Shown here: positions 1 to 64,000 of the stretch, in pieces
Numbering within the stretch: position 1 is the stretch's first letter
Layout: every line of letters begins with the position of its first letter
Assembly (NCBI GenBank): GCA_029432815.1
Contig: JAROBA010000011.1
Location: 1 to 64,000 of the forward strand
Length of the DNA: 64,000 bases
Direction of reading: 5' to 3'
Source of the DNA: Pontiellaceae bacterium B1224
GTDB lineage: Bacteria > Verrucomicrobiota > Kiritimatiellia > Kiritimatiellales > Pontiellaceae
Program-made: the position numbers and the translations under genes
Notes under the pieces: model-generated
Database searches by the model: none
Seen by the model: the letters and a program-made list of their open reading frames with translations, nothing else
Told to the model about the DNA's origin: nothing

Positions 1-26
1 TCTTCGCTATGCGGGGTAGTCGTCAT
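1..26 (-). CDS. Start of a minus-strand gene cut by the left edge
   Basis: Only the first eight codons are visible, reading MTTTPHSE from the ATG at 26-24. The start is supported by a strong ribosome binding site, AGGAGG on the minus strand at 37-32, five bases upstream of this ATG. A second ATG at 30-28 is too close to the site and runs into a stop after seven codons. Nothing can be said about function. Confidence 0.4.
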
Positions 27-101
27 TCATGCCTCCTTTGTTAGTTGTGTATCAAAGGATTATAAGGCCGATGTAAACCCCCACATAGCATCTATACGGG
101 G

Positions 102-668
102 GTGGATTCGAGGAACGGCACCCGCGTCGATTTTTATAAAACCATCGACGATGTTGCCATCGATGCAGTACCCTATATTGACGTAACTGACCGGGAGTGG
201 CATCTGCTGACGTTTACCTTCGATAATACTTCTTCAAATCTGAATCTCTACATCGATGGGGTCCTTGAAGGTTCCGCAACAAATTCCTTCATGAGCAGTG
301 CGGCAGACCGGGCGTTGGTTTTCGGTGCACGGGACGACGGCTCAAGGGGCGAAAGTATTCTGATCGATACGATCCAATTCTATAATGAGGCCCTGACACC
401 ACTGGAAGTTGAAGTGCTGTATACCGGGGACTATCAGGTCTTCCAGGCCAAGTTCATGCCCGATCTCATGATTTCAAATGGGGTCGTCAATCTGGCGTTT
501 TCCGGGACGACGGGGCAGCATTACCGGTTGGAGTATATTGATAGTTTGACCTCCAGCAATGGGTGGCAGGCCGTGACGGATATGGTGTCGCTGGTAGCGT
601 CAACGGCGGAGGTCTTCGCTCCGATAACGAACCGGACAGGATTTTATCGCATGATTTGGATTCCATAA
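102..668 (+). pseudogene. 5'-truncated LamG-domain protein remnant
   Basis: The reading frame opens in the middle of a LamG (concanavalin-like) fold: its first residues DSRNGTRVDFY match the internal segment DARNGTRVEFY of the intact protein encoded downstream, and the two stay alignable to the end of the LamG domain. After it comes a short C-terminal module ending in GFYRMIWIP, the counterpart of the downstream protein's EFYRAYLQD ending. There is no signal peptide, no N-terminal half of the domain and no convincing ribosome binding site; the GTG at 102 is simply the first possible start. Sequence before about 95 is noncoding on this strand and carries the start of a divergent gene, so a deletion or rearrangement has probably removed the 5' half. 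It could still be translated, but most likely it is a remnant. Confidence 0.65.
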
Positions 669-724
669 AACGATCACTAAATAATTCAGCGAATGGTGCG
701 CTGGAAATAAATACAGGAGAGGCA

Positions 725-2659
725 ATGAAAACAAAAGGAAGAATAGGGTTGGCCGTATTGGCCGGTATGGTATTCGTCGGTGTTGCTCAGGCGGCGCTGG
801 TGGCGGAATGGAACTTTGATCTCCAGACCTTGGAAAACAGTGGCTCCACGGCGGGGAATCATGATGGGGGAATCTTTATAGGAGCGGGCTCAAATATGGT
901 TGAGCAAGCTGCTTCGTTTTCAACGGACACCCCGACGGGCAGTGGGTACGCCTTGGATTTATCCTCCGCCGTGGAATATATGAGCATTACCAACAGTTCT
1001 ACGAATTCTGTAGGCTATGTGGATACCTTTGATACAGCTGCCGATTTTTCCTGCTCCATGTGGGTGAAGAGTACCGATGGAGCGTGGGGTAATTGGAGGG
1101 AGTTTGGAGGCAAAGGAAACGAAGCCGCAAATGAAGGCTGGGTACTACGCTCCCGCAACTACATCGTAGGCGATGCACGAAACGGGACTCGCGTAGAATT
1201 TTATCATGAAGGTACAGATGATACTGCCTTGGATTCAGAACCATTTGTGAATATCCCCGACCAGCTATGGCATCTGGTAACGTTCACGTATGAATATCAA
1301 TACTCAACGCTGACTCTGTATATCGACGGGGTTGAGGAAGGGATCAATACGAGTGCTTTAATGTCGCCTGCACTCGGCCGCTCACTTGTTTTCGGAAACA
1401 ATGAAAATAATGGTACAAAGGGGACTACCTTCCTGTACGACTCCATCCAGTTTTATGACAATACGTTGTCCGCTTCGGAAATCGCCGAAATGTATATTCC
1501 TCAGAAGGCTTTCTTTGTTGATTCTGAAGAAATTGATTTTAATTTGATTTCACCAGGAACACTGGCGACAGGAAGCGTTGCTGTATCATACCTCGCGGAT
1601 ACCAGTGTTGATGTGGCGGTCACTATTTCAGATGAATCGCATCTTGGAGCGTTTAGTCTCGTCAACACCACGCCGTTGGTACTGACGGATCCATCGCCAT
1701 CCAATACAGTTCTTGAGTTTGCGTTTGATAATTCTACCGTCGGATTGATGGATGGTGAATCCGCAACAGGGCTGGTAACGATTGCCTGGAACCAGACCGG
1801 TGACACAGAAGTCACCGAAATTGTCCTGCCGATTCGTATTCAATATTCAGTCCCGCCTACGGGTGGAACGCTTATTCTTTGGGACATTATTACCACTGCT
1901 GCAGCTTCGATTAATGCCACCGTCGAAGATTTTACTGATGCGGGGGTGACGGAGGATTTGACGGGAGCGTCCGTGTCTCATGTTCTCGGGTCGGCTAATA
2001 CCACGATGACTGATGCCAATGGGGTAACCCTGTCGTATGCTTCTGGTACCGCAAGGGCAACCTATCAGAACGCGGCAACCATGACGGGGGCCGGAGCTCC
2101 GCTGATCAAAGATTATATTAACACGAGAGATAATGGACCCATCACCATGCAGATCGGTGGACTGAGTTCTCATCTGGTTGCGGATTCAACGTACAGCTTC
2201 TATCTTTGGGGAATTGGGGACAGTGTAGATCAAAACTCAACGTTCACCTTTGATGGTATAGAGATAACGGTAGGGGCCGGGGAGCCGGACGATGCGGATG
2301 CATCGAATTACATGGCAAAATACACCTTTACAACCGGTTTAACGGTTCCTGATACACTTGATTTTATCTGGGATGATCGAAACCAGCGTGCTGCTCTCAA
2401 CGGCTTTGCGATCGTTCGAGTTCCTAATGCTGCCGTTGGCAGGATCTCCTTGGAAATCATATCCGGGGGTACCGAAGTTGCTCTGCGGTTCGCAACATCC
2501 GCAAACGGAATCTATGGAGTTAAAGCGAGTGATAACTTAGCCATCGAATCCTCCTGGAATAATATCATGACGGATATTCCAGGAACCGGTGGAGAGGTAA
2601 TCATAACGAATTCGCTATCGGCTGATGGAGAATTCTACCGTGCTTATCTCCAGGATTAA
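725..2659 (+). CDS. Secreted LamG-domain protein
   Basis: 644 residues. The ATG at 725 follows the strong ribosome binding site CAGGAGAGG and begins a signal peptide (MKTKGRIGLAVLAGMVFVG, cleavage near AQA). Residues about 30-260 are a LamG/concanavalin-like domain (ARNGTRVEFY, LYIDGVEEG, YDSIQFYDNTL), usually involved in glycan binding. Next comes a beta-sandwich-like stretch (about 263-378), then about 190 residues starting LILWDIITTAA that are clearly homologous to the whole mature part of the PEP-CTERM protein encoded next, and a short C-terminal module ending EFYRAYLQD. There is no PEP-CTERM anchor here, so the protein is probably released or held by the C-terminal module. No catalytic motif is recognised. 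Near residue 35 the reading LQTLEN is encoded by a one-mismatch copy of the TTCCARNNNYTGGAA palindrome (821-835). Confidence 0.85.
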   Translation: MKTKGRIGLAVLAGMVFVGVAQAALVAEWNFDLQTLENSGSTAGNHDGGIFIGAGSNMVEQAASFSTDTPTGSGYALDLSSAVEYMSITNSSTNSVGYVDTFDTAADFSCSMWVKSTDGAWGNWREFGGKGNEAANEGWVLRSRNYIVGDARNGTRVEFYHEGTDDTALDSEPFVNIPDQLWHLVTFTYEYQYSTLTLYIDGVEEGINTSALMSPALGRSLVFGNNENNGTKGTTFLYDSIQFYDNTLSASEIAEMYIPQKAFFVDSEEIDFNLISPGTLATGSVAVSYLADTSVDVAVTISDESHLGAFSLVNTTPLVLTDPSPSNTVLEFAFDNSTVGLMDGESATGLVTIAWNQTGDTEVTEIVLPIRIQYSVPPTGGTLILWDIITTAAASINATVEDFTDAGVTEDLTGASVSHVLGSANTTMTDANGVTLSYASGTARATYQNAATMTGAGAPLIKDYINTRDNGPITMQIGGLSSHLVADSTYSFYLWGIGDSVDQNSTFTFDGIEITVGAGEPDDADASNYMAKYTFTTGLTVPDTLDFIWDDRNQRAALNGFAIVRVPNAAVGRISLEIISGGTEVALRFATSANGIYGVKASDNLAIESSWNNIMTDIPGTGGEVIITNSLSADGEFYRAYLQD

Positions 2660-2665
2660 CGCGCT

Positions 2666-2702
2666 GAGGCTCTCCCGTTGATGCCGGAGGGCCTCCCTTT
2701 TA
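2666..2702 (+). terminator. Rho-independent terminator after the LamG gene
   Basis: Ten-base stem GAGGCTCTCC / GGAGGGCCTC (one G-U pair) with a ten-base loop, followed by CCTTTT. It starts seven bases after the stop codon of the LamG gene. Confidence 0.6.
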
Positions 2703-2736
2703 AAACAAGGCAAAATGGATTCGTAGCCGGCAGACC

Positions 2737-2752
2737 CTAGGTAAACACCTAG
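2737..2752. promoter_or_regulatory. Inverted-repeat operator candidate, copy 1
   Basis: CTAGGTAAACACCTAG: six-base arms CTAGGT/ACCTAG with a four-base spacer. It lies about 190 bases upstream of the PEP-CTERM gene. A near-identical 16-mer (14 of 16 positions) lies at 3843-3858 upstream of the GH43 operon. Size and symmetry fit a dimeric helix-turn-helix regulator; which one is unknown. Confidence 0.5.
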
Positions 2753-2942
2753 CTACCTGCATTCATGGAAAATGCTAATATAATGTGTTTCATAGGTGGA
2801 TTTTATAACGATAGGTTTGCATACTTTATAAGAGGTTTGAGCATGATGGGTATTGTGATGCCTCGTAGCTGAAACACATATGAAATAAATTTTTTGCATT
2901 CGCTTGCGACAGGCGCGAGCGAGATAAAAAAAGGAAAATAAA

Positions 2943-3644
2943 ATGAAAAAAAGAATAATTATGTTGGCGGCTATTACAGCTGTTAGCGCCGCAAGTGCGG
3001 CTCCCATTCTGTGGGATATTAGCTCGGGTGCTGCAGCAAATACAAATGCCACTGTTGCGGAGTTCACATTGGCAGGTGTAACTGAAGATCTGACGGGTGC
3101 AACGGTTTCTCACGTGCTCGGATCGCCTAATACCACGATGACTAATGCCAATGGTGTAACGCTCGGATATCTTAACGGAGAATCTGCGGTCAATATGGCG
3201 GTAAATGCAACGACTATGACAGGGGCAGGGTGGCCTATCATAAAAGAATATCTCTATCATCGGGATCGCACCACTCCGCTGCAAATGCAAATCGGGGGTT
3301 TGAGTTCCCAGTTGGATGCGGATACTGATTACAGTCTTTATATCTGGGCTGTTGGTGACAACGTTGATCAGGGCTCTATTATAACCTTCGACGGAACAAC
3401 CATTGCTTTGCCGGGTGCGGATGCGGACGACCAGCCAGCGGCTAATTACGCTGCAAAATTCAGTTTTAATACGGGAGCTACGGTTGCCGATACGCTGGAT
3501 TTTGATTGGGAAAAAGGTACCGCTCGGTGGGCGGGACTGAATGGCTTCGCCATTGTTGAAGCGATTCCGGAACCAGCCACGCTGGGAATGGTTGCTGTAT
3601 TTGGAGGAGGAATCTTCTTTATCCGCCGCCGTTTCAAAATCTAA
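2943..3644 (+). CDS. PEP-CTERM sorting-signal protein
   Basis: 233 residues, preceded by AAGGA at a good distance. It has an N-terminal signal peptide (MKKRIIMLAAITAVSAASA) and a typical C-terminal PEP-CTERM signal: PEPATLG, a hydrophobic segment, then the basic end RRRF. PEP-CTERM proteins are processed by an exosortase and attached to the cell surface or exopolysaccharide. The mature domain (about residues 22-205) is homologous to the domain near the C terminus of the LamG protein upstream: both share LWDI, EDLTGA, SHVLGS, NTTMT, QIGGLSS and LNGFAIV. The domain itself is not recognised. No exosortase gene is in the window, so the sorting enzyme must be elsewhere. A terminator follows. Confidence 0.85.
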   Translation: MKKRIIMLAAITAVSAASAAPILWDISSGAAANTNATVAEFTLAGVTEDLTGATVSHVLGSPNTTMTNANGVTLGYLNGESAVNMAVNATTMTGAGWPIIKEYLYHRDRTTPLQMQIGGLSSQLDADTDYSLYIWAVGDNVDQGSIITFDGTTIALPGADADDQPAANYAAKFSFNTGATVADTLDFDWEKGTARWAGLNGFAIVEAIPEPATLGMVAVFGGGIFFIRRRFKI

Positions 3645-3682
3645 GAGCTCTGTTGAGCACCTAAAAAGATAGAAATTTTGAC

Positions 3683-3716
3683 ACCCCGTCTGCCTTCATT
3701 GGTAGCGGGGTTTTTT
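3683..3716 (+). terminator. Rho-independent terminator after the PEP-CTERM gene
   Basis: Stem ACCCCG/CGGGGT with a 17-base loop, followed by a run of six T. It closes the PEP-CTERM transcription unit 39 bases after its stop codon. Confidence 0.7.
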
Positions 3717-3842
3717 ATGTAAAAATAAATGTATTCTGAATAAAAAAAATAATTTCCCAGGAATGAAAGTGGTATCCTGCAGTATAAAGTGGCCCGGTGG
3801 TTTCAGATCATCGCTGCGCTTCGTTTAACTGGCGTTTGGGCG

Positions 3843-3858
3843 CTAGGAAAATACCTAG
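3843..3858. promoter_or_regulatory. Inverted-repeat operator candidate, copy 2
   Basis: CTAGGAAAATACCTAG, matching the element at 2737-2752 at 14 of 16 positions, with both outer arms intact. It lies 124 bases before the first gene of the GH43/sulfatase operon. The rest of the 3717-3981 gap holds no gene; a one-mismatch copy of the dispersed palindrome (TTCCGGGGTTTGGAA) sits at 3926-3940. Confidence 0.5.
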
Positions 3859-3981
3859 CTGGTAAAAAAACTTCAATTCTGACACTCTTTTTTGAGGTTG
3901 AATAACTTGTTGAATGAATCGGTTCTTCCGGGGTTTGGAAAGAAGGCAAGTTTGTTAAGGATGGATTTCAAGGAGATAGGT

Positions 3982-4920
3982 ATGAGTAAATTGAACGTTT
4001 TGACGATATTCCTGTGTGTGGGAGGAGTTGCTTTGGCGAACGGGAATCCCATTTTAAAGAAAGGTGATCCGGATTTTATTTATACGCCCGATCCGGCAGC
4101 GGAGGTTTTTGACGGCAAGGTCTATGTCTACTGCTCGCGCGATGTGGAAGGGGCGACCGGTTTCAGTACGATGCAGGATTATTCAGTGCTGGAATCGTCG
4201 GATCTGAAAACCTGGATCAATCATGGGGTCGTGCTTCGGCCGCGCACGGATGAGGGATTTGATTATGCCGATGGCCAGATGAACGCACCCGATGTGGCCT
4301 ACAAAGACGGCTGGTATTACTACTATTTCCCCTACAACAAAACCCACGTCGGTGTGGCGAAGAGTGAAACGCCGATCGGCCCGTGGGAAACTGCCGTGAC
4401 GGATAAGATTGCCACCATTTTTGATCCGACTGTTTTTGTGGATGATGATGGGCAGGCCTATATCTATGGCAATGACCACAAGGTGCCATTTGAAGAAAGC
4501 AAGGCGCTCTCAAAGGGAAAACGTCCGCCGTCCTTTATCTATGGCGCTAAGTTGAAGCCGAACATGGTCGAACTGGATGGCCCCTGGGTCCGTTTGTCAG
4601 AGGAGCCGGTCAATGAAGCCGTTCATGTGTTCAAGCGCGATGGAAAATATTATTTCCATGCGCGGGTGGGCGGCGTAACGAAATACTGGATGGCGGACTC
4701 CCCGTTACCGAAGTTTGCAGAACCCAAGGGCCTGCTGGCGCCCGATGCTCCGGATGCCCCGAACCATGCGTCGGCCATCGAGTTTAACGGCGAATGGTAT
4801 TTCTTCTATCATCGCGGCGATGTGAACGAAGGAAGCTTCCATCGTCGTTCTGCCTGCTTCGATATGATGGAGTTCAATGACGACGGAACGGTTGAGCCGA
4901 TCGTCTATACGCTGGATTAG
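3982..4920 (+). CDS. Secreted GH43-type glycoside hydrolase
   Basis: 312 residues. The ATG at 3982 follows AAGGAGATAGG; a longer frame from 3892 lacks such a site. A signal peptide (MSKLNVLTIFLCVGGVALA) is followed by a five-bladed beta-propeller of the GH43 type: [18 protein letters not shown] at the start of blade one holds the usual catalytic-base Asp, then [34 protein letters not shown] and [17 protein letters not shown]43 enzymes act on arabinosides, xylosides or galactosides; the substrate here cannot be told. It opens an operon with two sulfatases, a second propeller protein and a close paralogue at 7918-8871. The GH43 family is clear, the specificity is not. Confidence 0.85.
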   Translation: MSKLNVLTIFLCVGGVALANGNPILKKGDPDFIYTPDPAAEVFDGKVYVYCSRDVEGATGFSTMQDYSVLESSDLKTWINHGVVLRPRTDEGFDYADGQMNAPDVAYKDGWYYYYFPYNKTHVGVAKSETPIGPWETAVTDKIATIFDPTVFVDDDGQAYIYGNDHKVPFEESKALSKGKRPPSFIYGAKLKPNMVELDGPWVRLSEEPVNEAVHVFKRDGKYYFHARVGGVTKYWMADSPLPKFAEPKGLLAPDAPDAPNHASAIEFNGEWYFFYHRGDVNEGSFHRRSACFDMMEFNDDGTVEPIVYTLD

Positions 4921-4933
4921 TTTGGAGGTCATT

Positions 4934-6304
4934 ATGCGTAGACTATTTTTAATCCTTGGAACACTGCTGCTTGTCAGTGGCGCTGTTGCAAAGCAGCCCA
5001 ATTTTCTGATCATTCTGGGGGACGATATCAGTGCCACCAGTCTTGGTTGTTTCGGCTCAATGAATCCTCATACTTCGCCGAATATAGATAAGCTGGCAAA
5101 CGAGGGGATTCGGTTCACCAACATGTTTGTGTCGGAGGCGGTGTGTGGCCCGAGCCGCGCGGAATTATATACCGGCCTGCAGCCGCATCGAAACGGCTGC
5201 ATGCAGAATCACAAAGCGACCAACAAAGGCGTGTTGAGCGTTGTCCAACGATTGGAAAAATTGGGCTACCGGGTTGGACTGACCGGCAAGCGGCATTTCA
5301 AACCGCAGTCGGTTTATCCCTTCGAGTTTGTGGAGGGGTTTCCGCAGAACTGTAATTTGCGGGAAAAGACGGATGAAACATGGGTCGGCGTTGAGGAGTT
5401 TATGACGCGCAATTCGGATCAGCCGTTCTGCCTCTTCATCTGTTCCATCCACGCTCACGCGCCGTGGGATTCCGGCGACACCTCCTTGTGGAAACTCGAT
5501 GAGCTGAACCTTCCGCCGCATCTGGTGGATACCCCGGAGACGCGGCATTATTTCCGGGAACACCTGGCGGAGGTGCGCCTGTTCGATGAGCAGGTCGGCC
5601 AGGCACAGGCGCTGCTTGAAAAAACAAAGCTGAATGAAAATACCGCGTTGATTGTGCTGGATGAAAACGGAACCGGTATGCCGGGCGGGAAATGGACCAA
5701 CTATGACTGGGGCGTGCGCTCGGCCTGTGTAATCAAATGGCCGGGAGTGGACGAGGCTTTCGTGACGGATGCGCTGGCGCAGTATTGCGATGTTCTGCCG
5801 ACCCTGATTGATGCCGCCGGAGGCGAGGTGCCCGGTGAACTGGACGGGGAAAGCCTGTTGCCGCTCATCACAGGTAAAACGAAAACGCACCGCGATGAAG
5901 CCTTCTTTGTCTACAACAGCGGACCGGAAGGCCCGCCCTTTGCATCGCGCGCCGTGACCGATGGCCGGTTCAAACTGATGTGGAATCTGACACCGGACAA
6001 CCTGTTCGCGGTCCGCGTGATCAATGGGTTTGATTACGGCTATGAGGATAAAAAGGATCCTAACCGGCATGTGCGCATGCTATACCTCTCCTGGCTGGAG
6101 AAGGCCAAAACGGATCCGGCGGCGGATCAATGGATTCAGCGCTATCGCAAGCATCCGGAATTTCAACTGTTTGATCTGCAAAATGATCCGTGGGAACTGA
6201 ACAACCTGGCGGAAAATCCGGAATATGCCGCGCAGCTGCAGCGGATGAAAGGTTCCATTCTTGAATGGATGGATCAGCAGGGGGATCGCGCAGCAACGAA
6301 ATAA
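4934..6304 (+). CDS. Secreted sulfatase (S1 family, CGPSR motif)
   Basis: 456 residues. GGAGG lies upstream of the ATG at 4934. A signal peptide (MRRLFLILGTLLLVSGAVA) precedes a type I sulfatase fold. Metal-binding Asp pair: GDDIS near residues 30-31. Active-site signature CGPSRAELYTG with the formylglycine Cys at residue 71, then TGKRHFKP, HAHAPW and DENGTG. This hydrolyses a sulfate ester on a sugar; it needs conversion of Cys71 to formylglycine by a maturase that is not in this window. It sits 13 bases after the GH43 gene and is surely co-transcribed. Length and motifs are normal for the family; the subfamily and the sulfated position cannot be assigned by eye. Confidence 0.92.
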   Translation: MRRLFLILGTLLLVSGAVAKQPNFLIILGDDISATSLGCFGSMNPHTSPNIDKLANEGIRFTNMFVSEAVCGPSRAELYTGLQPHRNGCMQNHKATNKGVLSVVQRLEKLGYRVGLTGKRHFKPQSVYPFEFVEGFPQNCNLREKTDETWVGVEEFMTRNSDQPFCLFICSIHAHAPWDSGDTSLWKLDELNLPPHLVDTPETRHYFREHLAEVRLFDEQVGQAQALLEKTKLNENTALIVLDENGTGMPGGKWTNYDWGVRSACVIKWPGVDEAFVTDALAQYCDVLPTLIDAAGGEVPGELDGESLLPLITGKTKTHRDEAFFVYNSGPEGPPFASRAVTDGRFKLMWNLTPDNLFAVRVINGFDYGYEDKKDPNRHVRMLYLSWLEKAKTDPAADQWIQRYRKHPEFQLFDLQNDPWELNNLAENPEYAAQLQRMKGSILEWMDQQGDRAATK

Positions 6305-6377
6305 ACGGGATCCAGAATGACGCTTTACCGGCGTAGTGATAGTAATGATTTTTGAAAAATAATAGGAAACTGAATCT

Positions 6378-7880
6378 ATGATGAATCTAAAACAAACAAT
6401 GACGTTGGGCAGCCTTTTGGTGCTGGCCGGAACGGTGCAGGCCGGAGAATGGAAGATTGAAACGCAGGAAGAGTGGCTGGGGAATACGGCCTCGCAGTCG
6501 AGCCTTGAAATTACGGACGGCAAAGCGGCTCCGACAGCGGTTGAAGCGACATTCCAAAGCGTTGTGAAACGTTTTCCGGAAAAGCGTTCTGCAAAAACAA
6601 TCACTTTTTCGCAGTCGCCCGACTGGCTGAACTGGACGGCGGTGCCGAATGTGGGACCCGGTAATATGGGGGATGCGCCGGTCGCGCTGCAGTTGGGCGA
6701 TGGCAACTACTGGATGTTCGGGCGGTACGGACAGCATAAGAGCCAGAAGGATGGAAGTTTCAAGGCGGAGCCTGCCACGCTGGATGGCTATGATATTGAA
6801 CTCATGACCACGCCGCACAAAAATCAGTTTGATGCACCCGGGGGCCTGCAGGAGAAGAAGGGCGGTTATCACGCCTGGCACAGTAAGGACATGACCAACT
6901 GGGTGCACCACGGCGCCATTACGGAGCACTTCTCCCGCTGGATGACCACGGCTGAGGTTGTGGATGGAACATTCTATTTTTATTATGACTTCCCTAACGA
7001 TCAGGATCCGCATCTGTATCTTGATGACAATCTGGAAGATGGAAAGCCTGGAGAAATGATGGGGATGGTCTTTAAAGATCCGTCGCACGGTTCCGACTGC
7101 GCGGTCATTCGCGAGCTGGATGGAACATTTCACATCATTGCCGAGGACTGGAGCCCGATCAAAGCCTCCGTTCGTTCCTGGGATTCGCCGCTGGCGATCC
7201 GCGGCGTGAGCCCTGATGGCATCAAGCCGTTTGAAGTGCAGGAGGTGCGTCCGGTGGACAACCGCACGAACCCGACGGGTAAGATCGGTACCTACAAACA
7301 TCCGCATTGGGCGAAGGAAGATCCGAAAAATTACAAAACCAGTGTAGCGGAATATGAAATCCATGAGCCGGAGCAGGAAGCCTATGGAGATTGGGCACTG
7401 ATCAACATTGGTGGGCAGTATTATATGTTCGGCGATTTTGATAAGCATGAAGGCGGAACCATGAGTACCTGCTGGTTTACGTCGGACAGTCTCGAAAAAG
7501 AGTTTACCTGGTGCGGCGATGTCGGCAAGGGCCATCCTGATCCGGAGATCCTTTTTGCAGAAAACCAATTCTATATGCTGACCCAGCAGAAGGTCGATCA
7601 GGTCAGTCCAGGGCCGTGGGTGGAAACCGTTGAGGTACGTGTGGGGGTCGATACGTCCAATGATGGGAAGATTGATCAGTGGTCCGATTGGCAGACCGTT
7701 TCCGAGCAGTATGATTATATCGAGGGCTTTTCCAGACAGGTGGCCAAAACCGCAGCGCAGATGGATCTGTCTGTATTGCCGGAAGGCTATGGATTCCAGT
7801 TTGAAGTTAAGATGACGGATACAACCGAAAACGAATCCAAACCGGTTCTGGACAACGTCGTTCTTTCGTTCGGGGAATAA
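6378..7880 (+). CDS. Secreted beta-propeller glycosidase-like protein
   Basis: 500 residues with a signal peptide (MMNLKQTMTLGSLLVLAGTVQA) and AGGAAA upstream. The body is built of repeated propeller-like blades: PVALQLGDGNYWMFGRYG, AWHSKDMTNWVHHG, TTAEVVDGTFYFYYDFP, DCAVIRELDGTFHIIAED, ALINIGGQYYMFGDFD and PDPEILFAENQFYMLTQQ. Acidic residues at blade starts resemble GH43/GH117-type five-bladed propellers. The last 90 residues (from about 410) form a beta-sandwich-like domain. It lies between a sulfatase and the second GH43 gene of the operon, so it probably acts on the same glycan. I cannot place it in a named GH family with confidence; a non-catalytic role is possible. Confidence 0.72.
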   Translation: MMNLKQTMTLGSLLVLAGTVQAGEWKIETQEEWLGNTASQSSLEITDGKAAPTAVEATFQSVVKRFPEKRSAKTITFSQSPDWLNWTAVPNVGPGNMGDAPVALQLGDGNYWMFGRYGQHKSQKDGSFKAEPATLDGYDIELMTTPHKNQFDAPGGLQEKKGGYHAWHSKDMTNWVHHGAITEHFSRWMTTAEVVDGTFYFYYDFPNDQDPHLYLDDNLEDGKPGEMMGMVFKDPSHGSDCAVIRELDGTFHIIAEDWSPIKASVRSWDSPLAIRGVSPDGIKPFEVQEVRPVDNRTNPTGKIGTYKHPHWAKEDPKNYKTSVAEYEIHEPEQEAYGDWALINIGGQYYMFGDFDKHEGGTMSTCWFTSDSLEKEFTWCGDVGKGHPDPEILFAENQFYMLTQQKVDQVSPGPWVETVEVRVGVDTSNDGKIDQWSDWQTVSEQYDYIEGFSRQVAKTAAQMDLSVLPEGYGFQFEVKMTDTTENESKPVLDNVVLSFGE

Positions 7881-7917
7881 GGCCTGCTGGTGAAGGACGG
7901 ATTTTAAGGAGAGAGTA

Positions 7918-8871
7918 ATGAGTACATTGAGGGTTTTGATAGTCTTTCTGTGTGTGGGTGGCACGGCCATGGGGGACGGGAATCCCATTTTAAAAGACCG
8001 TGACCCGGGATTCCTCTATGCGGCGGATCCGGCGGCTGAAGTCTATAATGGCAAAGTCTATGTCTACTGTTCGCGCGATGTCGAGGGGGCGACAGAATAC
8101 GGTACGATGCAGGACTATATGGTGCTGGAGTCGGCGGATCTCAAGACCTGGGTCAATCATGGCGTCGTGCTTAAGCCACGCACGGATGAAGGCTTTGAAT
8201 ATGCATCCGGGCAGATGAATGCACCGGATGTGGCCTATAAGGATGGCTGGTATTACTATTATTTCCCGTACAATAAAACCTACGTGGGCGTGGCGAAAAG
8301 TAAGACGCCAATCGGGCCTTGGCAAACGGCGGTCGCGGATAAGATCGCAACCATTTTTGATCCGACCGTTTTTGTGGATGACGATGGGCAGGCCTATATC
8401 TATGGCAGCGACAACAAGGTCAATATCGGCGAGCGCGGCAGGCATATGTTTGGAGCCCGGCTGAAAGACAACATGCTGGAGCTGGACGGCCCGTGGGTTC
8501 GTTTAACGCAGGAGCCCGTATCCGAAGCCGTACATGTTTTTAAACGTGAGGGAAAATACTATTTCCATGCCCGTGTGGGCAAGGTGACCAACTATTGGAT
8601 GTCGGACGATCCTCTACCGAAATCGTATGCAGATTTCAAAGGCGTGTTGGCCCCGGATGCGCCAGATGCGCCAAACCATGCTTCGGTGATCGAATTTAAC
8701 GGCGAGTGGTATTTCTTTTATCACCGGGGAGATGTGAACGACGGCAGCTATCACCGCCGGTCCGCCTGCTTTGATAAAATGTATTTCAATGATGACGGCA
8801 CCATCCAGACGATCGAATACACCGTGGACCCGTCTGTTAAGCTGACCCCGTCTACGAAGAAAAAGAAATAA
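7918..8871 (+). CDS. Secreted GH43-type glycoside hydrolase, paralogue
   Basis: 317 residues, preceded by AAGGAGAGAG. Signal peptide [19 protein letters not shown]. The protein is a close paralogue of the operon's first enzyme along its whole length, with the same [34 protein letters not shown] and [17 protein letters not shown] blades. It lacks a short insert (after YGNDHK) found in the first copy and ends with a lysine-rich tail (STKKKK). Even the 30 bases before the start codon resemble those of the first copy, so the duplication took its ribosome binding region along. Probably the same bond or a variant of it is cleaved. Family assignment is strong, substrate unknown. Confidence 0.85.
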
Positions 8872-8878
8872 GGATCAC

Positions 8879-10366
8879 ATGATGATGAGCAAAAAGACTG
8901 CTTTAGGCGTTGCGCTGTTTTTAGTCGCGGTAGCGCATGCAAAAAAACCGAATATTATTTATCTGATGGCTGACGATCAGAGCAGCTATACCATGGGCTG
9001 TTACGGCAATGCGGATGTGCAGACGCCGAATCTTGACCGGCTTGCGGTCGACGGCATGGCGTTCGACAATCATTACGACACCACCGCCATCTGCATGGCC
9101 TCGCGGGCCACGGTGATGACCGGCATGTATGAATATAAGACCGGGTGCAATTTTGACCATGGCGAAATGATGACGGCTACCTGGGAAAAGTCGTATCCGA
9201 TCCTGTTGCGCGAAGCGGGCTATATGACCGCCTTTGCCGGTAAGTTCGGGTTTGAATTGCGCGATACGCCGGACGGACCGAAGCTTGAGCTTCCAGAGGA
9301 TGATTTCGACCGTTGGGGCGGCGGGCCGGGGCAGACGTCCTATAAAACAGCGCAGAATAAATCGATGGCGGCCTATGCCGAGAAATATCCGCATTCCACG
9401 CTTTCGTACGGGGCATTCGGACGCGACTTTATTGAGGAGGCGGTGAAAGCCGATAAGCCGTTTTGCCTTTCCATCAGTTTCAAGGCTCCGCACAGGCCCG
9501 TTCAGCCAGACCCGACGTTTAATGATGTTTATGCGGGAAAAACTTTTAAGAAGCCGGAAAACTATGGCCGCGAAAACGGCGAGCATTTTTCAAAGCAAAG
9601 CAAGCAGGATCGCCAGTACGACCGGTTTACATCGTGGGGCTACGCAAAAAAATACGACAAGGTAATGGCGAAATACCATCAGCAAATTTACGCCATTGAT
9701 GTCGCGGTCGGTATGATCCGCGAGGCGTTGGTGGAGCAGGGCGTGGCGGACAACACCGTCATTATCTACACCTCAGACAACGGATTTTTCTGCGGGTCGC
9801 ATGGCTATGGCTCCAAGGTGCTGCCCTACGAAGAAGCCACGCGTGTTCCAATGATTATCTATGATCCGCGGCATCCAGACTCTGGAAAAGAACGGCGCTC
9901 GGACGCGCTGACCGGAAATATTGATTTCGCGCCGACCATTCTGAAGCTCGCCGGACTTCCAATCCCTGGAAATATGGACGGAGCTGATTTGATGGAACTT
10001 TATGAAACGCCAGATGCTTCGATTCACGAATCGATTGCACTCGTGAATGTCTGGGGAAAAGCGCCCACACATGCGTTGGCCGTGGTGACGAAAGATATGA
10101 AATACATTCACTGGGGCTATGCGGCGGATGGCTTTGAGGTCACCGAGGAACTCTACCATTTAAACAAAGATCCGCTCGAGCTGACGAACCAATCCGGTAA
10201 TCCTGAATACAGTGCCGCCATCGAAAAGATGCGCAAGGCCTACGATAAGCATTTGGATCAGTGGAAGGCCGAGGCCGTCCCATACAATAACTATCAGGTC
10301 TTCGGGACCGTTTTCGATCGCAACACGCCCTGGGCGGATAAAGTGGAACTTTTGTCTGCTGAATAA
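8879..10366 (+). CDS. Secreted sulfatase (S1 family, CMASR motif)
   Basis: 495 residues; AAGGATCAC before the ATG at 8879. A signal peptide ([21 protein letters not shown]) is followed by [14 protein letters not shown] with the metal-binding Asp pair. Active-site signature [11 protein letters not shown] with the formylglycine Cys at residue 72: Ala replaces the usual Pro at the third position, a variant seen in some S1 subfamilies. Further markers are [16 protein letters not shown] and [13 protein letters not shown]. It is seven bases after the GH43 paralogue and ends the first operon. Near residue 361 the reading LPIPGN is encoded by an exact TTCCARNNNYTGGAA palindrome (9957-9971). Sulfatase assignment is firm; substrate unknown. 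Confidence 0.92.
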
Positions 10367-10387
10367 ATAGAAGTGGGTGCCGCACTT

Positions 10388-10430
10388 TTCCAAGGGTTGG
10401 AACTTTTTGTAATTTTTCCAATCATTGGAA
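10388..10430. repeat. Two TTCCARNNNYTGGAA palindromes between genes
   Basis: Exact copies at 10388-10402 (centre AGGGT) and 10416-10430 (centre ATCAT), 28 bases apart, in the gap after the sulfatase. They are members of a palindrome family spread over the window inside and between genes. The pair could form hairpins, but no T-run follows, so a terminator role is doubtful. Confidence 0.85.
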
Positions 10431-10499
10431 AAAGCGGATCCATGAATTGCTGAATCAATTGGCGTTGTGATTGCCGCTCGGGATGACTATAACTCGCAT

Positions 10500-11093
10500 A
10501 TGTCTTCTTCCGACCATACTCGCTATTCGCTGCTGCAGCGCGCCCACGACACGGATGATGAAGAGGCGTGGAAACAATTTGTTCTTCATTACCGCCGCTT
10601 CATTGCGTTTATCCTGCGGCAGATCGGGGTGCGCGAAAATGATGTGGAGGATCTGACGCAACAGATCCTGCTGAACTTAACGCAGAAATTATCCACCTAC
10701 GATCGCAGCCGGTCGAGCTTTCGCACCTGGTTGGGGCACGTCATCCGTAATGCCGCCAAGATGCACTTTCGCCGGCAATCCAGCCGTCCGGTCGAAGTGT
10801 ATGAAACCCATTCCGATTTTTTGATTAACGGGATACTGCAGGAGTCGGATGTGGATCGGCTCATTTCAACCGAGTGGGAAGACTATATTGCCACGCAAGC
10901 GTTGGATCGCGTCCGGCAAACCTTTAAAGGCAAGGCGGTTGATGTTTTCGAGATGGGGCTGGAAGGATTATCCGCTCCGGAGATTGCTGAACAAACTGGC
11001 CTAACCGTCCCTTCGGTTTATAAGCTGCGAACCCGCGTGAAGCGAAAACTCTTTCTCGAAGTGAGGGCGCTGACGGAGGAGCTGGAAGGGTGA
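10500..11093 (+). CDS. ECF-type RNA polymerase sigma factor
   Basis: 197 residues from the ATG at 10500 (MSSSDHTRYSLL); the ribosome binding site is weak, and a start further upstream at 10467 is possible. Region 2 is seen in EAWKQFVLHYRRFIAFILRQ followed by VEDLTQQILLNL, and the FRTWLGHVIRNAAK segment follows. Region 4 is a helix-turn-helix near the C terminus: APEIAEQTGLTVPSVYKL. Such sigma factors redirect RNA polymerase to a small regulon. The stop overlaps the start of the kinase gene (GTGA at 11090-11093), so both proteins are translationally coupled. The pairing suggests that the kinase senses a signal and controls the sigma factor; the sugar-degradation genes nearby are possible targets, but this is inference. 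Confidence 0.85.
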   Translation: MSSSDHTRYSLLQRAHDTDDEEAWKQFVLHYRRFIAFILRQIGVRENDVEDLTQQILLNLTQKLSTYDRSRSSFRTWLGHVIRNAAKMHFRRQSSRPVEVYETHSDFLINGILQESDVDRLISTEWEDYIATQALDRVRQTFKGKAVDVFEMGLEGLSAPEIAEQTGLTVPSVYKLRTRVKRKLFLEVRALTEELEG

Positions 11094-13117
11094 GCTCGGA
11101 CTACCAACCGGATCGCCGGTTAAAGGGAATCTATTCCGCCGCGAATGCGCTGGGAGAGGTGGGCCTGGAATCGCTTTGCCCTTCGTTTGTTGAATTGTCC
11201 GAAAGTGACGATCGCTATCGTGATGACGAGGAGGTCGGGCGCGGGGCCTTGAAGCAGGTCTTCCGCACCTACGATGCGCATACGCATCGGTGGATTGCCA
11301 TGGCGCGTCTGCGGGAGGATCGCGGGGAAGATTTTTATGATCTGTTTATTCACGAAGCTTGGCTCGTTTCATCCCTGAGCCATCCCAATATTATCAAGGT
11401 TCACGACACGGGGGTGGATGCGGAAGGTCGGCCGTTTTTCACGATGGATCTGAAAAGCAATACCACGCTGGCCGATCTGGTTGAGGAGAGCGGGGCTGAG
11501 CTCAACACCTTGCTGCAGGTTTTTGAAAAGATTTGTGATGCCGTGGCCTATGCCCATTCGCGCGGGGTGCTTCATCTGGATCTGAAGCCGGATAATGTTC
11601 AGACCGATGCCTTTGGGGAGGTGCTCGTTTGCGACTGGGGCCTCGCCAAAGCGATGGATGAAATGGGCGAGAATGAGGACGAAGATTCATTCCTGATTCG
11701 TTCGCTGGGAGGAATGACCCTGTTGGGGCAAATCAAAGGCAGTCCTGGTTATATGGCGCCGGAGCAGGCCGATCCTGATCAACCAAAGGGTGTCGGGACG
11801 GATGTCTATGCCTTAGGCTGCATGCTCTATTTTCTGCTGACCGGGCAGGCACCTTATCAGGGCACCGCCGCCAAAATTCTTGAAGATACTGCCGCGTCCC
11901 GCGTGGTTTCCCCTCGGCTTAAATTTCCGAAACGGTACATCCCGGCCAGCCTCGATGCGGTGGTGATGAAGGCAATGGCCTTGAAGCCGGAAGATCGCTA
12001 TCAATCGGTCACGAATTTAAAGGCGGAGATTGATAAATATCTGGGGGGCTATGCCACCCGCGCGGAAGAGTCCGGCTTTTTCAAAGAGGCCCGGCTCTTT
12101 ATTGCCCGCAATCGGATTCCAACCCTGATCACGGTGAGTTCTTTCCTCGTTCTGAGTGTGATGGGTGTGCTTTTTATTCAGCATTTAAGCCGCCAGAAAC
12201 AGGCGACTGAACTGGAGCGGGGGCGGGCGGATCAGCTTGATTCAGAATATGCCGCCTATGTTGAAGAGACGCTGGATGGTCACAAAGAGTTGGCCGACAC
12301 ATTGGCCACCTCCGTACGCCGTTTGGTGGAGGTTTCGATTTTAGAACGTCCCATAGAAACGGTGGATCAGTGCCGTAAAATGGTCGAAGTGGCCTTGCAG
12401 CAGGATCCTGGAAACGCGGACGCGTATGGCGAGCATTTTGCATTGGATTGTCTGGTGCTGGATCACAGGGCAGCGCTGCAGCGGCCCGATAGTATTAAGA
12501 ATCGCTTACAGTACCCACGCTTTATCCGGTTTGTGGAGGCCTTTCCAGAATTTGATTTTTCACGTCAGAAAAGGCCTTCGATTGAAGCGTTAACGGACTA
12601 TTTCAAACAGGCCCGAATTCTGAATCCGGAGCACGTGTGGCATATGGAGCGCGTTTTGGCGTATGATTATGCGTCGCGGCGGGACAAGCGCGGCTATGCA
12701 CCTGCGGTTGAGGCCGTGCTGCAATATCAGCACGAGGGGCCTGACCATCTGAAACTTTCACACTACGCGCGTACCTCAGTGGTTTCTCTATGGTCGGATC
12801 GGGATGTGCGCCTGATCCTGTCCGGGTGGAACGGGCCATGTCTATTACGGTTTCTGCCCTTCCGATTTCTGGAACTGGATATTGCGGGAACGTTTCCATT
12901 GGCCGATCTGGCGGACCTTCCGATTGAGTCGCTCGATATAAGCCGATCGCCGCAGATTGAGCTGGGCAGATCGGTCAGCCTTCCGCAACTTCGCCGCCTC
13001 ATTGTCCAGCCCGGACAGTTTCCCGAAAACGAGTTGCGCAAAAAAATCCAATCCAATGAGCCCTATGAAATTGTTGAAGCCGCTCCCGATGCTATGAATG
13101 GCTACTCGGCGGAATAG
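11090..13117 (+). CDS. Membrane Ser/Thr protein kinase with relocated lysine
   Basis: 675 residues starting at GTG 11090, overlapping the sigma factor stop. Kinase domain at about residues 45-335: glycine loop GRGALKQV (50-57), Glu89 in helix C, catalytic loop HLDLKPDNV (Asp164, Lys166), DWG in place of DFG (Asp182), YMAPEQ and DVYALGCMLYFLLTG. The beta-3 lysine of the VAIK motif is absent: IAMARL has Ala72 there. A lysine sits inside the glycine loop instead (Lys55), the arrangement of eukaryotic WNK kinases, so activity is plausible. A membrane segment follows (about 346-365, LITVSSFLVLSVMGVLFI), then a coiled-coil-like linker and an extracytoplasmic region ending in leucine-rich-like strands (SLPQLRRLIV). 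A decayed copy of this tail lies at 14239-14376. Confidence 0.9.
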   Translation: MSSDYQPDRRLKGIYSAANALGEVGLESLCPSFVELSESDDRYRDDEEVGRGALKQVFRTYDAHTHRWIAMARLREDRGEDFYDLFIHEAWLVSSLSHPNIIKVHDTGVDAEGRPFFTMDLKSNTTLADLVEESGAELNTLLQVFEKICDAVAYAHSRGVLHLDLKPDNVQTDAFGEVLVCDWGLAKAMDEMGENEDEDSFLIRSLGGMTLLGQIKGSPGYMAPEQADPDQPKGVGTDVYALGCMLYFLLTGQAPYQGTAAKILEDTAASRVVSPRLKFPKRYIPASLDAVVMKAMALKPEDRYQSVTNLKAEIDKYLGGYATRAEESGFFKEARLFIARNRIPTLITVSSFLVLSVMGVLFIQHLSRQKQATELERGRADQLDSEYAAYVEETLDGHKELADTLATSVRRLVEVSILERPIETVDQCRKMVEVALQQDPGNADAYGEHFALDCLVLDHRAALQRPDSIKNRLQYPRFIRFVEAFPEFDFSRQKRPSIEALTDYFKQARILNPEHVWHMERVLAYDYASRRDKRGYAPAVEAVLQYQHEGPDHLKLSHYARTSVVSLWSDRDVRLILSGWNGPCLLRFLPFRFLELDIAGTFPLADLADLPIESLDISRSPQIELGRSVSLPQLRRLIVQPGQFPENELRKKIQSNEPYEIVEAAPDAMNGYSAE

Positions 13118-13182
13118 CGATTTATTTGCCACGAAAGAACACATAGAACGCAAAGGAAAATCCTATTCGAAAAAGGTAGAGC

Positions 13183-13429
13183 CGGGTTGTCCCAACCCGC
13201 CGCACGGTTGCGCGGCTTTGCGTGCGGGGGCAGGCGGGACGCCCGCGATACCGTTCACACCGCCGACCGATCCGCCGGGCGCCCGATGGGGCATCAGGCC
13301 TACAGCGTGCGGGATCACACACCATGTAGGCCGGGGCCCCGACCCGGCGCGCGTCCGCACCGCCCGCACGAACCGCACCCCGCACCGCCGACCGATCCAC
13401 CGGGCACCCGATGGGGCATCGGGCTTACA
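13183..13429. repeat. REP-like palindromes and direct repeats beside RAYT
   Basis: A GC-rich block. CGGGTTG-TCC-CAACCCG (13183-13199) is a perfect hairpin. Two 44-base direct copies at 13261-13304 and 13386-13429 differ at four positions, and each carries the CCCGATGGGGCATCGGG type of hairpin. An inverted relative, starting TGTAGGCCGGGGCCCCGAC, lies between them at about 13325. The second direct copy overlaps the 3' end of the transposase gene. These look like the REP sequences mobilised by the neighbouring RAYT. The gap before the block (about 13125-13160) holds a dispersed-repeat-like sequence (CCACGAAAGAACACATAGAA) and no gene. Confidence 0.7.
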
Positions 13430-13889
13430 TCTCGGACCCATCGAAACGATTGAACCGTTGGGCGTATGGCCAATCGTCGGGATGTTTAACCAGTCCTGCG
13501 CGAACCGGGTTCATGCGAATGTATTCCCATTTTTCCGACCGGCTTTCATCGCTTCGCAAAACATGGTCGAAGAATCCTGCCTGCCATTTGAATCGGCGCC
13601 GGCCCACCATGACCTTGAAGGCCTTGATCCATTGCCCAACCGTGGTTTTTGAGTCGGGCGTGATGGTAACGATCAAATGCTCGTGATCCGTCATCCGCGT
13701 GTAGCAATCCACATACACTCCATACCGTTCAGGCGATTCATCAGAAAAGTTCCGGGCATTTTCCATGGTTTCGGCATTATCAAGCAATCGAGCCCGCCCA
13801 TCCGTACACAGGGTTAGGTAATAGGCCGGTGCCGAATCGAAGATGCGATCCAACCGCCGTTGACGGCGAGGTTGTTGGGGATTAGACAT
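13425..13889 (-). CDS. REP-associated tyrosine transposase (RAYT, Y1/IS200-like)
   Basis: 154 residues from the ATG at 13889; a start at 13925 would add 12 residues, and neither has a clear ribosome binding site. The fold is that of the single-domain Y1 HUH transposases: the two-histidine motif reads DHEHL (His69, His71) and the catalytic tyrosine is Tyr123 in WEYIRMNPVRAGLV. GFFDHVLRSDES matches the RAYT pattern before the active tyrosine. Instead of the common MPNHVHLL the histidine motif has Glu between the histidines. Such enzymes nick and move REP palindromes as single-stranded DNA. Flanking GC-rich repeats on both sides support this. It sits between a complete kinase gene and a leftover kinase tail. 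Confidence 0.8.
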   Translation of the reverse strand: MSNPQQPRRQRRLDRIFDSAPAYYLTLCTDGRARLLDNAETMENARNFSDESPERYGVYVDCYTRMTDHEHLIVTITPDSKTTVGQWIKAFKVMVGRRRFKWQAGFFDHVLRSDESRSEKWEYIRMNPVRAGLVKHPDDWPYAQRFNRFDGSEM

Positions 13890-13938
13890 GGCGCGAATCG
13901 TATCGGCCAGCCCGTGGCCGTGCAATGCAATTCCCTAT

Positions 13939-13963
13939 TGTAGGCCGGTTTCCCGACTCGGCG
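13939..13963. repeat. REP-like element upstream of RAYT
   Basis: Starts TGTAGGCCGG and continues to CCCGACTCGGCG; it matches the element at about 13325 (TGTAGGCCGG...CCCGACCCGGCG). It lies about 50 bases before the transposase start, giving the gene REP-like sequences on both sides. Confidence 0.55.
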
Positions 13964-14027
13964 TGTGTTTGAAAGCGCAGTCGAGCCTGCGCACTAAAGA
14001 AATCCTCGCCATCAAACCAGGCGCAGC

Positions 14028-14085
14028 GCATTCGACTCAGCGGCACTCCGGTTCTGCGGACGCGGAGTGCCGATGAGTCGAATGC
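14028..14085. repeat. 23-base inverted repeat
   Basis: Arms at 14028-14050 and 14063-14085, each 23 bases with one mismatch, around a 12-base loop. The left arm begins GCATTCGACTCAGCGGCACT. It is long and GC-rich, with no T-run, so it looks like a mobile or REP-type palindrome, not a terminator. The rest of 13964-14238 shows no gene. Confidence 0.75.
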
Positions 14086-14238
14086 CGTGGCGTTAGTGCG
14101 GTGCGACAGAGCGGACGGCTGGGGACAGCCTTCCCTACCTCGTGATTGAACGCAGGGTCAGAATAATTGCATGCAAAATGAGGAACGGTCCGAGCGCATT
14201 GAGAATACCAATATTTTGGATAATACCCCGTCGCCGAA

Positions 14239-14376
14239 CTTCCTCAGCTTCGCAGGTTGATCGTAAACGCCGGGCAGTTCAGTGAGTTCCAATTACGTGA
14301 AAAGATTCTATCCAATGCGCAGTTCGAGATCGTGACTGTCGGACCGGAAGTCCAGAAATCTATTTTCCCGGAATAG
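14239..14376 (+). pseudogene. Remnant of a second kinase C-terminal tail
   Basis: Translating 14239-14376 gives 45 residues and a stop (TAG 14374-14376) that align with the last 45 residues of the kinase ending at 13117: LPQLRRLIVNAGQF against LPQLRRLIVQPGQF, then QLREKILSNAQFEIV against ELRKKIQSNEPYEIV. There is a stop a few codons upstream in the same frame and no start, so it is dead. It shows that a second, diverged kinase gene once ended here, or that the kinase gene was partly duplicated, with the transposase and REP block now lying between the two tails. Nothing else is seen from 14377 to the next gene. Confidence 0.8.
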
Positions 14377-14542
14377 ACGGCATGGGTGACCTGCATTTTT
14401 ATTCAATTGCTTTGTTTTGCTGAGAAACAGCGAGTAAAGTCTTGCCCGTTATTGGGTTTTATAATTTTGCACAGGGGAAATTGCGGACAACTTCGAGCGG
14501 TTGTTGGAGAATTAGCTGTCAGGGAAACGAAGGAAACCAGTC

Positions 14543-15958
14543 ATGGATAAAGGAATAATTAAATGTCCGCATTGCGGGAAAGAGTTCGCGATTGAGGATG
14601 CCGGGTACGCGGATATTCTGAAGCAGGTTCGTGATAGCGAATTCGAGCAGCAGTTGGATGAACGGCTTAAGCTGGCCGAGACGGATAAGAATAATGCGGT
14701 TGAGCTTGCCAGGGAAAAGGTCAGTAGCGAAATGCAAAAGGCTGCCGCGGCGAAGGACGCTACGATTCAAGAGCTAAAGGCGAAGCTGGATGCCGGAGTG
14801 GTCGAGCAAAAACTTGCGGTGACTCAGGCTCTCAGTATCGTGGAAAAAGAACGCGATGAGCTGGCCAATGCATTGAAGCAGGCGAAGCAGGACAACGAAG
14901 CTGCGGCGAAGCTGGCCGAGGCTAAGCTTTTGCAGGAGCTTCAGGAGACGGCTGCAAAGAAGGATGCGGAGATTCATAACCTACAGTCGAAGCTGGAGGC
15001 TAACGAAGTTGCGCAGAAGCTGGCGATCACGGAGGCCGTCAACGGGGTTGAGAAGGAACGCGACGAACTGAAGAACGGTCTTAAGCAGGCAGAGCTTGAA
15101 AAGCAACTCGCCGAGAAGTCGCTCAAAGATAAGTACGAGACGCAGATTAAAGATCGGGATGATGCCATTGAGCGTCTCCGGGATATGAAAGCCCGCCTGT
15201 CGACCAAGATGGTTGGTGAAACACTCGAACAGCATTGTGAGACCGAGTTTAACCGCATTCGGGCGACCGCATTTCCAAGAGCCTACTTCGAGAAGGACAA
15301 CGATGCCAGCTCGGGCAGCAAGGGCGACTACATTTTTCGTGATTTAGACGAAGCGGGCACAGAGATCGTTTCCGTCATGTTTGAAATGAAGAATGAAAAC
15401 GACACGACGGCTACGAAGAAAAAGAATGAAGATTTTCTGAAGGAGCTCGATAAGGATCGCGCAGAAAAAGGGTGCGAGTATGCAGTGCTGGTTTCCCTGC
15501 TGGAACCGGATAGTGAGCTCTACAACACGGGAATTGTTGATGTGTTTCACCGTTATCCCAAAATGTACGTGGTTCGTCCGCAGTTTTTTATTCCCATTAT
15601 TACGCTGTTACGGAATGCCGCGATGAACTCGCTTGAATACAAAGCCGAGCTTGCGCTGGTTAAAGCACAGAATGTTGATATCACAACCTTCGAAAGCGAC
15701 CTCGATAAATTCAAGACCGCATTCGGGAAAAACTACGATCTTGCATCCAGAAAGTTCCAAACGGCCATTGATGAGATCGATAAGTCAATCAATCATCTTC
15801 AGAAGACGAAAGATGCGCTAATTGGCACGGACCGGAACCTTCGTCTCGCAAACGACAAGGCGCAGAATGTTACGGTGAAAAAACTGACTCGCCGCAACCC
15901 TACGATGGCATCCATGTTTGAGAAATTAGAGGATAACGAACCTGCCGAGGGTGAATAG
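14543..15958 (+). CDS. DUF2130 family protein
   Basis: 471 residues. The N terminus is a half zinc ribbon ([14 protein letters not shown]). Residues about 30-230 are a long coiled coil rich in Lys, Glu and Ala containing two internally similar blocks ([19 protein letters not shown] and [19 protein letters not shown]). The C-terminal half is the DUF2130 domain: [54 protein letters not shown] and a PQFFIPII segment, with a nuclease-like D...EMK arrangement of acidic and lysine residues. There is no signal peptide, so it is cytosolic. The family's function is not established; the core suggests a PD-(D/E)XK-type fold. It stands alone in the accessory stretch between the transposase and the broken Fic gene. 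Confidence 0.85.
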
Positions 15959-16044
15959 ATAAAGGTTATGCTGGATGAAAACGAGGTGCGAAGGAAGCGT
16001 ATCCAGGCAGAATCAGTACGCTTCGTTCGTGCCTATAGCTCCTC

Positions 16045-16637
16045 GGTTTAAATTCGCTATAGCCTTCGTAGTAATAGCTGACATCAATGCCTTTCATGAA
16101 CAGGGCTCGGTCGTCCACTTTGTCTGTTAAGGCTTGTTTTAACAGGACTTTGATCTCGACGTCTTTGACGACACTGCGCTACATGGCAGAGAGGTATTCT
16201 TCTTTATTGACCTGGTTCCAATCCACCACCTGTCGGATCTCTTTTTTCAGGATTAAATCAAGCCAGATGCGGGTGGTTCGGCCGTTGCCTTCGCGGAAGG
16301 GGTGGGCAATGTTCATCTCGACATATTTTTCGATAATTTCATCAAAATCACTCTGGGGCAGGGCATCGATATGTTCCAGAGATGGCTCCAAATACATCAG
16401 CGGTGCGAATTGGAAATCACCCTTGGCCATATTCTCGGTACGAATTTTACCCGCAAAATCATAGATCTCATCAAATAGGTAGGCATGGATAAAGGCGAGT
16501 CCCTCAAAGGTGTCGACCTTAACTTTGGCGATTTCGCCCGAATCAAACATCTCTTTGGCTTTTTGCTTACTGAGCCGTTCCTCGGCTTTGGATAGCTCGA
16601 TTTGATCAGTGATATTTAATTTGTTGTCTAATATCAT
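16045..16637 (-). pseudogene. Fic family protein, interrupted by an in-frame stop
   Basis: The frame starts at the ATG at 16637 and encodes the complete Fic signature HPFREGNGRTTRIW (His112), which transfers AMP or a similar group to target proteins. It hits TAG at 16181-16179 after EEYLSAM. The same frame continues beyond the stop without a shift (RSVVKDVEIKVLL, then DKVDDRALFMKGIDVSYYYE) to about 16045, which is the normal C-terminal region of this family. A single change of GAG to TAG would explain it. The truncated product keeps the catalytic motif and may still be stable, but the gene looks inactivated. The exact end of the former gene is uncertain, as the frame stays open past 16045. 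Confidence 0.8.
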
Positions 16638-16863
16638 GCGTTAGTTCCTTCAAGCTCCTCTAGCAAGAGTATCAATATCGACTTCGATATAGCGGGCAAA
16701 TTTTCCCCTGATAAAACGATAGAGGCGCGCACGTTATGGGCATTTAAATGTACCTTATAAGACTGAATAATCAAGTGCCATTGCCTGTTTCGGCTGTGTT
16801 TAGACTGGTTTGTATCGTTTTTATGCCAGTTGATCTAATGATAATATTTTTTTCACTTAACGT

Positions 16864-16901
16864 GTCTCGATCGATCAAATCGGCGCATATAGATCGGTGT
16901 A
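16864..16901 (+). promoter_or_regulatory. Conserved upstream element, copy 1
   Basis: GTCTCGATCG, four variable bases, AATCGGCGCATATAGATC, one variable base, then GTGTA. The same layout recurs at 40505-40542, with 33 of 38 positions identical. It ends 26 bases before the start codon of the family A gene that opens the second cluster. Similar distance to the start codon in both places suggests a shared promoter plus regulator site. The rest of the 16638-16863 gap is AT-rich with no gene seen. Confidence 0.65.
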
Positions 16902-16927
16902 ACCATAGAATTTTAAAGTGGAGCGTG

Positions 16928-19252
16928 ATGATGAGTATGATGCGGTTTTCAGCGTATTTAGTTCTTTTAGCGGGGTTTGGTTGTGCGGTTTCATCTGCCG
17001 AAGTGGTGGATTCTATTCAGTTTGGAAATCCGGCATCGGAAGAGGCCCATCAATTGACGGCGGAGTTAAGTGAAGTCTTTGCGGGCGGGTTGGGTGTTAA
17101 AGCGCGGCGCTTTCTTCCTCCTGCAGCGGAGGGCTGGCGTGGTGGCCGTGCCACGTTTGAAATGGCGGTGGATCCCGAGGCGCAAAATTACTGCACGGTA
17201 AAAATGTGGGGGGGGTATTTTTCAGAGAAAAATGCCGGACGAATGACGCTTTTTATTGATGGCAAGCAGGTGGGTCAGCGCCATTTGGGGGAAATCGAAA
17301 TACTTGATATTGCCAAGGATGAGCCGCGTTTCCCAGGGCGGTTTTTCTATAAAACGGTTCCGCTTCCGTTAGCGATGACGCAGGGTAAAGAGCGGGTACA
17401 GCTGACGATTGAAGGGCAGGGGCCTGTCTGGGTTTATGGCAATCAGATTGAGAAATTCCAGAACATGATGAAAATACCATCGCGCGGGGTTTATCGTGCG
17501 TACACGCACATCGATCCCAGCTTTGAACCCTTGGAAGATGAAGTGCAGGGTGATGCGGTCGTGACTCTTCCGGTTCGTTCCGGCGATGACAGTGGGGTGG
17601 TTGCCAAGGTCGAGCAACGGGTCAACCGGGTGCTGGAAAAGCTGATGGCTGGTGACGACCATATGGGTCAGCAGGAAGTTTCCCTGATGGCCCGCGCCTA
17701 TCATGAACCATGGACTAAAGTGTATCATTCCAAAGACGCATTGCGGAAAATGGTTCGTGCGATTGATTGCCAATATCTGGTTTATCAAGGGGAACTCGAA
17801 TCCGAAGATGGGTCTTCATGGGATCGAACCTGGCGTGGTTTCGGGCGAACAGCCAATGCGGTGCGTCTACTTGAAAATGAACTGAAACCGTATTTAAACC
17901 AACCTATTGCAGAGACCGATGTTAATCGTAAAGAAGGCTGGGCCGAAATGTTTGCGGCTTCGCGCGACCTGAATATTGGTAAACGTCGTCTATACACCAA
18001 TCAGTCGATGATTGTGGATACTCATATCTATCTTTGTAATCGCGGTGTGGCAGCCATCAATCCGTCGATGGCCTGGCCCGAAGAAAAAGCCCTGCTGATC
18101 ATGTATGAATCGATGGGCATAAAACCGTGGTCGGGTGAATGGGATGAAGACGGGAATCCCAACTGGCGGCAGGGGGATGATTATTTCCAGTTTACAGAGA
18201 TCGGACTATCCAAAGAACTCGGTTATGTGGGGGCCTATGGAGAAACGGTGGTTTCCCTTGGAACCGATATCTATGAGGCCACCCGCCCATCGTACCATGA
18301 GGACGGAGATGCGAAAATAAAGAATAAGTTGGTGGAAATGACGAAAGCGCGTGCGGTATTCCGCCATCCGGGGCAGGATGCCGATGGTTGCCGGTCCATG
18401 CGTTTAGAGGCGGTCGTGGGATGGCGTGATTACAAATTCCCGGGGCCGATTGTGTATGATGAAGTTCCGGGGCGGGAAAGTCTGCCCTTTGGAGCGGCTT
18501 CCGCTACGCTTGATTCCGAACTGATTGGCTATGCGCAGCAAAGCATGGAGGATAATCAATATTTCTTAATGATTGAAGGGATGCTGAAGAACGGGACCAT
18601 TCAGATGACGGCAAAGCTGCTGGATGTGCCATCCTCCTATCGTTTAATAACGGCGCAACCGAATCAGCCATACCGCCTTCCGATGGCTGAAGGGCAACCG
18701 GATTTTGTTTTTTCAGATCCGGAAGACGGTGTGGTCGCGATTAAAAACGGTGATGATATTCTCTTTGTGTCGCTCTATTGGCGCGCCCGGTATGCCATTA
18801 ACAATCTGGCGAAGATTCACCACATTACTCCTCAGATTGAGCGTGACGTGGTTGCGTATCAGGAAACGCGGTTTAAGGATAGCGGTGAGGTTTTCGTGAT
18901 GCCCGATCAGGCGAATGAACCCTTCAGTCGCCGCCATGAAAAGTTCTATAAATCCGAGGGGCTCTATTTGGCCGAGGCGGGCATTGAACAACCGGTGGCT
19001 GAGGTGCCGGCGAAGTTTTCCGATTTTAAAGTCGGAAAAGAAAATATCTATGCCGGCAAAGGATCTTTTTACCTTTTGGAATATGGCGATTATCTCATTG
19101 CGATGAACTGCACGAAAGACGAGTCGTTTGAATTTGATGTGCCGGAACCGTTCCGGGGAGCGAAGGATCTTGTGAGCGGAGATACCATCAAACAATCGAA
19201 ACACACGGCACAGCCCTGGCAGACGGTGGTGCTGGTTCGGATGAAGGAATAA
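16928..19252 (+). CDS. Secreted uncharacterised protein, family A copy 1
   Basis: 774 residues. The ATG at 16928 follows GTGGAG; a longer frame from 16748 crosses the conserved upstream element and has no signal peptide. The N terminus (MMSMMRFSAYLVLLAGFGCAVSS) is a signal peptide, with Cys19 leaving a lipoprotein possible. Residues about 25-180 look like a beta-sandwich module (WRGG, NYCTVKMWGG, DGKQVGQRHLGE). The remainder is mostly helical with conserved aromatic and charged stretches: LMARAYHEPW, LYTNQSMI, ELGYVGAYGE, RLEAVVGWRDYKFPG and DPEDGVVAIKNGDDIL. Two paralogues lie at 26753-29068 and 62472-64000. I do not recognise the family. Being the first gene of a lyase and sulfatase cluster, it is probably a polysaccharide-active enzyme, perhaps an unassigned toroid-type lyase; that is inference. 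Confidence 0.8.
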   Translation: MMSMMRFSAYLVLLAGFGCAVSSAEVVDSIQFGNPASEEAHQLTAELSEVFAGGLGVKARRFLPPAAEGWRGGRATFEMAVDPEAQNYCTVKMWGGYFSEKNAGRMTLFIDGKQVGQRHLGEIEILDIAKDEPRFPGRFFYKTVPLPLAMTQGKERVQLTIEGQGPVWVYGNQIEKFQNMMKIPSRGVYRAYTHIDPSFEPLEDEVQGDAVVTLPVRSGDDSGVVAKVEQRVNRVLEKLMAGDDHMGQQEVSLMARAYHEPWTKVYHSKDALRKMVRAIDCQYLVYQGELESEDGSSWDRTWRGFGRTANAVRLLENELKPYLNQPIAETDVNRKEGWAEMFAASRDLNIGKRRLYTNQSMIVDTHIYLCNRGVAAINPSMAWPEEKALLIMYESMGIKPWSGEWDEDGNPNWRQGDDYFQFTEIGLSKELGYVGAYGETVVSLGTDIYEATRPSYHEDGDAKIKNKLVEMTKARAVFRHPGQDADGCRSMRLEAVVGWRDYKFPGPIVYDEVPGRESLPFGAASATLDSELIGYAQQSMEDNQYFLMIEGMLKNGTIQMTAKLLDVPSSYRLITAQPNQPYRLPMAEGQPDFVFSDPEDGVVAIKNGDDILFVSLYWRARYAINNLAKIHHITPQIERDVVAYQETRFKDSGEVFVMPDQANEPFSRRHEKFYKSEGLYLAEAGIEQPVAEVPAKFSDFKVGKENIYAGKGSFYLLEYGDYLIAMNCTKDESFEFDVPEPFRGAKDLVSGDTIKQSKHTAQPWQTVVLVRMKE

Positions 19253-19323
19253 GCGAAAATTCATCGACTCGCTATGGTCGTATGAGATGTGAATTGAATC
19301 TGAGTTTAACCTTAAGGGGGATT

Positions 19324-20748
19324 ATGACGGTCATGAAAATAAAGGGATTAATGGTGGCAGCAGGTTTATTGCTGTTTACAGGTTCAACTTTTGCGGAAGC
19401 CGAAAGGCCGAATATCATCGTATTGCTTTGCGATGATCTGGGGTATGGCGATCTGGAATGCTATGGACATCCACATATTAAAACACCTCATTTAAATCAG
19501 TTGGCCGCAGAGGGGATGCGGTTTACGGATTGCTATTCAACGGCGGCGGTCTGCTCGCCGTCGCGGGTTGGATTGTTGACCGGGCGGAACCCGAACCGGG
19601 CCGGGATTTATGAGTGGATTCCCAATGGAAAACAGATTCATATGCGGGCCTCGGAAATTACCATTCCTCAACTGTTAAAGCAGGCCGGGTATGCCACCTG
19701 TATGTCGGGGAAATGGCACTGTAACGGCAGGTTTAATTCGCCGGATCAACCGCAACCGGATGATGCCGGATTTGATTATTGGTTCGCGACCCATAACAAC
19801 GCCGCGCCATCTCATGAAAACCCGGTAAATTTTGTTCGGAACGGTAGGGAAGTCGGCCCCTTGGAAGGGTTCAGTTGTCAGCTGGTTATGGATGAAGCAC
19901 TGGATTGGTTATCCACGCACTACAAGCAACATCCGAAACAACCTTTCTTTATGTATGTGACGTTTCATGAACCGCATGAACCGGTTGCCTCGCCCAGGGA
20001 TTTGGTGGATGCATATCAAGAGACGGCTCGGAATGAGGATGAGGCCCAGTATTTTGCCAATGTGGCCAATATGGATGCCGCTGTTGGAAAGTTGATGGCG
20101 AGGCTGAATGCGTTGGACCTTGACGAGAATACGCTTGTTCTCTTTACCTCGGATAATGGTCCGGAAGAGCTGTTGCGTTTCGAGCATGAAACGCGTTCCT
20201 ATGGTCGTGCCACACCGCTGCGGGGGATGAAAGTCTGGACGACAGAAGGCGGAGTTCGTGTTCCCGGAATCATGCGTTGGCCGGCCGGGATCAAGCCGGG
20301 AGAGGTGAGTGATGAAACAGTTTCCGCGCTGGATTTTCTGCCGACCTTTTGTGAGCTGGCCGGAACCGCGCCGCCGACGGATCTGGAACTGGATGGCACC
20401 AGCTTCCTGCCGGTTTTAGAGAACAAAACCATCGTTCGCGAAAAACCGCTGCTCTGGATTTATTATCATGCAATCAATGAACGCCGGGTTGCGATGCGGG
20501 ATGGCGACTGGAAAATATTGGCGAAGTTGAGCATCGATAAATACCGAGGAATCACTTCCGAGAACGAAGAGCGGGTTAAAGCCGCAACGCTGTCCGATTT
20601 TCAGCTCTTCAACTTGAGTGAAGACATCGGCGAAGCAAATGATCTGAGTCAATCACATCCGGAAAAACTGGAAGAACTTACAACCCTTCTTGAAGCACAG
20701 TATCAGGAGTTGGTTCAGGATTCATATGTATGGGGAAGTGAGTCATAA
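19324..20748 (+). CDS. Secreted sulfatase (S1 family, CSPSR motif)
   Basis: 474 residues. AAGGGGG precedes the ATG at 19324; an upstream frame from 19282 is less likely. The signal peptide region (MKIKGLMVAAGLLLFTGSTFA) is followed by RPNIIVLLCDDLGYGDL with the metal-binding aspartates. The canonical signature CSPSRVGLLTG has the formylglycine Cys at residue 77, followed by SGKWHCNG, TFHEPHEP and LFTSDNGPEE. All core sulfatase positions are present, so it should be active once matured. It is the second gene of the cluster, 71 bases after the family A gene and one base before the alginate-lyase-like gene, hence co-transcribed. The sulfated sugar cannot be named. Confidence 0.93.
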   Translation: MTVMKIKGLMVAAGLLLFTGSTFAEAERPNIIVLLCDDLGYGDLECYGHPHIKTPHLNQLAAEGMRFTDCYSTAAVCSPSRVGLLTGRNPNRAGIYEWIPNGKQIHMRASEITIPQLLKQAGYATCMSGKWHCNGRFNSPDQPQPDDAGFDYWFATHNNAAPSHENPVNFVRNGREVGPLEGFSCQLVMDEALDWLSTHYKQHPKQPFFMYVTFHEPHEPVASPRDLVDAYQETARNEDEAQYFANVANMDAAVGKLMARLNALDLDENTLVLFTSDNGPEELLRFEHETRSYGRATPLRGMKVWTTEGGVRVPGIMRWPAGIKPGEVSDETVSALDFLPTFCELAGTAPPTDLELDGTSFLPVLENKTIVREKPLLWIYYHAINERRVAMRDGDWKILAKLSIDKYRGITSENEERVKAATLSDFQLFNLSEDIGEANDLSQSHPEKLEELTTLLEAQYQELVQDSYVWGSES

Positions 20749-20749
20749 C

Positions 20750-22774
20750 ATGATGAAGTATCTGTTTTTATTTTTAATGGCGGCATTCGCCGTAATGGCA
20801 GACCGCACCTTTGTACATCCGGGATGTCTGCATAAAAAATCTGATCTCGATCGGATGAAATATATGGTGGAAGCGGGTGAAGAACCATATCTGAAAACCT
20901 TTAAGAAACTGCAGGAATATCCGAAGTCCAGTTATGATTACAAGGTTCAGGGAGACCTCTCCAGAACGGATACGAAGGGGGGCGCATTTACCTCGGATGC
21001 GACGGCCGCCTATTTGAATGCGCTGATGTGGTCTATTACCGGCGATGAGCGTCATGCGGCAAAATGTGTGGAAATCTTCAACGCCTGGCAGAATCTTACC
21101 CAATCCAATGGGTTTGCATTGCGGTCGGGGAACGATCCCTGGAAAATGATTGAGGGTGCGGAAATTATCCGGAGCACCTACGATGGCTGGTCGCAGGCGG
21201 ACATTGAAAAGTTTCAGGCCATGCTCGTGTATCCCGGATATTCCACGACGGAGATTCCGGAAGGGAATAAAACCTTCTATTGGAATATCGTGAATGGCGA
21301 TCCGGATCGGCATGGAAATCAGGATGCCATCGGATTTCGTGCAATGATTTCGATAGCGGTATTTCTCGATAATGAAATCATGTTTGACCGTGCCCTGAAC
21401 TATTATAAAGGGTTGCCGCATCGGGAAGATGATCTGCCTTATGCCGCAGGGCCCTCCGAGTCTACGGTTGAAGTCAACGATACGCCTTATCACACCGTCT
21501 ATAAGCATAAGCGGGAATCGAGGAAGGATGACTGGGGATACAACGGCACCTTGGCGAACTATTTCTGGGAAAACGGGCAGTGCCAGGAAAGTTCGCGTGA
21601 CCAGCAGCATACCTATTATGGATTGAGTATTTTCCAGATGTGGGCCGAAGTGGCGTGGAACCAGGGTGATCCGGCCTGGAATGATCTGGATAACCGCCTG
21701 CTGAAAGCCTTCGAATTTTCGGCGCGGTATAATACCTCGTTCATTCAGTCCTACCCGGATCAATCCACTCCCTGGGAGCCGACAGTGGAATCGGGCGAGT
21801 TTATCCAACGGAAGGATCGTACCGGCCGTTGGTTTTCGAAAGCCATCTGTCCTTTTTATGAAGGCAATGAGGACCGTCTGAGCCGCGGTGAATTCATTAA
21901 ACACCGTCCGATTTATGAACAGGGGTGGGCTCACTTTAATGTGCGAATGGGACAGGGCGATCAGGCCGTCTGGACGAAGCGTTCGCTGGATCTGGTCGAT
22001 ATTGAAGAAAACGGTTGGACAATGGATCATCCAGGATGGGGTGGTTTGACGTTCCATCGCCCGGACGGTTGCGCCGGGGATCCCATCAGTGGTTTTAAAA
22101 ACGGGGTGCCCGTTTTTGATATGCCGGTTCTGCCCGCAACGATTGAAGCGGAAAACTATGATTATTTTCCAGACATTGGAAACGGCCGGACCTATCATGA
22201 TAGCACCGAGGGCAACCGGAACAAAGCCTACCGGAATGACGATGTGGATATTGTCAAACTGCCGGACGGTGGGCATGCGCTGACGGAGTTGATGAACGGT
22301 GAATGGCTGACCTATACCGTCTATGTTCCAACGTCTGGAAACTATGATCTCGGCGTCCGCTACATGGCGCGGGAAGAAGGACAGATTCGTTTTGATTTCG
22401 GGGAGCAGGCCGTAAAGGAAGCGGTCACCCTGCCGGTAACCGATTCGTGGGCAACCTCGATCGTTGCCGAAAAGGTGCCGCTTCAGCAGGGCGTTCAGCA
22501 GCTGAAAATTTCGGTGCTGGGGAGGGATGCCGCGTATATTCTGGATCAGCTGATAATAGAAAAAACTCAGGTGGTTGAAGAACCAACGGTTGTTGCAAAG
22601 CCTGAAGCGACCGTGACGAACCGGGTTTTGGAGACTGCAGAAATCGTTGCTGTGCATATTGACGTGGAGGAAGAGGATCCTTCAAATCAAAAACTTATGC
22701 TGCTGGTCGGAGGCGGCGTTGTGGCGGTCGTTCTTCTGGGTGCATTGGCGCGGCTGCGCCGCAAAAAGAAATAA
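20750..22774 (+). CDS. Alginate-lyase-like protein with CBM6 and C-terminal anchor
   Basis: 674 residues; GGGGAAG precedes the ATG at 20750. Signal peptide MMKYLFLFLMAAFAVMA. Residues about 20-420 form an alpha-toroid of the alginate lyase superfamily (PF05426-like): YLNALMWSITGDERHA, EGAEIIRSTYDGWS, DPDRHGNQ and the likely active-site stretch CQESSRDQQHTYYG. Residues about 460-605 are a CBM6-type sugar-binding module (IEAENYDYF, GEWLTYTVYVPTSGNYDLGVRY, AAYILDQLII). A linker leads to a hydrophobic helix and basic end (LMLLVGGGVVAVVLLG, RLRRKKK), so the enzyme is probably membrane- or envelope-anchored. Beta-elimination of a uronate polymer is the likely activity; whether alginate, glucuronan or another is open. 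A paralogue lies at 32052-34160. Two dispersed palindromes lie inside the CBM6 coding region. Confidence 0.83.
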   Translation: MMKYLFLFLMAAFAVMADRTFVHPGCLHKKSDLDRMKYMVEAGEEPYLKTFKKLQEYPKSSYDYKVQGDLSRTDTKGGAFTSDATAAYLNALMWSITGDERHAAKCVEIFNAWQNLTQSNGFALRSGNDPWKMIEGAEIIRSTYDGWSQADIEKFQAMLVYPGYSTTEIPEGNKTFYWNIVNGDPDRHGNQDAIGFRAMISIAVFLDNEIMFDRALNYYKGLPHREDDLPYAAGPSESTVEVNDTPYHTVYKHKRESRKDDWGYNGTLANYFWENGQCQESSRDQQHTYYGLSIFQMWAEVAWNQGDPAWNDLDNRLLKAFEFSARYNTSFIQSYPDQSTPWEPTVESGEFIQRKDRTGRWFSKAICPFYEGNEDRLSRGEFIKHRPIYEQGWAHFNVRMGQGDQAVWTKRSLDLVDIEENGWTMDHPGWGGLTFHRPDGCAGDPISGFKNGVPVFDMPVLPATIEAENYDYFPDIGNGRTYHDSTEGNRNKAYRNDDVDIVKLPDGGHALTELMNGEWLTYTVYVPTSGNYDLGVRYMAREEGQIRFDFGEQAVKEAVTLPVTDSWATSIVAEKVPLQQGVQQLKISVLGRDAAYILDQLIIEKTQVVEEPTVVAKPEATVTNRVLETAEIVAVHIDVEEEDPSNQKLMLLVGGGVVAVVLLGALARLRRKKK

Positions 22775-22787
22775 TATGGAGAACAGG

Positions 22788-23924
22788 ATGAAAAAACAGA
22801 TTGTCGGGTTATCGCTCCTTCTTGGAATGGGAGTGTCCGCATGTGCAGCACCGGCTTTTGAACTGGAAAAGGTGGTCATCGAGCCGGAAGTGAAAACCAT
22901 TATGGCTGCGAAGTGGAACGATGCGTTTGTACACGTTCAGTATCCGCAGCAGTTTCTGGACAACGTGATGGTGGTCGAACCGGGCGAATCCATTCAGGCC
23001 GCAATCGATTCGGTCCACGAGGCGGGCGGCGGCGTGGTGCATCTGAAAGCGGGCGTCCACCCCTTGGAAGAAACGCTGATTCTGAAAAGCAGGGTCTCCA
23101 TGGTCGGCGACGGGCGGGAGCGCACGATTCTTCAGCAGACCAACGAGATGAGCGGATCCGGTTTTGAAGCACAACCGAAACCGCAGGTCACTGACGTGCT
23201 GATTAAAGATCTGTGGATCAAGGGCATTCATAAAAATAAAGCGAACGGCATTTTTATGTCGGGGCGCAACGAAAGCCGTCACAGCCGTATCATGATTCAG
23301 AATCTGAATATAACCGACTGGCCGACGCACGGTCTGCACATGAAGCGGACGGACAACATTATCATGGACCGCTGTAATCTGCAGTTCAACGGCTCCGGCG
23401 ACGGGCTGTATCACAACGTCTATTTTCTCTATAACAAATATATCCTGCAGTCGGACCTCGATATGTCGTTTCCAATCCTTGGAAAAGGCTGCAAGTACAC
23501 CTCCGTTGAACATATGCTCGCGCAGCGCTGCACCATCCGCGAATGCATCGGCAACGGGATTCAGTCGGACCACGAGCAGGCAGGCTATCTCTTCTTTCAC
23601 AAGTACACGATTTCCGGATGCGGGCGCGTGGGCATGTGGTTCCCGTGCGAGCATTACTACGATAAGTTCAACTACACCGAAGATCCGAAATATGCGCCGC
23701 AGAAGGTGATCCTGAACCGCTGTGAAATCGTTGACAACACCTGGGGCGCCATGTGGCGCATGGTTGGCGATTCGTATGTGATCAATTCCGTGTTTGATAA
23801 CGAAAAAATCGATATGGGCCTGCTGAAGTGCGAGGTGGAGATGGAGAATTCGACCTTCAAAACCGGCAATGTCATCTACACCGATGTCAAAGAGTGGCCC
23901 GAGGATGTGCAGCTGCTTTGGTAG
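22788..23924 (+). CDS. Secreted right-handed beta-helix protein
   Basis: 378 residues. The ATG at 22788 is chosen over 22776 because GGAG lies seven bases before it and a signal peptide starts there (MKKQIVGLSLLLGMGVSACAA). The mature protein is a right-handed parallel beta-helix: PGESIQAAIDSVHEAGGGVV opens the helix, followed by coils such as VLIKDLWIKGI, IMIQNLNITDW, IIMDRCNLQFNGS, VILNRCEIVDNTWG and YVINSVFDNEKIDMG. This fold houses pectate-lyase-like and related polysaccharide lyases. The complete protein is homologous to the C-terminal third of the next protein. Conserved HxH and Lys/Arg positions (LHMKRTDN, YHNVYF) may be catalytic. Lyase activity is likely but not proven; the family is unassigned here. 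Confidence 0.78.
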   Translation: MKKQIVGLSLLLGMGVSACAAPAFELEKVVIEPEVKTIMAAKWNDAFVHVQYPQQFLDNVMVVEPGESIQAAIDSVHEAGGGVVHLKAGVHPLEETLILKSRVSMVGDGRERTILQQTNEMSGSGFEAQPKPQVTDVLIKDLWIKGIHKNKANGIFMSGRNESRHSRIMIQNLNITDWPTHGLHMKRTDNIIMDRCNLQFNGSGDGLYHNVYFLYNKYILQSDLDMSFPILGKGCKYTSVEHMLAQRCTIRECIGNGIQSDHEQAGYLFFHKYTISGCGRVGMWFPCEHYYDKFNYTEDPKYAPQKVILNRCEIVDNTWGAMWRMVGDSYVINSVFDNEKIDMGLLKCEVEMENSTFKTGNVIYTDVKEWPEDVQLLW

Positions 23925-23938
23925 CGGAGAAGGAATCT

Positions 23939-26731
23939 ATGAATATTAAAAAGTGCAAGAGGCTTTGGTTGCTGAATCGGCTGGTATTCAGTTTCCTGAT
24001 CATCGGGCTGCTGGGCTTCACGAGTGCGACGGCGCTGGCCCAGGTGGTCGTCAAGGTTTCGACCCTGGCGGAATTGCGTGAAGCGGTGCAGGAAAGTGAT
24101 CAGCATATCATCATGCAGCCGGGGTGTTATACGATTACCGAGCTGCCGAGGGCATCGCGTAATTTTCCCTGTTCGGGGGATAACAACCTGATTGAAATGA
24201 CGGGGGTCTATATTTCATTCCCGGTCGGAGAGGTTGACGGCGCGTACTTTCGGCTGTCGGGAAATCACATCACACTCAAAGGCGGCGAATACGAAGACAT
24301 CTATAAAAACGGGATGACCGAGGTCGCGGATTTCGGCAGCTATAATCAGGACCGGAAGCATCTGGCCAAGGGGCAGAAAGGCGGGGCGCTGATTACCGTC
24401 CCCGGCAACCACAACCGGGTGGAAGGCATTAAGCTGACAGCCCGGGGCTCCTTCCCGTACGGCTACGGAAATATGTACGGCATCGGCGGCAAGAATGCGG
24501 CGGGGCTGGACAAGCGTTGCGGATTACTGATTCACGGACAGGATGTAACCGTTGAGGGGTGCGAATTTCAGCACCGGGCGTTCGGGCATGTCATCTACAT
24601 GGGCAAGGACTTCGATGATGTGCTGATCAAGGACTGCCTGATTGAAGGAGCCGTGCGGTCTAGCAACGATGTGTATTTGGAAATGAACGAGGACGGCTTG
24701 CCAAAACGATTCGACTACAAAGTGTTTTTCGATGTTCTGGAGGGGCTTCCGATTCCTCGCGATAAAATGCTGAACCTCACCGAAGACGGCATCCGCGCCT
24801 ATCCCGGCCACGGCGATGTGACGGTGGAAAACTGCACTATCAGAAAATGCCGGGCCGGCATTAAACTCTACATGACCAGCGGGAAAGCGATTGCCCGCAA
24901 CTGCACGGTCCTCGACTGCATTGTGGAAGGCTATTCCATGCCCAGTGACGGCGAAGTGATCAACTGCCGAGGCAATGCCGCGTATGGGCCACTGATCTAC
25001 ATTCACCCCGCCGATAATTTTTATAAAGTCGAAGCGGCCCATCGGAGTACGATTGAACTCGAACTGCTGCCGTCACCGCATGCGGTCGGGAATCATGTGA
25101 TGGCGGCCATACGCGGGACGGACAATGTTTTCAAATTGACGCAGGCGGAGAGCCCTGTCGATGCGGTTTTGCGCCCGATCGTCGTCGGCTATTATTCCCG
25201 TTTTGAACTGCTGACCACGGATTTTCCCGGTGTGCCGGAAGGGTATGAGGCAAACTATGAGAAGTACAAAGTGGATTATGAAGCCGCCGGAAACACCATC
25301 ATCAATGAGACCGAATATCCGGTCATATTGGGTGAGCGCGCTGAACAGAATAAGGTCACCAGTTTCGGGGCGGTTACAGACTATGGAAAAAGCAATGAGA
25401 TCGTTCAGCTTGATAAACTGCCCGCACAGGCTGTCCATGGGCTGGTTGCGGATGCCGACGGCCTTCCGCTGGATGGCGTATTAATCAGCTGCGACGGGGA
25501 GGCTGTGAAAACGAACGCCGACGGACGCTTTGCCTGGAATCCTTCAAAAAAGACTGCGGGTGAAATTCAATTGCGGATTGAAAAGCTCGGATACGAACCG
25601 CAGACGATTACGGTTCAGCCGGAAAACAGAAATCCGCTCTCCATTCAGCTGGTTTCCACCGGGGATCCGCTGGCGGCATATACGATTTCAAAGGTGCAGG
25701 TGGAGCCGGAAGCACTCGCGATGATTGCGGAAAAATGGGGCGATGAATTTAAGCACGTCGACTATCCGCAACAGGTTCTGGATACCATCATCACACTGAA
25801 GCCGGGCGATGATATCCAGGCCGCCATTGATGTAGCCCATCAGGCTGGCGGAGGCGTTGTGTTCCTGACGGAAGGGGCGTACGAAACAGGGACCCTGAAA
25901 TTACAGAGCAAGGTGACGCTGTGCGGTGCGGGACGGGATAAAACGATTGTAACGCACACCGGCGAGAAAAGCTTTATGGAACAGGGGGCGAAAAAGCTGA
26001 CGGATGTGATTTTTAAGGATCTCACATTCAAGGGCGGAAAAAACACGGGCAGCGGCCTGAATCTGCGGGGCGACAATGACGATCGGCATGATCGGTTCAT
26101 GTGGCAGAACGTGACCGTTAAAAACATGGGATCGCATGGGATCGGCATCAGTCGGGTGAACAATATCATCATGGACAACAGTGTGTTTCAGCACAATGGA
26201 ACAAAGGGCGGGCTTCATCATAATGTGTACTTCCTTTTTGTCGGGCAGGTGCTGCAGTCTGATTGCGATATGTCGTATCCCACGGAAGGGAAATCGAACA
26301 AATACACCTCTACCAAATATCTGCTGACGCAGCGCTGCGTGATGAAGGATGGCAAACAGAATGGAATCCAGGCTGATAACGATCAGGGCGGCTATCTCTT
26401 CTTTCATAAGCATCATCTCTCGGGCTTTGATAAAGTGGCCATGTGGTTTCCCTGCGAAGCGTATTACGACAAGTTTACCTATACGGAAGATCCGAAATGG
26501 GTGCCGCAGCACGTTATCCTGAACCGGTGTGAAGTGATTGATAATACCTGGGGCGCCATGTGGCGCATCGTGAACGGGTCCTATGTGATCAACTCGATGT
26601 TTGATAATGAAAAGATCGACATGGGGCTGCTTAAATGCGGAATCAGAATGCAGGGCTCCACGTTTGTAAACGGAAACGAATATTATTCCGATGTTGAGCA
26701 GTGGCCTGAGGATGTGGAGCTGCTCTGGTAG
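23939..26731 (+). CDS. Secreted double beta-helix protein with regulatory-like domain
   Basis: 930 residues; GGAGAAGGA precedes the ATG at 23939. After an N-terminal hydrophobic signal (LVFSFLIIGLLGFTSATALA) come three parts. Residues about 38-480 are a beta-helix of the chondroitinase-B/PL6-like type: VSTLAELREAVQ, ITLKGGEYEDIY, GALITVPGNHNRVEGIKL, VTVEGCEFQHRAFGHVIYMG. Residues about 496-570 resemble a carboxypeptidase-regulatory (transthyretin-like) domain: VHGLVADADGLPLDGVLISC. Residues about 579-930 are a second beta-helix homologous to the entire mature protein of the gene just upstream, down to the shared ending EDVELLW/EDVQLLW. The gene therefore holds two putative catalytic modules, one of them a duplicate of its neighbour. 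Two different lyase activities on one glycan are conceivable. Confidence 0.8.
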   Translation: MNIKKCKRLWLLNRLVFSFLIIGLLGFTSATALAQVVVKVSTLAELREAVQESDQHIIMQPGCYTITELPRASRNFPCSGDNNLIEMTGVYISFPVGEVDGAYFRLSGNHITLKGGEYEDIYKNGMTEVADFGSYNQDRKHLAKGQKGGALITVPGNHNRVEGIKLTARGSFPYGYGNMYGIGGKNAAGLDKRCGLLIHGQDVTVEGCEFQHRAFGHVIYMGKDFDDVLIKDCLIEGAVRSSNDVYLEMNEDGLPKRFDYKVFFDVLEGLPIPRDKMLNLTEDGIRAYPGHGDVTVENCTIRKCRAGIKLYMTSGKAIARNCTVLDCIVEGYSMPSDGEVINCRGNAAYGPLIYIHPADNFYKVEAAHRSTIELELLPSPHAVGNHVMAAIRGTDNVFKLTQAESPVDAVLRPIVVGYYSRFELLTTDFPGVPEGYEANYEKYKVDYEAAGNTIINETEYPVILGERAEQNKVTSFGAVTDYGKSNEIVQLDKLPAQAVHGLVADADGLPLDGVLISCDGEAVKTNADGRFAWNPSKKTAGEIQLRIEKLGYEPQTITVQPENRNPLSIQLVSTGDPLAAYTISKVQVEPEALAMIAEKWGDEFKHVDYPQQVLDTIITLKPGDDIQAAIDVAHQAGGGVVFLTEGAYETGTLKLQSKVTLCGAGRDKTIVTHTGEKSFMEQGAKKLTDVIFKDLTFKGGKNTGSGLNLRGDNDDRHDRFMWQNVTVKNMGSHGIGISRVNNIIMDNSVFQHNGTKGGLHHNVYFLFVGQVLQSDCDMSYPTEGKSNKYTSTKYLLTQRCVMKDGKQNGIQADNDQGGYLFFHKHHLSGFDKVAMWFPCEAYYDKFTYTEDPKWVPQHVILNRCEVIDNTWGAMWRIVNGSYVINSMFDNEKIDMGLLKCGIRMQGSTFVNGNEYYSDVEQWPEDVELLW

Positions 26732-26752
26732 CGATTTAAAATGGAAAAGAAT

Positions 26753-29068
26753 ATGACGTTAAAAATTATTACGATGATCGGCATCTTCGGGATGCTTCAG
26801 GGTGCTTCGGCTTCGATTGTGGATACGCTTATTCTCGGAGACCCGGAATCGGAGCAGGCGCATGAGTTGGTGGCGGAGAACAGTGAAATAATCGAGGGTG
26901 CGGTCGGGAGCCCGGCCCGCCGGTTCACACCGCGTGATGATCATCGCTGGCGCGGTGGAAATGCCGCGTTTAAGATGGAGGTCAATCCGGACCAGATTAA
27001 CTATTGCACTGTCAAACTCTGGGGCAGTGATGTCAGTGAAGAAGAGGTGCGCCTCATGCTGTTTATTGACGGGAAACAGGTAGGGCAACGTCATCTCGGC
27101 GAAAAAGATCAGCTGGATGTGGCGGGGCCGTACCCGCGCTATGAGAATCGCTTTTATTATCACACCTTCCCGCTTCCGCTCAACGAAACGCAAGGTAAAG
27201 AGCATGTTGAACTGGCCGTTGAGCTGCAGGGCGGCATCTGGGCCTATGGCTCAACTTTTGATAAATTCCAGAAGAGCCTGAGCGAACCGTCGCGCGGAAT
27301 TTACCGGATGTACACTCATACCGAACCTTTTTTCGAACCACCTTCCGATGAGCCGCAGGGCGAACCGCTGACACCACCGCTCCGGCCGGAAGATGACGAT
27401 GCAGCAGCGGTGGTTGAGCAGGTGATAACGCGAATTAATGAAACTCTGGCGAAGCTGTTGGATAAGAAAGATGATAGGTTTTCGAATGGGGAACTGGCGT
27501 TCATGGCTCGTGCATACCATGAACCGTGGTCGGATGTATATCACTCCTCCGCGTTGGTGGATCGTATCGTTGGAGGGCTCGATTATCAGTATCTGCATTA
27601 TCTAGGAGAGGAGGGTGACTTTAAATGGAAAAGGACCTGGTTCGGTTTCGGCTATTCAGGGGATGCGGTGCGGTATCTGGAAAATGAGCTGAAACCGTAT
27701 CTGAATAAACCGATAGCCGGCAAAAAGGTGCGGCGCAAAAAGGGATGGGCGGATATGTTTGCTGCTTCCCGGGATGGTCATGTCATGCAGCGGCGTGCGT
27801 ATACTAATCAGTCCATGATCTGGGATATGTACAGTATCTATTTTTGTAACCGTGCGCTGGAGGTGATTGATCCGGACAGAGCCTGGCCGGAAAAAGAAGC
27901 CTTATGGTTTTTGTATGAATCGATGGGGCTGGAGCCCTGGTCAGGAAGTCGTACCGATCCGGACGGTGAACCCTCGTGGCCGATGGGGAAAGAGTTTATG
28001 CAACTGACCGAGGCGGGCCTGACCAAGGAACTGGGCTATGTCGGCTCGTATGGCGAGGTGCAGGAGCTGGTTGGCAAACTGTATGACGCAACCCGTCCTG
28101 CGTACCGGGAGCCCGGCGATGAGCGTCTCAGGCAGCAGGTGATCAAAATTACCAGGGCGCGCGCAGCATTCCGCTATCCCGCAACCGACCCGGACGGATA
28201 TCGGGCGATGCGCATGGAAGCGGTGGTCGGCTGGCGTGATTTTAAATTTCCCGGTTATGTTTCCTATGGTCAGGCGGTCAACCGGGAAAGTCTTCCTTGC
28301 GGCGTTGCGGCGGCTGTATTGGATCCGGTATTGATCGGATATGCTCAGCAGGTGTTTGAAGATCATCAGTTCGCCGCCCTGCTGAAGTTTGTGATGAAAA
28401 ATAAAGGGTTCAAGACCACGCTGGCCCTGATGGATGTACCGTATATTTATGAAACGATCCGAGGACAGTACGACCAGCCCAACCGCCTGCCGATGGCTGC
28501 TGGACAGCCGGACTTTGTTTTTGCTGACCCGGAGGACGGTGTGGTCGCAATCAAAAACGGAGATGATATTCTGTACGCATCGCTCTACTGGCGCGCCCGC
28601 TATGCCGTAAATAATCTGGCAAAAGTTCATTTCATGACGCCGCTGATTGAGCGCTCGGCGACCGTCAGGCAACAGACCGAGTTTAATGACAGTGGCCGGA
28701 TGCATAAAATGAAGGATCATGTGAACGGCCCGTTTTTCAGCAAGTTTGAGCGGGATTATAAAGAGAGCGGGGAGCTGGGCGAAACGTTGGCAGAGGCCGG
28801 AATGGAGCAGCCCATGGCGGTGGTTCCTGATACCTATACCGACTATAAACCGGGGCGGGAAAATATTTATGCGGGTAAAGGCACCTTTTATCGACTGGAA
28901 TATGGGAACTATCTGATTGCGATGAACTGCACGAAAGATGAGCGCTTTGAGCTTCACATTCCTGAGGCTTTTGCCGGAGCCAAAGATCTGGTATCCGCCG
29001 CCGTTGTTTCGGGGTCGGCAATCATGGTAAAACCCCGTCAGACTGTGGTGTTGTTTCGAGCGGAATAA
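26753..29068 (+). CDS. Secreted uncharacterised protein, family A copy 2
   Basis: 771 residues from the ATG at 26753, which follows GGAAAAG; a start at 26741 lacks a site. Signal peptide MTLKIITMIGIFGMLQGASA. It aligns over its full length with the family A protein at 16928-19252: DPESEQAHELVAENSE, WRGGNAAFKMEV, INYCTVKLWGS, DGKQVGQRHLGEKD, FMARAYHEPWSDVYHS, LGYVGSYGE, RMEAVVGWRDFKFPG and ADPEDGVVAIKNGDDIL. Conservation is highest at Trp, Tyr, His and Arg positions, as expected for an enzyme. It sits between the double beta-helix gene and the GH141 gene. Function unknown; a new polysaccharide-active family is possible. Confidence 0.8.
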   Translation: MTLKIITMIGIFGMLQGASASIVDTLILGDPESEQAHELVAENSEIIEGAVGSPARRFTPRDDHRWRGGNAAFKMEVNPDQINYCTVKLWGSDVSEEEVRLMLFIDGKQVGQRHLGEKDQLDVAGPYPRYENRFYYHTFPLPLNETQGKEHVELAVELQGGIWAYGSTFDKFQKSLSEPSRGIYRMYTHTEPFFEPPSDEPQGEPLTPPLRPEDDDAAAVVEQVITRINETLAKLLDKKDDRFSNGELAFMARAYHEPWSDVYHSSALVDRIVGGLDYQYLHYLGEEGDFKWKRTWFGFGYSGDAVRYLENELKPYLNKPIAGKKVRRKKGWADMFAASRDGHVMQRRAYTNQSMIWDMYSIYFCNRALEVIDPDRAWPEKEALWFLYESMGLEPWSGSRTDPDGEPSWPMGKEFMQLTEAGLTKELGYVGSYGEVQELVGKLYDATRPAYREPGDERLRQQVIKITRARAAFRYPATDPDGYRAMRMEAVVGWRDFKFPGYVSYGQAVNRESLPCGVAAAVLDPVLIGYAQQVFEDHQFAALLKFVMKNKGFKTTLALMDVPYIYETIRGQYDQPNRLPMAAGQPDFVFADPEDGVVAIKNGDDILYASLYWRARYAVNNLAKVHFMTPLIERSATVRQQTEFNDSGRMHKMKDHVNGPFFSKFERDYKESGELGETLAEAGMEQPMAVVPDTYTDYKPGRENIYAGKGTFYRLEYGNYLIAMNCTKDERFELHIPEAFAGAKDLVSAAVVSGSAIMVKPRQTVVLFRAE

Positions 29069-29175
29069 CGGAGGAATACAAGTGTTCTGTTTTAAGGCTG
29101 AAATGGCGGACGACGCAGTGGTGATGCTTTAGATGCGCTTGGGGTAAAAAATCTAATTGGAACAGGAAGGTGTGT

Positions 29176-31992
29176 ATGAATACGATAATGCGAAGCGGTT
29201 TTTTGTTGGGCGTATTGGTATTTGGTTTTGAGAGTTTTGGCGCAACGAAGGAGTTTTATGTTTCTCCGGTAGGAGGCGGGCAGGGAACGCTCGAAAGGCC
29301 TTTTTCATCGGTCGCGGAAGCGCAGTCGGAGGTCAGAGGGTATAAACAGAATCACCCAGCAGACGAAGTCATCGTATATCTGAGAGGTGGCAAATATTAT
29401 CTCTCGGAACCCGTCGTATTTACAGCGGCGGATAGCGGGACGGAACAGGGTCCGGTCACCTATAAAGCATATCCGGATGAAGAACCTCAGATTCTGGGGG
29501 GCATAAAACTGACGGACCTGAAATGGACAAACATCGATGGCAGCATCTATAAAACAAAAGTGCCGGAGGGGCTCGTTTTTGAAACGCTGTTTGTGAATAG
29601 CACACAGCAGGTGCTGGCGCGGTATCCCAACTATGTGGAAGAGGCTCCGGCCTTTAACGGGATCGCGGCCGATTGTTTGTCGAAAGAACGGGTGGCGACC
29701 TGGGAAGATCCTACGGACGGCTATTTTCATGCGATGCACCGGGCGCTTTGGGGTGGCGTTCATTATCGGATCACCGGGAAAAAAAATGCGAATGAAGTGA
29801 CGATGGAAGGCGGAACCCAGAATAACCGGGGCAGCAGCCAGCATAAGGACTATCGTTTTGTAGAAAACATTTTTGAAGAACTCGACGCGGTGAATGAGTG
29901 GTATTTGAATCGCAAAACCTCCGAGCTCTATTTCTATCCAGAGGCTGGAACCGACTTAGCGACGGCAGAAGTTGAAGTGGCTGCGCTGGAGCAGCTGTTT
30001 GTGTTTGACGGTACGATGGAAGAGCCGGTCAAGTATATCACCCTGGAAGGGCTCACGCTGAAACGGACCATCCGCACCTTTATGAAAACGGCCGATCGCC
30101 TGCTGCGCAGTGACTGGACGATTTACCGCGGCGGCGTGGTGCATTTTGAAGGAACTGAAAACTGTGTTCTGAGAGATTGTGAGTTGAGCGATCTGGGCGG
30201 GAATGCGGTCTTCTTCAATCACTACAACAAGCACAGTTCTGTTGAGGGCTGTCATATCTTCAACGTGGGTGGAAGCGGGGTCAGTTTTGTCGGCGATATC
30301 GAAACCGTGTGGCATAAGAATTATAATATTGGAGAGGCGCCTCCGCTCGATGAACTAAATTTCACGCGTGGGCCGAAAACCGAAAATTATCCACAGCATT
30401 GTACAGTCGACAATAACCTGATTCATAACACGGGGACGGTCGAAAAACAGACGGCGGGCGTTCATTTGAGTCTGGCGGCCTACATCACGGTCAGTCGCAA
30501 CAGCATCTATGATGTGCCGCGTGCCGGCATTAACATCAGCGAAGGAAAATGGGGCGGGCACATCATTGAATATAACGATGTCTTTCTGACCGTGCAGGAA
30601 ACACACGATCACGGGGCCTTCAATAGCTGGGGACGCGACCGCTACTACACCAAAAACCGCGGTGCGGCCGGTGATCGCGTGGCCGAACATGGATATGATC
30701 TCGTGTGGCTGGACATGGTTGATAAGAACATTCTCCGCAACAATCGCTGGCGCTGCGATCATGGTTGGGATATCGATTTGGACGACGGATCGGCCTGTTA
30801 CGAAATCTATAATAATGTCTGTTTGAGCGGTGGCATCAAACTGCGTGACGGTATGCTGCGCACCGTCTATAACAACATCTGCATCAACAACTCGATGAAC
30901 GTGCATGTGTGGTTGAAAAACAGCGGGGATGTCGTGACGAATAACATCTTCACCCATGGATATATTCCAATCGGCATGCGCAACTGGGGCAAAGAACTGG
31001 ACCGGAATCTGTTCTTCCAGAAAGACTCGCTGAAGAAAATTCAGAATGCATATAAAACGGATCCCAACAGTATCTATGGCGATCCGATGTTTGCTGATCC
31101 CGCTGCGGGCGACTTCACCGTCACGAATACGGAGCTGGCCGACCAGATCGGCTGGGTGAATTTCCCGATGGATCAGTTCGGGGTGCAGAAACCTTCGCTG
31201 AAAGCGATTGCCAAAACGCCCGAGATTCCTGCCATCGAATTAACCCCGGATGAAGTCATTGAGGGCATTGATTATATGGGCGGTGTGATTAAGAACATCG
31301 AAAACGATGGCGAAAAATCAGCGGCTGGACTTCCCGATTATAAAGGGGCCAAAATTGAGAAGGGCCTGACCCAGGGGCTCTTTTCAGTCATCAAACTTCA
31401 GGATGATGATGTGGTGCTGAAAATGGACGATGAAGACATCTCCAACATTGATGACTTCATGACGCGAATGGACGGCGACAAGGTGTACAAAACGATGAGC
31501 GTCTGGCGCTATCAGAAGATGCTGGTCATCGAACTTCCCGACCCGTCCACCTACCCCGTACCGCTTAAAAAGAAGGGGTGGAAGTTGGTGTCGGCAGATA
31601 GTGAGGCGTCCGGGTATGAGGCAAAGCTGGCAATCGATGGGAACCCGCAGACCTTCTGGCATACAAAGTTTGAGCCGAAGGAACTCCCGTTCCCGCATCA
31701 AATCACGGTGGACATGCGCAAAGAACATGTGCTGCACACCTTCGAGTTTGTACCTCGGCAGGGTTCGTCGCACCCGCGCATTAAGGACTTTCAACTGTTT
31801 GTTTCCACCGATGGGGCAACCTGGGGACAGCCGGTTTTAAAAGGCACGTTCCAGGACTCGGAAGATGTCCAGCGTTTTTCAATCGATCCGGTGAAGGCCC
31901 GCTATTTCAAACTGGAAGGCCTGTCTGGATATACGCGCAAAGCCGCTGCCGTTGGTGAAATATCATTCTACGGAACGCCGGTAGGCAAATAA
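29176..31992 (+). CDS. Secreted GH141-like enzyme with PDZ and F5/8C domains
   Basis: 938 residues; AGGAAGG precedes the ATG at 29176. Signal peptide MNTIMRSGFLLGVLVFGFESFG. Residues about 24-690 match the GH141 type of right-handed beta-helix hydrolase: EFYVSPVGGGQGTLERPF, YLRGGKYYLSEPVVF, FETLFVNSTQQVLARYPN, VHFEGTENCVLRDCELSDLGG, then the acidic GWDIDLDDGSACYEIYNNV. Characterised GH141 members are an alpha-L-fucosidase and a xylanase. Residues about 700-788 look like a PDZ domain (YKGAKIEKGLTQGLFSV, MDDEDISNIDDFMTRM), which is unusual in a glycosidase. Residues about 795-936 are an F5/8 type C (CBM32-like) domain: EAKLAIDGNPQTFWHT, HPRIKDFQLFVSTDG, ARYFKLEGLSG. It probably removes fucosyl or related residues and binds the glycan through its last domain. 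Confidence 0.8.
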   Translation: MNTIMRSGFLLGVLVFGFESFGATKEFYVSPVGGGQGTLERPFSSVAEAQSEVRGYKQNHPADEVIVYLRGGKYYLSEPVVFTAADSGTEQGPVTYKAYPDEEPQILGGIKLTDLKWTNIDGSIYKTKVPEGLVFETLFVNSTQQVLARYPNYVEEAPAFNGIAADCLSKERVATWEDPTDGYFHAMHRALWGGVHYRITGKKNANEVTMEGGTQNNRGSSQHKDYRFVENIFEELDAVNEWYLNRKTSELYFYPEAGTDLATAEVEVAALEQLFVFDGTMEEPVKYITLEGLTLKRTIRTFMKTADRLLRSDWTIYRGGVVHFEGTENCVLRDCELSDLGGNAVFFNHYNKHSSVEGCHIFNVGGSGVSFVGDIETVWHKNYNIGEAPPLDELNFTRGPKTENYPQHCTVDNNLIHNTGTVEKQTAGVHLSLAAYITVSRNSIYDVPRAGINISEGKWGGHIIEYNDVFLTVQETHDHGAFNSWGRDRYYTKNRGAAGDRVAEHGYDLVWLDMVDKNILRNNRWRCDHGWDIDLDDGSACYEIYNNVCLSGGIKLRDGMLRTVYNNICINNSMNVHVWLKNSGDVVTNNIFTHGYIPIGMRNWGKELDRNLFFQKDSLKKIQNAYKTDPNSIYGDPMFADPAAGDFTVTNTELADQIGWVNFPMDQFGVQKPSLKAIAKTPEIPAIELTPDEVIEGIDYMGGVIKNIENDGEKSAAGLPDYKGAKIEKGLTQGLFSVIKLQDDDVVLKMDDEDISNIDDFMTRMDGDKVYKTMSVWRYQKMLVIELPDPSTYPVPLKKKGWKLVSADSEASGYEAKLAIDGNPQTFWHTKFEPKELPFPHQITVDMRKEHVLHTFEFVPRQGSSHPRIKDFQLFVSTDGATWGQPVLKGTFQDSEDVQRFSIDPVKARYFKLEGLSGYTRKAAAVGEISFYGTPVGK

Positions 31993-32051
31993 GCGCTTTC
32001 AGGCCCGGTGCAGGATGGGTCGTTTGAGTTCAATAGTGGATGAGGAAGTTG

Positions 32052-34160
32052 ATGAATTATAGTGGGTTGAAGCAAGCCGCGGTGCTGATGGGACTGTGCG
32101 CGGTGATGGGTACAGCGGTGGCGGAACGAGCTTTTGTTCATCCGGGCATCTCGCATAAGCAGTCGGATCTGGAGCGGATGCGACTGCAGGTTGAAGCCGG
32201 AAAAGAACCCTGGCTGGCGACGTATCAACTCATGCAGAAAAGCGGCAAGGCCAGCTACGATTATAAGGTGCAGGGTAAGCCCGGCCAGACGTCGATGAAG
32301 GGGCATGGTGCATTCATCAACGACGGGTTTGCGGCGTACTACAATGCGCTGATGTGGAATATCACCGGCGATGAGCGCCACGCGGAAAAATGCGTCGAGA
32401 TTTTCAATGCCTGGTCGGATCTAAAACGGATTGAAGATCAGTTTCCGCTGAACAACGGACGCGGCCCCTGGAAAATGCTGGAAGGCGCGGAGATTATCCG
32501 CAGCACCTACGACGGCTGGTCGCAGGAGGACATTGAAAAATTTCAGGCCATGCTGGTGTATCCCGGCTGGTCCGGTACCGAGGTGCCGGAAGAGGCCATC
32601 CGGAACAAAGACTGCACCTTCTACTGGAATATTTATCAGGGCGATCCCGCGCGTCATGGAAACCAGGGCCTGTTTGCCTATCGGTCGCTCATGGCGATGG
32701 GAATTTTCTGCGACAATGAAATCATGTATGACCGCGCCCTGCGCTATCTGAAGGGGCTGCCGCATCGCCCCGACGATGTTCCGTATCCTTCCGGTCCGCC
32801 GATTCTTTCCGACCGGATGAATTCTTCAAACGAATATTATGACGAGTATCGGCAGATGCGGCGCGACGACCGCATCGAGGACTACGGCTATAACGAAGTG
32901 ATGGAACATTATATCTATGAAAACGGCCAGTGCCAGGAGAGCGCCCGTGATCAGGCGCACGCGCTCGGCGGCGTTTCGATTATTTCTGCGATGTGCGAAA
33001 TGGCGTGGAACCAGGGCGATGATCTGTACGGGCATCTGGATAACCGGGTGTTAAAAGGACTGGAGTTTTATTTCCGCTACAACCTGAGCCTGGAGCATAC
33101 GTATCCGGACCAGCCTGAACCCTGGGAGCCGACACTGGAATCGGGCGAATTTATCAAACGCTCCGACCGGACGGGTCGCTGGACCTCGTTGAAGATTAAT
33201 CCCTGGGTTGGTAATAACCTCGAGCGGCAGAGCCGGGGGCTGCACAATTATAACGGGATCTATGAAATGAATCTCGGCCACTATAAAGATCGGTTGGGGC
33301 TGCCGGCAACAGAGACGAAATGGCTGGAGCGGGGCTTTCAGGTCATGACCGATAAACTGGGGGTGGAAGACGATGCGCACGCGGTGGACCATCCCGGATG
33401 GGGCGGCATCAAGTTCCGGCGCGTAAGCCCCGGAGATCCTGTTCAGGGGTTTGATGCCGACGGGCTTCCAATCTTTGGAATAAACAGGATTCCCTGCGCG
33501 ATTGAGGCGGAAAACTATGACTTTTTTCCAATCTCTGGAAACGGCCGCACGTATTACGACACCACGGAAGGCAACCGGAATAAAACGTACCGGAATGACG
33601 ATGTGGATATCGTCCAGCTGCCGGACGGCGGATATGCGCTCTCGGAACTGATGGCCAGCGAATGGCTGACCTATACCGTGCATGTTCCAAAGTCTGGAAA
33701 CTATGATCTCAGCGTTCGTTATATGGCGCGCGAAGCGGGGCAGATCCTTTTCGGTTTTCAGGGAAAAGCGGCGACGGAGGCCGTCACGCTGCCGGCAACG
33801 ACCGAGTGGAAGACCTATTCGGTGGCTCGCCAGATTCCGCTTGAACAAGGGGTTCAGCAGATGAAGCTGGCCGTTGCAGGTCCGGATGCCGCCTATATTC
33901 TGGATCAGCTGATGATTGAGCAAACGATGGTCGAAGCTGAAGGGCCCGGGGTGACCGATGCGGAAAAAATGGAACCGGTGAAAGATGCGGTCGATGAACG
34001 ATCCCCGGTTCCTGAAGTTGTATTAACGGATGTTGCGGTCGAGGACGGAGCAGAGAAAAATGATGCATCTCGAAATCAAACGATGCTGCTGGGCGGGGGC
34101 GTCATCCTGATCATAGTCATTACGGGCGTGCAGAAACAACTGCGGCGCAGAAAGAAATAA
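32052..34160 (+). CDS. Alginate-lyase-like protein with CBM6, paralogue
   Basis: 702 residues. The ATG at 32052 follows GAGGAAG; a start at 32040 is less well placed. Signal peptide MNYSGLKQAAVLMGLCAVMG. It has the same order as the protein at 20750-22774: alginate-lyase-like alpha-toroid (YYNALMWNITGDERHA, EGAEIIRSTYDGWS, DPARHGNQG, CQESARDQAHALGG), CBM6-type module (IEAENYDFF, SEWLTYTVHVPKSGNYDLSVRY, AAYILDQLMI), linker, then a C-terminal hydrophobic helix and basic tail (TMLLGGGVILIIVITG, LRRRKK). Differences in the active-site stretch (HALGG for HTYYG) suggest a different specificity from its paralogue. Three exact TTCCARNNNYTGGAA palindromes lie in or near the CBM6 coding region, two at the same places as in the paralogue. 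Confidence 0.83.
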   Translation: MNYSGLKQAAVLMGLCAVMGTAVAERAFVHPGISHKQSDLERMRLQVEAGKEPWLATYQLMQKSGKASYDYKVQGKPGQTSMKGHGAFINDGFAAYYNALMWNITGDERHAEKCVEIFNAWSDLKRIEDQFPLNNGRGPWKMLEGAEIIRSTYDGWSQEDIEKFQAMLVYPGWSGTEVPEEAIRNKDCTFYWNIYQGDPARHGNQGLFAYRSLMAMGIFCDNEIMYDRALRYLKGLPHRPDDVPYPSGPPILSDRMNSSNEYYDEYRQMRRDDRIEDYGYNEVMEHYIYENGQCQESARDQAHALGGVSIISAMCEMAWNQGDDLYGHLDNRVLKGLEFYFRYNLSLEHTYPDQPEPWEPTLESGEFIKRSDRTGRWTSLKINPWVGNNLERQSRGLHNYNGIYEMNLGHYKDRLGLPATETKWLERGFQVMTDKLGVEDDAHAVDHPGWGGIKFRRVSPGDPVQGFDADGLPIFGINRIPCAIEAENYDFFPISGNGRTYYDTTEGNRNKTYRNDDVDIVQLPDGGYALSELMASEWLTYTVHVPKSGNYDLSVRYMAREAGQILFGFQGKAATEAVTLPATTEWKTYSVARQIPLEQGVQQMKLAVAGPDAAYILDQLMIEQTMVEAEGPGVTDAEKMEPVKDAVDERSPVPEVVLTDVAVEDGAEKNDASRNQTMLLGGGVILIIVITGVQKQLRRRKK

Positions 34161-34205
34161 CGGGTTTATCTGATGAAATCAAACAGACTGATAGGAGAGA
34201 ACATA

Positions 34206-36935
34206 ATGAAAAGAACGGAACGTCAATACAGGCCGCTGCGAAGCCGTCTGTCGGTTGCTCTGGCATGCGTGTCGGCAGGTGCGGCTTTCATGGCAGCAAC
34301 GTCTGAAGCACAAACGGTCAGTACTGGACCGGAGACGGGTGAGGCTGCACATCCCCGTTTATTTGTGAACGATGCGGACCGTCAGGCCATACTGGATAAA
34401 ATTGAAAACGAGGAGTGGGCCCGCAATTCCTGGGAAAGCATCCTGGAAAAGATCAATCCCTATGTTGAGCGCCACGTCAACGATCCGGAGTGGATCGTCT
34501 CGCGTCTGGCCATGTATTGGAAAGACGGCGAACGCTACACCCAGTGTTATATCAACCCGAATCAGGACTGGGAAAGCGGTGAAGGCAACGCGCCCGTTCC
34601 CACGGTCCGGCTGCCCGGAATGCGGCGCTGGAATAATTATCTCAATGTGCCGTTGGAAGACCGGATCCCGTATAATGAATCGGGTGACATGCTGGGCATC
34701 GACCGATCCAGCGATGACCAAACGCCGGTGCTGGTGCCGTACAAAGAGAGCGGGCATATGATCCGTTTCAACAATCATGAGATTCTGGAGCTGGCGGAAA
34801 TGTCGGCCTTTGTCTACTGGCTTACCCAGGATGAAAAATACGCAAAATTCTCCAGCGACATTCTCTGGACCTGGCTGTTGGGCACCTACTACATGCAGCC
34901 GCCTTATGATCCTTCGAAAATGAAGGATGGATATGCCCCCGGCGGGATTTTCGGCTATTATGACTATGAGCAGATTCATGACGACCGCCAGCAGCTGGCG
35001 GCGGCCACCTATGATTTTCTGTATGATTATCTGGCGGCCAATCCCCACGAGCATCTGGCTGAACTGAATATGAACAGCTCTGAAGTGGCGGGCGTTGTGT
35101 TTAAACGGTTCGTCGATCTCGGCCTGGTGCGCGGCGGTTCCAAAGGGAACTGGAATGTGAACGGATATAAAAATATTATGCCCAGCATGCTGGTCCTCGA
35201 ATCCAACGATTCCTATGACGATCAGAAGGGGCGTGAATATTACATTCCCTATTACACAGAGAAGACCACCCAATATCATGTTGCGCTGCCGGACCTTATC
35301 CAGAGTTTTGACAGCAATACCGGTCTGTGGCCGGAATCGCCCGGCTATGCATCCGGTATCATCGGCACCCTGCTGCAGATGGGCATGCCGCTTTATAAAT
35401 CGGGCGTGGATACCATTGCGGCCAACCCGCTGATGCAGAAAGCGGCGATGGCGAACCTGGGCTGGCTCGATGCCCGCGGCAACCTGGTGACCTTTGGCGA
35501 TATGCGGGGTGGCCCGACCAGTTTCGAGGTGTTTGAACGCATGCTGACCTACTACACCTGGGAAGGCGATGCCGAGAATGCCGGGCAGATGGCCACCGTC
35601 ATTCGAAAGGGCATTGCCGCCGGTCAGTACGATCGAAACAATGTCGGATGGAAGGGGCTCTGCCTGTATCAGCCGCTGCCGGATTCCAGCGATGAACTGC
35701 CGTACCATCGCACGGCCTATTCGCCGTTTCACAGACACCTGATCATGAAGAACGGCAACAGCGAAGAGAACGGCCTGATGTTCACTCTGTACGGGGGTAA
35801 ACATCAAAGCCATCTGTCTCCGAACGGACTGGCCTGGCAGTTTTACGGCAAGGGCTGGTCGCTTGCGCCCGACTCCGCCGCCTATGAATCCTACTGGACG
35901 CCGGATATGAAATATCACAGCGGTCGCACCGGATCGAATACGATCCTGCCCGGCTACGACAAAGGGGAAATCACGGTCAACGCCATGGATCCGGCCGTTT
36001 CTCCGGATGGATTCTACAATACCCAGGAAACCTCACCGTCCTGTTCGTTCGCTGATTTTTCAGCGGACGAAAAGCGCAGAGTGGTGGCGATGGTGCGCAC
36101 CTCGCCCACAACGGGATATTATGTCGACATCTTCCGCTCCGATCAGAACGACAATGACTATCTCCATCACAACCTTGGAAACTCGGTGATGTTTAAAGAT
36201 GCAAAGGGCAAGGCCCTCACGCTGAAATCCGTCGATGAGCTGGATGATCCCCATCACGATTCGTACTCCTTCTTTAAGAATCCGCGTAAGCTCAAAGTGA
36301 ATGATGACTTCACCGCCACGTGGCGCATCTCCGCCGTGACTCCGGCGCTGATCACCGATATGTGGATGATGGGGCAGTCCGGCCGGGAAATTTATTCCGT
36401 CGATGCGCCGCCGACCACGCTGCGCGACGATGTAACGCCCGGCAAGGTCAACCGGAGTCCGCAGAGCACCCCCGCGCTGATCGTTCGCCAGAATGGAAAG
36501 AACGGGGCCACCTATCCCTTTGTCGCGGTGTTTGAAGCCTACAACGAGAGTGAGAAAGATATTGAGCAGATCAAGGCGGTAGACGATTCCAAAAATTTTG
36601 TCTGCCTGGCGGTTAAATCAAAATCCGGCGGTACACAGGTCATTCTCAACGCCACGGACAGCAACACGTACAAGCCGACCGGCACTATCTCCTTCCAGGG
36701 CACCTTCGGGATCGTTTCTGAAAAGGAGGACGGCTTCGACTACCTGTATCTGGGTTCAGGCCAGTCGTTGAAAAGCGGAGCCTATTCGATCGAAGCCGTT
36801 GAAGGAACGGTTTCAGCCGAGCTGCGCAAGGAGGGAGCCCGCTTCTTCTATTCGGCAGACAAACCGGTAAAAATCAAATGTAAGGAAGGCCTCCCCAAGG
36901 TGTATCCGGCGGGCTGCAACCAGGCCATTGATTAA
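34206..36935 (+). CDS. Secreted heparinase II/III-like polysaccharide lyase
   Basis: 909 residues. The ATG at 34206 follows TAGGAGAGA; an upstream frame from 34173 is less likely. The N terminus has a long positively charged stretch, then the hydrophobic signal LSVALACVSAGAAFMAA. Residues about 40-480 are helical, as in an alpha-toroid domain (HPRLFVNDADRQAIL, EILELAEMSAFVYWLTQDEKY, GNWNVNGYKNIMPSML). From about 500 on beta-strands dominate, starting LMFTLYGGKHQSHLSPNGL, where the His and the GGKHQSH loop resemble the start of the anti-parallel beta domain in heparinase II/III and PL15/PL17-type lyases. The catalytic set cannot be assigned by eye. It ends the second cluster, followed by two palindromes and a long hairpin. 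Confidence 0.68.
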   Translation: MKRTERQYRPLRSRLSVALACVSAGAAFMAATSEAQTVSTGPETGEAAHPRLFVNDADRQAILDKIENEEWARNSWESILEKINPYVERHVNDPEWIVSRLAMYWKDGERYTQCYINPNQDWESGEGNAPVPTVRLPGMRRWNNYLNVPLEDRIPYNESGDMLGIDRSSDDQTPVLVPYKESGHMIRFNNHEILELAEMSAFVYWLTQDEKYAKFSSDILWTWLLGTYYMQPPYDPSKMKDGYAPGGIFGYYDYEQIHDDRQQLAAATYDFLYDYLAANPHEHLAELNMNSSEVAGVVFKRFVDLGLVRGGSKGNWNVNGYKNIMPSMLVLESNDSYDDQKGREYYIPYYTEKTTQYHVALPDLIQSFDSNTGLWPESPGYASGIIGTLLQMGMPLYKSGVDTIAANPLMQKAAMANLGWLDARGNLVTFGDMRGGPTSFEVFERMLTYYTWEGDAENAGQMATVIRKGIAAGQYDRNNVGWKGLCLYQPLPDSSDELPYHRTAYSPFHRHLIMKNGNSEENGLMFTLYGGKHQSHLSPNGLAWQFYGKGWSLAPDSAAYESYWTPDMKYHSGRTGSNTILPGYDKGEITVNAMDPAVSPDGFYNTQETSPSCSFADFSADEKRRVVAMVRTSPTTGYYVDIFRSDQNDNDYLHHNLGNSVMFKDAKGKALTLKSVDELDDPHHDSYSFFKNPRKLKVNDDFTATWRISAVTPALITDMWMMGQSGREIYSVDAPPTTLRDDVTPGKVNRSPQSTPALIVRQNGKNGATYPFVAVFEAYNESEKDIEQIKAVDDSKNFVCLAVKSKSGGTQVILNATDSNTYKPTGTISFQGTFGIVSEKEDGFDYLYLGSGQSLKSGAYSIEAVEGTVSAELRKEGARFFYSADKPVKIKCKEGLPKVYPAGCNQAID

Positions 36936-36940
36936 TCCGG

Positions 36941-36987
36941 TTCCAAGGGTTGGAAACCCAAACACGATATGTTTCCAATCCTTGGAA
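36941..36987. repeat. Two TTCCARNNNYTGGAA palindromes between genes
   Basis: Exact copies at 36941-36955 (centre AGGGT, identical to the copy at 10388) and 36973-36987 (centre ATCCT), 32 bases apart, directly after the heparinase-like gene. The spacing resembles the pair at 10388-10430, which also follows the last gene of a cluster. Confidence 0.85.
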
Positions 36988-37089
36988 TATTTATTGCGGA
37001 AAACGTCAGCTCACCGAGGGCCGAAGCATCAAAAAGCTGGAGGGGGAGGCATGATGGGCGAGCTGATGCTGGAAGGCTTGAACGCGGTT

Positions 37090-37149
37090 GCAGGCGGGCC
37101 GCCTGCGGTACGTCTTGTGCCGCGGCTGTATCGCAGGCGGCCCGCCTGC
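37090..37149. repeat. Perfect 18-base inverted repeat with self-palindromic arms
   Basis: Arms GCAGGCGGGCCGCCTGCG (37090-37107) and its exact reverse complement (37132-37149) around a 24-base loop. Each arm also folds on itself (GCAGGC/GCCTGC). CTTTTC follows, so it might stop transcription from the cluster upstream, but the nested GC-rich palindromes look more like a REP element. The surrounding 36988-37244 shows no gene. Confidence 0.7.
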
Positions 37150-37424
37150 CTTTTCGCATCGCTTCCGTCAGGGCAAGAACGGGGCCAGAGTGAAGTAACC
37201 CCAGTTTAATGGATACCCGAAAAGGGCCCGTCAGCAATCCATAATCAGAAATCGGCAATATCACCTGCTCGCACGCTAACCACCGTGGTGATGTCATCGC
37301 TCGCAGCAATGAAAGCGGCGCATTAACATCTTTCGCCCTATACGAAGCCTACGGAACACGCCCATACGAATGGGGCGATGATCCAGACCGTCAGAAAGCC
37401 AATACCAAAGAAGAAGAGAGCGAT

Positions 37425-38168
37425 TTGGGGCTGTTGAATGAAGGCATGCGCTATCGGGATTTAGATACGGGCGTATTTCTGACGAGAGACCCGATTGGGT
37501 ATGGCGATGGACCTAATGTTTATTGTTATGTGCATTGTAATCCGATTACTAGGTTTGATCCGTTGGGGTTGGCTGATATATTATGGAAGAAAGGCGAGGA
37601 TGTTACACAGGAAGAGCTTGAATCTGCTCAGGAAAACTATGAAAGACAGAAGACATATCGGAATGCCGATGGAAGTAAACCAGAGTCAGTAAAACGAATG
37701 GAGTGGCTTGAATCAACGGCGAATAAACATGATGTGACTATAAATCTTCAAAAAGATTATGCTTACGGAAATGGCGCGATGGCAGATGATAAAATCGGTG
37801 CAAAAGACCCCGAAAAAGGTTCTACAACCTATGTTATTATTGATCTGAATTCGATAGGAACGTCGTATGAGGCGGAAAAGAATATAAAGAAGGACCTAGG
37901 GGCTACCTTTGCTCATGAGGTTGCAGGGCATGCATACAATAACGCAAAAGGCGAGTCCCTGATAGGAGCAGACAAGAATGACCCAGACAGAATGAAAAAG
38001 GAGGAGCAAAGTGCAACCTACATTGAAAACACACATAGGGCCGCGAGGCACCTTCGTCAGCGAACAACGTATTCTGGACTAAGGAAAGTAAAGCAGGTTC
38101 CTAAGCAGAGCGGGCCTATCATTACAAAACCATCGCAATCCGATCTATCAAAGAGGGATGAGGCATGA
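37425..38168 (+). CDS. Orphan Rhs C-terminal tip with putative metallopeptidase toxin
   Basis: 247 residues if TTG 37425 is used; the same frame is open from 37245 and already encodes Rhs sequence there (NHRGDVIARS, FALYEAYGTRPYEWGDD), so the piece is a 5'-truncated Rhs gene. Residues 1-45 carry the Rhs core end: GMRYRDLDTGVFLTRDPIGY, then DPLGL, the usual cleavage boundary. The variable C-terminal region beyond it is a toxin-like domain with HEVAGH (ATFAHEVAGHAYNNAKGES), a zinc metallopeptidase-type HExxH motif. The base composition is AT-rich compared with neighbours. The stop overlaps the next start (ATGA). This is the layout of an orphan Rhs tip with its immunity gene; expression of the fragment without the Rhs shell is uncertain. 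Confidence 0.75.
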   Translation: MGLLNEGMRYRDLDTGVFLTRDPIGYGDGPNVYCYVHCNPITRFDPLGLADILWKKGEDVTQEELESAQENYERQKTYRNADGSKPESVKRMEWLESTANKHDVTINLQKDYAYGNGAMADDKIGAKDPEKGSTTYVIIDLNSIGTSYEAEKNIKKDLGATFAHEVAGHAYNNAKGESLIGADKNDPDRMKKEEQSATYIENTHRAARHLRQRTTYSGLRKVKQVPKQSGPIITKPSQSDLSKRDEA

Positions 38169-38701
38169 AAACCACTATATTGTTACTGATTCTGTCCGCA
38201 CTATGCTCCTGTAGGTGTCCGACTAGCACAGAAAGCGGAAGAAAAGTTGATGCCGCGATTCGCATAGGAAATGATGGCAAGTCTGTGTACCTCATTCCTT
38301 TTGTGCATAACATTTCAAATTGTGAAAATATAGAAATATATCAGAACCCCATCACTGCCATTAAAATAGAATCGGTGCATGTCGATGGGAAATTGCTTGA
38401 CCCCATGTCTGATAGTGTATGTCTTGATGAAATAGATCAAGCATCGTGTAGATCACCAAATGATTCTTACATATATATGTTGCACTCCGATTTTTTGATA
38501 TCACTGATAGAGTTTTCATCCAAAGGATTTAGTGCTGTCAGGTATTCTTTACCCAAAAAATACAATAAAGCAGTTATTGTATATCGGATCAGAAATGTCG
38601 ACGGCCTATCTGGAATAGAAAATACAGTTTCATTGTATCAAGATCATGAAGCGCGGAAAAAAGAAGTTCCTGTTGATTTTAGTGATTCTAGCGATTGGTA
38701 A
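38165..38701 (+). CDS. Putative lipoprotein, candidate immunity protein
   Basis: 178 residues. The start overlaps the Rhs tip stop by four bases (ATGA), so translation is coupled. N terminus MKTTILLLILSALCSCRCP is a lipoprotein-type signal, with LCSC (Cys16) as the likely lipobox. The rest is unrecognised, beta-rich, and contains several cysteines. In Rhs systems the gene just after the toxin tip encodes its immunity protein, so that role is the best guess; an envelope location would fit a toxin acting outside the cytoplasm. It is AT-rich like the toxin region, which supports joint acquisition. Confidence 0.6.
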   Translation: MKTTILLLILSALCSCRCPTSTESGRKVDAAIRIGNDGKSVYLIPFVHNISNCENIEIYQNPITAIKIESVHVDGKLLDPMSDSVCLDEIDQASCRSPNDSYIYMLHSDFLISLIEFSSKGFSAVRYSLPKKYNKAVIVYRIRNVDGLSGIENTVSLYQDHEARKKEVPVDFSDSSDW

Positions 38702-38918
38702 GAAATGGAGTTGTGGCGGTGGTGGGGCCGAAAACTAATCCAGATCGGAAACAACCGTAAACATTGATCGAAATGCAAGAAGCCCTCCAGAAGATGTCCG
38801 TTCTCTGCTAGCGGGATGAATCTTGCAAGGCGTCTAACCTCCAACTTTTGCGCCTTTTTATATCTCCGCACTGAGGGTTACTTGACTGAGTTTGTATAGT
38901 GCTTCGTTTAGGAGAAGC

Positions 38919-39128
38919 ATGGATTACAAGATGACAGAAGTTGATATTTCAAAAGCACTCAGGGAAGATTCGTATTTGGATGAAGGTCATGAAACGTGTG
39001 GTGGGGTTGGTGAACTGATTCCATTGTTAAAGGTGCTGAGGTTTAAAGCACAGCATTCTACAAGGGTCTTTGAATCGACTCAGGTCCATGAGAAGGGTGT
39101 TATCTATCCATCGTATTGGTTGAGGTGA
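38919..39128 (+). CDS. Small hypothetical protein, possibly broken
   Basis: 69 residues (MDYKMTEVDISKALREDSYL...). A ribosome binding site (TAGGAG) stands close before the ATG. The product is not recognised. Just after the stop another frame continues with a plausible protein-like run (VRYDDPDRIRAFNDG), so the gene may be frameshifted. It follows the Rhs module in the AT-rich island and could be a leftover of a toxin-related or mobile gene. Existence as a real gene is uncertain. Confidence 0.3.
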   Translation: MDYKMTEVDISKALREDSYLDEGHETCGGVGELIPLLKVLRFKAQHSTRVFESTQVHEKGVIYPSYWLR

Positions 39129-39733
39129 GATATGATGATCCTGACCGAATACGGGCGTTTAATGATGGTTGATATTCGTTCGCCGCATAAAAATAAATTC
39201 ACCGTCCTGAAAATATTCACAACCGAGATTCCAATATTTGGAACCCCTGAAACCGACCTTTTAGGGGTGGGTAAATATTCTGATTCCCAACCAAAATAAT
39301 TTTCTAAAATTTCAATTTATCGGAATAGCTATACCACCTTCTCAGAATCGGAGACTTATATGGTAGAGATTTCAACGCTCGATTGCTTATTCCTTCACCG
39401 TCAAAATAAATGACTCTGGTCGGTTGTTCGTTCGGGGTGCTAGTATTGCGATTGATTCACTACACCCACCGTAAACATTGGTGTTTATTATACTCACCGC
39501 CGCCAGAATAGAATGGTTTCTGCAAATACCGTATGTTTTAAGAAGATAATGCCCGATTTTTTTTCAGCTTTTACCCGTTCCTTGTATTGGTGATCCGTCA
39601 TTCCTTCAGAATTGAGTCTGGTTGGTTGATCTTTCATGTATCAAGACATTAACCGTCTGGGGAGTTGGTGCTGTCACAGCTCTATTATGAAGGTTTTAGA
39701 GGGTATCGTTCTGATTCCAGTATAGTAGACCTC
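39129..39733. other. AT-rich gap without a recognisable gene
   Basis: Short frames only and no recognisable protein on either strand. It holds one exact dispersed palindrome at 39229-39243 (centre ATATT). It looks like decayed accessory DNA between the Rhs module and the repeat block. Confidence 0.6.
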
Positions 39734-39851
39734 GTGAAGGGGTCGGTGAAGGGGTCGTGAAGGGGTCGGGCCGCCTAAATCGTCATGTGAAGGGGTCGGT
39801 GAAGGGGTCGTGAAGGGGTCGGTGAAGGGGTCGGGCCGCCTAAATCGTCAT
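39734..39851. repeat. Tandem repeats of GTGAAGGGGTCG
   Basis: Two blocks, 39734-39786 and 39787-39851. Each consists of three or four tandem copies of GTGAAGGGGTCG(G), and both end with the same GGGCCGCCTAAATCGTCAT. The second block has one extra unit. This looks like replication-slippage growth of a small repeat with its flank. No spacers of constant length exist, so it is not a CRISPR. Confidence 0.85.
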
Positions 39852-40504
39852 TGAGAGGAAAGCGCTGGGGTCAGGTCTGAATATTCAACATTGATATGCG
39901 GGGTTCAGACAAGGGGGCAGAGTACCGGGCTGAACGCAAGTGGCATTCGGTGAATAAGTTCAGGTATGGTAGGATGGTCTCCGCTGAAAAATGGTCCTGT
40001 TAAAAGAAATCCCGCATCCCCCGTTCGAGCGGAAGGCCATCGCCCCTCCATCAGTCGGTAGGGAAGGCTGTCCCAGCCGTCCATCCGCAGAATCCGCCCC
40101 GATGCTAAGGCATGCGGTTCGAGGTCATGGACCTCGGCTACACTTTTCCAAGGTTCGTTATGCTCATGCGAAAGGCGCTGAGGGCATCGCCTCTCCATTT
40201 CCAGAGGTTGGAATTCCAATCGCGGTAAAATAATCCTGTCATTTCATGATCCTGTTAAAAGAAATTCCGTCTTTCCCATTCGAGCGGTAGGCGCTGAGGT
40301 CATCGCCCCTCCAGCGGTCGGTAGGGCTAGCGGTCCGTTTACCCCTCCACTGCGGGGAGCCGTCCATCCGCAGAATCCTCCGCCTCGTAGTCGCACGTTG
40401 AACGATTGAGCAGTATCGATACGATTTTCAAAGAGCCGGCTTGGTCTCAAGTTAAATGGGATAGGCGGACATCTCCCAACGCCTGCTTTTTTTTACCTTT
40501 TAAT
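39852..40504. repeat. Decayed direct repeats, no gene
   Basis: A segment starting TCCTGTTAAAAGAAAT occurs at 39995-40098 and again at 40250-40383, both running through ATCGCCCCTCCA to CGTCCATCCGCAGAATCC with internal insertions or deletions. A third partial copy (GGCGCTGAGGGCATCGCCTC) lies near 40172. An exact dispersed palindrome is at 40199-40213. The start of the segment has GGGGTCAGGTCTGAATATTC, a type of sequence often left by small transposons. No coding region is supported. Confidence 0.6.
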
Positions 40505-40542
40505 GTCTCGATCGTAGGAATCGGCGCATATAGATCTGTGTA
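40505..40542 (+). promoter_or_regulatory. Conserved upstream element, copy 2
   Basis: Same layout as 16864-16901: GTCTCGATCG, four variable bases, AATCGGCGCATATAGATC, one variable base, GTGTA. It ends 27 bases before the ATG of the heparinase-like gene that opens the third cluster. A T-rich run precedes both copies. Candidate shared promoter and operator. Confidence 0.65.
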
Positions 40543-40569
40543 TCTAAAATTTTGATTAAGGATGATGAC

Positions 40570-43500
40570 ATGGTTATGAAAAGGATTTTACTCGCAGTGT
40601 GCATGTGTTCGTTGGTGGCTCAGGCCGAGCTGCGCATGAATGTCGGAAGTTCAGACTTATCCGATTGGTCCGGTATTTCCAAGGTTCGGAGGGGGAGTGC
40701 CACGATTCAGAGCGGCGATACGATTTCGTATACCTATGAAAACATGAATCGTCGGTATTCCGGCATGATGCGGCCCTTTTTCGGGGATGCGGCCGACTGG
40801 TATGACTACGCCGGTATCTCGTTGGAGGTCAACCTGGGACAGGGCTCGTCGGCAGAAGTGGCTGCTACGTTCAAGACGGACCCGGTCGATCACTCGGAAC
40901 TCAATCCGGCCAGCACCGCGAAGGTGTTGATTAACGGCAAAGGGTGGCAACGGATTTTCCTGCCATGGGATCTGTTTGATGTGAATGTCGGGCAGTTGGG
41001 CAATGCCTTGCAGGCAGTTAAAACCTTGGAAATTACAGCAACGTCTCCCGAAAATAAGACGCTGAAGATTCGCAAGGTTGAATTGACTAAAGGCGAGTTT
41101 ATTGCGCTGGAGTCTTCGGTTCAGGGCCGAGCTACAAAGGCCGGCGGGACGGTTGAGTATAAATTTGAAATCGGGAATACCACCGATGCCATTCTGGGCG
41201 TTCAACTGTTGGTTGAAAAAACGGGCTGGGAATCAATGATCGTTTCGCTGGATGCCTCGTCGTTTGAACTGGCTGCGGGAGAAGTGAAAACGGTTGCGGT
41301 TGAAGTGGCCATTCCGGCCTCGCTGCCGGAAGGTGCGCGCGAGCAGCAGATTATTAAAGCCGTCCCGAATGGGCAGGATGCCGAAACGATTACCTTCTTC
41401 ACGGCCGTTGAAGTGCCGACGCCGAACATTGTGTTTACGGCAGCGGGATGGCAGGCCGTGAAAGATAAAGTTGCGAATGTGGACTGGGCCGCGGAAGAGC
41501 TGGCTGCGTTGGAGAATAAGGTTTCCGGCTGGAAGGTGCCAGCCGGTGAGCCCGTTCGGAAATTTGAGAACCGTAACGAGTATCAACCGATCTTTACGAA
41601 GTATGACGGCGATCATGTGTATGACTGCGGTGTGGCCTATCAACTGACCGGTAATACGGATTATGCCGAAAAGGTTGCACAATTGTTCCGTCGTCTGATC
41701 AGTATGGAAGACGGCTATCCGGTAACCCTGCACGCAGGATCCGGCTCGTTTGTGGGCGAAGGTGTTTTCTTCCAGGGCGCGGCACGGGCATATGACATGG
41801 TGCGGGACTCCGGCGTTTTTACGGACGAAGAGCATGAACTGACTGAACACACCTTCCGTCTGTATATCGAGCGGACGATTAAGGGCAATACGCGCGGCGG
41901 CATCAGCAACTGGAACGTCGCAGAACTGGTGGGTGCTTTTTATTGTGCGCTGGCCCTGCAGGACTGGGACTCCGTCGATGAGCTGCTCAACGCGCCGTCC
42001 GGCATTTATGCGCAGATGGTCCATGGCATTATGGGCGATGGCTGGTGGTATGAATGTGCGGTTGGATATAACACCTGGGTGGCCAGTGAGTTTTCCGAAG
42101 TGGCGCTTGCGCTGGAACCGTGGGGCGTGAACCTGAAAGACCGTAAATTCCTCATCGGCACCACACCGCATTTCTCCTTGCAGGACAGCCGCCGCAAGGG
42201 CGGGTTGCACGGCATGGAGTTTGAAAAGTGGGGCTCCATCAACCAGAATTACATCAGCCTTAAACAGATGTGGGATGCCGCCATTCCGTTCCTGGATTAT
42301 CGCGGTGTAATTTTTGCGGTGAACGATGCGCAGGAAGCGGTCGTGACCGGTAAACCCTATGAGCTGGCCTATGCGATGTATGGCGATCCGGAATATGCGG
42401 CGGTCATTAATCGGGGCGATAAGCGGGACCTGCTCTACGGGGTGCCGGAGATTCCCGACGTGTCATCGGAAAAAATGACGCAGTCGGCCTTTGCCGACAA
42501 TTTCGGCTCCGTCATGTTGCGTTCGCAGACGCCGGACCGCGAGCAGCGCGAGCAGATTCAGGCGGTGTTGCACTATGGTTCGCACGGCGGACATCATGGC
42601 CATTTTGATCGGCTGAATCTAATCAGCCTGATGCGTTATGGTCGCAGCTTCTACAACCCGGAAATGATCTGGTACGGCTACGGCTCCTACCTCTATAAAT
42701 TCCTCGTTCAGACGTCGATGACCAAGAACATGGTGGTGGTCGATCAGAAACAGCAGGTGCCGAAAGAGAGCTTCCGTAAAATGTTCTATACGGGCGATCT
42801 CTTCCAGGCCACGGCCGTGGAAAGCATCTCCAAGTGGAGCCATCCGCCGTATGGAGGAATGACCTATTCCGATCGGTTCGGTGTGACCTTTAAGGAGCAG
42901 TCTGAAAATGAAAACCGCTCGCTCTTTATTCCTGAAGATGCGCCGGAATACGGCATCTGCACCGGCTATACAGAAGATATTCTGCAGCGTCGCTTGATGG
43001 TTATGATGGATGACTATGTGGTGCTCGCGGATTACTACAATGCAGACGAGGAGCACACCTTTGACTGGCTGATCAATATTAAAGGGTTCCAGGGATTGGA
43101 AGCCGGCAAGGTGGAAGAAATTCGCCATGACGCTCAGATGAACACCGACCCTCTCGGCGCTGCCCAGTTTATCACCGACTGCCAGTGGTATCAGACCGAA
43201 GGCACATCCCGCGCTTCCTTTGAAACCCGCTGGGGTAAAGGGGCCGACAATGCCGGTACGCGTTCACCGAACAGCGAAGACGGCGTGCTGAAAATGGATG
43301 TGTTTAATGCCTGGCCGCAGAATAATGAGATCATGATTGGCACCACGCCTGAGAGTCATCGGGCGAACAAGCGCGTGGAATACACCGTATCCGCCGATGG
43401 GGAAACGCTGGTGGATGACAGCACCGGTGCGTGGATTCTTGGTGCAAAAGCTGTAGAAGCAGATCTATCCGGCAAAAAGGAACTGGTGCTGACCACGAAG

Positions 43501-44058
43501 TCCGAAAACAAGTGGAACAATACCATCTTCTGGGGCAATGCCCGATTGATTTTGAAAGATGGCTCGGAGGTCTTCATTTCTTCGCTGCCTGCGACGACAG
43601 ATAATATTATCCAGCCTGAAAAGGCGGGCGAAGATTATTATGGCGGGCCGATTAAAATTGAAGGAATTCAGATGGATCAGTCGATGCCGGGGCAACCGAA
43701 GAACAGTAAAGCGCCCGGCTCCATTACGGTCGATCTGTCCGGAATGGATGTAGTTGCGTTTAAGGCGACGATGGGCGGCGACTTCCCGATGGGCGACGAA
43801 TCGCAGCGCCGCAAAACGATGGCCGTTCGCAGCACGGGAACCGACGCGCGTTATCTGTCGGTCATTGAGCCCTATGAAACGGAATCCGTAATCAAGTCAG
43901 TGACCGCAAAAAGCGCCAGCGAACTGACTGTGGAATTGACTGATGGCCGTGTGCAGGAAATTACCATTTCAGAGTTAGATGGTGAAACCGGCGAAGCAAA
44001 AATTTCCGTTAAGGAATTACGCGACGGTAAACTGATCCGCGAGGAAAAGAGCTTTTAG
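40570..44058 (+). CDS. Large secreted heparinase II/III-like protein
   Basis: 1162 residues. The ATG at 40570 follows AAGGA; signal peptide MVMKRILLAVCMCSLVAQA. Residues about 20-185 form a beta-sandwich of the carbohydrate-binding kind (WYDYAGISLEVNL, GKGWQRIFLPWDLFD), and about 185-285 an Ig-like domain (ATKAGGTVEYKFEIGNTTD). The alpha-toroid runs from about 290 to 640 (RAYDMVRDSGVFTDEEHELT, NWNVAELVGAFYCALA). The beta domain then opens with HYGSHGGHHGHFDRLNLISL, the typical heparinase II/III metal and substrate loop. Near residue 840 the reading FQGLE is encoded by an exact dispersed palindrome (43087-43101). A paralogue of the same length and layout lies at 46766-50275. It probably eliminates at a uronic acid in a sulfated polymer. 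It is the first gene of the third cluster, behind the conserved element. Confidence 0.8.
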   Translation: MVMKRILLAVCMCSLVAQAELRMNVGSSDLSDWSGISKVRRGSATIQSGDTISYTYENMNRRYSGMMRPFFGDAADWYDYAGISLEVNLGQGSSAEVAATFKTDPVDHSELNPASTAKVLINGKGWQRIFLPWDLFDVNVGQLGNALQAVKTLEITATSPENKTLKIRKVELTKGEFIALESSVQGRATKAGGTVEYKFEIGNTTDAILGVQLLVEKTGWESMIVSLDASSFELAAGEVKTVAVEVAIPASLPEGAREQQIIKAVPNGQDAETITFFTAVEVPTPNIVFTAAGWQAVKDKVANVDWAAEELAALENKVSGWKVPAGEPVRKFENRNEYQPIFTKYDGDHVYDCGVAYQLTGNTDYAEKVAQLFRRLISMEDGYPVTLHAGSGSFVGEGVFFQGAARAYDMVRDSGVFTDEEHELTEHTFRLYIERTIKGNTRGGISNWNVAELVGAFYCALALQDWDSVDELLNAPSGIYAQMVHGIMGDGWWYECAVGYNTWVASEFSEVALALEPWGVNLKDRKFLIGTTPHFSLQDSRRKGGLHGMEFEKWGSINQNYISLKQMWDAAIPFLDYRGVIFAVNDAQEAVVTGKPYELAYAMYGDPEYAAVINRGDKRDLLYGVPEIPDVSSEKMTQSAFADNFGSVMLRSQTPDREQREQIQAVLHYGSHGGHHGHFDRLNLISLMRYGRSFYNPEMIWYGYGSYLYKFLVQTSMTKNMVVVDQKQQVPKESFRKMFYTGDLFQATAVESISKWSHPPYGGMTYSDRFGVTFKEQSENENRSLFIPEDAPEYGICTGYTEDILQRRLMVMMDDYVVLADYYNADEEHTFDWLINIKGFQGLEAGKVEEIRHDAQMNTDPLGAAQFITDCQWYQTEGTSRASFETRWGKGADNAGTRSPNSEDGVLKMDVFNAWPQNNEIMIGTTPESHRANKRVEYTVSADGETLVDDSTGAWILGAKAVEADLSGKKELVLTTKSENKWNNTIFWGNARLILKDGSEVFISSLPATTDNIIQPEKAGEDYYGGPIKIEGIQMDQSMPGQPKNSKAPGSITVDLSGMDVVAFKATMGGDFPMGDESQRRKTMAVRSTGTDARYLSVIEPYETESVIKSVTAKSASELTVELTDGRVQEITISELDGETGEAKISVKELRDGKLIREEKSF

Positions 44059-44125
44059 AGTAGAACAAGCGTCTCGCTTGTTGGCCCCGCAACAGGAGCA
44101 AGCGGGACATATGCTCTACTTTTTT
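44059..44125 (+). terminator. Branched hairpin terminator
   Basis: Starts at the base after the TAG stop. The outer stem AGTAGA/TCTACT encloses a perfect inner hairpin AACAAGCG-TCT-CGCTTGTT, and a T-run (44120-44125) follows. It may stop or attenuate transcription between the heparinase-like gene and GH29. The branched form also recalls a REP element. Confidence 0.6.
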
Positions 44126-44177
44126 GGTAAAACAAAAAAATGAAATGTGAATATGAGAACAAATTAGGATACTTCTG

Positions 44178-45551
44178 ATGATTAAAAAAACAGTTCTAGC
44201 ATTGGCCCTCGGATGGCTCGGGCAGATGGCCGCCGCGGGGGATGCAGAAGCATCCGCGGCAGCGGGTGACCGGATGGAATGGTGGCAGGATGCGCGCTTC
44301 GGTATGTTCATCCATTGGGGGGTGTATTCAAAAGCGGGCGGGGAATGGAAGGGCACAACCGATCACGGCGAGTGGCTTCAGTTTACCGCCAAGATCCCGT
44401 TGGCGGAATATACCGAGTTTGCCCGGGGATTTAATCCGGTCGATTTCGATGCCGAGGAGTGGGTGCAGATTGCGAAAGACGCCGGCATGAAATACATGGT
44501 GATCACCACCAAACACCACGACGGGTTCGCGATGTTTGATTCGCCGTCCAATGAATACAACATTGTAGACTGGACGCAATTTGGGCGTGATCCGATTAAA
44601 GAACTGGCCGATGCCAGTCACGACGCGGGTATTCATTTCGGCGTCTACTATTCGCTGGGCCGCGACTGGCATGACCCCGATGTGCCGACCGGTGGAGAAA
44701 AAGGCCGCTCTGCGGGCGACCGCAGCAACCTGATCGACTACCCCGACGAAAGCATCAAGGACTTTTCAAAATATTTTGAACGCAAAGTGAAGCCGCAGGT
44801 GCGCGAGCTACTGACGCAGTACGGCGCGGTGGATATTATGTGGTTCGATACCCCCGAAAAAATATCAGCGGAACAGAGCGCGGAACTCTTGGAAATGATC
44901 CGCGAGTTGCAGCCGCAATGCATCGTCAACAACCGGATCGGCAACGGCCTTGGCGACTACGGAACGCCCGAACAGGAAATTCCGGAGGGCCGGAGTGTCA
45001 AGCCCTGGGAAACCTGTATGACGGTGAGTAGCCGCATCTGGGGATACAATAAAACCGTGGGCTATCGCGATTCGGAGGAGCTGATTCGCAACCTGATCGA
45101 TATCAGCAGCAAAAGCGGGAACTATCTGCTGAATGTCGGCCCGACCGGTGAAGGCATTATTCCGTCGGAAAGTGTGGAACGTCTGCAGGCGATGGGCGAC
45201 TGGCTGCGGGTGAACGGCGAGGCCATCTATGCCTGCGGCCCGACCCCGTTTGGCGGCGAAGCGGGGCATTACAGCGATACGGAAAAAGATAAACACGGCA
45301 AACCGAAATTTGTTTCGGACTGGAAATGGCGTGCCACTACAAAGCCCGGGAAACTGTACATCCATATTTTCCAATGGTCGGAAACCATCAAACTTCCAGC
45401 CTTTGGAGAAAAGGTGATTAAGGCCTATTTGCTGGCAGACCCGGATCAAGTTGAGTTAACGTTTACCCAAAGCGATACCGGCATTGTTGTTACCTTGCCG
45501 GAACAAGCGCCCGATGCGGTTGCTTCAGTCGTTTGTCTTGAATTTAAATAG
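44178..45551 (+). CDS. Secreted alpha-L-fucosidase, GH29
   Basis: 457 residues. Signal peptide MIKKTVLALALGWLGQMAAA. GH29 features are clear: EWWQDARFGMFIHWGVYS at the start of the barrel, ITTKHHDGFAMFDS, VDIMWFDTPE with the likely nucleophile Asp224, and NYLLNVGPTGEGIIP near the barrel end, followed by a short C-terminal beta domain (from about 350). The enzyme releases alpha-L-fucose from glycans. In this setting with sulfatases and lyases it points to a fucose-containing substrate. The last domain region carries two one-mismatch dispersed palindromes (45369-45383, 45394-45408). Length is normal for the compact GH29 type. Confidence 0.93.
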   Translation: MIKKTVLALALGWLGQMAAAGDAEASAAAGDRMEWWQDARFGMFIHWGVYSKAGGEWKGTTDHGEWLQFTAKIPLAEYTEFARGFNPVDFDAEEWVQIAKDAGMKYMVITTKHHDGFAMFDSPSNEYNIVDWTQFGRDPIKELADASHDAGIHFGVYYSLGRDWHDPDVPTGGEKGRSAGDRSNLIDYPDESIKDFSKYFERKVKPQVRELLTQYGAVDIMWFDTPEKISAEQSAELLEMIRELQPQCIVNNRIGNGLGDYGTPEQEIPEGRSVKPWETCMTVSSRIWGYNKTVGYRDSEELIRNLIDISSKSGNYLLNVGPTGEGIIPSESVERLQAMGDWLRVNGEAIYACGPTPFGGEAGHYSDTEKDKHGKPKFVSDWKWRATTKPGKLYIHIFQWSETIKLPAFGEKVIKAYLLADPDQVELTFTQSDTGIVVTLPEQAPDAVASVVCLEFK

Positions 45552-45569
45552 AGTGAAGAGGAGAGGGTT

Positions 45570-46712
45570 ATGGAGAACTACATGTTGAAAAAAACAAAAA
45601 TATTACAGAAAGCCGGACTTTTGCTGGTGTGTCTTTTAGGGACTTCATGTTTTGCGAATGATGCCATTCCGCCGGGCAACCCCATCCACGACAGCATGGG
45701 CATTGTTCCGGTGGATGGGGGGTTCAAGATGGACGGATATTGGGTGTGGGGCAGCTCCATCGTTAAAGGCGATGACGGGAAATACCACATGTATGTTTCG
45801 CGCTGGCCGAAAACGCTCAAGTTTCATCCGGGCTGGATGGTGGCTTCTGAAATTGTGCATGCTGTGTCCGACACGGCCGTCGGCCCGTACACCTTCAGCG
45901 ATGTCGCGCTGGGCAAACGGCATCCGCAGTATTGGGATGGGCAGTCGTGTCATAACCCCAAAGTATTTAAACACGGCGATACCTACATCCTGTTCTACAT
46001 GGGTTCCACCCATCCGTTCGAAGATGCGGTCGATCACCCTGAAGAGGTTCAGTTGCGATCCAAATATTCCATCGTCGGTCGCTCGAATAAACGCATTGGT
46101 GTGGCAACCTCCAAAAGCCCGTACGGGCCGTGGACGCGGATGGATGCACCGGCACTGGACACCAAACCGGACACATTTTACAGCTTCCTGACCTCCAACC
46201 CGACGCCCGTCATTCATGAAGACGGCAGTGTGCTGCTGGTCTTTAAATCGAGAAAGTATAACGATCAGTTTCCGTATCACAGCGATATGATGCTGGGCGT
46301 TGCGACAGCCCCTCATTTTACCGGACCTTATACCGTTGCAATGGATGAACCGATCTTTAGTGAAACCACCTTCGGCGTCGTGGAGGATCCCTACCTTTGG
46401 AACGATGCGGACGGGTATCATATGCTGGCGAAAGATATGAGAGGGGATCTGGGTGGCGTCAGCCATGGCGGTATTCTGGCGCATTCCGACAACGGATTGG
46501 ATTGGACGTTGGACGAGCATCCCGTGGCCTACACCAAAGAGATCAAGTGGGACGACGGCACTACGGTTGAGATGGGACAGCTCGAACGCGTGCAGGGCCT
46601 GATTGAAGATGGAAAATTAACCCATCTCAGTTTCGCGGTCATGGATGGCCCCGGCGGTTTCGGTAACGGTTCCAATACCTGGAATATCGTCGTGCCGCTC
46701 GATGCGGAATAA
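45570..46712 (+). CDS. Secreted five-bladed propeller glycoside hydrolase-like protein
   Basis: 380 residues; GAGGAGAGGG precedes the ATG at 45570, although a start at 45585 is also possible. A hydrophobic signal (ILQKAGLLLVCLLGTSCFA) is present. The body shows propeller blades of the GH43/GH117 superfamily type: DGYWVWGSSIVKGDDGKYHM, SCHNPKVFKHGDTYILFYMG, NPTPVIHEDGSVLLVF, VVEDPYLWNDADGYHMLAKD. Acidic residues at blade starts (GSSIVKGDDG, ED in VVEDPY) could be catalytic. It lies 18 bases after GH29 and belongs to the same unit. The family cannot be decided by eye; an exo-acting glycosidase is the most likely role. Confidence 0.75.
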   Translation: MENYMLKKTKILQKAGLLLVCLLGTSCFANDAIPPGNPIHDSMGIVPVDGGFKMDGYWVWGSSIVKGDDGKYHMYVSRWPKTLKFHPGWMVASEIVHAVSDTAVGPYTFSDVALGKRHPQYWDGQSCHNPKVFKHGDTYILFYMGSTHPFEDAVDHPEEVQLRSKYSIVGRSNKRIGVATSKSPYGPWTRMDAPALDTKPDTFYSFLTSNPTPVIHEDGSVLLVFKSRKYNDQFPYHSDMMLGVATAPHFTGPYTVAMDEPIFSETTFGVVEDPYLWNDADGYHMLAKDMRGDLGGVSHGGILAHSDNGLDWTLDEHPVAYTKEIKWDDGTTVEMGQLERVQGLIEDGKLTHLSFAVMDGPGGFGNGSNTWNIVVPLDAE

Positions 46713-46765
46713 AATGATCTGACAGGATAATTAGGGACAGAATTATTTCGTATCGAGAGGGTGTG

Positions 46766-49700
46766 ATGAAAAAACTATTTTTGGTGTTGGCGGTTTCGTG
46801 TCTGGGATCGGCGTGGGGGAATGCGAAGTCCATCGGAGATTTCCAGACCTTGGAAAACTGGCGGGGATTGACGGCCTCGACGGAGCGGGCTCCGGACGGC
46901 GAGGCTGCGGCCGCGTGGAACCTTTCCCAAAGCACCTCTTTTGAATACACCGAACCGAAGACGTTTCTGAGCGGACACAAAATTGATTTTTCGGAAGCCC
47001 TCGAAGTGGTTGCGGTGGAGGATTGGTACGACTACCGCTATCTTGAATTCATGGTCAAGCTGCCCGACGACCGCCCACTGGAGCTTACCTGTACGATTAC
47101 ACCATTGCTGGTGGGGCGCCCGGACTATGTTGAGTCGCTGTCTACCGAGGCGGTCATTCAGGGTCAGGGTTGGCAGAGGGTGGTGCTGTCTTTGCGCGAC
47201 TTCGACTATCTGCACCATCAGGGCACGTTCTGGAAGCACATACAGAGCGTAGCGCTATCCGGCTCGCTGGCGGGAGAAAGCGATAAGCCTCCGACTATTC
47301 TCATCAGCCAGCCGCGCCTAAAGAAAAGCAGGGCCGTATCCATTTCTGCCAACGTGGAATCGAAATCGGCGAAGGTCAATGAAACGCTTACCTATGACCT
47401 GCGGATTGAAAACGAAAGTTCCAAGGTTCGGAACGTTTCATTGTTGCTGGAAGATACGGCGTGGGAAGCCTGCCCGGCCGCGCTGTCGGAGAAGCAATTC
47501 ATTCTCCAACCCCTGGAAACTAAAACCATTTTGTTGTCGGTTCAGATGAACGATCTCGTTGCACCGGGCGGACGGGAGTCGCGGAAGGTGACTGTTGTGC
47601 CGGATGGACGCGGCGATCTGAAAGATGAGCTGACTCTAATTTCGATTCGGGAACTCCCGCACCCGTATTTGCTACACACAGATGCCGGATGGCAGGAAGT
47701 TATTGAAAAAGCGGATACGGTGGAATGGGCGGCGGAGGCCCGGCAGGCTTATATCGACAACGCCAACAAATGGCGCGTGCCGGGAGCCCGGACGAAGGGG
47801 GACTACAGCTATAATCACTCGGTTGGTGGCGCGGCAGAGAACTGTGCGGTTGCATGGAAATTGAGTGGTGATGATGCACTGGCGCAAAAGGTCATCACAT
47901 TCCTGCGTGAATTCAGTGATCCTGAAACAGGCTATCCCACAACGATCCGCAACAGCGGGGCGCATGTGCACCGCGGAATGTTTTTTGTGCATCTGGCCCG
48001 CGCATACGATTTGGTTTATGACCATCCGTCGTTGAGCGAAGAGGATCACGCCCGTATCGAGCAGGCCATGCGGCTCTATAACGAATGGGTCGATTACATG
48101 ATTTTGACCGGCGACGGAAATAATCATCAGGATGGGCTGGTTGCGGGGGCTATATTGAACAGTCTCGCCATGCAGGATTTTGAGCAGGTGAACCGTTTTC
48201 TGTATGGAACCGGCGGCATGCTGGATTTGGTCGGGCAGGGCGTGCTAGATGACGGCCAGTATTTTGAAGGCACGGCCAACTATAATATTCTGGCCGGCAA
48301 TATTTTCAACTCGGTGGCCGTGGCCTGCGAGCCCTGGGGACTGAATGTGAAGGATTGGAATATTCCGGCTAAGTACGGGAAGCACATTATGGTTTCACCG
48401 TGGGCGCTTTCGGGCGAATTCCTCGGTATGTCTTTTGAACGGCAGGGGCCTAGCACACGGACCTATCGTCAACTGAAAGATATTTGGGATGCCGTGATTC
48501 CGATGAGTGATTGGCGCGGCGTGGTTTTTGCATCCAACGATTCCGGCGGGATTGATCTGGCGGGCGGAAAAAATAACGAAGCCGGTTTCGGTTTTGATAT
48601 GGCCTACTATCTTTGGCAAGACCCGGCCTATGTTCCGTTGCTTAAAAAATTACGTAAGCGCGATCTGATCTATGGTGCGGCTGAACTGCCGGACGTGGAG
48701 GAACAACTGGGGCAGGATTCCTATGTGAACGACAACGTCGGGTTTGCGGTGTTGCGTTCGAACGCGGAGGATCCGGCCGATCGTTATCAGGTGGTGCAGC
48801 GTTATGGAACGCACGGCGGGTATCACGGTCATTTTGATAAAACCAGTCTGTTGTCGCTCTCCCGCTTCGGGCGCAGTCATTACAACACGGAGGCTTCGTG
48901 GTTCGGCTATTGGTCGTTCATGTTCAAGATGTGGGTGCAGACCTCGGATGCGCATAATATGACGGTGGTGGATCACCGTATGCAAAAGCCAAACGATAAT
49001 CACCGTGTTCTGTTCCATACCGGCGAGCTCATGCAGGTGTCGGCCACGGAGATTGAAACCGAATGGATTGATCCGCCTTATGGCGGGCAGACGCCGTACG
49101 CCCTGAAAATGCCGGAGGAAAAATCGTGGCAGGAGGCTCGCTGGCTTCCAACCCCTGGAAACCCGCGGCCGCAGGGTGATACCGGAGTTCCGTCTGAGCC
49201 GATTCTGCAACGCCGCCTGATCATCACAACGGACGACTATGTGGTGATGGCCGATTATCTGAAAGGCACGGAGACACACGACTTCGACAATCTGTTTAAC
49301 TGCAAAGGGCTGGTGGACCTCACCGCCGACCAAAAGGAGTTTGTTAAACACACCGCGCAGTGCGACCCCAATCCCTACAGCAGCGCGCAATTCATTACCG
49401 ACTGCAACTGGTACGATACCGAAGGAACAACCAAGGCTGCCTTTGTGCTGGATTGGTCGAAAGGGGAAATGGGCGGGCGGAACTCCTGCTCCGAACCGGG
49501 CGTGATGAATGTGGACTACTATTCGCTCTGGCCGAAAAAGGCCGAGGTGATGGTTGGCAACTACGCCGAGTCGCTGAATGTGGCGCGGCAGTTGTTTTAT
49601 AAAGTCATCGGCGACGGCGAGGTGCTGGCGGAAGGGCAGTTTGCTCCGTGGATTCTGGGCAAGGCCGACATCGATGTGGATGTCACCGGCATCCAAACCT

Positions 49701-50275
49701 TGGAAATTGAAACGCGCGTTGAAAAAGCCCGCGACCTGAAAACCATTTTCCTCGGCAACCCGCAAATCCAGACGACCGCCGGAACCTTCCAACCCTTGGA
49801 AAACCGTTCGGTTGAAACGCAGAACATTGCTCCATCTGAGGCCAATAAAGATTATGCCGGTGGTAAGGTAACGATCTTCGGCGAACCATATTTGAAATCG
49901 CTGGCCGCCGAACCGGCCAACCGTAAAGAGTCCGGAAAAATCATCGTCGATCTGCGGGGCAAAAATGCGGCGCGATTCCAAGCGACGCTCGGCGGCGACT
50001 ATCCGGTGGGCGGCGACGATATTCACCGCAAAATCATCGCCACACGATCCACTGGCACGGAGGCGCGCTTCCTTTCCGCCATTGAGCTGCACGAAGACCA
50101 GCCGGTCATTAAATCGGTCAAGGCCGTCAGTGATTCGGAGATCGTTGTTGAACGAAATGATGGACAAACGGATACGCTTAAAATCAGCGGTCTCGAAGGC
50201 GATGGAAATGCCGTGGCGGTTGAGATCAAGGTAAGCAAAGGGGGCCAAATCATTGCTTCGGAATCTACTGAGTAA
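46766..50275 (+). CDS. Large secreted heparinase II/III-like protein, paralogue
   Basis: 1169 residues; GAGAGG precedes the ATG at 46766, which follows an in-frame GTG. Signal peptide MKKLFLVLAVSCLGSAWG. Same domain order as 40570-44058: binding beta-sandwich (about 25-190, WYDYRYLEFMVKL, GQGWQRVVLSLRDFD), Ig-like domain (about 190-300), alpha-toroid (about 300-650, HRGMFFVHLARAYDLVYDH, NHQDGLVAGAILNSLA) and a beta domain opening with RYGTHGGYHGHFDKTSLLSL. The two share many motifs to the end, so one gene is a duplicate of the other. Two exact dispersed palindromes within the gene read as FQTLE and FQPLE and a third as LPTPGN. It probably cleaves a uronate-containing polymer with a different preference from its paralogue. 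Confidence 0.8.
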   Translation: MKKLFLVLAVSCLGSAWGNAKSIGDFQTLENWRGLTASTERAPDGEAAAAWNLSQSTSFEYTEPKTFLSGHKIDFSEALEVVAVEDWYDYRYLEFMVKLPDDRPLELTCTITPLLVGRPDYVESLSTEAVIQGQGWQRVVLSLRDFDYLHHQGTFWKHIQSVALSGSLAGESDKPPTILISQPRLKKSRAVSISANVESKSAKVNETLTYDLRIENESSKVRNVSLLLEDTAWEACPAALSEKQFILQPLETKTILLSVQMNDLVAPGGRESRKVTVVPDGRGDLKDELTLISIRELPHPYLLHTDAGWQEVIEKADTVEWAAEARQAYIDNANKWRVPGARTKGDYSYNHSVGGAAENCAVAWKLSGDDALAQKVITFLREFSDPETGYPTTIRNSGAHVHRGMFFVHLARAYDLVYDHPSLSEEDHARIEQAMRLYNEWVDYMILTGDGNNHQDGLVAGAILNSLAMQDFEQVNRFLYGTGGMLDLVGQGVLDDGQYFEGTANYNILAGNIFNSVAVACEPWGLNVKDWNIPAKYGKHIMVSPWALSGEFLGMSFERQGPSTRTYRQLKDIWDAVIPMSDWRGVVFASNDSGGIDLAGGKNNEAGFGFDMAYYLWQDPAYVPLLKKLRKRDLIYGAAELPDVEEQLGQDSYVNDNVGFAVLRSNAEDPADRYQVVQRYGTHGGYHGHFDKTSLLSLSRFGRSHYNTEASWFGYWSFMFKMWVQTSDAHNMTVVDHRMQKPNDNHRVLFHTGELMQVSATEIETEWIDPPYGGQTPYALKMPEEKSWQEARWLPTPGNPRPQGDTGVPSEPILQRRLIITTDDYVVMADYLKGTETHDFDNLFNCKGLVDLTADQKEFVKHTAQCDPNPYSSAQFITDCNWYDTEGTTKAAFVLDWSKGEMGGRNSCSEPGVMNVDYYSLWPKKAEVMVGNYAESLNVARQLFYKVIGDGEVLAEGQFAPWILGKADIDVDVTGIQTLEIETRVEKARDLKTIFLGNPQIQTTAGTFQPLENRSVETQNIAPSEANKDYAGGKVTIFGEPYLKSLAAEPANRKESGKIIVDLRGKNAARFQATLGGDYPVGGDDIHRKIIATRSTGTEARFLSAIELHEDQPVIKSVKAVSDSEIVVERNDGQTDTLKISGLEGDGNAVAVEIKVSKGGQIIASESTE

Positions 50276-50338
50276 CGTTCAGCGTTTGGGCCAGATGGCC
50301 TAACCGGGTAAGCATGAGGAAAGCCGTTGAGGTATAGG

Positions 50339-51070
50339 ATGAATATGATGAGATTATTTTCAGTTTTAGTGATGTTGGGTTTGGCAGGTGGTTCGGCCGT
50401 GGGTGAGGAATTGATTAAGGGTCATGTGCTCGATAATTTCCAGCACACGAAAGGGTCATGGCACTTGGTGGATCAGGTTGCGCTTTCCCAAGAGGATGCC
50501 CGCAATTTCAGTAGCTCGCCTGATCCAGAAGGAACGATTCTGGTGAACAGCAATGCTCGAATTAAAGGACTGCCTTATTTGCTGACCAAAGAGGTCTATG
50601 GCGATGTGGACGTCTCATTGGAGTTTATGATTCCTAAGGGTTCGAATGCCGGTATCTATCTAATGGGGCGCTATGAGGTGCAGATCATCGACAGCTTTGG
50701 CAATACTGAGCTGAAATTCAGTGATATCGGCGGGATCTATGAGGAGTGGGATAAGGGAGGGATTGAAGTTGGCGATCGCCCCCTGTTTCCAGGAAAAGCT
50801 CCACTGACTAATGCCGCCAAGGCCCCCGGAGAATGGCAGAAGTTGGATATCCGTTTTAGGGCACCCCGTTTTGATAAGAAGGGGTTGAAGATCGAAGATG
50901 CCCGTTTCCTCTCGGTGTATTTAAACGGCGAGCTGATGCAAAAGGATGTTGCTGTTCCAGGGCCGACGGTTTCAAACCCAGTTCAGGGTGAGGCAGAAAC
51001 GGGTCCCATTGCCATTCAGGGCGATCACGGTCCGGTTGCGATTCGCAGCTTTAAGATTAAGACGAAATAG
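50339..51070 (+). CDS. Secreted DUF1080 (3-keto-disaccharide hydrolase-like) protein
   Basis: 243 residues; GAGG lies before the ATG at 50339. Signal peptide MNMMRLFSVLVMLGLAGGSA. The fold is the concanavalin-like DUF1080 domain: GTILVNSNARIKGLPYLLT, YGDVDVSLEFMIPKGSNAGIYLMGRYEVQI split over two strands, then GEWQKLDIRFRAPRFD, VYLNGELMQKDV and GPIAIQGDHGPVAIRSFKI. Some DUF1080 proteins cleave 3-keto-glycosides made by Gfo/Idh/MocA oxidoreductases, and such an oxidoreductase is encoded just 10 bases downstream. Together they suggest an oxidative route of glycoside cleavage in the envelope. The domain assignment is good; the activity is inferred from context. Confidence 0.82.
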   Translation: MNMMRLFSVLVMLGLAGGSAVGEELIKGHVLDNFQHTKGSWHLVDQVALSQEDARNFSSSPDPEGTILVNSNARIKGLPYLLTKEVYGDVDVSLEFMIPKGSNAGIYLMGRYEVQIIDSFGNTELKFSDIGGIYEEWDKGGIEVGDRPLFPGKAPLTNAAKAPGEWQKLDIRFRAPRFDKKGLKIEDARFLSVYLNGELMQKDVAVPGPTVSNPVQGEAETGPIAIQGDHGPVAIRSFKIKTK

Positions 51071-51080
51071 GAAATTGAAG

Positions 51081-52451
51081 ATGAAACAAATCAGTAGACG
51101 ATCTTTTCAGAAAACTGCGGCTGCGGCATCCACTGCAATTCCGCTGTTCAGCATTGGTAAAGCAGGGCAATCGGCCAACAGCAAAGTCAATGTCGCCATG
51201 ATTGGGGCGGGTCATATTGCGAGCGTGGCGTATGGAGGCGTTCAGAATGAAAACATTGTTGCGCTGTGCGATGTTGATTCGAGCATGATTGATAAAAATC
51301 TGGGCAAGCATCCGGATAATCCCTCTGCCAAACAGTTCTCCGACTTCAGGCGCATGCTGGATAAGATGGATAAGGATATTGATATGGTCTGCGTAAACAC
51401 GCCGGACCATACCCACTTCCCGGCCACCATGGCCGCCATGGAACGCGGGATTAATGTCTTCACCCAGAAACCACTCTGCCACGATATCTGGCAGGCGCGC
51501 ACATTGAAAAAGGCCAAAGCTAAATACAACGTGCTCACCAACATGGGCAACCAGGGCCATACCTATAACGGGATCCGGCAGCTGAAGGAATGGTACGACT
51601 TCGGCATCTTTGGACAGATTACTGAGGTCCATAGCTACATAGACGGCCCGGAATGGGGCGGCCGCTATTTTGAACGACCGGACTCCCTTCCGCCTGCCAA
51701 AGATCCCATCCCCAGAAACCTCGATTGGGATCTATGGCAGGGCCCGACCGGGCCGACCGACTTCAGCCGCTTGTACGCTCCGGAAAAATGGCGCGCCTTC
51801 AATCGCTATGGCACCGGCACCTTCGGCGACTGGTTCTGTCATGTGGCCGATGCCCCGGTCTGGCTGCTCGATCTTTACGAACCCGTAGCAGTCGAAGCCG
51901 AAAAAGTCGAGGGTGGCAATGAGTGGATGGTGGCCGATGGCTGTCGGGTCCGGTTCGACTTCGAGCGTCGGGGCGACAAAGCCCCCTGCACATTCTATTG
52001 GTATAACGGCGACCCCGAACTGTTTCGTCCCGAAGCGCCGGAAGATTGGAGCTGGCCCGGAAAAATGCCCAAATCCGGCACTTTCTACTACGGCACCAAA
52101 AACAACGGGTATACGGATAATCGATCCAATAACCCGCGGCTTGCGAATAAAGAAGCGGCCATAGCGTTTAAAAAGGACGGCTATCTGGATGAAGTCTATC
52201 CCCGCATTAAAGGCGGGCCGATTCTGGAACTGGTAAACGCCATCAAGGGCGGGGCTGAACCCGGATCAAACTTCGACTATGCCGCTCCGTTCACCGAAGT
52301 CATGCTGCTCGGTATCATTGCGGTAAATCACGGTGGAAAAATTGAGTGGGATTCAAAAAATATAAAAATCACCAATCGTCCTGAACTGAATCAATACCGT
52401 AAAGATCCTGTTCGCAGTGGTTGGGAATACGGAGAAAATCTCTGGCGATGA
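51081..52451 (+). CDS. Tat-exported Gfo/Idh/MocA family oxidoreductase
   Basis: 456 residues from the ATG at 51081; a longer overlapping frame upstream is not credible. The N terminus has a twin-arginine signal (ISRRSFQKTAAAASTAIPLF), so the folded protein with its NAD(P) is exported. The Rossmann domain follows: VNVAMIGAGHIASVAYGG, ENIVALCDVD, VCVNTPDHTHFPATMAAMERG and FTQKPLCHDIWQA, where the Lys of QKP is the conserved catalytic lysine. The second half is the substrate-binding domain with HVADAPVWLLDL. The Tat-exported subgroup commonly sits with DUF1080 proteins, as here. It would oxidise a sugar hydroxyl (often C3) before cleavage by the neighbour. Assignment is strong, substrate unknown. 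Confidence 0.9.
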   Translation: MKQISRRSFQKTAAAASTAIPLFSIGKAGQSANSKVNVAMIGAGHIASVAYGGVQNENIVALCDVDSSMIDKNLGKHPDNPSAKQFSDFRRMLDKMDKDIDMVCVNTPDHTHFPATMAAMERGINVFTQKPLCHDIWQARTLKKAKAKYNVLTNMGNQGHTYNGIRQLKEWYDFGIFGQITEVHSYIDGPEWGGRYFERPDSLPPAKDPIPRNLDWDLWQGPTGPTDFSRLYAPEKWRAFNRYGTGTFGDWFCHVADAPVWLLDLYEPVAVEAEKVEGGNEWMVADGCRVRFDFERRGDKAPCTFYWYNGDPELFRPEAPEDWSWPGKMPKSGTFYYGTKNNGYTDNRSNNPRLANKEAAIAFKKDGYLDEVYPRIKGGPILELVNAIKGGAEPGSNFDYAAPFTEVMLLGIIAVNHGGKIEWDSKNIKITNRPELNQYRKDPVRSGWEYGENLWR

Positions 52452-52644
52452 GCCGTTTCCTTTATGACATGACGATAGATCGCAGCGAGATGAGTAATTT
52501 ATTCCTGGGCAACCCGTACAATGGTCACAAGCCCTATGACATGACGTGAAATTAATGCACGCTGTTAACAAAGTAACGTTGAGCTAAATTGACAAAAGAT
52601 GCTCTTCGCGGGCATTGTCACATTATCTATAACAGGGAGTCACA

Positions 52645-54483
52645 ATGAAGAGATTTACAGGTCAGTTATTCATTATCGCCGTAGGAATTGTATTTTCAAT
52701 GGGGGCGGGCGCTCGTGCCGGAGCTTCCAGGTCACCTTCGGCAGCCCAGTCGAAACCGAATGTCATCTTTGTGATGCCGGATGACATCAGCCACAACGCC
52801 TTTTCGTACTACAAAGAAAACGGGCCGCGTACGCCGAATATCGACAAGCTGGCCGATGAGAGTGTTCGGCTGACAGATTTTCATGTTTCCCCGAGTTGCT
52901 CTCCAACCCGCGCCGCTCTGCTGACCGGCCGACCGGCCGATGTGGTGGGCGTTTGGCATACCATCAATGGCCGCAATATGATGCGGGCGGATGAAATTAC
53001 GATGGCCGATATTTTCAGGGCCAACGGTTATGCAACCGGACTCTTCTTTAAATGGCATTTGGGCGACAACTATCCGTTCCGTCCGAAAGATCGTGGGTTT
53101 GAATATGTCGCATGGATTAAAGGCGGCGGTACGGGACAGCAACCGGATTATTGGGGTAATTCCAATCAGCATGCCCTCATCTGGGTCAACGATGTCTTAG
53201 TGGAAATGACCGATGAGGACGATGGCATTGAAGGCGCGTTCACGACCACATTCTTTATGAACCGTGCGATGGAATTCATGGACGAAAATATTCAAAAGGA
53301 GAAACCGTTTTTTGCCTATATTCCGTTGGCGACGGCACACGCTCCGCATGTGATGCCGCCGGATGCCCGGGAGGGAGTGAATGCTAAAACCGGAACGATT
53401 GAAAACATCGATAAGAATATGGGACGCCTTATCCAGTTCCTGGATGACAAAGGAATTGCTGATAATACCATCCTGATCTTTACGACAGATAATGGCGGCG
53501 GTACCTACCTGCGCGGTGGTAAGGGATCGAACTATGATGGCGGAACCAAAGTACCTTGCTTTATTCGGTGGGAAGCTGGCGGTTTGGGTGGAGAGGGTGA
53601 AGGGCGGGAAGTTGTGCCGCTCACGGCCCATATTGACTGGCTGCCGACTTTTATGGATATTCTGGATTTCGAGGATGTTGCGGATCGACCGGACAAACTG
53701 AAAATCCGGGGCAGGAGTTTCAAGCCGTTTTTGGATACTGATCCTTCTAATGATCCGGTTTATTATAAAAACCGGGCCGTAACGATTAATGACATGTGGA
53801 CGGAGTTCCCACAGAAATACAAAAAGCTGTCTGTCAAAAAAGACCAGTGGGATGGCGATGTCATCACGCATAAATGGCGCTTAGTACGCGAGAGTAGCGA
53901 TTCCGATTGGGAGTTGTATGATGTGCTGGTGGATGAAACGCAGCAGAATGACATTATCGGGGATGCCGCCAACGCTGAGATTGTTGCTGAGCTGAAGGAA
54001 GAATACGAAGAATGGTGGAAGCTGGTGGATGAACGCTCCAGTGAATATACGCGGATCATTATCGGCAATGCCGCGGAGCCTGAGACCGCACTTCATGCGA
54101 TGGATTTTCACGGCACGATCATTTGGGAACAGAACCAGGTGAAGCAGGGCGCGAAGGGCAGTGGCTTTATTGCCGTCGAATTTGACCAGCCGGGAAGCTA
54201 TGTTTTCGATTTGCGCCGCTGGCCGAAAGAAATTGAAGACGAAACGACCCTGACATCTGCCGGACCGGGGAAAGCGCTGGCCATCGCAAGCGCACGCATC
54301 AAAATCTGGAACGGGGATGAGGTGTATGCCGATGAAACGAAGGATGCGGATCCGAATGCCGATGGCGTGGTTTTCTCGATCGAAAATCTACCCGAAGGTC
54401 CCGCTTTTATTCAGACCTGGTTTTATAATGCCGAAGGTGAAATGACCGGGGCGGTTTATTATAACTATGCTTGCTTGAAGTGA
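52645..54483 (+). CDS. Secreted sulfatase (S1 family, CSPTR motif)
   Basis: 612 residues; AGGGAG precedes the ATG at 52645. Signal peptide MKRFTGQLFIIAVGIVFSMGA. KPNVIFVMPDDIS holds the metal-binding Asp pair, and CSPTRAALLTG is the signature with the formylglycine Cys at residue 85. Then FKWHLGDNYPF, PLATAHAPH and FTTDNGGG. About 130 residues after the sulfatase core (from about 480) form an extra beta-rich domain, FHGTIIWEQNQ to FYNAEGEMTGAVYYNY, that is also present in the next sulfatase. In the gap before the gene a short sequence CTATGACATGACG occurs twice in near-identical form, and TGACAA/TTGTCA is an inverted repeat. Active sulfatase very likely. Confidence 0.92.
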   Translation: MKRFTGQLFIIAVGIVFSMGAGARAGASRSPSAAQSKPNVIFVMPDDISHNAFSYYKENGPRTPNIDKLADESVRLTDFHVSPSCSPTRAALLTGRPADVVGVWHTINGRNMMRADEITMADIFRANGYATGLFFKWHLGDNYPFRPKDRGFEYVAWIKGGGTGQQPDYWGNSNQHALIWVNDVLVEMTDEDDGIEGAFTTTFFMNRAMEFMDENIQKEKPFFAYIPLATAHAPHVMPPDAREGVNAKTGTIENIDKNMGRLIQFLDDKGIADNTILIFTTDNGGGTYLRGGKGSNYDGGTKVPCFIRWEAGGLGGEGEGREVVPLTAHIDWLPTFMDILDFEDVADRPDKLKIRGRSFKPFLDTDPSNDPVYYKNRAVTINDMWTEFPQKYKKLSVKKDQWDGDVITHKWRLVRESSDSDWELYDVLVDETQQNDIIGDAANAEIVAELKEEYEEWWKLVDERSSEYTRIIIGNAAEPETALHAMDFHGTIIWEQNQVKQGAKGSGFIAVEFDQPGSYVFDLRRWPKEIEDETTLTSAGPGKALAIASARIKIWNGDEVYADETKDADPNADGVVFSIENLPEGPAFIQTWFYNAEGEMTGAVYYNYACLK

Positions 54484-54523
54484 GCCGAAGAAAAACGAAA
54501 CATCCTTCCGACGATATGGAGTC

Positions 54524-56299
54524 ATGATGAAAAAATATTCAGTTTATTTATTCGGCGCTGCAATGAGTGCCGTATTGGCTATGGGACCCGGTGCGCAGGC
54601 GGGTGCGGCAAGACAGCCTGATACGAGCGGTTCCAAACCCAATGTCATTTTTGTCTTAACCGATGATCAGGGGTATGGCGATTTGGGTTGTCATGGAAAT
54701 CCAATTCTTAAAACGCCCAATCTGGATCAAATGCATGACCAGTCGGTGCGCTTCACGGATTATCATGTAAGCCCGCTGTGCACCCCAACGCGCGGGGCAC
54801 TGATGACCGGTCGCGATCCGGGACGTAACGGGGCCTATCGCACCAGTGCCGGGCGGTCGATCCTGCACACGGACGAACGCACGCTGGGAAATTTGTTTGC
54901 GGAGAACGGTTATGCCACCGGAATGTTCGGCAAGTGGCACCTGGGCGATAATGCACCGCACCGTCCACAGGATTACGGCTTTCAGGATGTGGTATGGCAT
55001 CGCTGTGGTGGGATTGGACAGGTTTCGGATTATTGGGGCAACGACTATTTTGATGATACCTATGAACGAAACGGCACGCTGGAGCAGTTCGAAGGCTACT
55101 GCACCGATATCTGGTTCCGTGAAGGCATGCGGTTTATTGAGGAAAATAAAGACAAGCCCTTTTTTCTTTATCTGCCGCTGAATGCGCCGCACACGCCGAT
55201 CATTGTGGGCGAGGAGTGGTCCGCACCATACAAAGATAAAGTGGATCGGGAAATTCTGGCGGACTACTACGGCATGATTGCCAACATCGACTATAACTTC
55301 GGTCTACTGCGGGAACGGCTGAAGGAATTGAAGCTGGAAGAAAATACGATTCTGATTTTCATGACCGACAATGGTACCTATGTGGGCGCCAAATTTGAAA
55401 ATAATGATTCCGAAGCTATCTCTGGATTTAATGCGGGCATGCGCGGGCGGAAAGCTTCGATTTATGACGGTGGTCACCGCGTTCCGTTCTTTATCCGCTG
55501 GCCGGCGGGCGGGCTGAATGAAGGGGTTGAAATTGATACGCTGGCTTTGCACGTAGATCTGTTTCCGACACTTGCCGACCTGTGCGGGATTCCTTTGCCG
55601 ACCGATCGTGAACTGGATGGGCAATCGCTCGTTCCATTGTTAGAAGGAAACCAGGAGGCGTGGGATCGGGATCACGCGGTATTGCAATTTCATGGAGGAG
55701 CCGCCTTCCCGCAGGATCGTCTAAAGACGGAATACTCCTATATTCTCACGGAGCGCTGGAGGCTGTTGAATGGCAAGTTGCTCTACGACATCGAAGCCGA
55801 CCCGGCACAGCGGAATGATGTTGCGGCGGAGCATCCAGAAGTTGTCGCGGAATTATGGTCGAACTACGAACCTTATTGGCAGTCGGTCGTGAAAGGGATG
55901 ACGCCGGTGCGGCTCGACCTTGGTAACCCGACCGAAAATCCGGTCGAGCTCTGTTCGCAGGATTGGTATATGCCGCAGGGCAACCCGCCGTGGAACTTCC
56001 GGTTGATCGGTAAGCTGCCGCGCGTTACTGCACCGTGGATGGTCGATGTGAAAAAGGCCGGCCGCTATCGCTTTACACTGCGTCAGTATCCCAAGCTGTC
56101 TGATAAAACGGTAGAGAAAACAGTGCGAGCCAAGGTTGAAATTGCCGGGCTTAGTAAAGAGGTAGTTGTCAAACCGGGTTCAAAGGGTATCGTGATTGAA
56201 ATGGACCTGCCCATCGGTGAGGCAGAACTGGTGACCTATCTTTATGATGAAAAGGGCGAGGCCGGCGGTGCTTATTTTACTGAGGTTGAGGCTCTTTAA
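54524..56299 (+). CDS. Secreted sulfatase (S1 family, CTPTR motif)
   Basis: 591 residues; TGGAGT precedes the ATG at 54524. Signal peptide MMKKYSVYLFGAAMSAVLAMGPGAQA. KPNVIFVLTDDQGYGDLGC carries the metal-binding aspartates; CTPTRGALMTG is the signature with the formylglycine Cys at residue 86; then FGKWHLGDNAPHRP, PLNAPHTP and FMTDNGTY. A C-terminal beta-rich extension (about 460-591) matches that of the preceding sulfatase: MVDVKKAGRYRFTLRQYPK and YLYDEKGEAGGAYF. The two genes are therefore related by duplication, 40 bases apart and co-transcribed, but differ enough in the core to suggest different sulfate positions. Confidence 0.93.
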   Translation: MMKKYSVYLFGAAMSAVLAMGPGAQAGAARQPDTSGSKPNVIFVLTDDQGYGDLGCHGNPILKTPNLDQMHDQSVRFTDYHVSPLCTPTRGALMTGRDPGRNGAYRTSAGRSILHTDERTLGNLFAENGYATGMFGKWHLGDNAPHRPQDYGFQDVVWHRCGGIGQVSDYWGNDYFDDTYERNGTLEQFEGYCTDIWFREGMRFIEENKDKPFFLYLPLNAPHTPIIVGEEWSAPYKDKVDREILADYYGMIANIDYNFGLLRERLKELKLEENTILIFMTDNGTYVGAKFENNDSEAISGFNAGMRGRKASIYDGGHRVPFFIRWPAGGLNEGVEIDTLALHVDLFPTLADLCGIPLPTDRELDGQSLVPLLEGNQEAWDRDHAVLQFHGGAAFPQDRLKTEYSYILTERWRLLNGKLLYDIEADPAQRNDVAAEHPEVVAELWSNYEPYWQSVVKGMTPVRLDLGNPTENPVELCSQDWYMPQGNPPWNFRLIGKLPRVTAPWMVDVKKAGRYRFTLRQYPKLSDKTVEKTVRAKVEIAGLSKEVVVKPGSKGIVIEMDLPIGEAELVTYLYDEKGEAGGAYFTEVEAL

Positions 56300-56316
56300 G
56301 AAAGGGATGGATTAGA

Positions 56317-57252
56317 ATGAAAAAAATATATGTTTGTATGTTGGGAGTGTTGCTTCTTGGCGGCATCTCATCCGTGTATGGGCTGACTGAAGCTGAGCAG
56401 TTGAAGCTGGATGCCTTTCAGTATGAGAAAGGCATCGTATATAAAACAGTTGATGGCAAGAATCTCGACCTGGTCTATTTTAAACCACAGAACCTAAAGC
56501 CTGGAGAAAAGGCGCCCTGGATGCTGTTTGTGCATGGCGGCGGCTGGCGGGGCGGTAATGAATATAATATTCTGCGACCTGCCTTTTCAGGAACCTTAAA
56601 GACGCTGACGGAAAACGGCATTGCCTGCTTTTCGGTTAAGTATCGATTAACACGCAACCATTTAACGGCATTTGATTCCGTGGTCGATTGCAAAGATGCG
56701 GCACGTTTTCTTCTTCAGCATGCATCAACCTATAATCTGGACCCCGAGCGATACGGCGTATGGGGCGGATCGGCCGGCGGTCACCTCAGCTTAATGACCG
56801 CGCTGGGGAACGATGAAGATTTTACAGGCGACTCCGCGCTGGCAGGAGTCCCGTTGCAGTTTAAATGTGTGGCATCGTACTTTCCGCTCACCACGCTTGT
56901 TAATCCGGATGTGCTGACCGGCTCGAAGTTTGAAGACCCGGAAGTGTTGCGTCATGTACTGGACGGTTTGTTTTCGGAAAAACCGGAGCTGGCCCGACTG
57001 CTAAGCCCGACCGAATATCTCACGCCCGAAACCCCGCCGGTTTTGCTGCTTCATGGAGATAAGGATCCGATCCTTTCCATTACGAATTCCTTATACATGA
57101 TGGCCGTTGCACAGGAAAAAGGGGCGGACGTGGAACTCTTGACGGTTAAAAATGCCGCGCACAGTTTTGGTGGAAAAAATATTTCGCCCTCGATGGAAGA
57201 GGTGAATGAACTTTCAGCTCAGTATATAATTCCCCGTTTAACCGGAAAATAA
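56317..57252 (+). CDS. Secreted alpha/beta-hydrolase carbohydrate esterase-like
   Basis: 311 residues with the signal peptide MKKIYVCMLGVLLLGGISSVYG. Typical alpha/beta-hydrolase features: oxyanion-hole stretch FVHGGGWRGG, nucleophile elbow GGSAGG with Ser152, acid in LLLHGDKDPIL and the catalytic His in NAAHSFGG. This type (BD-FAE/Axe-like, hormone-sensitive-lipase-related) removes acetyl or other acyl groups from sugars. It lies 18 bases after the sulfatase and four bases before the heparinase-like gene, so it should deacylate the same glycan. Esterase activity is likely, the acyl group unknown. Confidence 0.85.
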   Translation: MKKIYVCMLGVLLLGGISSVYGLTEAEQLKLDAFQYEKGIVYKTVDGKNLDLVYFKPQNLKPGEKAPWMLFVHGGGWRGGNEYNILRPAFSGTLKTLTENGIACFSVKYRLTRNHLTAFDSVVDCKDAARFLLQHASTYNLDPERYGVWGGSAGGHLSLMTALGNDEDFTGDSALAGVPLQFKCVASYFPLTTLVNPDVLTGSKFEDPEVLRHVLDGLFSEKPELARLLSPTEYLTPETPPVLLLHGDKDPILSITNSLYMMAVAQEKGADVELLTVKNAAHSFGGKNISPSMEEVNELSAQYIIPRLTGK

Positions 57253-57255
57253 GAT

Positions 57256-59103
57256 ATGAGAATGCTTCGATTGATCCTGATGCTAATGGTGGTCTGTTGG
57301 CAGAGCACGTCCAATGCGAAATATCAACGTGATGATTCGGTTCTTGAATCGCTGGTTCCTCAGCATCCGCGGTTGATGCTTAAAGACGATGCTTTGCACC
57401 AATTGAAAGAGCAGGCCCGTCAGGATGAAACGTTGCAGGAATTTGTGCGGACGGTGGTTCGTAAGGCGGATGAGCAACTGGATGCAAAGCCGTTTCGGTA
57501 TAAAGAGAATAAGAGCATTCTTGGAATCAGTCGCGCCTGTATGCACCGGATTTACGATCTGGGGATTGCCTGGCGATGGACCGGCGATAAAAAATACGCC
57601 GATAAAATTGAGGAAACCTTGCTCAATGTGTGTGCCTTCCCCAGTTGGTATCCGAAGCATTTTCTGGATCCAGCCGAGATGGCCCACGCTGTTGCCGTTG
57701 GCTATGACTGGATTTATGACGAGATGGATGCGTCAACGCGGAAGCAGATCCGTACGGCCCTCATGGAAAAAGCACTCATCCCGGGAATGGAACGATATAA
57801 AAAGGGCTACCATCATTTTACCTATGGGTATAACTGGAACCAGGTTTGTAATGGGGGGCTGTTGATCGGAGCATTGGCAATTGCGGAAGATGAGCCGGAT
57901 ACGGCTGCCTTTATTCTCAACAACGCGCTTAAGAATCTGCCGACGGCTATGGCTTCCTATGCACCGGATGGCGTGTGGGCGGAAGGGCTTAATTATTGGG
58001 CCTACGCAACAACCTATACGGTTTTTGCTTTGACCGCCTTGGATACCGCATTGGGCACCGATTTTGGTCTCTCTGAATCACCGGGTTTTTCACTGACTGG
58101 ATATGTTCCCATGTATTCAGCGGGCCCCACCGGGCTTTTTTTCAGTTATGCAGATGCCGGCGATTTTCAAAAACGGGGTTCTGCACCCTGCCTTTTCTGG
58201 CTTGCCAGCGCGTTTAACAATAGTGACTTTTCTGATGAGGAATATGTCATGATGCAGCCGGAAGATATCAGTCCGCTACACGTCATGTGGTACGTCCCGC
58301 GCACGAATGAAGATGCCGAGCAACTAGCGTTGGATCGTCTATTAAACGGTCAGGTGGAAACGGCCCTGTTCCGCAGCGCCTGGGATGATCCCGACGCACT
58401 TTTTATCGGGGTGAAAGCGGGCTATAATCAGGCGCACCACGGTCATTTGGATTTGGGCGGTTTTGAATTGGATGCACTGGGCGTGCGCTGGGCACGGGAT
58501 CTGGGGGCAGACAGCTATAGCCTGAAGGGCTACTGGGAATATAAACAGGGCGGGCGACGCTGGAACTATTACCGGTTGAATTCTTTCAGCCATAACGTGC
58601 CGCTGTTAGGTGGAAAAAATCAGCATGCGAATGCGGTTGCGAAGATGACACGCTTTGAGTCGGATGATGATTTTTCGTTTGCCGAGATTGATCTGACGGA
58701 GGCGTATCCGGATTTTGCATCGAAAGTGAGCCGGGGCGTGGCGATGGTTGAAAACCGCCGGGCCGTTCTTATTCAAGATGAGTTTGTGATCACCAAATCG
58801 TGTGATGTTCTGTGGGGCATGACAACCGATGCGGAGATTCAGATTCAGAAAAAGGGCGTGGCCGTTTTAGAGCTTGATGGAAAGAAAATGATCGCCCGTA
58901 TTTTGTCGCCCGCTGGAGCAACCTTTTCGGTGGAGTCGGCCGAGCAGGAACCCCCGGAAAAACCGAATGAAGGCGTCAGCCGTCTAGAGGTCCACCTTCC
59001 GAAAATGAAAGGTTCTGCAACCATCGCCATCCTGCTGTCACCGCAGTGGGAGACGGGCACAACGGTAGAATCATATGCAGTGAAACCGCTAAAAGAGTGG
59101 TAG
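57256..59103 (+). CDS. Secreted heparinase II/III-like polysaccharide lyase
   Basis: 615 residues; the ATG at 57256 is four bases after the esterase stop. Signal peptide MRMLRLILMLMVVCWQSTSNA. It is the compact heparinase II/III form: an N-terminal alpha-toroid (HPRLMLKDDALHQLKEQA, HAVAVGYDWIYDEMD, YGYNWNQVCNGGLLIGALAI with the usual Asn and neighbouring residues of the active site, WAEGLNYWAYATTY) and a beta domain from about 375 with KAGYNQAHHGHLDLGGFELD and SFSHNVPLLGG. Similar length and motifs occur in oligo-uronide and heparin-type lyases. It lacks the binding and Ig-like domains of the two large paralogues nearby. It is the last gene of the third plus-strand cluster. Confidence 0.85.
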   Translation: MRMLRLILMLMVVCWQSTSNAKYQRDDSVLESLVPQHPRLMLKDDALHQLKEQARQDETLQEFVRTVVRKADEQLDAKPFRYKENKSILGISRACMHRIYDLGIAWRWTGDKKYADKIEETLLNVCAFPSWYPKHFLDPAEMAHAVAVGYDWIYDEMDASTRKQIRTALMEKALIPGMERYKKGYHHFTYGYNWNQVCNGGLLIGALAIAEDEPDTAAFILNNALKNLPTAMASYAPDGVWAEGLNYWAYATTYTVFALTALDTALGTDFGLSESPGFSLTGYVPMYSAGPTGLFFSYADAGDFQKRGSAPCLFWLASAFNNSDFSDEEYVMMQPEDISPLHVMWYVPRTNEDAEQLALDRLLNGQVETALFRSAWDDPDALFIGVKAGYNQAHHGHLDLGGFELDALGVRWARDLGADSYSLKGYWEYKQGGRRWNYYRLNSFSHNVPLLGGKNQHANAVAKMTRFESDDDFSFAEIDLTEAYPDFASKVSRGVAMVENRRAVLIQDEFVITKSCDVLWGMTTDAEIQIQKKGVAVLELDGKKMIARILSPAGATFSVESAEQEPPEKPNEGVSRLEVHLPKMKGSATIAILLSPQWETGTTVESYAVKPLKEW

Positions 59104-59189
59104 CGGACTTCGTTTATCCGGCACAGGAGAAAAGGAAAAAACTTCCAGAGCTTGGATGGTATGCTCATCGCACCTGAAAGGGTATCGTT

Positions 59190-59768
59190 TTACTTTTTCC
59201 TCAGTAATTTTTCAAAAAAACGTTTTGTGTGAATGGACGCTGCATTGCATGAATGAAAATCATTTAAAACGACTTCACTAGTATGGTCATTGAGTGAAAC
59301 CTCATACATATCTGCCAGTGATTGAGCAAATTTCATTGCATCCGATTTCTTAAGTGCAGGGCTGATCATGAAGGATTCATCCATCCAAATATCCATTACC
59401 AAATAATAGCTTTCAGTAGAAGGAACTCCTTCGCTGACGGTTGGAATTATTGAAAATGACCTGATTTGGTTTCGTGCAAATTCATGTGAGTCATATAAGT
59501 TGAGCCATCTGCTCGTAACACAAAGGGATTCCGGACATGCACTCAGGCTTAAATCCGTATTATAAGAAAAGACGATGCCTATTAGAATTAAGGCGCTAAT
59601 CAGTAGGGCTGGCGTGTAGAAAATATATGAGAGCCATGGTGCGTGAGGACATGTATTGCCTCGAAGGCCTTGAATGCCGAACCAAGCAAACACCACTGCA
59701 ACTACCAGAAAAATTGGTATTTGCAGTGTGTTGTGTTTAAATGTCCGATGAATATTTCTATCAGGCAT
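59190..59768 (-). CDS. Hypothetical membrane protein with two TM helices
   Basis: 192 residues. Two membrane segments near the N terminus (PIFLVVAVVFAWFGIQGL and SYIFYTPALLISALILIGIV) with a short loop between them, then a soluble beta-rich part (SLSACPESLCVTSRWL, YLVMDIWMDES) of about 110 residues. The layout, two helices followed by a small beta domain, recalls PH-like membrane proteins, but I cannot assign it. It is convergent to the plus-strand cluster and 37 bases downstream of the oxidoreductase gene on the same strand, so it may be read with it. Base composition is more AT-rich than its neighbours. Confidence 0.55.
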   Translation of the reverse strand: MPDRNIHRTFKHNTLQIPIFLVVAVVFAWFGIQGLRGNTCPHAPWLSYIFYTPALLISALILIGIVFSYNTDLSLSACPESLCVTSRWLNLYDSHEFARNQIRSFSIIPTVSEGVPSTESYYLVMDIWMDESFMISPALKKSDAMKFAQSLADMYEVSLNDHTSEVVLNDFHSCNAASIHTKRFFEKLLRKK

Positions 59769-59805
59769 CTCGGATAGAATATCTCGTTATTGTAATCTGT
59801 GAGTT

Positions 59806-60795
59806 CTATTGATCAGCAGGATATTCCAAACCCCACTGCGCGCGCAGGGTATCCATGGTCTGCATGATCGATTTTGTTTTAGAGAGGGGATGAATATCGC
59901 TTTCCAGCTTCCCGGCGTTGATGCATTGCATGGCGTGGTCAATTTCGAATTTAAAATGTTCGCCGTCGCCATAGGGAAGCGGGAGCATTTCAGGTTCTTC
60001 TCCGAAAAGATTAATTTCCAGTGCCTTGGTCATCCAAAACATGGGCACGCGTATAAAACCTTTGCTTCCAAACACGAATGCATCGTTGGGGGCAACGTGT
60101 GTGAACGAGGAGGAGAGTTGGGCGAATCGACCGCCCGGATAATCCAGCTGATAGAATGAGCGGTCGTCAACATCCGTTTCGCCGATGAATGCTGAACTTT
60201 GAATCCGTGTGGGGACCGCGTTGAATACGATATCTGCGAAGGTGATCGGGTATACACCCAGATCAAGGAGGGCTCCGCCAGCCAGCGCTTTATTGCACAT
60301 GCGGTGATCTTTGCTGAATTCGTTTCCGCCCACACAGAAGTCAGCCCGAACGGCCTGCACCTCGCCGATCACGCCCTCGGCCAGCAGTTCCTGCATTTTT
60401 ACAATGGCCGGCAGGAAGCGGGTCCACATGGCTTCCATCAGAAAACAGTTTTTTTCGCGGGCCAGATCAATCAGCTCCTGCGTTTGAGCGGCGTTAATGG
60501 TAAACGGTTTTTCACAAAGCACATGCTTTCCGCTTTCGAGGCACTGTTTCACATTGTCATAATGAAAGTTGTGGGTGGTTGCGACATACACGGCATCGAT
60601 ATCGGGATCGGCCAATAGGGCGTCATAGTCGGTGTAGACCCGTTCCATGCCGTGTTTTTGTGCAAACTCTTCCGCACGACCAGGCGTACGTGATGCTCCG
60701 GCCAGCAGGGTGCCTTCAGGAAGGGTTTTTAAACTGCGGGCGAAAAGATTGGCAATGCTGCCGCATCCGATAATGCCCCATTGAATCGTGCTCAT
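59806..60795 (-). CDS. Cytosolic Gfo/Idh/MocA family oxidoreductase
   Basis: 329 residues with AAGGAC before the ATG at 60795. There is no signal peptide. Rossmann domain: IQWGIIGCGSIANLFARSL, DIDAVYVATTHNFHYDNV and LCEKPFTINAAQ with the conserved catalytic Lys in EKP. The C-terminal domain has GGALLDLGVYPITFADIVF. This resembles sugar or diol dehydrogenases of the family (trans-dihydrodiol dehydrogenase/glucose-fructose oxidoreductase type). It follows the GH39 gene on the same strand by 67 bases and would process sugars inside the cell, in contrast with the exported relative at 51081. Family certain, substrate unknown. Confidence 0.9.
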   Translation of the reverse strand: MSTIQWGIIGCGSIANLFARSLKTLPEGTLLAGASRTPGRAEEFAQKHGMERVYTDYDALLADPDIDAVYVATTHNFHYDNVKQCLESGKHVLCEKPFTINAAQTQELIDLAREKNCFLMEAMWTRFLPAIVKMQELLAEGVIGEVQAVRADFCVGGNEFSKDHRMCNKALAGGALLDLGVYPITFADIVFNAVPTRIQSSAFIGETDVDDRSFYQLDYPGGRFAQLSSSFTHVAPNDAFVFGSKGFIRVPMFWMTKALEINLFGEEPEMLPLPYGDGEHFKFEIDHAMQCINAGKLESDIHPLSKTKSIMQTMDTLRAQWGLEYPADQ

Positions 60796-60862
60796 ATTAA
60801 GTCCTTAATTTGCCCGCTCCCTAAAAAAGGAGGCGGGACAGAATTGATTCATGATTAGAAAA

Positions 60863-62446
60863 CTACACCTGCCGAAGGCTGACAAGGCTCCAAGGATCTA
60901 TAGTGAGGGTCAGCTTAAACCGGCCAGCTTCATCAGCGGAGTAGGTTTCCTTCCGAGTTGCTTTAGCCGCTGTTTTCAGGTGTGAAGTCTGTTCTCGGGA
61001 AAGCGGTTCCGGCGAACCCATCTTTTTCCAGGCAGAGAGCACATCGCCATGGTTCCGGTCAACAACTTCCAGCATGAGCGGGGCACCGGCCGGCAACCCA
61101 GCAAGTTCAAACTCAAATTCTTCCGGGCTTCCGGTGGCGAGAGTTTCTTCCGCAATGGCGCGCGATTCATACGAGCCGGGAATGGTCTGGGTGACTTCCG
61201 ACGGATAGTGATACGCTAAGGCTGAAATTTTTCCAGTGGTTGGATCGCGGGTGATGATGCCTGAGTCCGTATGTTCAAGCACTTCGGTGCCCAGTGTATT
61301 CAGCAGGCGATAGGTATGGAAGGTCGGCTTGGTGATGCCTTGAAAATTGATCATACCGAATCCGCCGTGAAAGGCCGTGTCGCCCGCGCCGCTTTCTTCG
61401 AAGACATCGGTGAAGGTCCAGTAGGAAAGTGAATCCACATATCCGATGGAGTCGACGTTGGCTTTGGCAACAAAGGTGGCAGCCTGCAGATAGTCGTGGG
61501 TGAAATCGCGCGGAGAGGAGCTACTGCTCCATTCGGTCAGGTGAATCTCCGCATTCGGGAATGCGCTGGCATCCATTATTTCGCGCAAGAGCTTGAGGTC
61601 CTTCGGTGTGGCACCAACACCACGAGTCAACTTCTGACCGGTCCCGTGCTCATCGAATGCCCAGTCGGTCGGGTAGGGATGGGTGGTAACAAAATCGACC
61701 GGAAGCTGATTTTCGGTGCAGAACGCAAGGAAGTCTTCCAGCCATACCGGTTTCCAGTCAAGGGAATCGAGATCGGCTGCATTGGTTACTGCTTTGTGTT
61801 GCGTGAGGTCTTCGACTTCTCCATCAAAACGGGCATCAGGAACAAAGTTGCTGGTGGAAGGTCCGCCAACCATCAGGCGCGAATCAATGGCTTTAATGAC
61901 ATTGGCGGAAACGCGGTAGAGTTCAAAGTATTGGCTTTTTGTACCATGGAAGAACGGTTCCAGATTCGGCTCATTCCAAACCTCGAAATACCAGGTCAAC
62001 ACTTCATCAATGCCATAGCGGGCAATCACATGTTCGGTAAACTTTCCGACGAGCTGCCCCCATTTTTCATAGTCGTTCGGCGGGCAGGAGTTGCCTTTCC
62101 ACCAAAACACCAGGCCGTCGTTACTCGCAAGGTCCTGTGGGACGAATCCGAGTTCAATAAAAGGCTGCACGCCCATATCGAGCAGGCGGTCAAACAGTTC
62201 GTCAATATATTGAAAGTTGTAGGTGATAGTGCCGTCTTCGTTTTGGCGGTAGACGAACATATCGTTATGAAACAGTCCGTGGAAACGAACGCGCTCGAAG
62301 CCGCATTCTTTGTGGGCGAGCTCCATCTGTTCGAGCCAGTTGGCACGGAGTGCTTCGTTTGCACGCCCCGCGCCTACGCAGGGATTCCAATGCGGTTTGT
62401 AGGTTTTTACGGCTTCGATTGAGATGTTGGCTGTCAGTTTATTCAT
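60863..62446 (-). CDS. Cytosolic GH39 glycoside hydrolase
   Basis: 527 residues from the ATG at 62446, where AGGAAC lies upstream; an open frame extending to 62599 overlaps the preceding gene and is not credible. No signal peptide is present. The TIM barrel of GH39 is evident: FERVRFHGLFHNDMFVY, GVQPFIELGFVP, WYFEVWNEPNLEPF with the acid/base Glu159, PVDFVTTHPYPTDW and IHLTEWSSSS with the nucleophile Glu305. A beta-sandwich follows (from about 420). Characterised members are beta-xylosidases and alpha-L-iduronidases. An intracellular enzyme of this type would split imported oligosaccharides. It is the second visible gene of the minus-strand unit, 25 bases after the family A gene. Confidence 0.9.
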   Translation of the reverse strand: MNKLTANISIEAVKTYKPHWNPCVGAGRANEALRANWLEQMELAHKECGFERVRFHGLFHNDMFVYRQNEDGTITYNFQYIDELFDRLLDMGVQPFIELGFVPQDLASNDGLVFWWKGNSCPPNDYEKWGQLVGKFTEHVIARYGIDEVLTWYFEVWNEPNLEPFFHGTKSQYFELYRVSANVIKAIDSRLMVGGPSTSNFVPDARFDGEVEDLTQHKAVTNAADLDSLDWKPVWLEDFLAFCTENQLPVDFVTTHPYPTDWAFDEHGTGQKLTRGVGATPKDLKLLREIMDASAFPNAEIHLTEWSSSSSPRDFTHDYLQAATFVAKANVDSIGYVDSLSYWTFTDVFEESGAGDTAFHGGFGMINFQGITKPTFHTYRLLNTLGTEVLEHTDSGIITRDPTTGKISALAYHYPSEVTQTIPGSYESRAIAEETLATGSPEEFEFELAGLPAGAPLMLEVVDRNHGDVLSAWKKMGSPEPLSREQTSHLKTAAKATRKETYSADEAGRFKLTLTIDPWSLVSLRQV

Positions 62447-62471
62447 GATTTTTGGTTCCTGTTGAGTATAT

Positions 62472-64000
62472 TTAGAGTTTTTGTTCACGAAAAAATACAA
62501 TGGTTTGCTGCGGTGAAATCGTAACAATGGAAATGTTGCAGGTTTGACCCGATACCAGATCCTTTGCTCCAACGAATGCGGCCGGTAGATCAAATTCAAT
62601 GGATTCCTTTTCAGTACAGTTCATGGCCACAAAGTAGGGGCCATATTTCATTAAATAAAGGTTTCCTTTTCCTGCAAGGGGATGGTCGCGGCCGGATTCA
62701 TAGGAATCATCGTCGTCCGGAACCTCAGCAATTGGCTCTTTAATCCCGGCCAGCGCCTGATGAATGCCTTGCTTGGCATACCAACTTTCCTCACGGCCCC
62801 GGCTGAATCCCTGATTGGTGCGGTCGGGAATCTCGTAAACATCCCCGCTGTCGTCGAAGATGGTTGTGATGTTCACGATGGCATCCCGTTCGATGGTCGG
62901 CGTCATATAGTGTACCCGCGCAAGGTTGTTGATGGATTGGCGGGCTCTCCAGTAGAGCGATGCGTAAAAAATATCTTCCTGATTTTTAAATGCAATAACG
63001 CCGTCTCCCGGATCAGCAAAGACAAAGTCAGGCTGTCCCATTGTCATCGGAAGCCGGTAGGGCTGCTGCGGCAGCGATGCGACCAGTTCATACTGTTCCG
63101 GCACTCCAAGCAGGTAGGTTTTGGAATTGGTGTGGCGGCTCTCCATCCGTTTTTGAAGGGCGTAGAAAAACTGATTATCCTCCAGCATCTGCTGACCATA
63201 TCCCAGCAGTACCTTATCCCCAGTGGCAACAGCCACGTCGAATGCTCCGCCATCGCGGCCGTTGGTCTGATCGTAGATCACATTCCCCGGATATTTCCAG
63301 TCGCGCCAGCCGATGATGGCTTCCTGATTCATGCTGCGATATCCATCTTGATCTATCAATGGGTATCGGAAGGGCGCACGGGCTCTAACCATTTTGATCA
63401 GCTGTGCTTTGATGCGCGGATCTCCTTCCAGGTCGGGAGCAGGCTTGGTTGCTTCATAAATGCCCACACCAGAATCTGAAATAATTTCGCCATATGCGCC
63501 AACGTAGCCATATTCTTTCGTCAAGCCCTGCTCCGTAAGCAGCATCTTATTTTTGCCCATATTCCAGTCGGGTTTACCGTTTTTGTCCCAATTCCCGCTG
63601 AAGGGTTCCAGTCCCATGGCCTCATAGAGCATCAACCGCGCCTTTTCTTCAGGCCAGGCTTTTTTGGGATAGATCTCTCGAATTGCGGCATTGCAGTAGT
63701 AGGTATTCTGGTCTTTGATCATGCACTGGTTGGTGAAGGAACGACGCCCTTCGCCTTTTTCAGAACAGTTGTGGTTGCGTGAAGCTTCCATCATTTCCGC
63801 CCAGGCTTTTCTTCGCTCCGTCTTGGTCCCCGGCACATCATCATTCAGCCAGGGTTTCAGATCCCCGGCCCGACGGCGGATCGCATCGCCGATGGGGCCC
63901 TTAAAAATCCAGCGTTCACCCTCTATCTTTCCGGAATTCTCACGGAACTCCAGATAGTGCGCGTCAATCGCTTCCACCATTCGTTCCAAAGCCAGCGGAT
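62472..64000 (-). CDS. Uncharacterised family A protein, copy 3, cut by right edge
   Basis: At least 509 residues; the frame runs on past the window edge (PLALERMVEAIDAHY), so the N-terminal part with signal peptide and beta-sandwich is not visible. It aligns with the C-terminal two thirds of the proteins at 16928 and 26753: RSFTNQCMI, YPKKAWPEEKARLMLYEAMG, TKEYGYVGAYGE, NQEAIIGWRDWKYPG, ADPGDGVIAFKNQEDIF and AKDLVSGQ near the end. This third copy leads a minus-strand unit with GH39 and an oxidoreductase, again next to glycan-degrading genes. Function unknown. Confidence 0.8.
   Translation of the reverse strand, partial: PLALERMVEAIDAHYLEFRENSGKIEGERWIFKGPIGDAIRRRAGDLKPWLNDDVPGTKTERRKAWAEMMEASRNHNCSEKGEGRRSFTNQCMIKDQNTYYCNAAIREIYPKKAWPEEKARLMLYEAMGLEPFSGNWDKNGKPDWNMGKNKMLLTEQGLTKEYGYVGAYGEIISDSGVGIYEATKPAPDLEGDPRIKAQLIKMVRARAPFRYPLIDQDGYRSMNQEAIIGWRDWKYPGNVIYDQTNGRDGGAFDVAVATGDKVLLGYGQQMLEDNQFFYALQKRMESRHTNSKTYLLGVPEQYELVASLPQQPYRLPMTMGQPDFVFADPGDGVIAFKNQEDIFYASLYWRARQSINNLARVHYMTPTIERDAIVNITTIFDDSGDVYEIPDRTNQGFSRGREESWYAKQGIHQALAGIKEPIAEVPDDDDSYESGRDHPLAGKGNLYLMKYGPYFVAMNCTEKESIEFDLPAAFVGAKDLVSGQTCNISIVTISPQQTIVFFREQKL

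What the first reader, a model, noticed from the sequence alone, without database searches (positions are those of the whole stretch)
10500..13117. Sigma factor fused in translation to a WNK-like bacterial kinase
The ECF sigma factor and a membrane kinase overlap by GTGA. The kinase lacks the VAIK lysine (IAMARL) but has a lysine in the glycine loop (GRGALKQV), as WNK kinases do (established for the eukaryotic family), while Glu89, Asp164 and Asp182 are kept. The extracytoplasmic tail might sense glycan or envelope state. A kinase-controlled sigma factor within a glycan-degradation region would be a new regulatory circuit.
Basis: partly seen in the sequence, partly recalled or inferred. Interest (0 to 1): 0.66.

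Follow-up and report, generated by a model that had tools for sequence, protein, structure and literature searches.

The report
Bacterial kinases with a WNK-style lysine
A marine bacterium's sigma-factor gene overlaps the gene for a membrane kinase whose ATP-binding lysine has moved to a different strand, as in the animal and plant WNK kinases, and this turns out to be a large, consistent and apparently undescribed class of bacterial kinases rather than one odd gene.

Summary
An ECF sigma gene (10500-11093) overlaps by GTGA a 675-aa membrane kinase gene (11090-13117) whose glycine loop reads GRGALKQV and whose beta-3 strand reads IAMARL.

In 222 kinase domains gathered from related genomes, the Lys is at PKA-equivalent position 55 with Ala/Thr/Gly at 72 (126 sequences) or at 72 with Gly/Ala/Ser at 55 (96). 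None has both and none has neither. In the 126, Glu89, Asp164, Lys166, Asn169, Asp182 and Gly184 are invariant, and HRD has become HLD in 120: the pattern of a working enzyme.

Trees without the trait columns suggest about one origin, inside PknB-like kinases of Kiritimatiellota, Verrucomicrobiota, Lentisphaerota and Planctomycetota. The WNK resemblance is convergence, not membership. Many members sit beside an ECF sigma gene; sigma and kinase distances correlate at 0.91.

Kinase-linked sigma factors are already known, so the circuit type is not new. WNK-type chloride sensing is unlikely (Trp where WNK1 has Leu369). Glycan sensing by the tail is unsupported. No paper I could search describes this class. 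Activity and sigma phosphorylation are inferred, not shown.

The parts
10500..11093 (+). ECF sigma factor, 197 aa (ORF open from GTG 10467)
   Evidence: Pfam Sigma70_r2 6e-15 and Sigma70_r4_2 2e-6; TIGR02937 1.5e-19; keeps the acidic DxxD of region 2.2, NDVEDLTQQ
11090..13117 (+). membrane Hanks-type kinase, 675 aa, GTG start
   Evidence: Pkinase 2e-35; best solved relative PknB, E 5e-38; AF2 mean pLDDT 89.6
11090..11093 (+). GTGA overlap of sigma stop and kinase start
   Evidence: sequence; kinase start at the same offset in 16 of 24 loci examined
11252..11254 (+). codon AAG, Lys55, third Gly position of GxGxxG (PKA position 55)
   Evidence: 126/126 Lys in the class
11303..11305 (+). codon GCG, Ala72, the VAIK lysine position (PKA K72)
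   Evidence: Ala 124, Thr 1, Gly 1 of 126
11354..11356 (+). Glu89 (PKA E91, helix C)
   Evidence: 126/126
11576..11581 (+). Leu163-Asp164: HRD motif as HLD
   Evidence: Leu 120/126, Asp 126/126
11600..11602 (+). Gln171, position of PKA Leu173 (adenine-contacting spine residue)
   Evidence: mostly polar in the class (Gln 64, Asn 17, Arg 15, His 9 of 125), Met/Leu in 84 of 92 other kinases
11633..11644 (+). Asp182-Trp-Gly-Leu, metal-binding DFG motif as DWGL
   Evidence: DWG 126/126
12122..12178 (+). transmembrane helix, residues 345-363
   Evidence: hydropathy maximum 2.33; AF2 helix 342-376
12236..13078 (+). C-terminal domain, residues 383-663: long helix, TPR-like helices, LRR-like beta part
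   Evidence: AF2 pLDDT 95.2, pTM 0.91; no confident PDB match, best TPR proteins such as PilF at E 0.04

Best explanation
The pair is a one-cassette signalling unit. The kinase sits in the inner membrane with its catalytic domain in the cytoplasm and a TPR/LRR-like domain outside. It is a catalytically competent Ser/Thr kinase in which Lys55, at the start of beta-2, does the work of the missing beta-3 lysine: it contacts the ATP phosphates and pairs with Glu89, as Lys233 does in WNK1. A signal read by the outer domain, probably through a partner protein, alters the kinase, which phosphorylates or otherwise switches its own ECF sigma factor; the sigma factor then turns on local genes, plausibly including the neighbouring sulfated-glycan genes. 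Shown: gene order and overlap, the strict lysine swap across 222 kinases, conservation of every other catalytic residue, near-single origin, co-inheritance with the sigma gene, membrane architecture. Inferred: ATP binding through Lys55, phosphotransfer, the sigma factor as substrate, the signal and the regulon.
For: Strict exchange: Lys55 with Ala/Thr/Gly72 in 126, Lys72 with Gly/Ala/Ser55 in 96, none mixed. Glu89, His162, Asp164, Lys166, Asn169, Asp182, Trp183, Gly184 invariant in 126. The profile of residues 47-106 finds WNK1 and WNK3 as the best eukaryotic chains in the PDB, after PknA/PknB, and they lose that place when positions 55 and 72 are masked. AF2 puts Lys55 at the start of beta-2, Ala72 in beta-3, Glu89 in helix C. 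WNK1 itself is active with Lys233 in this place (PMC4718504; PMC1821047). Sigma link: 68 of 101 class members have a sigma hit within about 700 bp; the window genome has 14 ECF sigma factors, 7 of this family, and all 7 lie by kinases, 6 of them this class; Mantel r 0.91 for 67 pairs, 0 of 999 permutations as high. Sigma phosphorylation by an adjacent kinase is demonstrated for PknS-EcfK (PMC13147305).
Against: No biochemical data. The sigma factor keeps the acidic DxxD motif of region 2.2, so the worked-out ECF43 mechanism (phospho-Thr supplying missing charge) does not apply, and how phosphorylation would switch it is unknown. The class also includes short kinases without a sigma gene in the about 1.5 kb fetched on either side (e.g. 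L102, L111), so the lysine swap is not tied to sigma control. The Mantel test does not remove shared organism history.
Confidence: 0.62

Rival explanations
1. The class are pseudokinases: they bind the sigma factor (and perhaps ATP) but do not transfer phosphate, acting as a membrane-bound anti-sigma or scaffold.
For: Loss of the VAIK lysine and the HRD arginine; under the usual criterion any such kinase is called a pseudokinase (PMC12599244). No separate anti-sigma gene was seen beside the pair in the window. The conserved DxxD means the sigma factor could be active by default and need sequestration.
Against: Asp164, Lys166, Asn169, Asp182, Gly184 and Glu89 are invariant in 126 sequences, and every loss of Lys72 goes with a Lys at 55. 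Sequences under no catalytic selection would not keep this.
Confidence: 0.17
2. True kinases as above, but the main substrate is not the sigma factor; gene pairing reflects co-expression, and the sigma factor is controlled by binding or by another phosphoprotein.
For: Sigma factors outside ECF43 keep the acidic motif and their mode of control by kinases is unknown (PMC8999054); the window sigma keeps DxxD.
Against: All 7 sigma genes of this family in the genome lie by a kinase; sigma and kinase lineages track each other; PknS phosphorylates its neighbour EcfK directly (PMC13147305).
Confidence: 0.2
3. Bacterial members of the WNK family acquired from eukaryotes.
For: Same lysine position; WNK chains are the top eukaryotic hits of the N-lobe profile.
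Against: Whole-domain best relatives are bacterial PknB/PknA/StkP; the extra WNK score vanishes when positions 55 and 72 are masked; nearest relatives in the trees are canonical VAMK...HRD kinases of the same bacterial groups; HLD, DWG and the membrane architecture differ from WNK.
Confidence: 0.01

Closest known systems
WNK kinases (eukaryotic)
   Same: VAIK lysine lost and a lysine at the third glycine position of the glycine loop (WNK1 Lys233; PKA position 55); Glu of helix C, catalytic Asp and metal Asp kept
   Different: Independent origin among PknB-like bacterial kinases; Ala instead of Cys at 72; HLD instead of HRD; DWG instead of DLG, so the WNK1 chloride-site residue Leu369 is Trp; single TM helix and TPR/LRR-like domain
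CAK-chloro subfamily of small-molecule-like kinases (Kannan 2007, PMC1821047)
   Same: positive charge shifted from position 72 to 55
   Different: Arg not Lys at 55, Met at 72, helix C Glu lost to Phe; a different superfamily branch
PknB-like Hanks-type bacterial receptor kinases
   Same: fold, single TM helix, closest solved relatives
   Different: canonical Gly55/Lys72 and HRD in the PknA/PknB chains aligned here
ECF43 sigma - STPK pairs (EcfP/PknT, EcfK/PknS) and planctomycete STPK-linked groups ECF59, 61, 62, 217
   Same: ECF sigma gene beside a membrane Ser/Thr kinase gene
   Different: the window sigma keeps the acidic DxxD of region 2.2, unlike ECF43; group assignment among 59/61/62/217 not tested; lysine state of those kinases not described in what I read

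Membership tests
Hanks-type Ser/Thr kinase (Pfam PF00069) | significant match over the whole kinase domain | tested here: met
   E 2.1e-35, residues 43-305; AF2 and Foldseek match solved kinases
Hanks-type Ser/Thr kinase (Pfam PF00069) | catalytic Asp, metal Asp, helix C Glu, catalytic-loop Lys and Asn | tested here: met
   Asp164, Asp182, Glu89, Lys166, Asn169; each 126/126 in the class
Hanks-type Ser/Thr kinase (Pfam PF00069) | beta-3 VAIK lysine | tested here: not met
   Ala72; replaced by Lys55. Also not met by WNKs, which are accepted members
Hanks-type Ser/Thr kinase (Pfam PF00069) | phosphotransfer activity | not testable with these tools
   needs assay
WNK family | lysine at the third Gly position and none in beta-3 | tested here: met
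   profile position 9 (Lys55) falls at chain residue 40 of 4q2a, which is Lys233 if the construct starts at 194 as I recall
WNK family | common descent with eukaryotic WNKs | tested here: not met
   closest relatives are bacterial kinases; WNK preference disappears on masking two positions. No WNK sequence was put in the trees
WNK family | chloride site with Leu369 and Leu371 (DLGL) | tested here: not met
   Trp183 at the Leu369 position in 126/126, Leu185 in 108/126; L369F alone relieves chloride inhibition of WNK1 (PMC7606576)
Pseudokinase | loss of at least one of VAIK Lys, HRD Asp, DFG Asp without replacement | tested here: not met
   only the VAIK Lys is lost and it is replaced by an invariant Lys55
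ECF sigma factor | sigma2 and sigma4 domains only | tested here: met
   Sigma70_r2 and Sigma70_r4_2 over cut-off
ECF43 (phosphorylation-activated) | acidic DxxD of region 2.2 replaced by Ser/Thr | tested here: not met
   NDVEDLTQQ here and acidic motif in nearly all partners
STPK-linked ECF groups 59, 61, 62, 217 | match to the group profile | not tested
   group profiles not on hand

The most novel reading that the evidence does not exclude
A second, independent invention of an active protein kinase with the catalytic lysine moved to the glycine loop, forming a whole bacterial class, in which further changes (HLD, a polar residue at the adenine-contacting spine position 171) indicate a reworked ATP site with altered nucleotide preference or a new way of gating activity, used to switch dedicated sigma factors.
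Probability: 0.4. Interest if true: 0.8.

Novelty: new variant of a known kind. Interest (0 to 1): 0.68.

Why it matters
WNK has been called the only functional eukaryotic-type kinase family without the VAIK lysine (PMC1821047). A large bacterial class that made the same exchange on its own gives a natural replicate: it shows which other residues must change with the lysine (here HRD to HLD and position 171), and makes testable whether the exchange by itself creates new regulation such as anion sensing. It also warns that automated pseudokinase calls based on the missing lysine would wrongly label over a hundred of these genes. In Kiritimatiellota and relatives it defines a testable sigma-kinase system, part of it next to sulfated-glycan genes, in organisms whose regulation of polysaccharide breakdown is little known.

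Tried and rejected
(1) Arg73 (IAMAR) as substitute for the beta-3 lysine: rejected, variable in the class. (2) Alignment slip or sequencing error: rejected by 126 independent sequences and two canonical-to-swapped states aligned without gaps. (3) WNK membership: rejected. (4) WNK-type chloride sensing: Trp at the Leu369 position makes it unlikely; not excluded for a different site. (5) ECF43 mechanism: rejected, DxxD kept. (6) Glycan-binding tail: Pfam and Foldseek gave no carbohydrate-binding match. (7) Sulfatase linkage: suggestive only. Sulfatase domains lie 545 and 510 bp from two of the four closest units of the genome, where 3.6% of the genome lies within 500 bp of one; 17 of 49 ECF-linked class loci against 0 of 8 canonical loci have one within the flanks, Fisher p 0.09; the L005-like subclade has none in 8. 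(9) Wider tree (126 rows) needs 2 changes rather than 1 because one canonical row falls inside the class with weak support; its one-clade test did not finish in time. The first tree (121 rows) has the class as one side of a branch, SH-aLRT 94, below the tool's 95 mark. (10) Sampling bias: loci were drawn with class-member queries, so the 126:96 ratio says nothing about abundance; the absence of mixed states is the point.

Full report
What is there. The window (64 kb of contig C22 of a 5.38 Mb genome; closest named relatives Pontiellaceae) carries a sulfated-glycan gene cluster: five ORFs with Sulfatase matches, two GH43, one alpha-L-fucosidase, two alginate-lyase-like and one heparinase-like. 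Between a sulfatase (8879-10366) and a repeat-rich stretch lie an ECF sigma gene (10500-11093) and a kinase gene (11090-13117) that overlap by GTGA. The kinase has a normal kinase domain, closest among solved proteins to mycobacterial PknB, one transmembrane helix at about residues 345-363, and an outer part predicted with high confidence as a long helix, TPR-like helices and an LRR-like beta part (pLDDT 95, pTM 0.91).

The lysine exchange. GRGALKQV puts Lys55 where Hanks kinases have the third glycine (PKA G55); IAMARL puts Ala72 where they have the VAIK lysine (PKA K72). The window genome has nine further kinase loci; five (L002-L006) show the same exchange and four (L007-L010) are canonical. 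In a set of 121 kinase domains from GTDB genomes and a 145-genome sample of the phylum, and after adding 100 further matches of that sample by coordinate, the exchange is absolute: 126 sequences with Lys55 and Ala (124), Thr (1) or Gly (1) at 72, and 96 with Lys72 and Gly (80), Ala (10) or Ser (6) at 55. No sequence has both lysines or neither. All other catalytic residues are invariant in the 126. The class also replaces the HRD arginine by Leu in 120 of 126, and carries a mostly polar residue at 171, the PKA Leu173 position, where the other kinases have Met or Leu.

Origin. With the trait columns removed, the class is one side of a branch among 121 rows (SH-aLRT 94). A second tree with more canonical kinases needs two changes, and starred branches force only one. 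The canonical kinases nearest the class read GGMG...VAMK...HRD, so GGMK...VAMA...HLD can be reached in few steps; L161 and L181 have HLD with a normal lysine and may mark an order of events. Members come from Kiritimatiellota, Verrucomicrobiota, Lentisphaerota and Planctomycetota. A profile of residues 47-106 ranks WNK1 and WNK3 as the best eukaryotic chains of the whole PDB, right after PknA and PknB; with the two exchanged positions masked, CDK7 and CDPK chains come first. The likeness to WNK is thus in the exchange itself: convergence.

The sigma link. Of 101 class members in the first set, 68 have a sigma ORF within about 700 bp: 41 on the same strand directly upstream, others divergent or downstream. 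Some loci are cut by contig ends, so this is a lower bound. The genome of the window has 14 ECF sigma factors; 7 belong to this sigma family and all 7 lie beside a kinase, six of this class and one canonical. Distances among sigma factors and among kinases correlate at r 0.91 over 67 pairs, with 0 of 999 permutations as high; shared organism history contributes. The 4-base overlap is widespread. ECF control by adjacent Ser/Thr kinases is known: PknT-EcfP and PknS-EcfK (ECF43), and planctomycete groups 59, 61, 62 and 217 predicted from gene order (PMC8999054; PMC13147305). ECF43 sigma factors lack the acidic motif that binds RNA polymerase and gain charge by phosphorylation; this sigma factor keeps the motif, so its switch must work otherwise. 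Thr7 and Ser10 are S/T in 99% and 97% of partners, but they may be plain structural residues; no control set was tested.

Function. I commit to an active membrane kinase using Lys55 that switches its own sigma factor (0.62). Invariance of every other catalytic residue argues against a pseudokinase scaffold (0.17). A true kinase with another main substrate remains possible (0.2). Chloride sensing as in WNK1 needs small hydrophobic residues at the DLGL motif; L369F alone increases WNK1 autophosphorylation and activation (PMC7606576), and here that position is Trp in all 126. The tail shows no carbohydrate-binding fold. Proximity to sulfatases is suggestive, not proof of regulation.

Novelty. Nine full-text searches of an open library found no description of a bacterial class with this exchange. 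The 2007 microbial kinome paper names WNK as the only functional ePK family without K72 and a charge shift in CAK-chloro; the 2025 review of bacterial pseudokinases lists seven families, none matching. Subscription papers, including the 2025 atlas of bacterial Ser/Thr kinases, were not readable, so prior notice cannot be ruled out.

Noticed in passing
window 10388-10402, 10416-10430, 23470, 33466, 36941, 36973, 39229, 49787; genome-wide: The palindrome TTCCAANNNTTGGAA occurs 8 times in the window (0 expected in shuffles) and 1177 times in the genome against 0 for the reversed control. Within 115 phylum genomes it is abundant (hundreds to 1339) only in some members of the same class and near absent elsewhere, often in tandem at 22 or 31-32 bp spacing. 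Two copies lie just upstream of the sigma gene. A widely used operator or chromosome-organising site is possible; unexplained.
   Followed up: partly
window 14236-14374 (+): Remnant of a second kinase C-terminus (56% identical to residues 630-670), separated from the intact gene by a repeat-rich stretch (13180-13460) and a small transposase-like ORF (13425-13925, minus; resembles REP-associated transposases by eye, no Pfam hit).
   Followed up: no
kinase position 171 (window 11600-11602) and relatives: The adenine-contacting spine position (PKA Leu173) is mostly Gln/Asn/Arg/His in the Lys55 class and Met/Leu in other kinases; may alter nucleotide preference.
   Followed up: partly
L102, L104, L105, L107, L111-L113, L115-L121: A group of short kinases of the Lys55 class (GFGGMK, open frames of about 370-460 aa) without a sigma gene in the fetched flanks: the exchange is not tied to sigma control.
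   Followed up: no
L161, L181: Kinases with HLD but a normal VAIK lysine, possible intermediates.
   Followed up: no
window 16179-16637 (-): Fic/DOC-family protein near a DUF2130 protein (14543-15958).
   Followed up: no

What the first reader, a model, noticed from the sequence alone, without database searches (positions are those of the whole stretch)
13118..14376. RAYT and REP block lies between a kinase gene and a second kinase tail
45 codons at 14239-14376 repeat the kinase C terminus in diverged form (LPQLRRLIV conserved). So a neighbouring kinase paralogue was mostly deleted, or the gene was part-duplicated, around the transposase and palindromes. It marks a recombination hotspot.
Basis: seen in the sequence. 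Interest (0 to 1): 0.55.

Follow-up and report, generated by a model that had tools for sequence, protein, structure and literature searches.

The report
Leftover tail of deleted kinase gene
A short stretch of DNA next to a regulatory kinase gene is the leftover end of a second, related kinase gene that was almost wholly lost beside a patch of small mobile repeats; this is an ordinary piece of genome wear and tear.

Summary
Window 14239-14373 (stop 14374-14376) is a diverged copy of the C terminus of the kinase gene at 11090-13117: 24 of 45 residues identical, 22 of the first 32, score 111 against a maximum of 47 for 2,000 shuffles. It is closer to this kinase than to any of 11 other full-length paralogues.

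Third codon positions are saturated while protein identity is kept, so the piece spent most of its divergence as constrained coding sequence. Sigma-plus-kinase modules recur in this genus, and one relative has two about 4 kb apart.

The gap holds a RAYT gene, a pair of GTAG-tagged palindromes and other dispersed repeats. One of these, a repeat with inverted ends, lacks its right end where the kinase tail begins. That looks like the deletion junction.

"Recombination hotspot" is not supported: one inferred event, no demonstrated agent, and no orthologous locus among 43 genomes of the order. An assembly join at repeats cannot be excluded. Interest is low.

The parts
10467..11093 (+). ECF-type sigma factor gene, overlaps the kinase start by 4 bases
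   Evidence: PF04542 E 7e-15; TIGR02937
11090..13117 (+). Ser/Thr kinase gene (675 aa), intact; its C-terminal 45 codons are 12980-13114
13125..13246 (.). dispersed repeat sequence beginning 8 bases after the kinase stop codon, including a GTAG-tagged palindrome near 13178
   Evidence: match of query 8-129 to C44, with partial matches on C134, C122, C204, C182; for the sequence
13326..13348 (+). REP-like palindrome with GTAG tag, left of the RAYT gene
   Evidence: direct repeat D2
13425..13925 (-). RAYT (REP-associated tyrosine transposase) ORF, 166 aa
   Evidence: NF047646 79.7 bits, cut-off 80; E 1.9e-22; PF01797 21.7 bits, cut-off 23
13940..13962 (+). REP-like palindrome with GTAG tag, right of the RAYT gene, same orientation as the left one
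14028..14085 (.). hairpin with 23-base arms, 96% complementary, 12-base loop
14159..14221 (+). dispersed repeat with inverted ends, right end missing
14221..14238 (.). inferred deletion junction between the truncated repeat and the kinase tail
   Evidence: inference
14239..14376 (+). remnant of a second kinase gene: 45 C-terminal codons and stop

Best explanation
The 14239-14376 segment is the 3' end of a second full kinase gene, a paralogue of 11090-13117 closer to it than any surviving one. It once stood downstream, probably with its own sigma gene. Shown: homology, sister position, and long purifying selection on the fragment. Inferred: repeats (RAYT, GTAG palindromes, an inverted-end repeat) lay or accumulated between the two modules. 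A deletion then joined the inside of the inverted-end repeat to a point about 45 codons before the second kinase's stop, removing the rest of that gene and any sigma gene. The remnant has no obvious start codon and is probably not expressed.
For: Match of 22/32 to the window kinase against at most 18/32 to 11 other full-length kinases. The window kinase is nearest in 91.8% of 10,000 column bootstraps, and FastTree support for the pair is 0.90 (full alignment) and 0.85 (tail only). Both tails run beyond the ends of the other 11. Identity by codon position is 24, 26 and 11 of 32, pS 0.92, dN 0.24; simulation speaks against long neutral drift. Of 66 pairs of full-length kinases, only 5 reach 21/32 in the tail, and these are 58.5-84.6% identical overall; the window kinase has no surviving paralogue above 52%. 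Two sigma-kinase modules sit about 4 kb apart in G016:C22. The inverted-end repeat in the window stops at query position 75, whereas all 16 other long matches (14 places) reach 86-89.
Against: No genome with the intact second gene was found: 43 genomes of the order and 97 relatives. No trace of the second sigma gene or of the rest of the kinase remains between 13118 and 14542. FastTree support of 0.85-0.90 is moderate, and the tail evolves fast: an 85%-identical pair has only 19/32 there. The repeat's right end could be lost by point mutation rather than deletion. The contig is from an assembly in 204 pieces, and I had no reads.
Confidence: 0.75

Rival explanations
1. Part-duplication: only the 3' end of the window's own kinase gene was copied downstream and has drifted since.
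For: The fragment's closest relative is the window kinase, and no other part of a second kinase remains.
Against: Substitutions fall on third positions (21 of 35 differences in the first 32 codons). A fragment neutral from the start gave the observed pattern in 0 of 1,000 simulations in each of 12 settings. 45 codons stay open.
Confidence: 0.08
2. Assembly artefact: two genomic places were joined at the repeats, and the fragment is the true end of a kinase gene elsewhere.
For: The sequence between the kinase stop and the fragment is rich in dispersed repeats; the assembly has 204 contigs.
Against: The 9 other kinase matches in the genome, apart from the window kinase and the fragment, have open frames of 599 aa or more, so none looks cut short. 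The three closest paralogues end with their own tails.
Confidence: 0.1
3. Ectopic arrival: the tail was carried here with the repeat block from a paralogue that was never a neighbour.
For: The tail abuts a dispersed repeat.
Against: No other copy of the tail or its source is in the genome. Modules of this kind do occur near one another, which makes a former neighbour the simpler reading.
Confidence: 0.07

Closest known systems
Gene remnants (truncated pseudogenes) of tandem or clustered Ser/Thr kinase paralogues
   Same: An expanded kinase family with clustered copies and a truncated copy beside an intact one. PMC11032199 (passages seen) says that neighbouring duplicated kinases in other bacteria suggest tandem duplication.
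   Different: Here the kinase is paired with an ECF sigma gene, and the truncation abuts a dispersed repeat.
RAYT / TnpAREP with flanking REPs (REPtron)
   Same: RAYT-type ORF between two GTAG-tagged palindromes; PMC8266576 (passages seen) describes GTAG-preceded palindromes as the substrate.
   Different: The exact REP type is not abundant: 2 exact sites, both flanking the gene, and one with 2 mismatches in the genome.
ECF43 sigma factor with Hanks-type kinase (EcfP/PknT, EcfK/PknS)
   Same: ECF sigma gene next to a kinase gene; PMC13147305 (passages seen) calls this co-occurrence the hallmark of ECF43.
   Different: The window sigma factor keeps acidic residues in what I take for region 2.2 (NDVEDLTQQ, seen in the translation) instead of the QTTA motif reported for ECF43.

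Membership tests
Remnant of a paralogous kinase gene | significant homology to the gene family | tested here: met
Remnant of a paralogous kinase gene | past purifying selection on the fragment itself | tested here: met
Remnant of a paralogous kinase gene | intact orthologue at the same place in a relative | tested here: inconclusive
   no orthologous locus found in 43 genomes of the order
RAYT (TnpAREP) | matches the curated family model | tested here: inconclusive
   NF047646 79.7 bits, cut-off 80; PF01797 21.7 bits, cut-off 23
RAYT (TnpAREP) | GTAG-tagged palindromes flanking the gene | tested here: met
   13326-13348 and 13940-13962
RAYT (TnpAREP) | many dispersed REP copies of the same type in the genome | tested here: not met
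   only the two flanking sites plus one with 2 mismatches (one pattern, up to 2 mismatches)
RAYT (TnpAREP) | single-strand cleavage activity on REPs | not testable with these tools
   needs biochemistry
ECF43 sigma-kinase pair | kinase gene next to the ECF sigma gene | tested here: met
   11 of 12 modules compared overlap by 4 bases, one has a gap
ECF43 sigma-kinase pair | QTTA-type region 2.2 without acidic residues | tested here: not met
   window sigma factor reads NDVEDLTQQ (sequence, position judged by eye; motif from PMC13147305)

The most novel reading that the evidence does not exclude
The RAYT, or whatever mobilises the genus-wide inverted-end repeat, cut inside that repeat and caused the deletion, so that mobile palindromes actively trim clustered sigma-kinase modules in this genus.
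Probability: 0.08. Interest if true: 0.45.

Novelty: new member of a known kind. Interest (0 to 1): 0.15.

Why it matters
It documents one step of birth and death in a family of sigma-kinase regulatory modules, and places a repeat-to-gene junction within about 15 bases. Gene remnants beside repeats are common, so it changes little by itself.

Tried and rejected
Looked for an orthologous locus with two kinases or without the RAYT. None was found in 97 relatives, 43 genomes of the order, or among the 9 loci of genome contigs, whose kinases are distant. The downstream DUF2130 gene was used as an anchor: 3 of the 27 other genomes of the genus carry it at 86-88% identity, and the ORFs around those three copies matched nothing from the first 30 kb of the window except DUF2130 itself, so it gave no syntenic comparison. 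Those loci reach only about 1.5 kb beyond the match.

Looked for further kinase or sigma remnants in 13118-14542: nothing better than E 0.015 outside the tail. Rfam: no match at E 1 or better in 13000-14600. A first comparison of paralogues read the minus-strand loci in the wrong orientation; it was redone, and only one search is used for those. The neutral-only simulation lets the fragment alone change; one search replaced it with two branches.

Rejected: crossing-over between two tandem kinases, which would leave one hybrid gene and no extra tail (inference). Rejected: simple insertion of the repeat block into a second kinase, because the front of that gene is absent.

Literature: one search was malformed; one search returned nothing. 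(search listings) gave two Pontiella genome papers; neither holds the term 'sigma factor'. Of these, PMC10880615 was read in passages and PMC7356697 was seen only in the listing. The listing (RAYT, REP) led to PMC8266576, read in passages.

Full report
The window is the first 64 kb of contig C22 (130 kb) of a genome of 5.38 Mb in 204 contigs, 96.7% complete. Upstream of the finding lie a glycoside hydrolase family 43 gene, a sulfatase gene, an ECF sigma gene 10467-11093 and a kinase gene 11090-13117. Downstream lie a DUF2130 gene (14543-15958) and a Fic gene (16179-16637).

Observation. The 45 codons at 14239-14373 with their stop align without gaps to the last 45 codons and stop of the kinase gene: 24 of 45 residues, 78 of 135 bases. 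The score of 111 exceeds all of 2,000 shuffles (maximum 47). A search of the genome with the kinase finds the tail on its own at E 2.0e-6.

Which kinase? I aligned the fragment with 12 full-length kinases of this family: the window's, three others in the same genome, and eight from three genomes of the genus (G016, G008, G004). These 12 are the closer ones. One search listed more distant matches in these genomes and in G021 and G027, which I left out of this alignment, where they were compared with the fragment, those left out scored at most 66, the best of the 11 included others 85, and the window kinase 111. Over 32 shared columns the fragment matches the window kinase at 22, and the others at 12 to 18. 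The window kinase is nearest in 91.8% of bootstraps; FastTree pairs the two with support 0.90, or 0.85 from the tail alone. Both also carry C-terminal residues beyond the point where the others stop.

Duplicate piece or lost gene? Over the first 32 codons the two agree at 24, 26 and 11 first, second and third positions; pS is 0.92 (saturated) and dN 0.24. I simulated two branches of equal length from the kinase tail, the kinase branch under constraint, the fragment branch under constraint for 0, 50, 80 or 100% of its time, over 12 combinations of rate and constraint. The observed combination (at least 22 identical residues, at least 21 third-position differences, no stop) came up in 0 of 1,000 in all 12 settings with no constraint, at most 1 of 1,000 with 50%, at most 15 of 1,000 with 80%, and 0 to 238 of 1,000, by setting, with full constraint. 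The model is simple, but the direction is clear: the fragment was part of a working gene for most of its history and was cut off late. Among 66 pairs of full-length kinases only five reach 21 of 32 in the tail, with overall identities of 58.5 to 84.6%, so the lost gene was probably nearer to the window kinase than any survivor (at most 52%).

Neighbours. In all 12 modules compared an ECF sigma gene precedes the kinase; in 11 of 12 they overlap by 4 bases. Two modules lie 26 kb apart on C160 of this genome, and two lie with about 4 kb between one kinase and the next in G016:C22. A second module just downstream is therefore a plausible former state. No locus with the two intact genes was found.

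The gap. It starts 8 bases after the kinase stop with sequence dispersed elsewhere in the genome. It holds a RAYT-type ORF (NF047646 79.7 bits, just under the cut-off of 80) between two GTAG-tagged palindromes in the same orientation, and a hairpin with 23-base arms. The exact palindrome type is found at those two places and, with 2 mismatches, at one more, so it is not an abundant family here. Last comes a repeat of about 80 bases with inverted ends. Searched with an intact copy, it is present in 5 of 28 genomes of the genus (37 rows, some of them partial or both strands of one place). Sixteen rows other than the query and the window copy are long (14 places), and all reach query positions 86-89; the window copy stops at 75. 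Beyond that point the window sequence no longer follows the repeat, and the kinase tail is recognisable within about 15 bases. I read this as the deletion junction. Loss of the repeat's end by mutation is a weaker alternative.

What is not shown. That the RAYT or any repeat caused the deletion; that this place recombines more than others; that the contig is free of a join at the repeats. The genome's 9 other kinase matches (apart from the window kinase and the fragment) have open frames of 599 aa or more, and the three closest end with tails of their own, which speaks against a join but does not exclude it.

Verdict. A real, modest finding: the stub of a lost regulatory kinase gene at a repeat cluster.

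Noticed in passing
window 10467-13117; L064-L073: ECF sigma gene plus Ser/Thr kinase gene recur as a module (12 of 12 compared; 11 overlap by 4 bases), with a sulfatase gene next to the module in the window, L064 and L066 and a carbohydrate esterase gene between the two modules of L065: candidate regulators of polysaccharide loci. Other neighbours of the modules were not all identified.
   Followed up: partly
window 14159-14221; L003, L008; many places in G004 and G008: A dispersed repeat of about 80 bases with inverted ends (around ATGCAAAATG...CATTTTGCAT), present in 5 of 28 genomes of the genus, with no Rfam match in the window region that holds it. Its mobiliser is unknown.
   Followed up: partly
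window 14028-14085: Hairpin with 23-base arms (96% complementary); the sequence search found no second copy in the genome.
   Followed up: no
window 14543-15958; L075, L076, L077: DUF2130 gene with 86-88% identical relatives in 3 of 27 other genomes of the genus, in unlike surroundings as far as the short loci show; possibly a transferred gene.
   Followed up: partly
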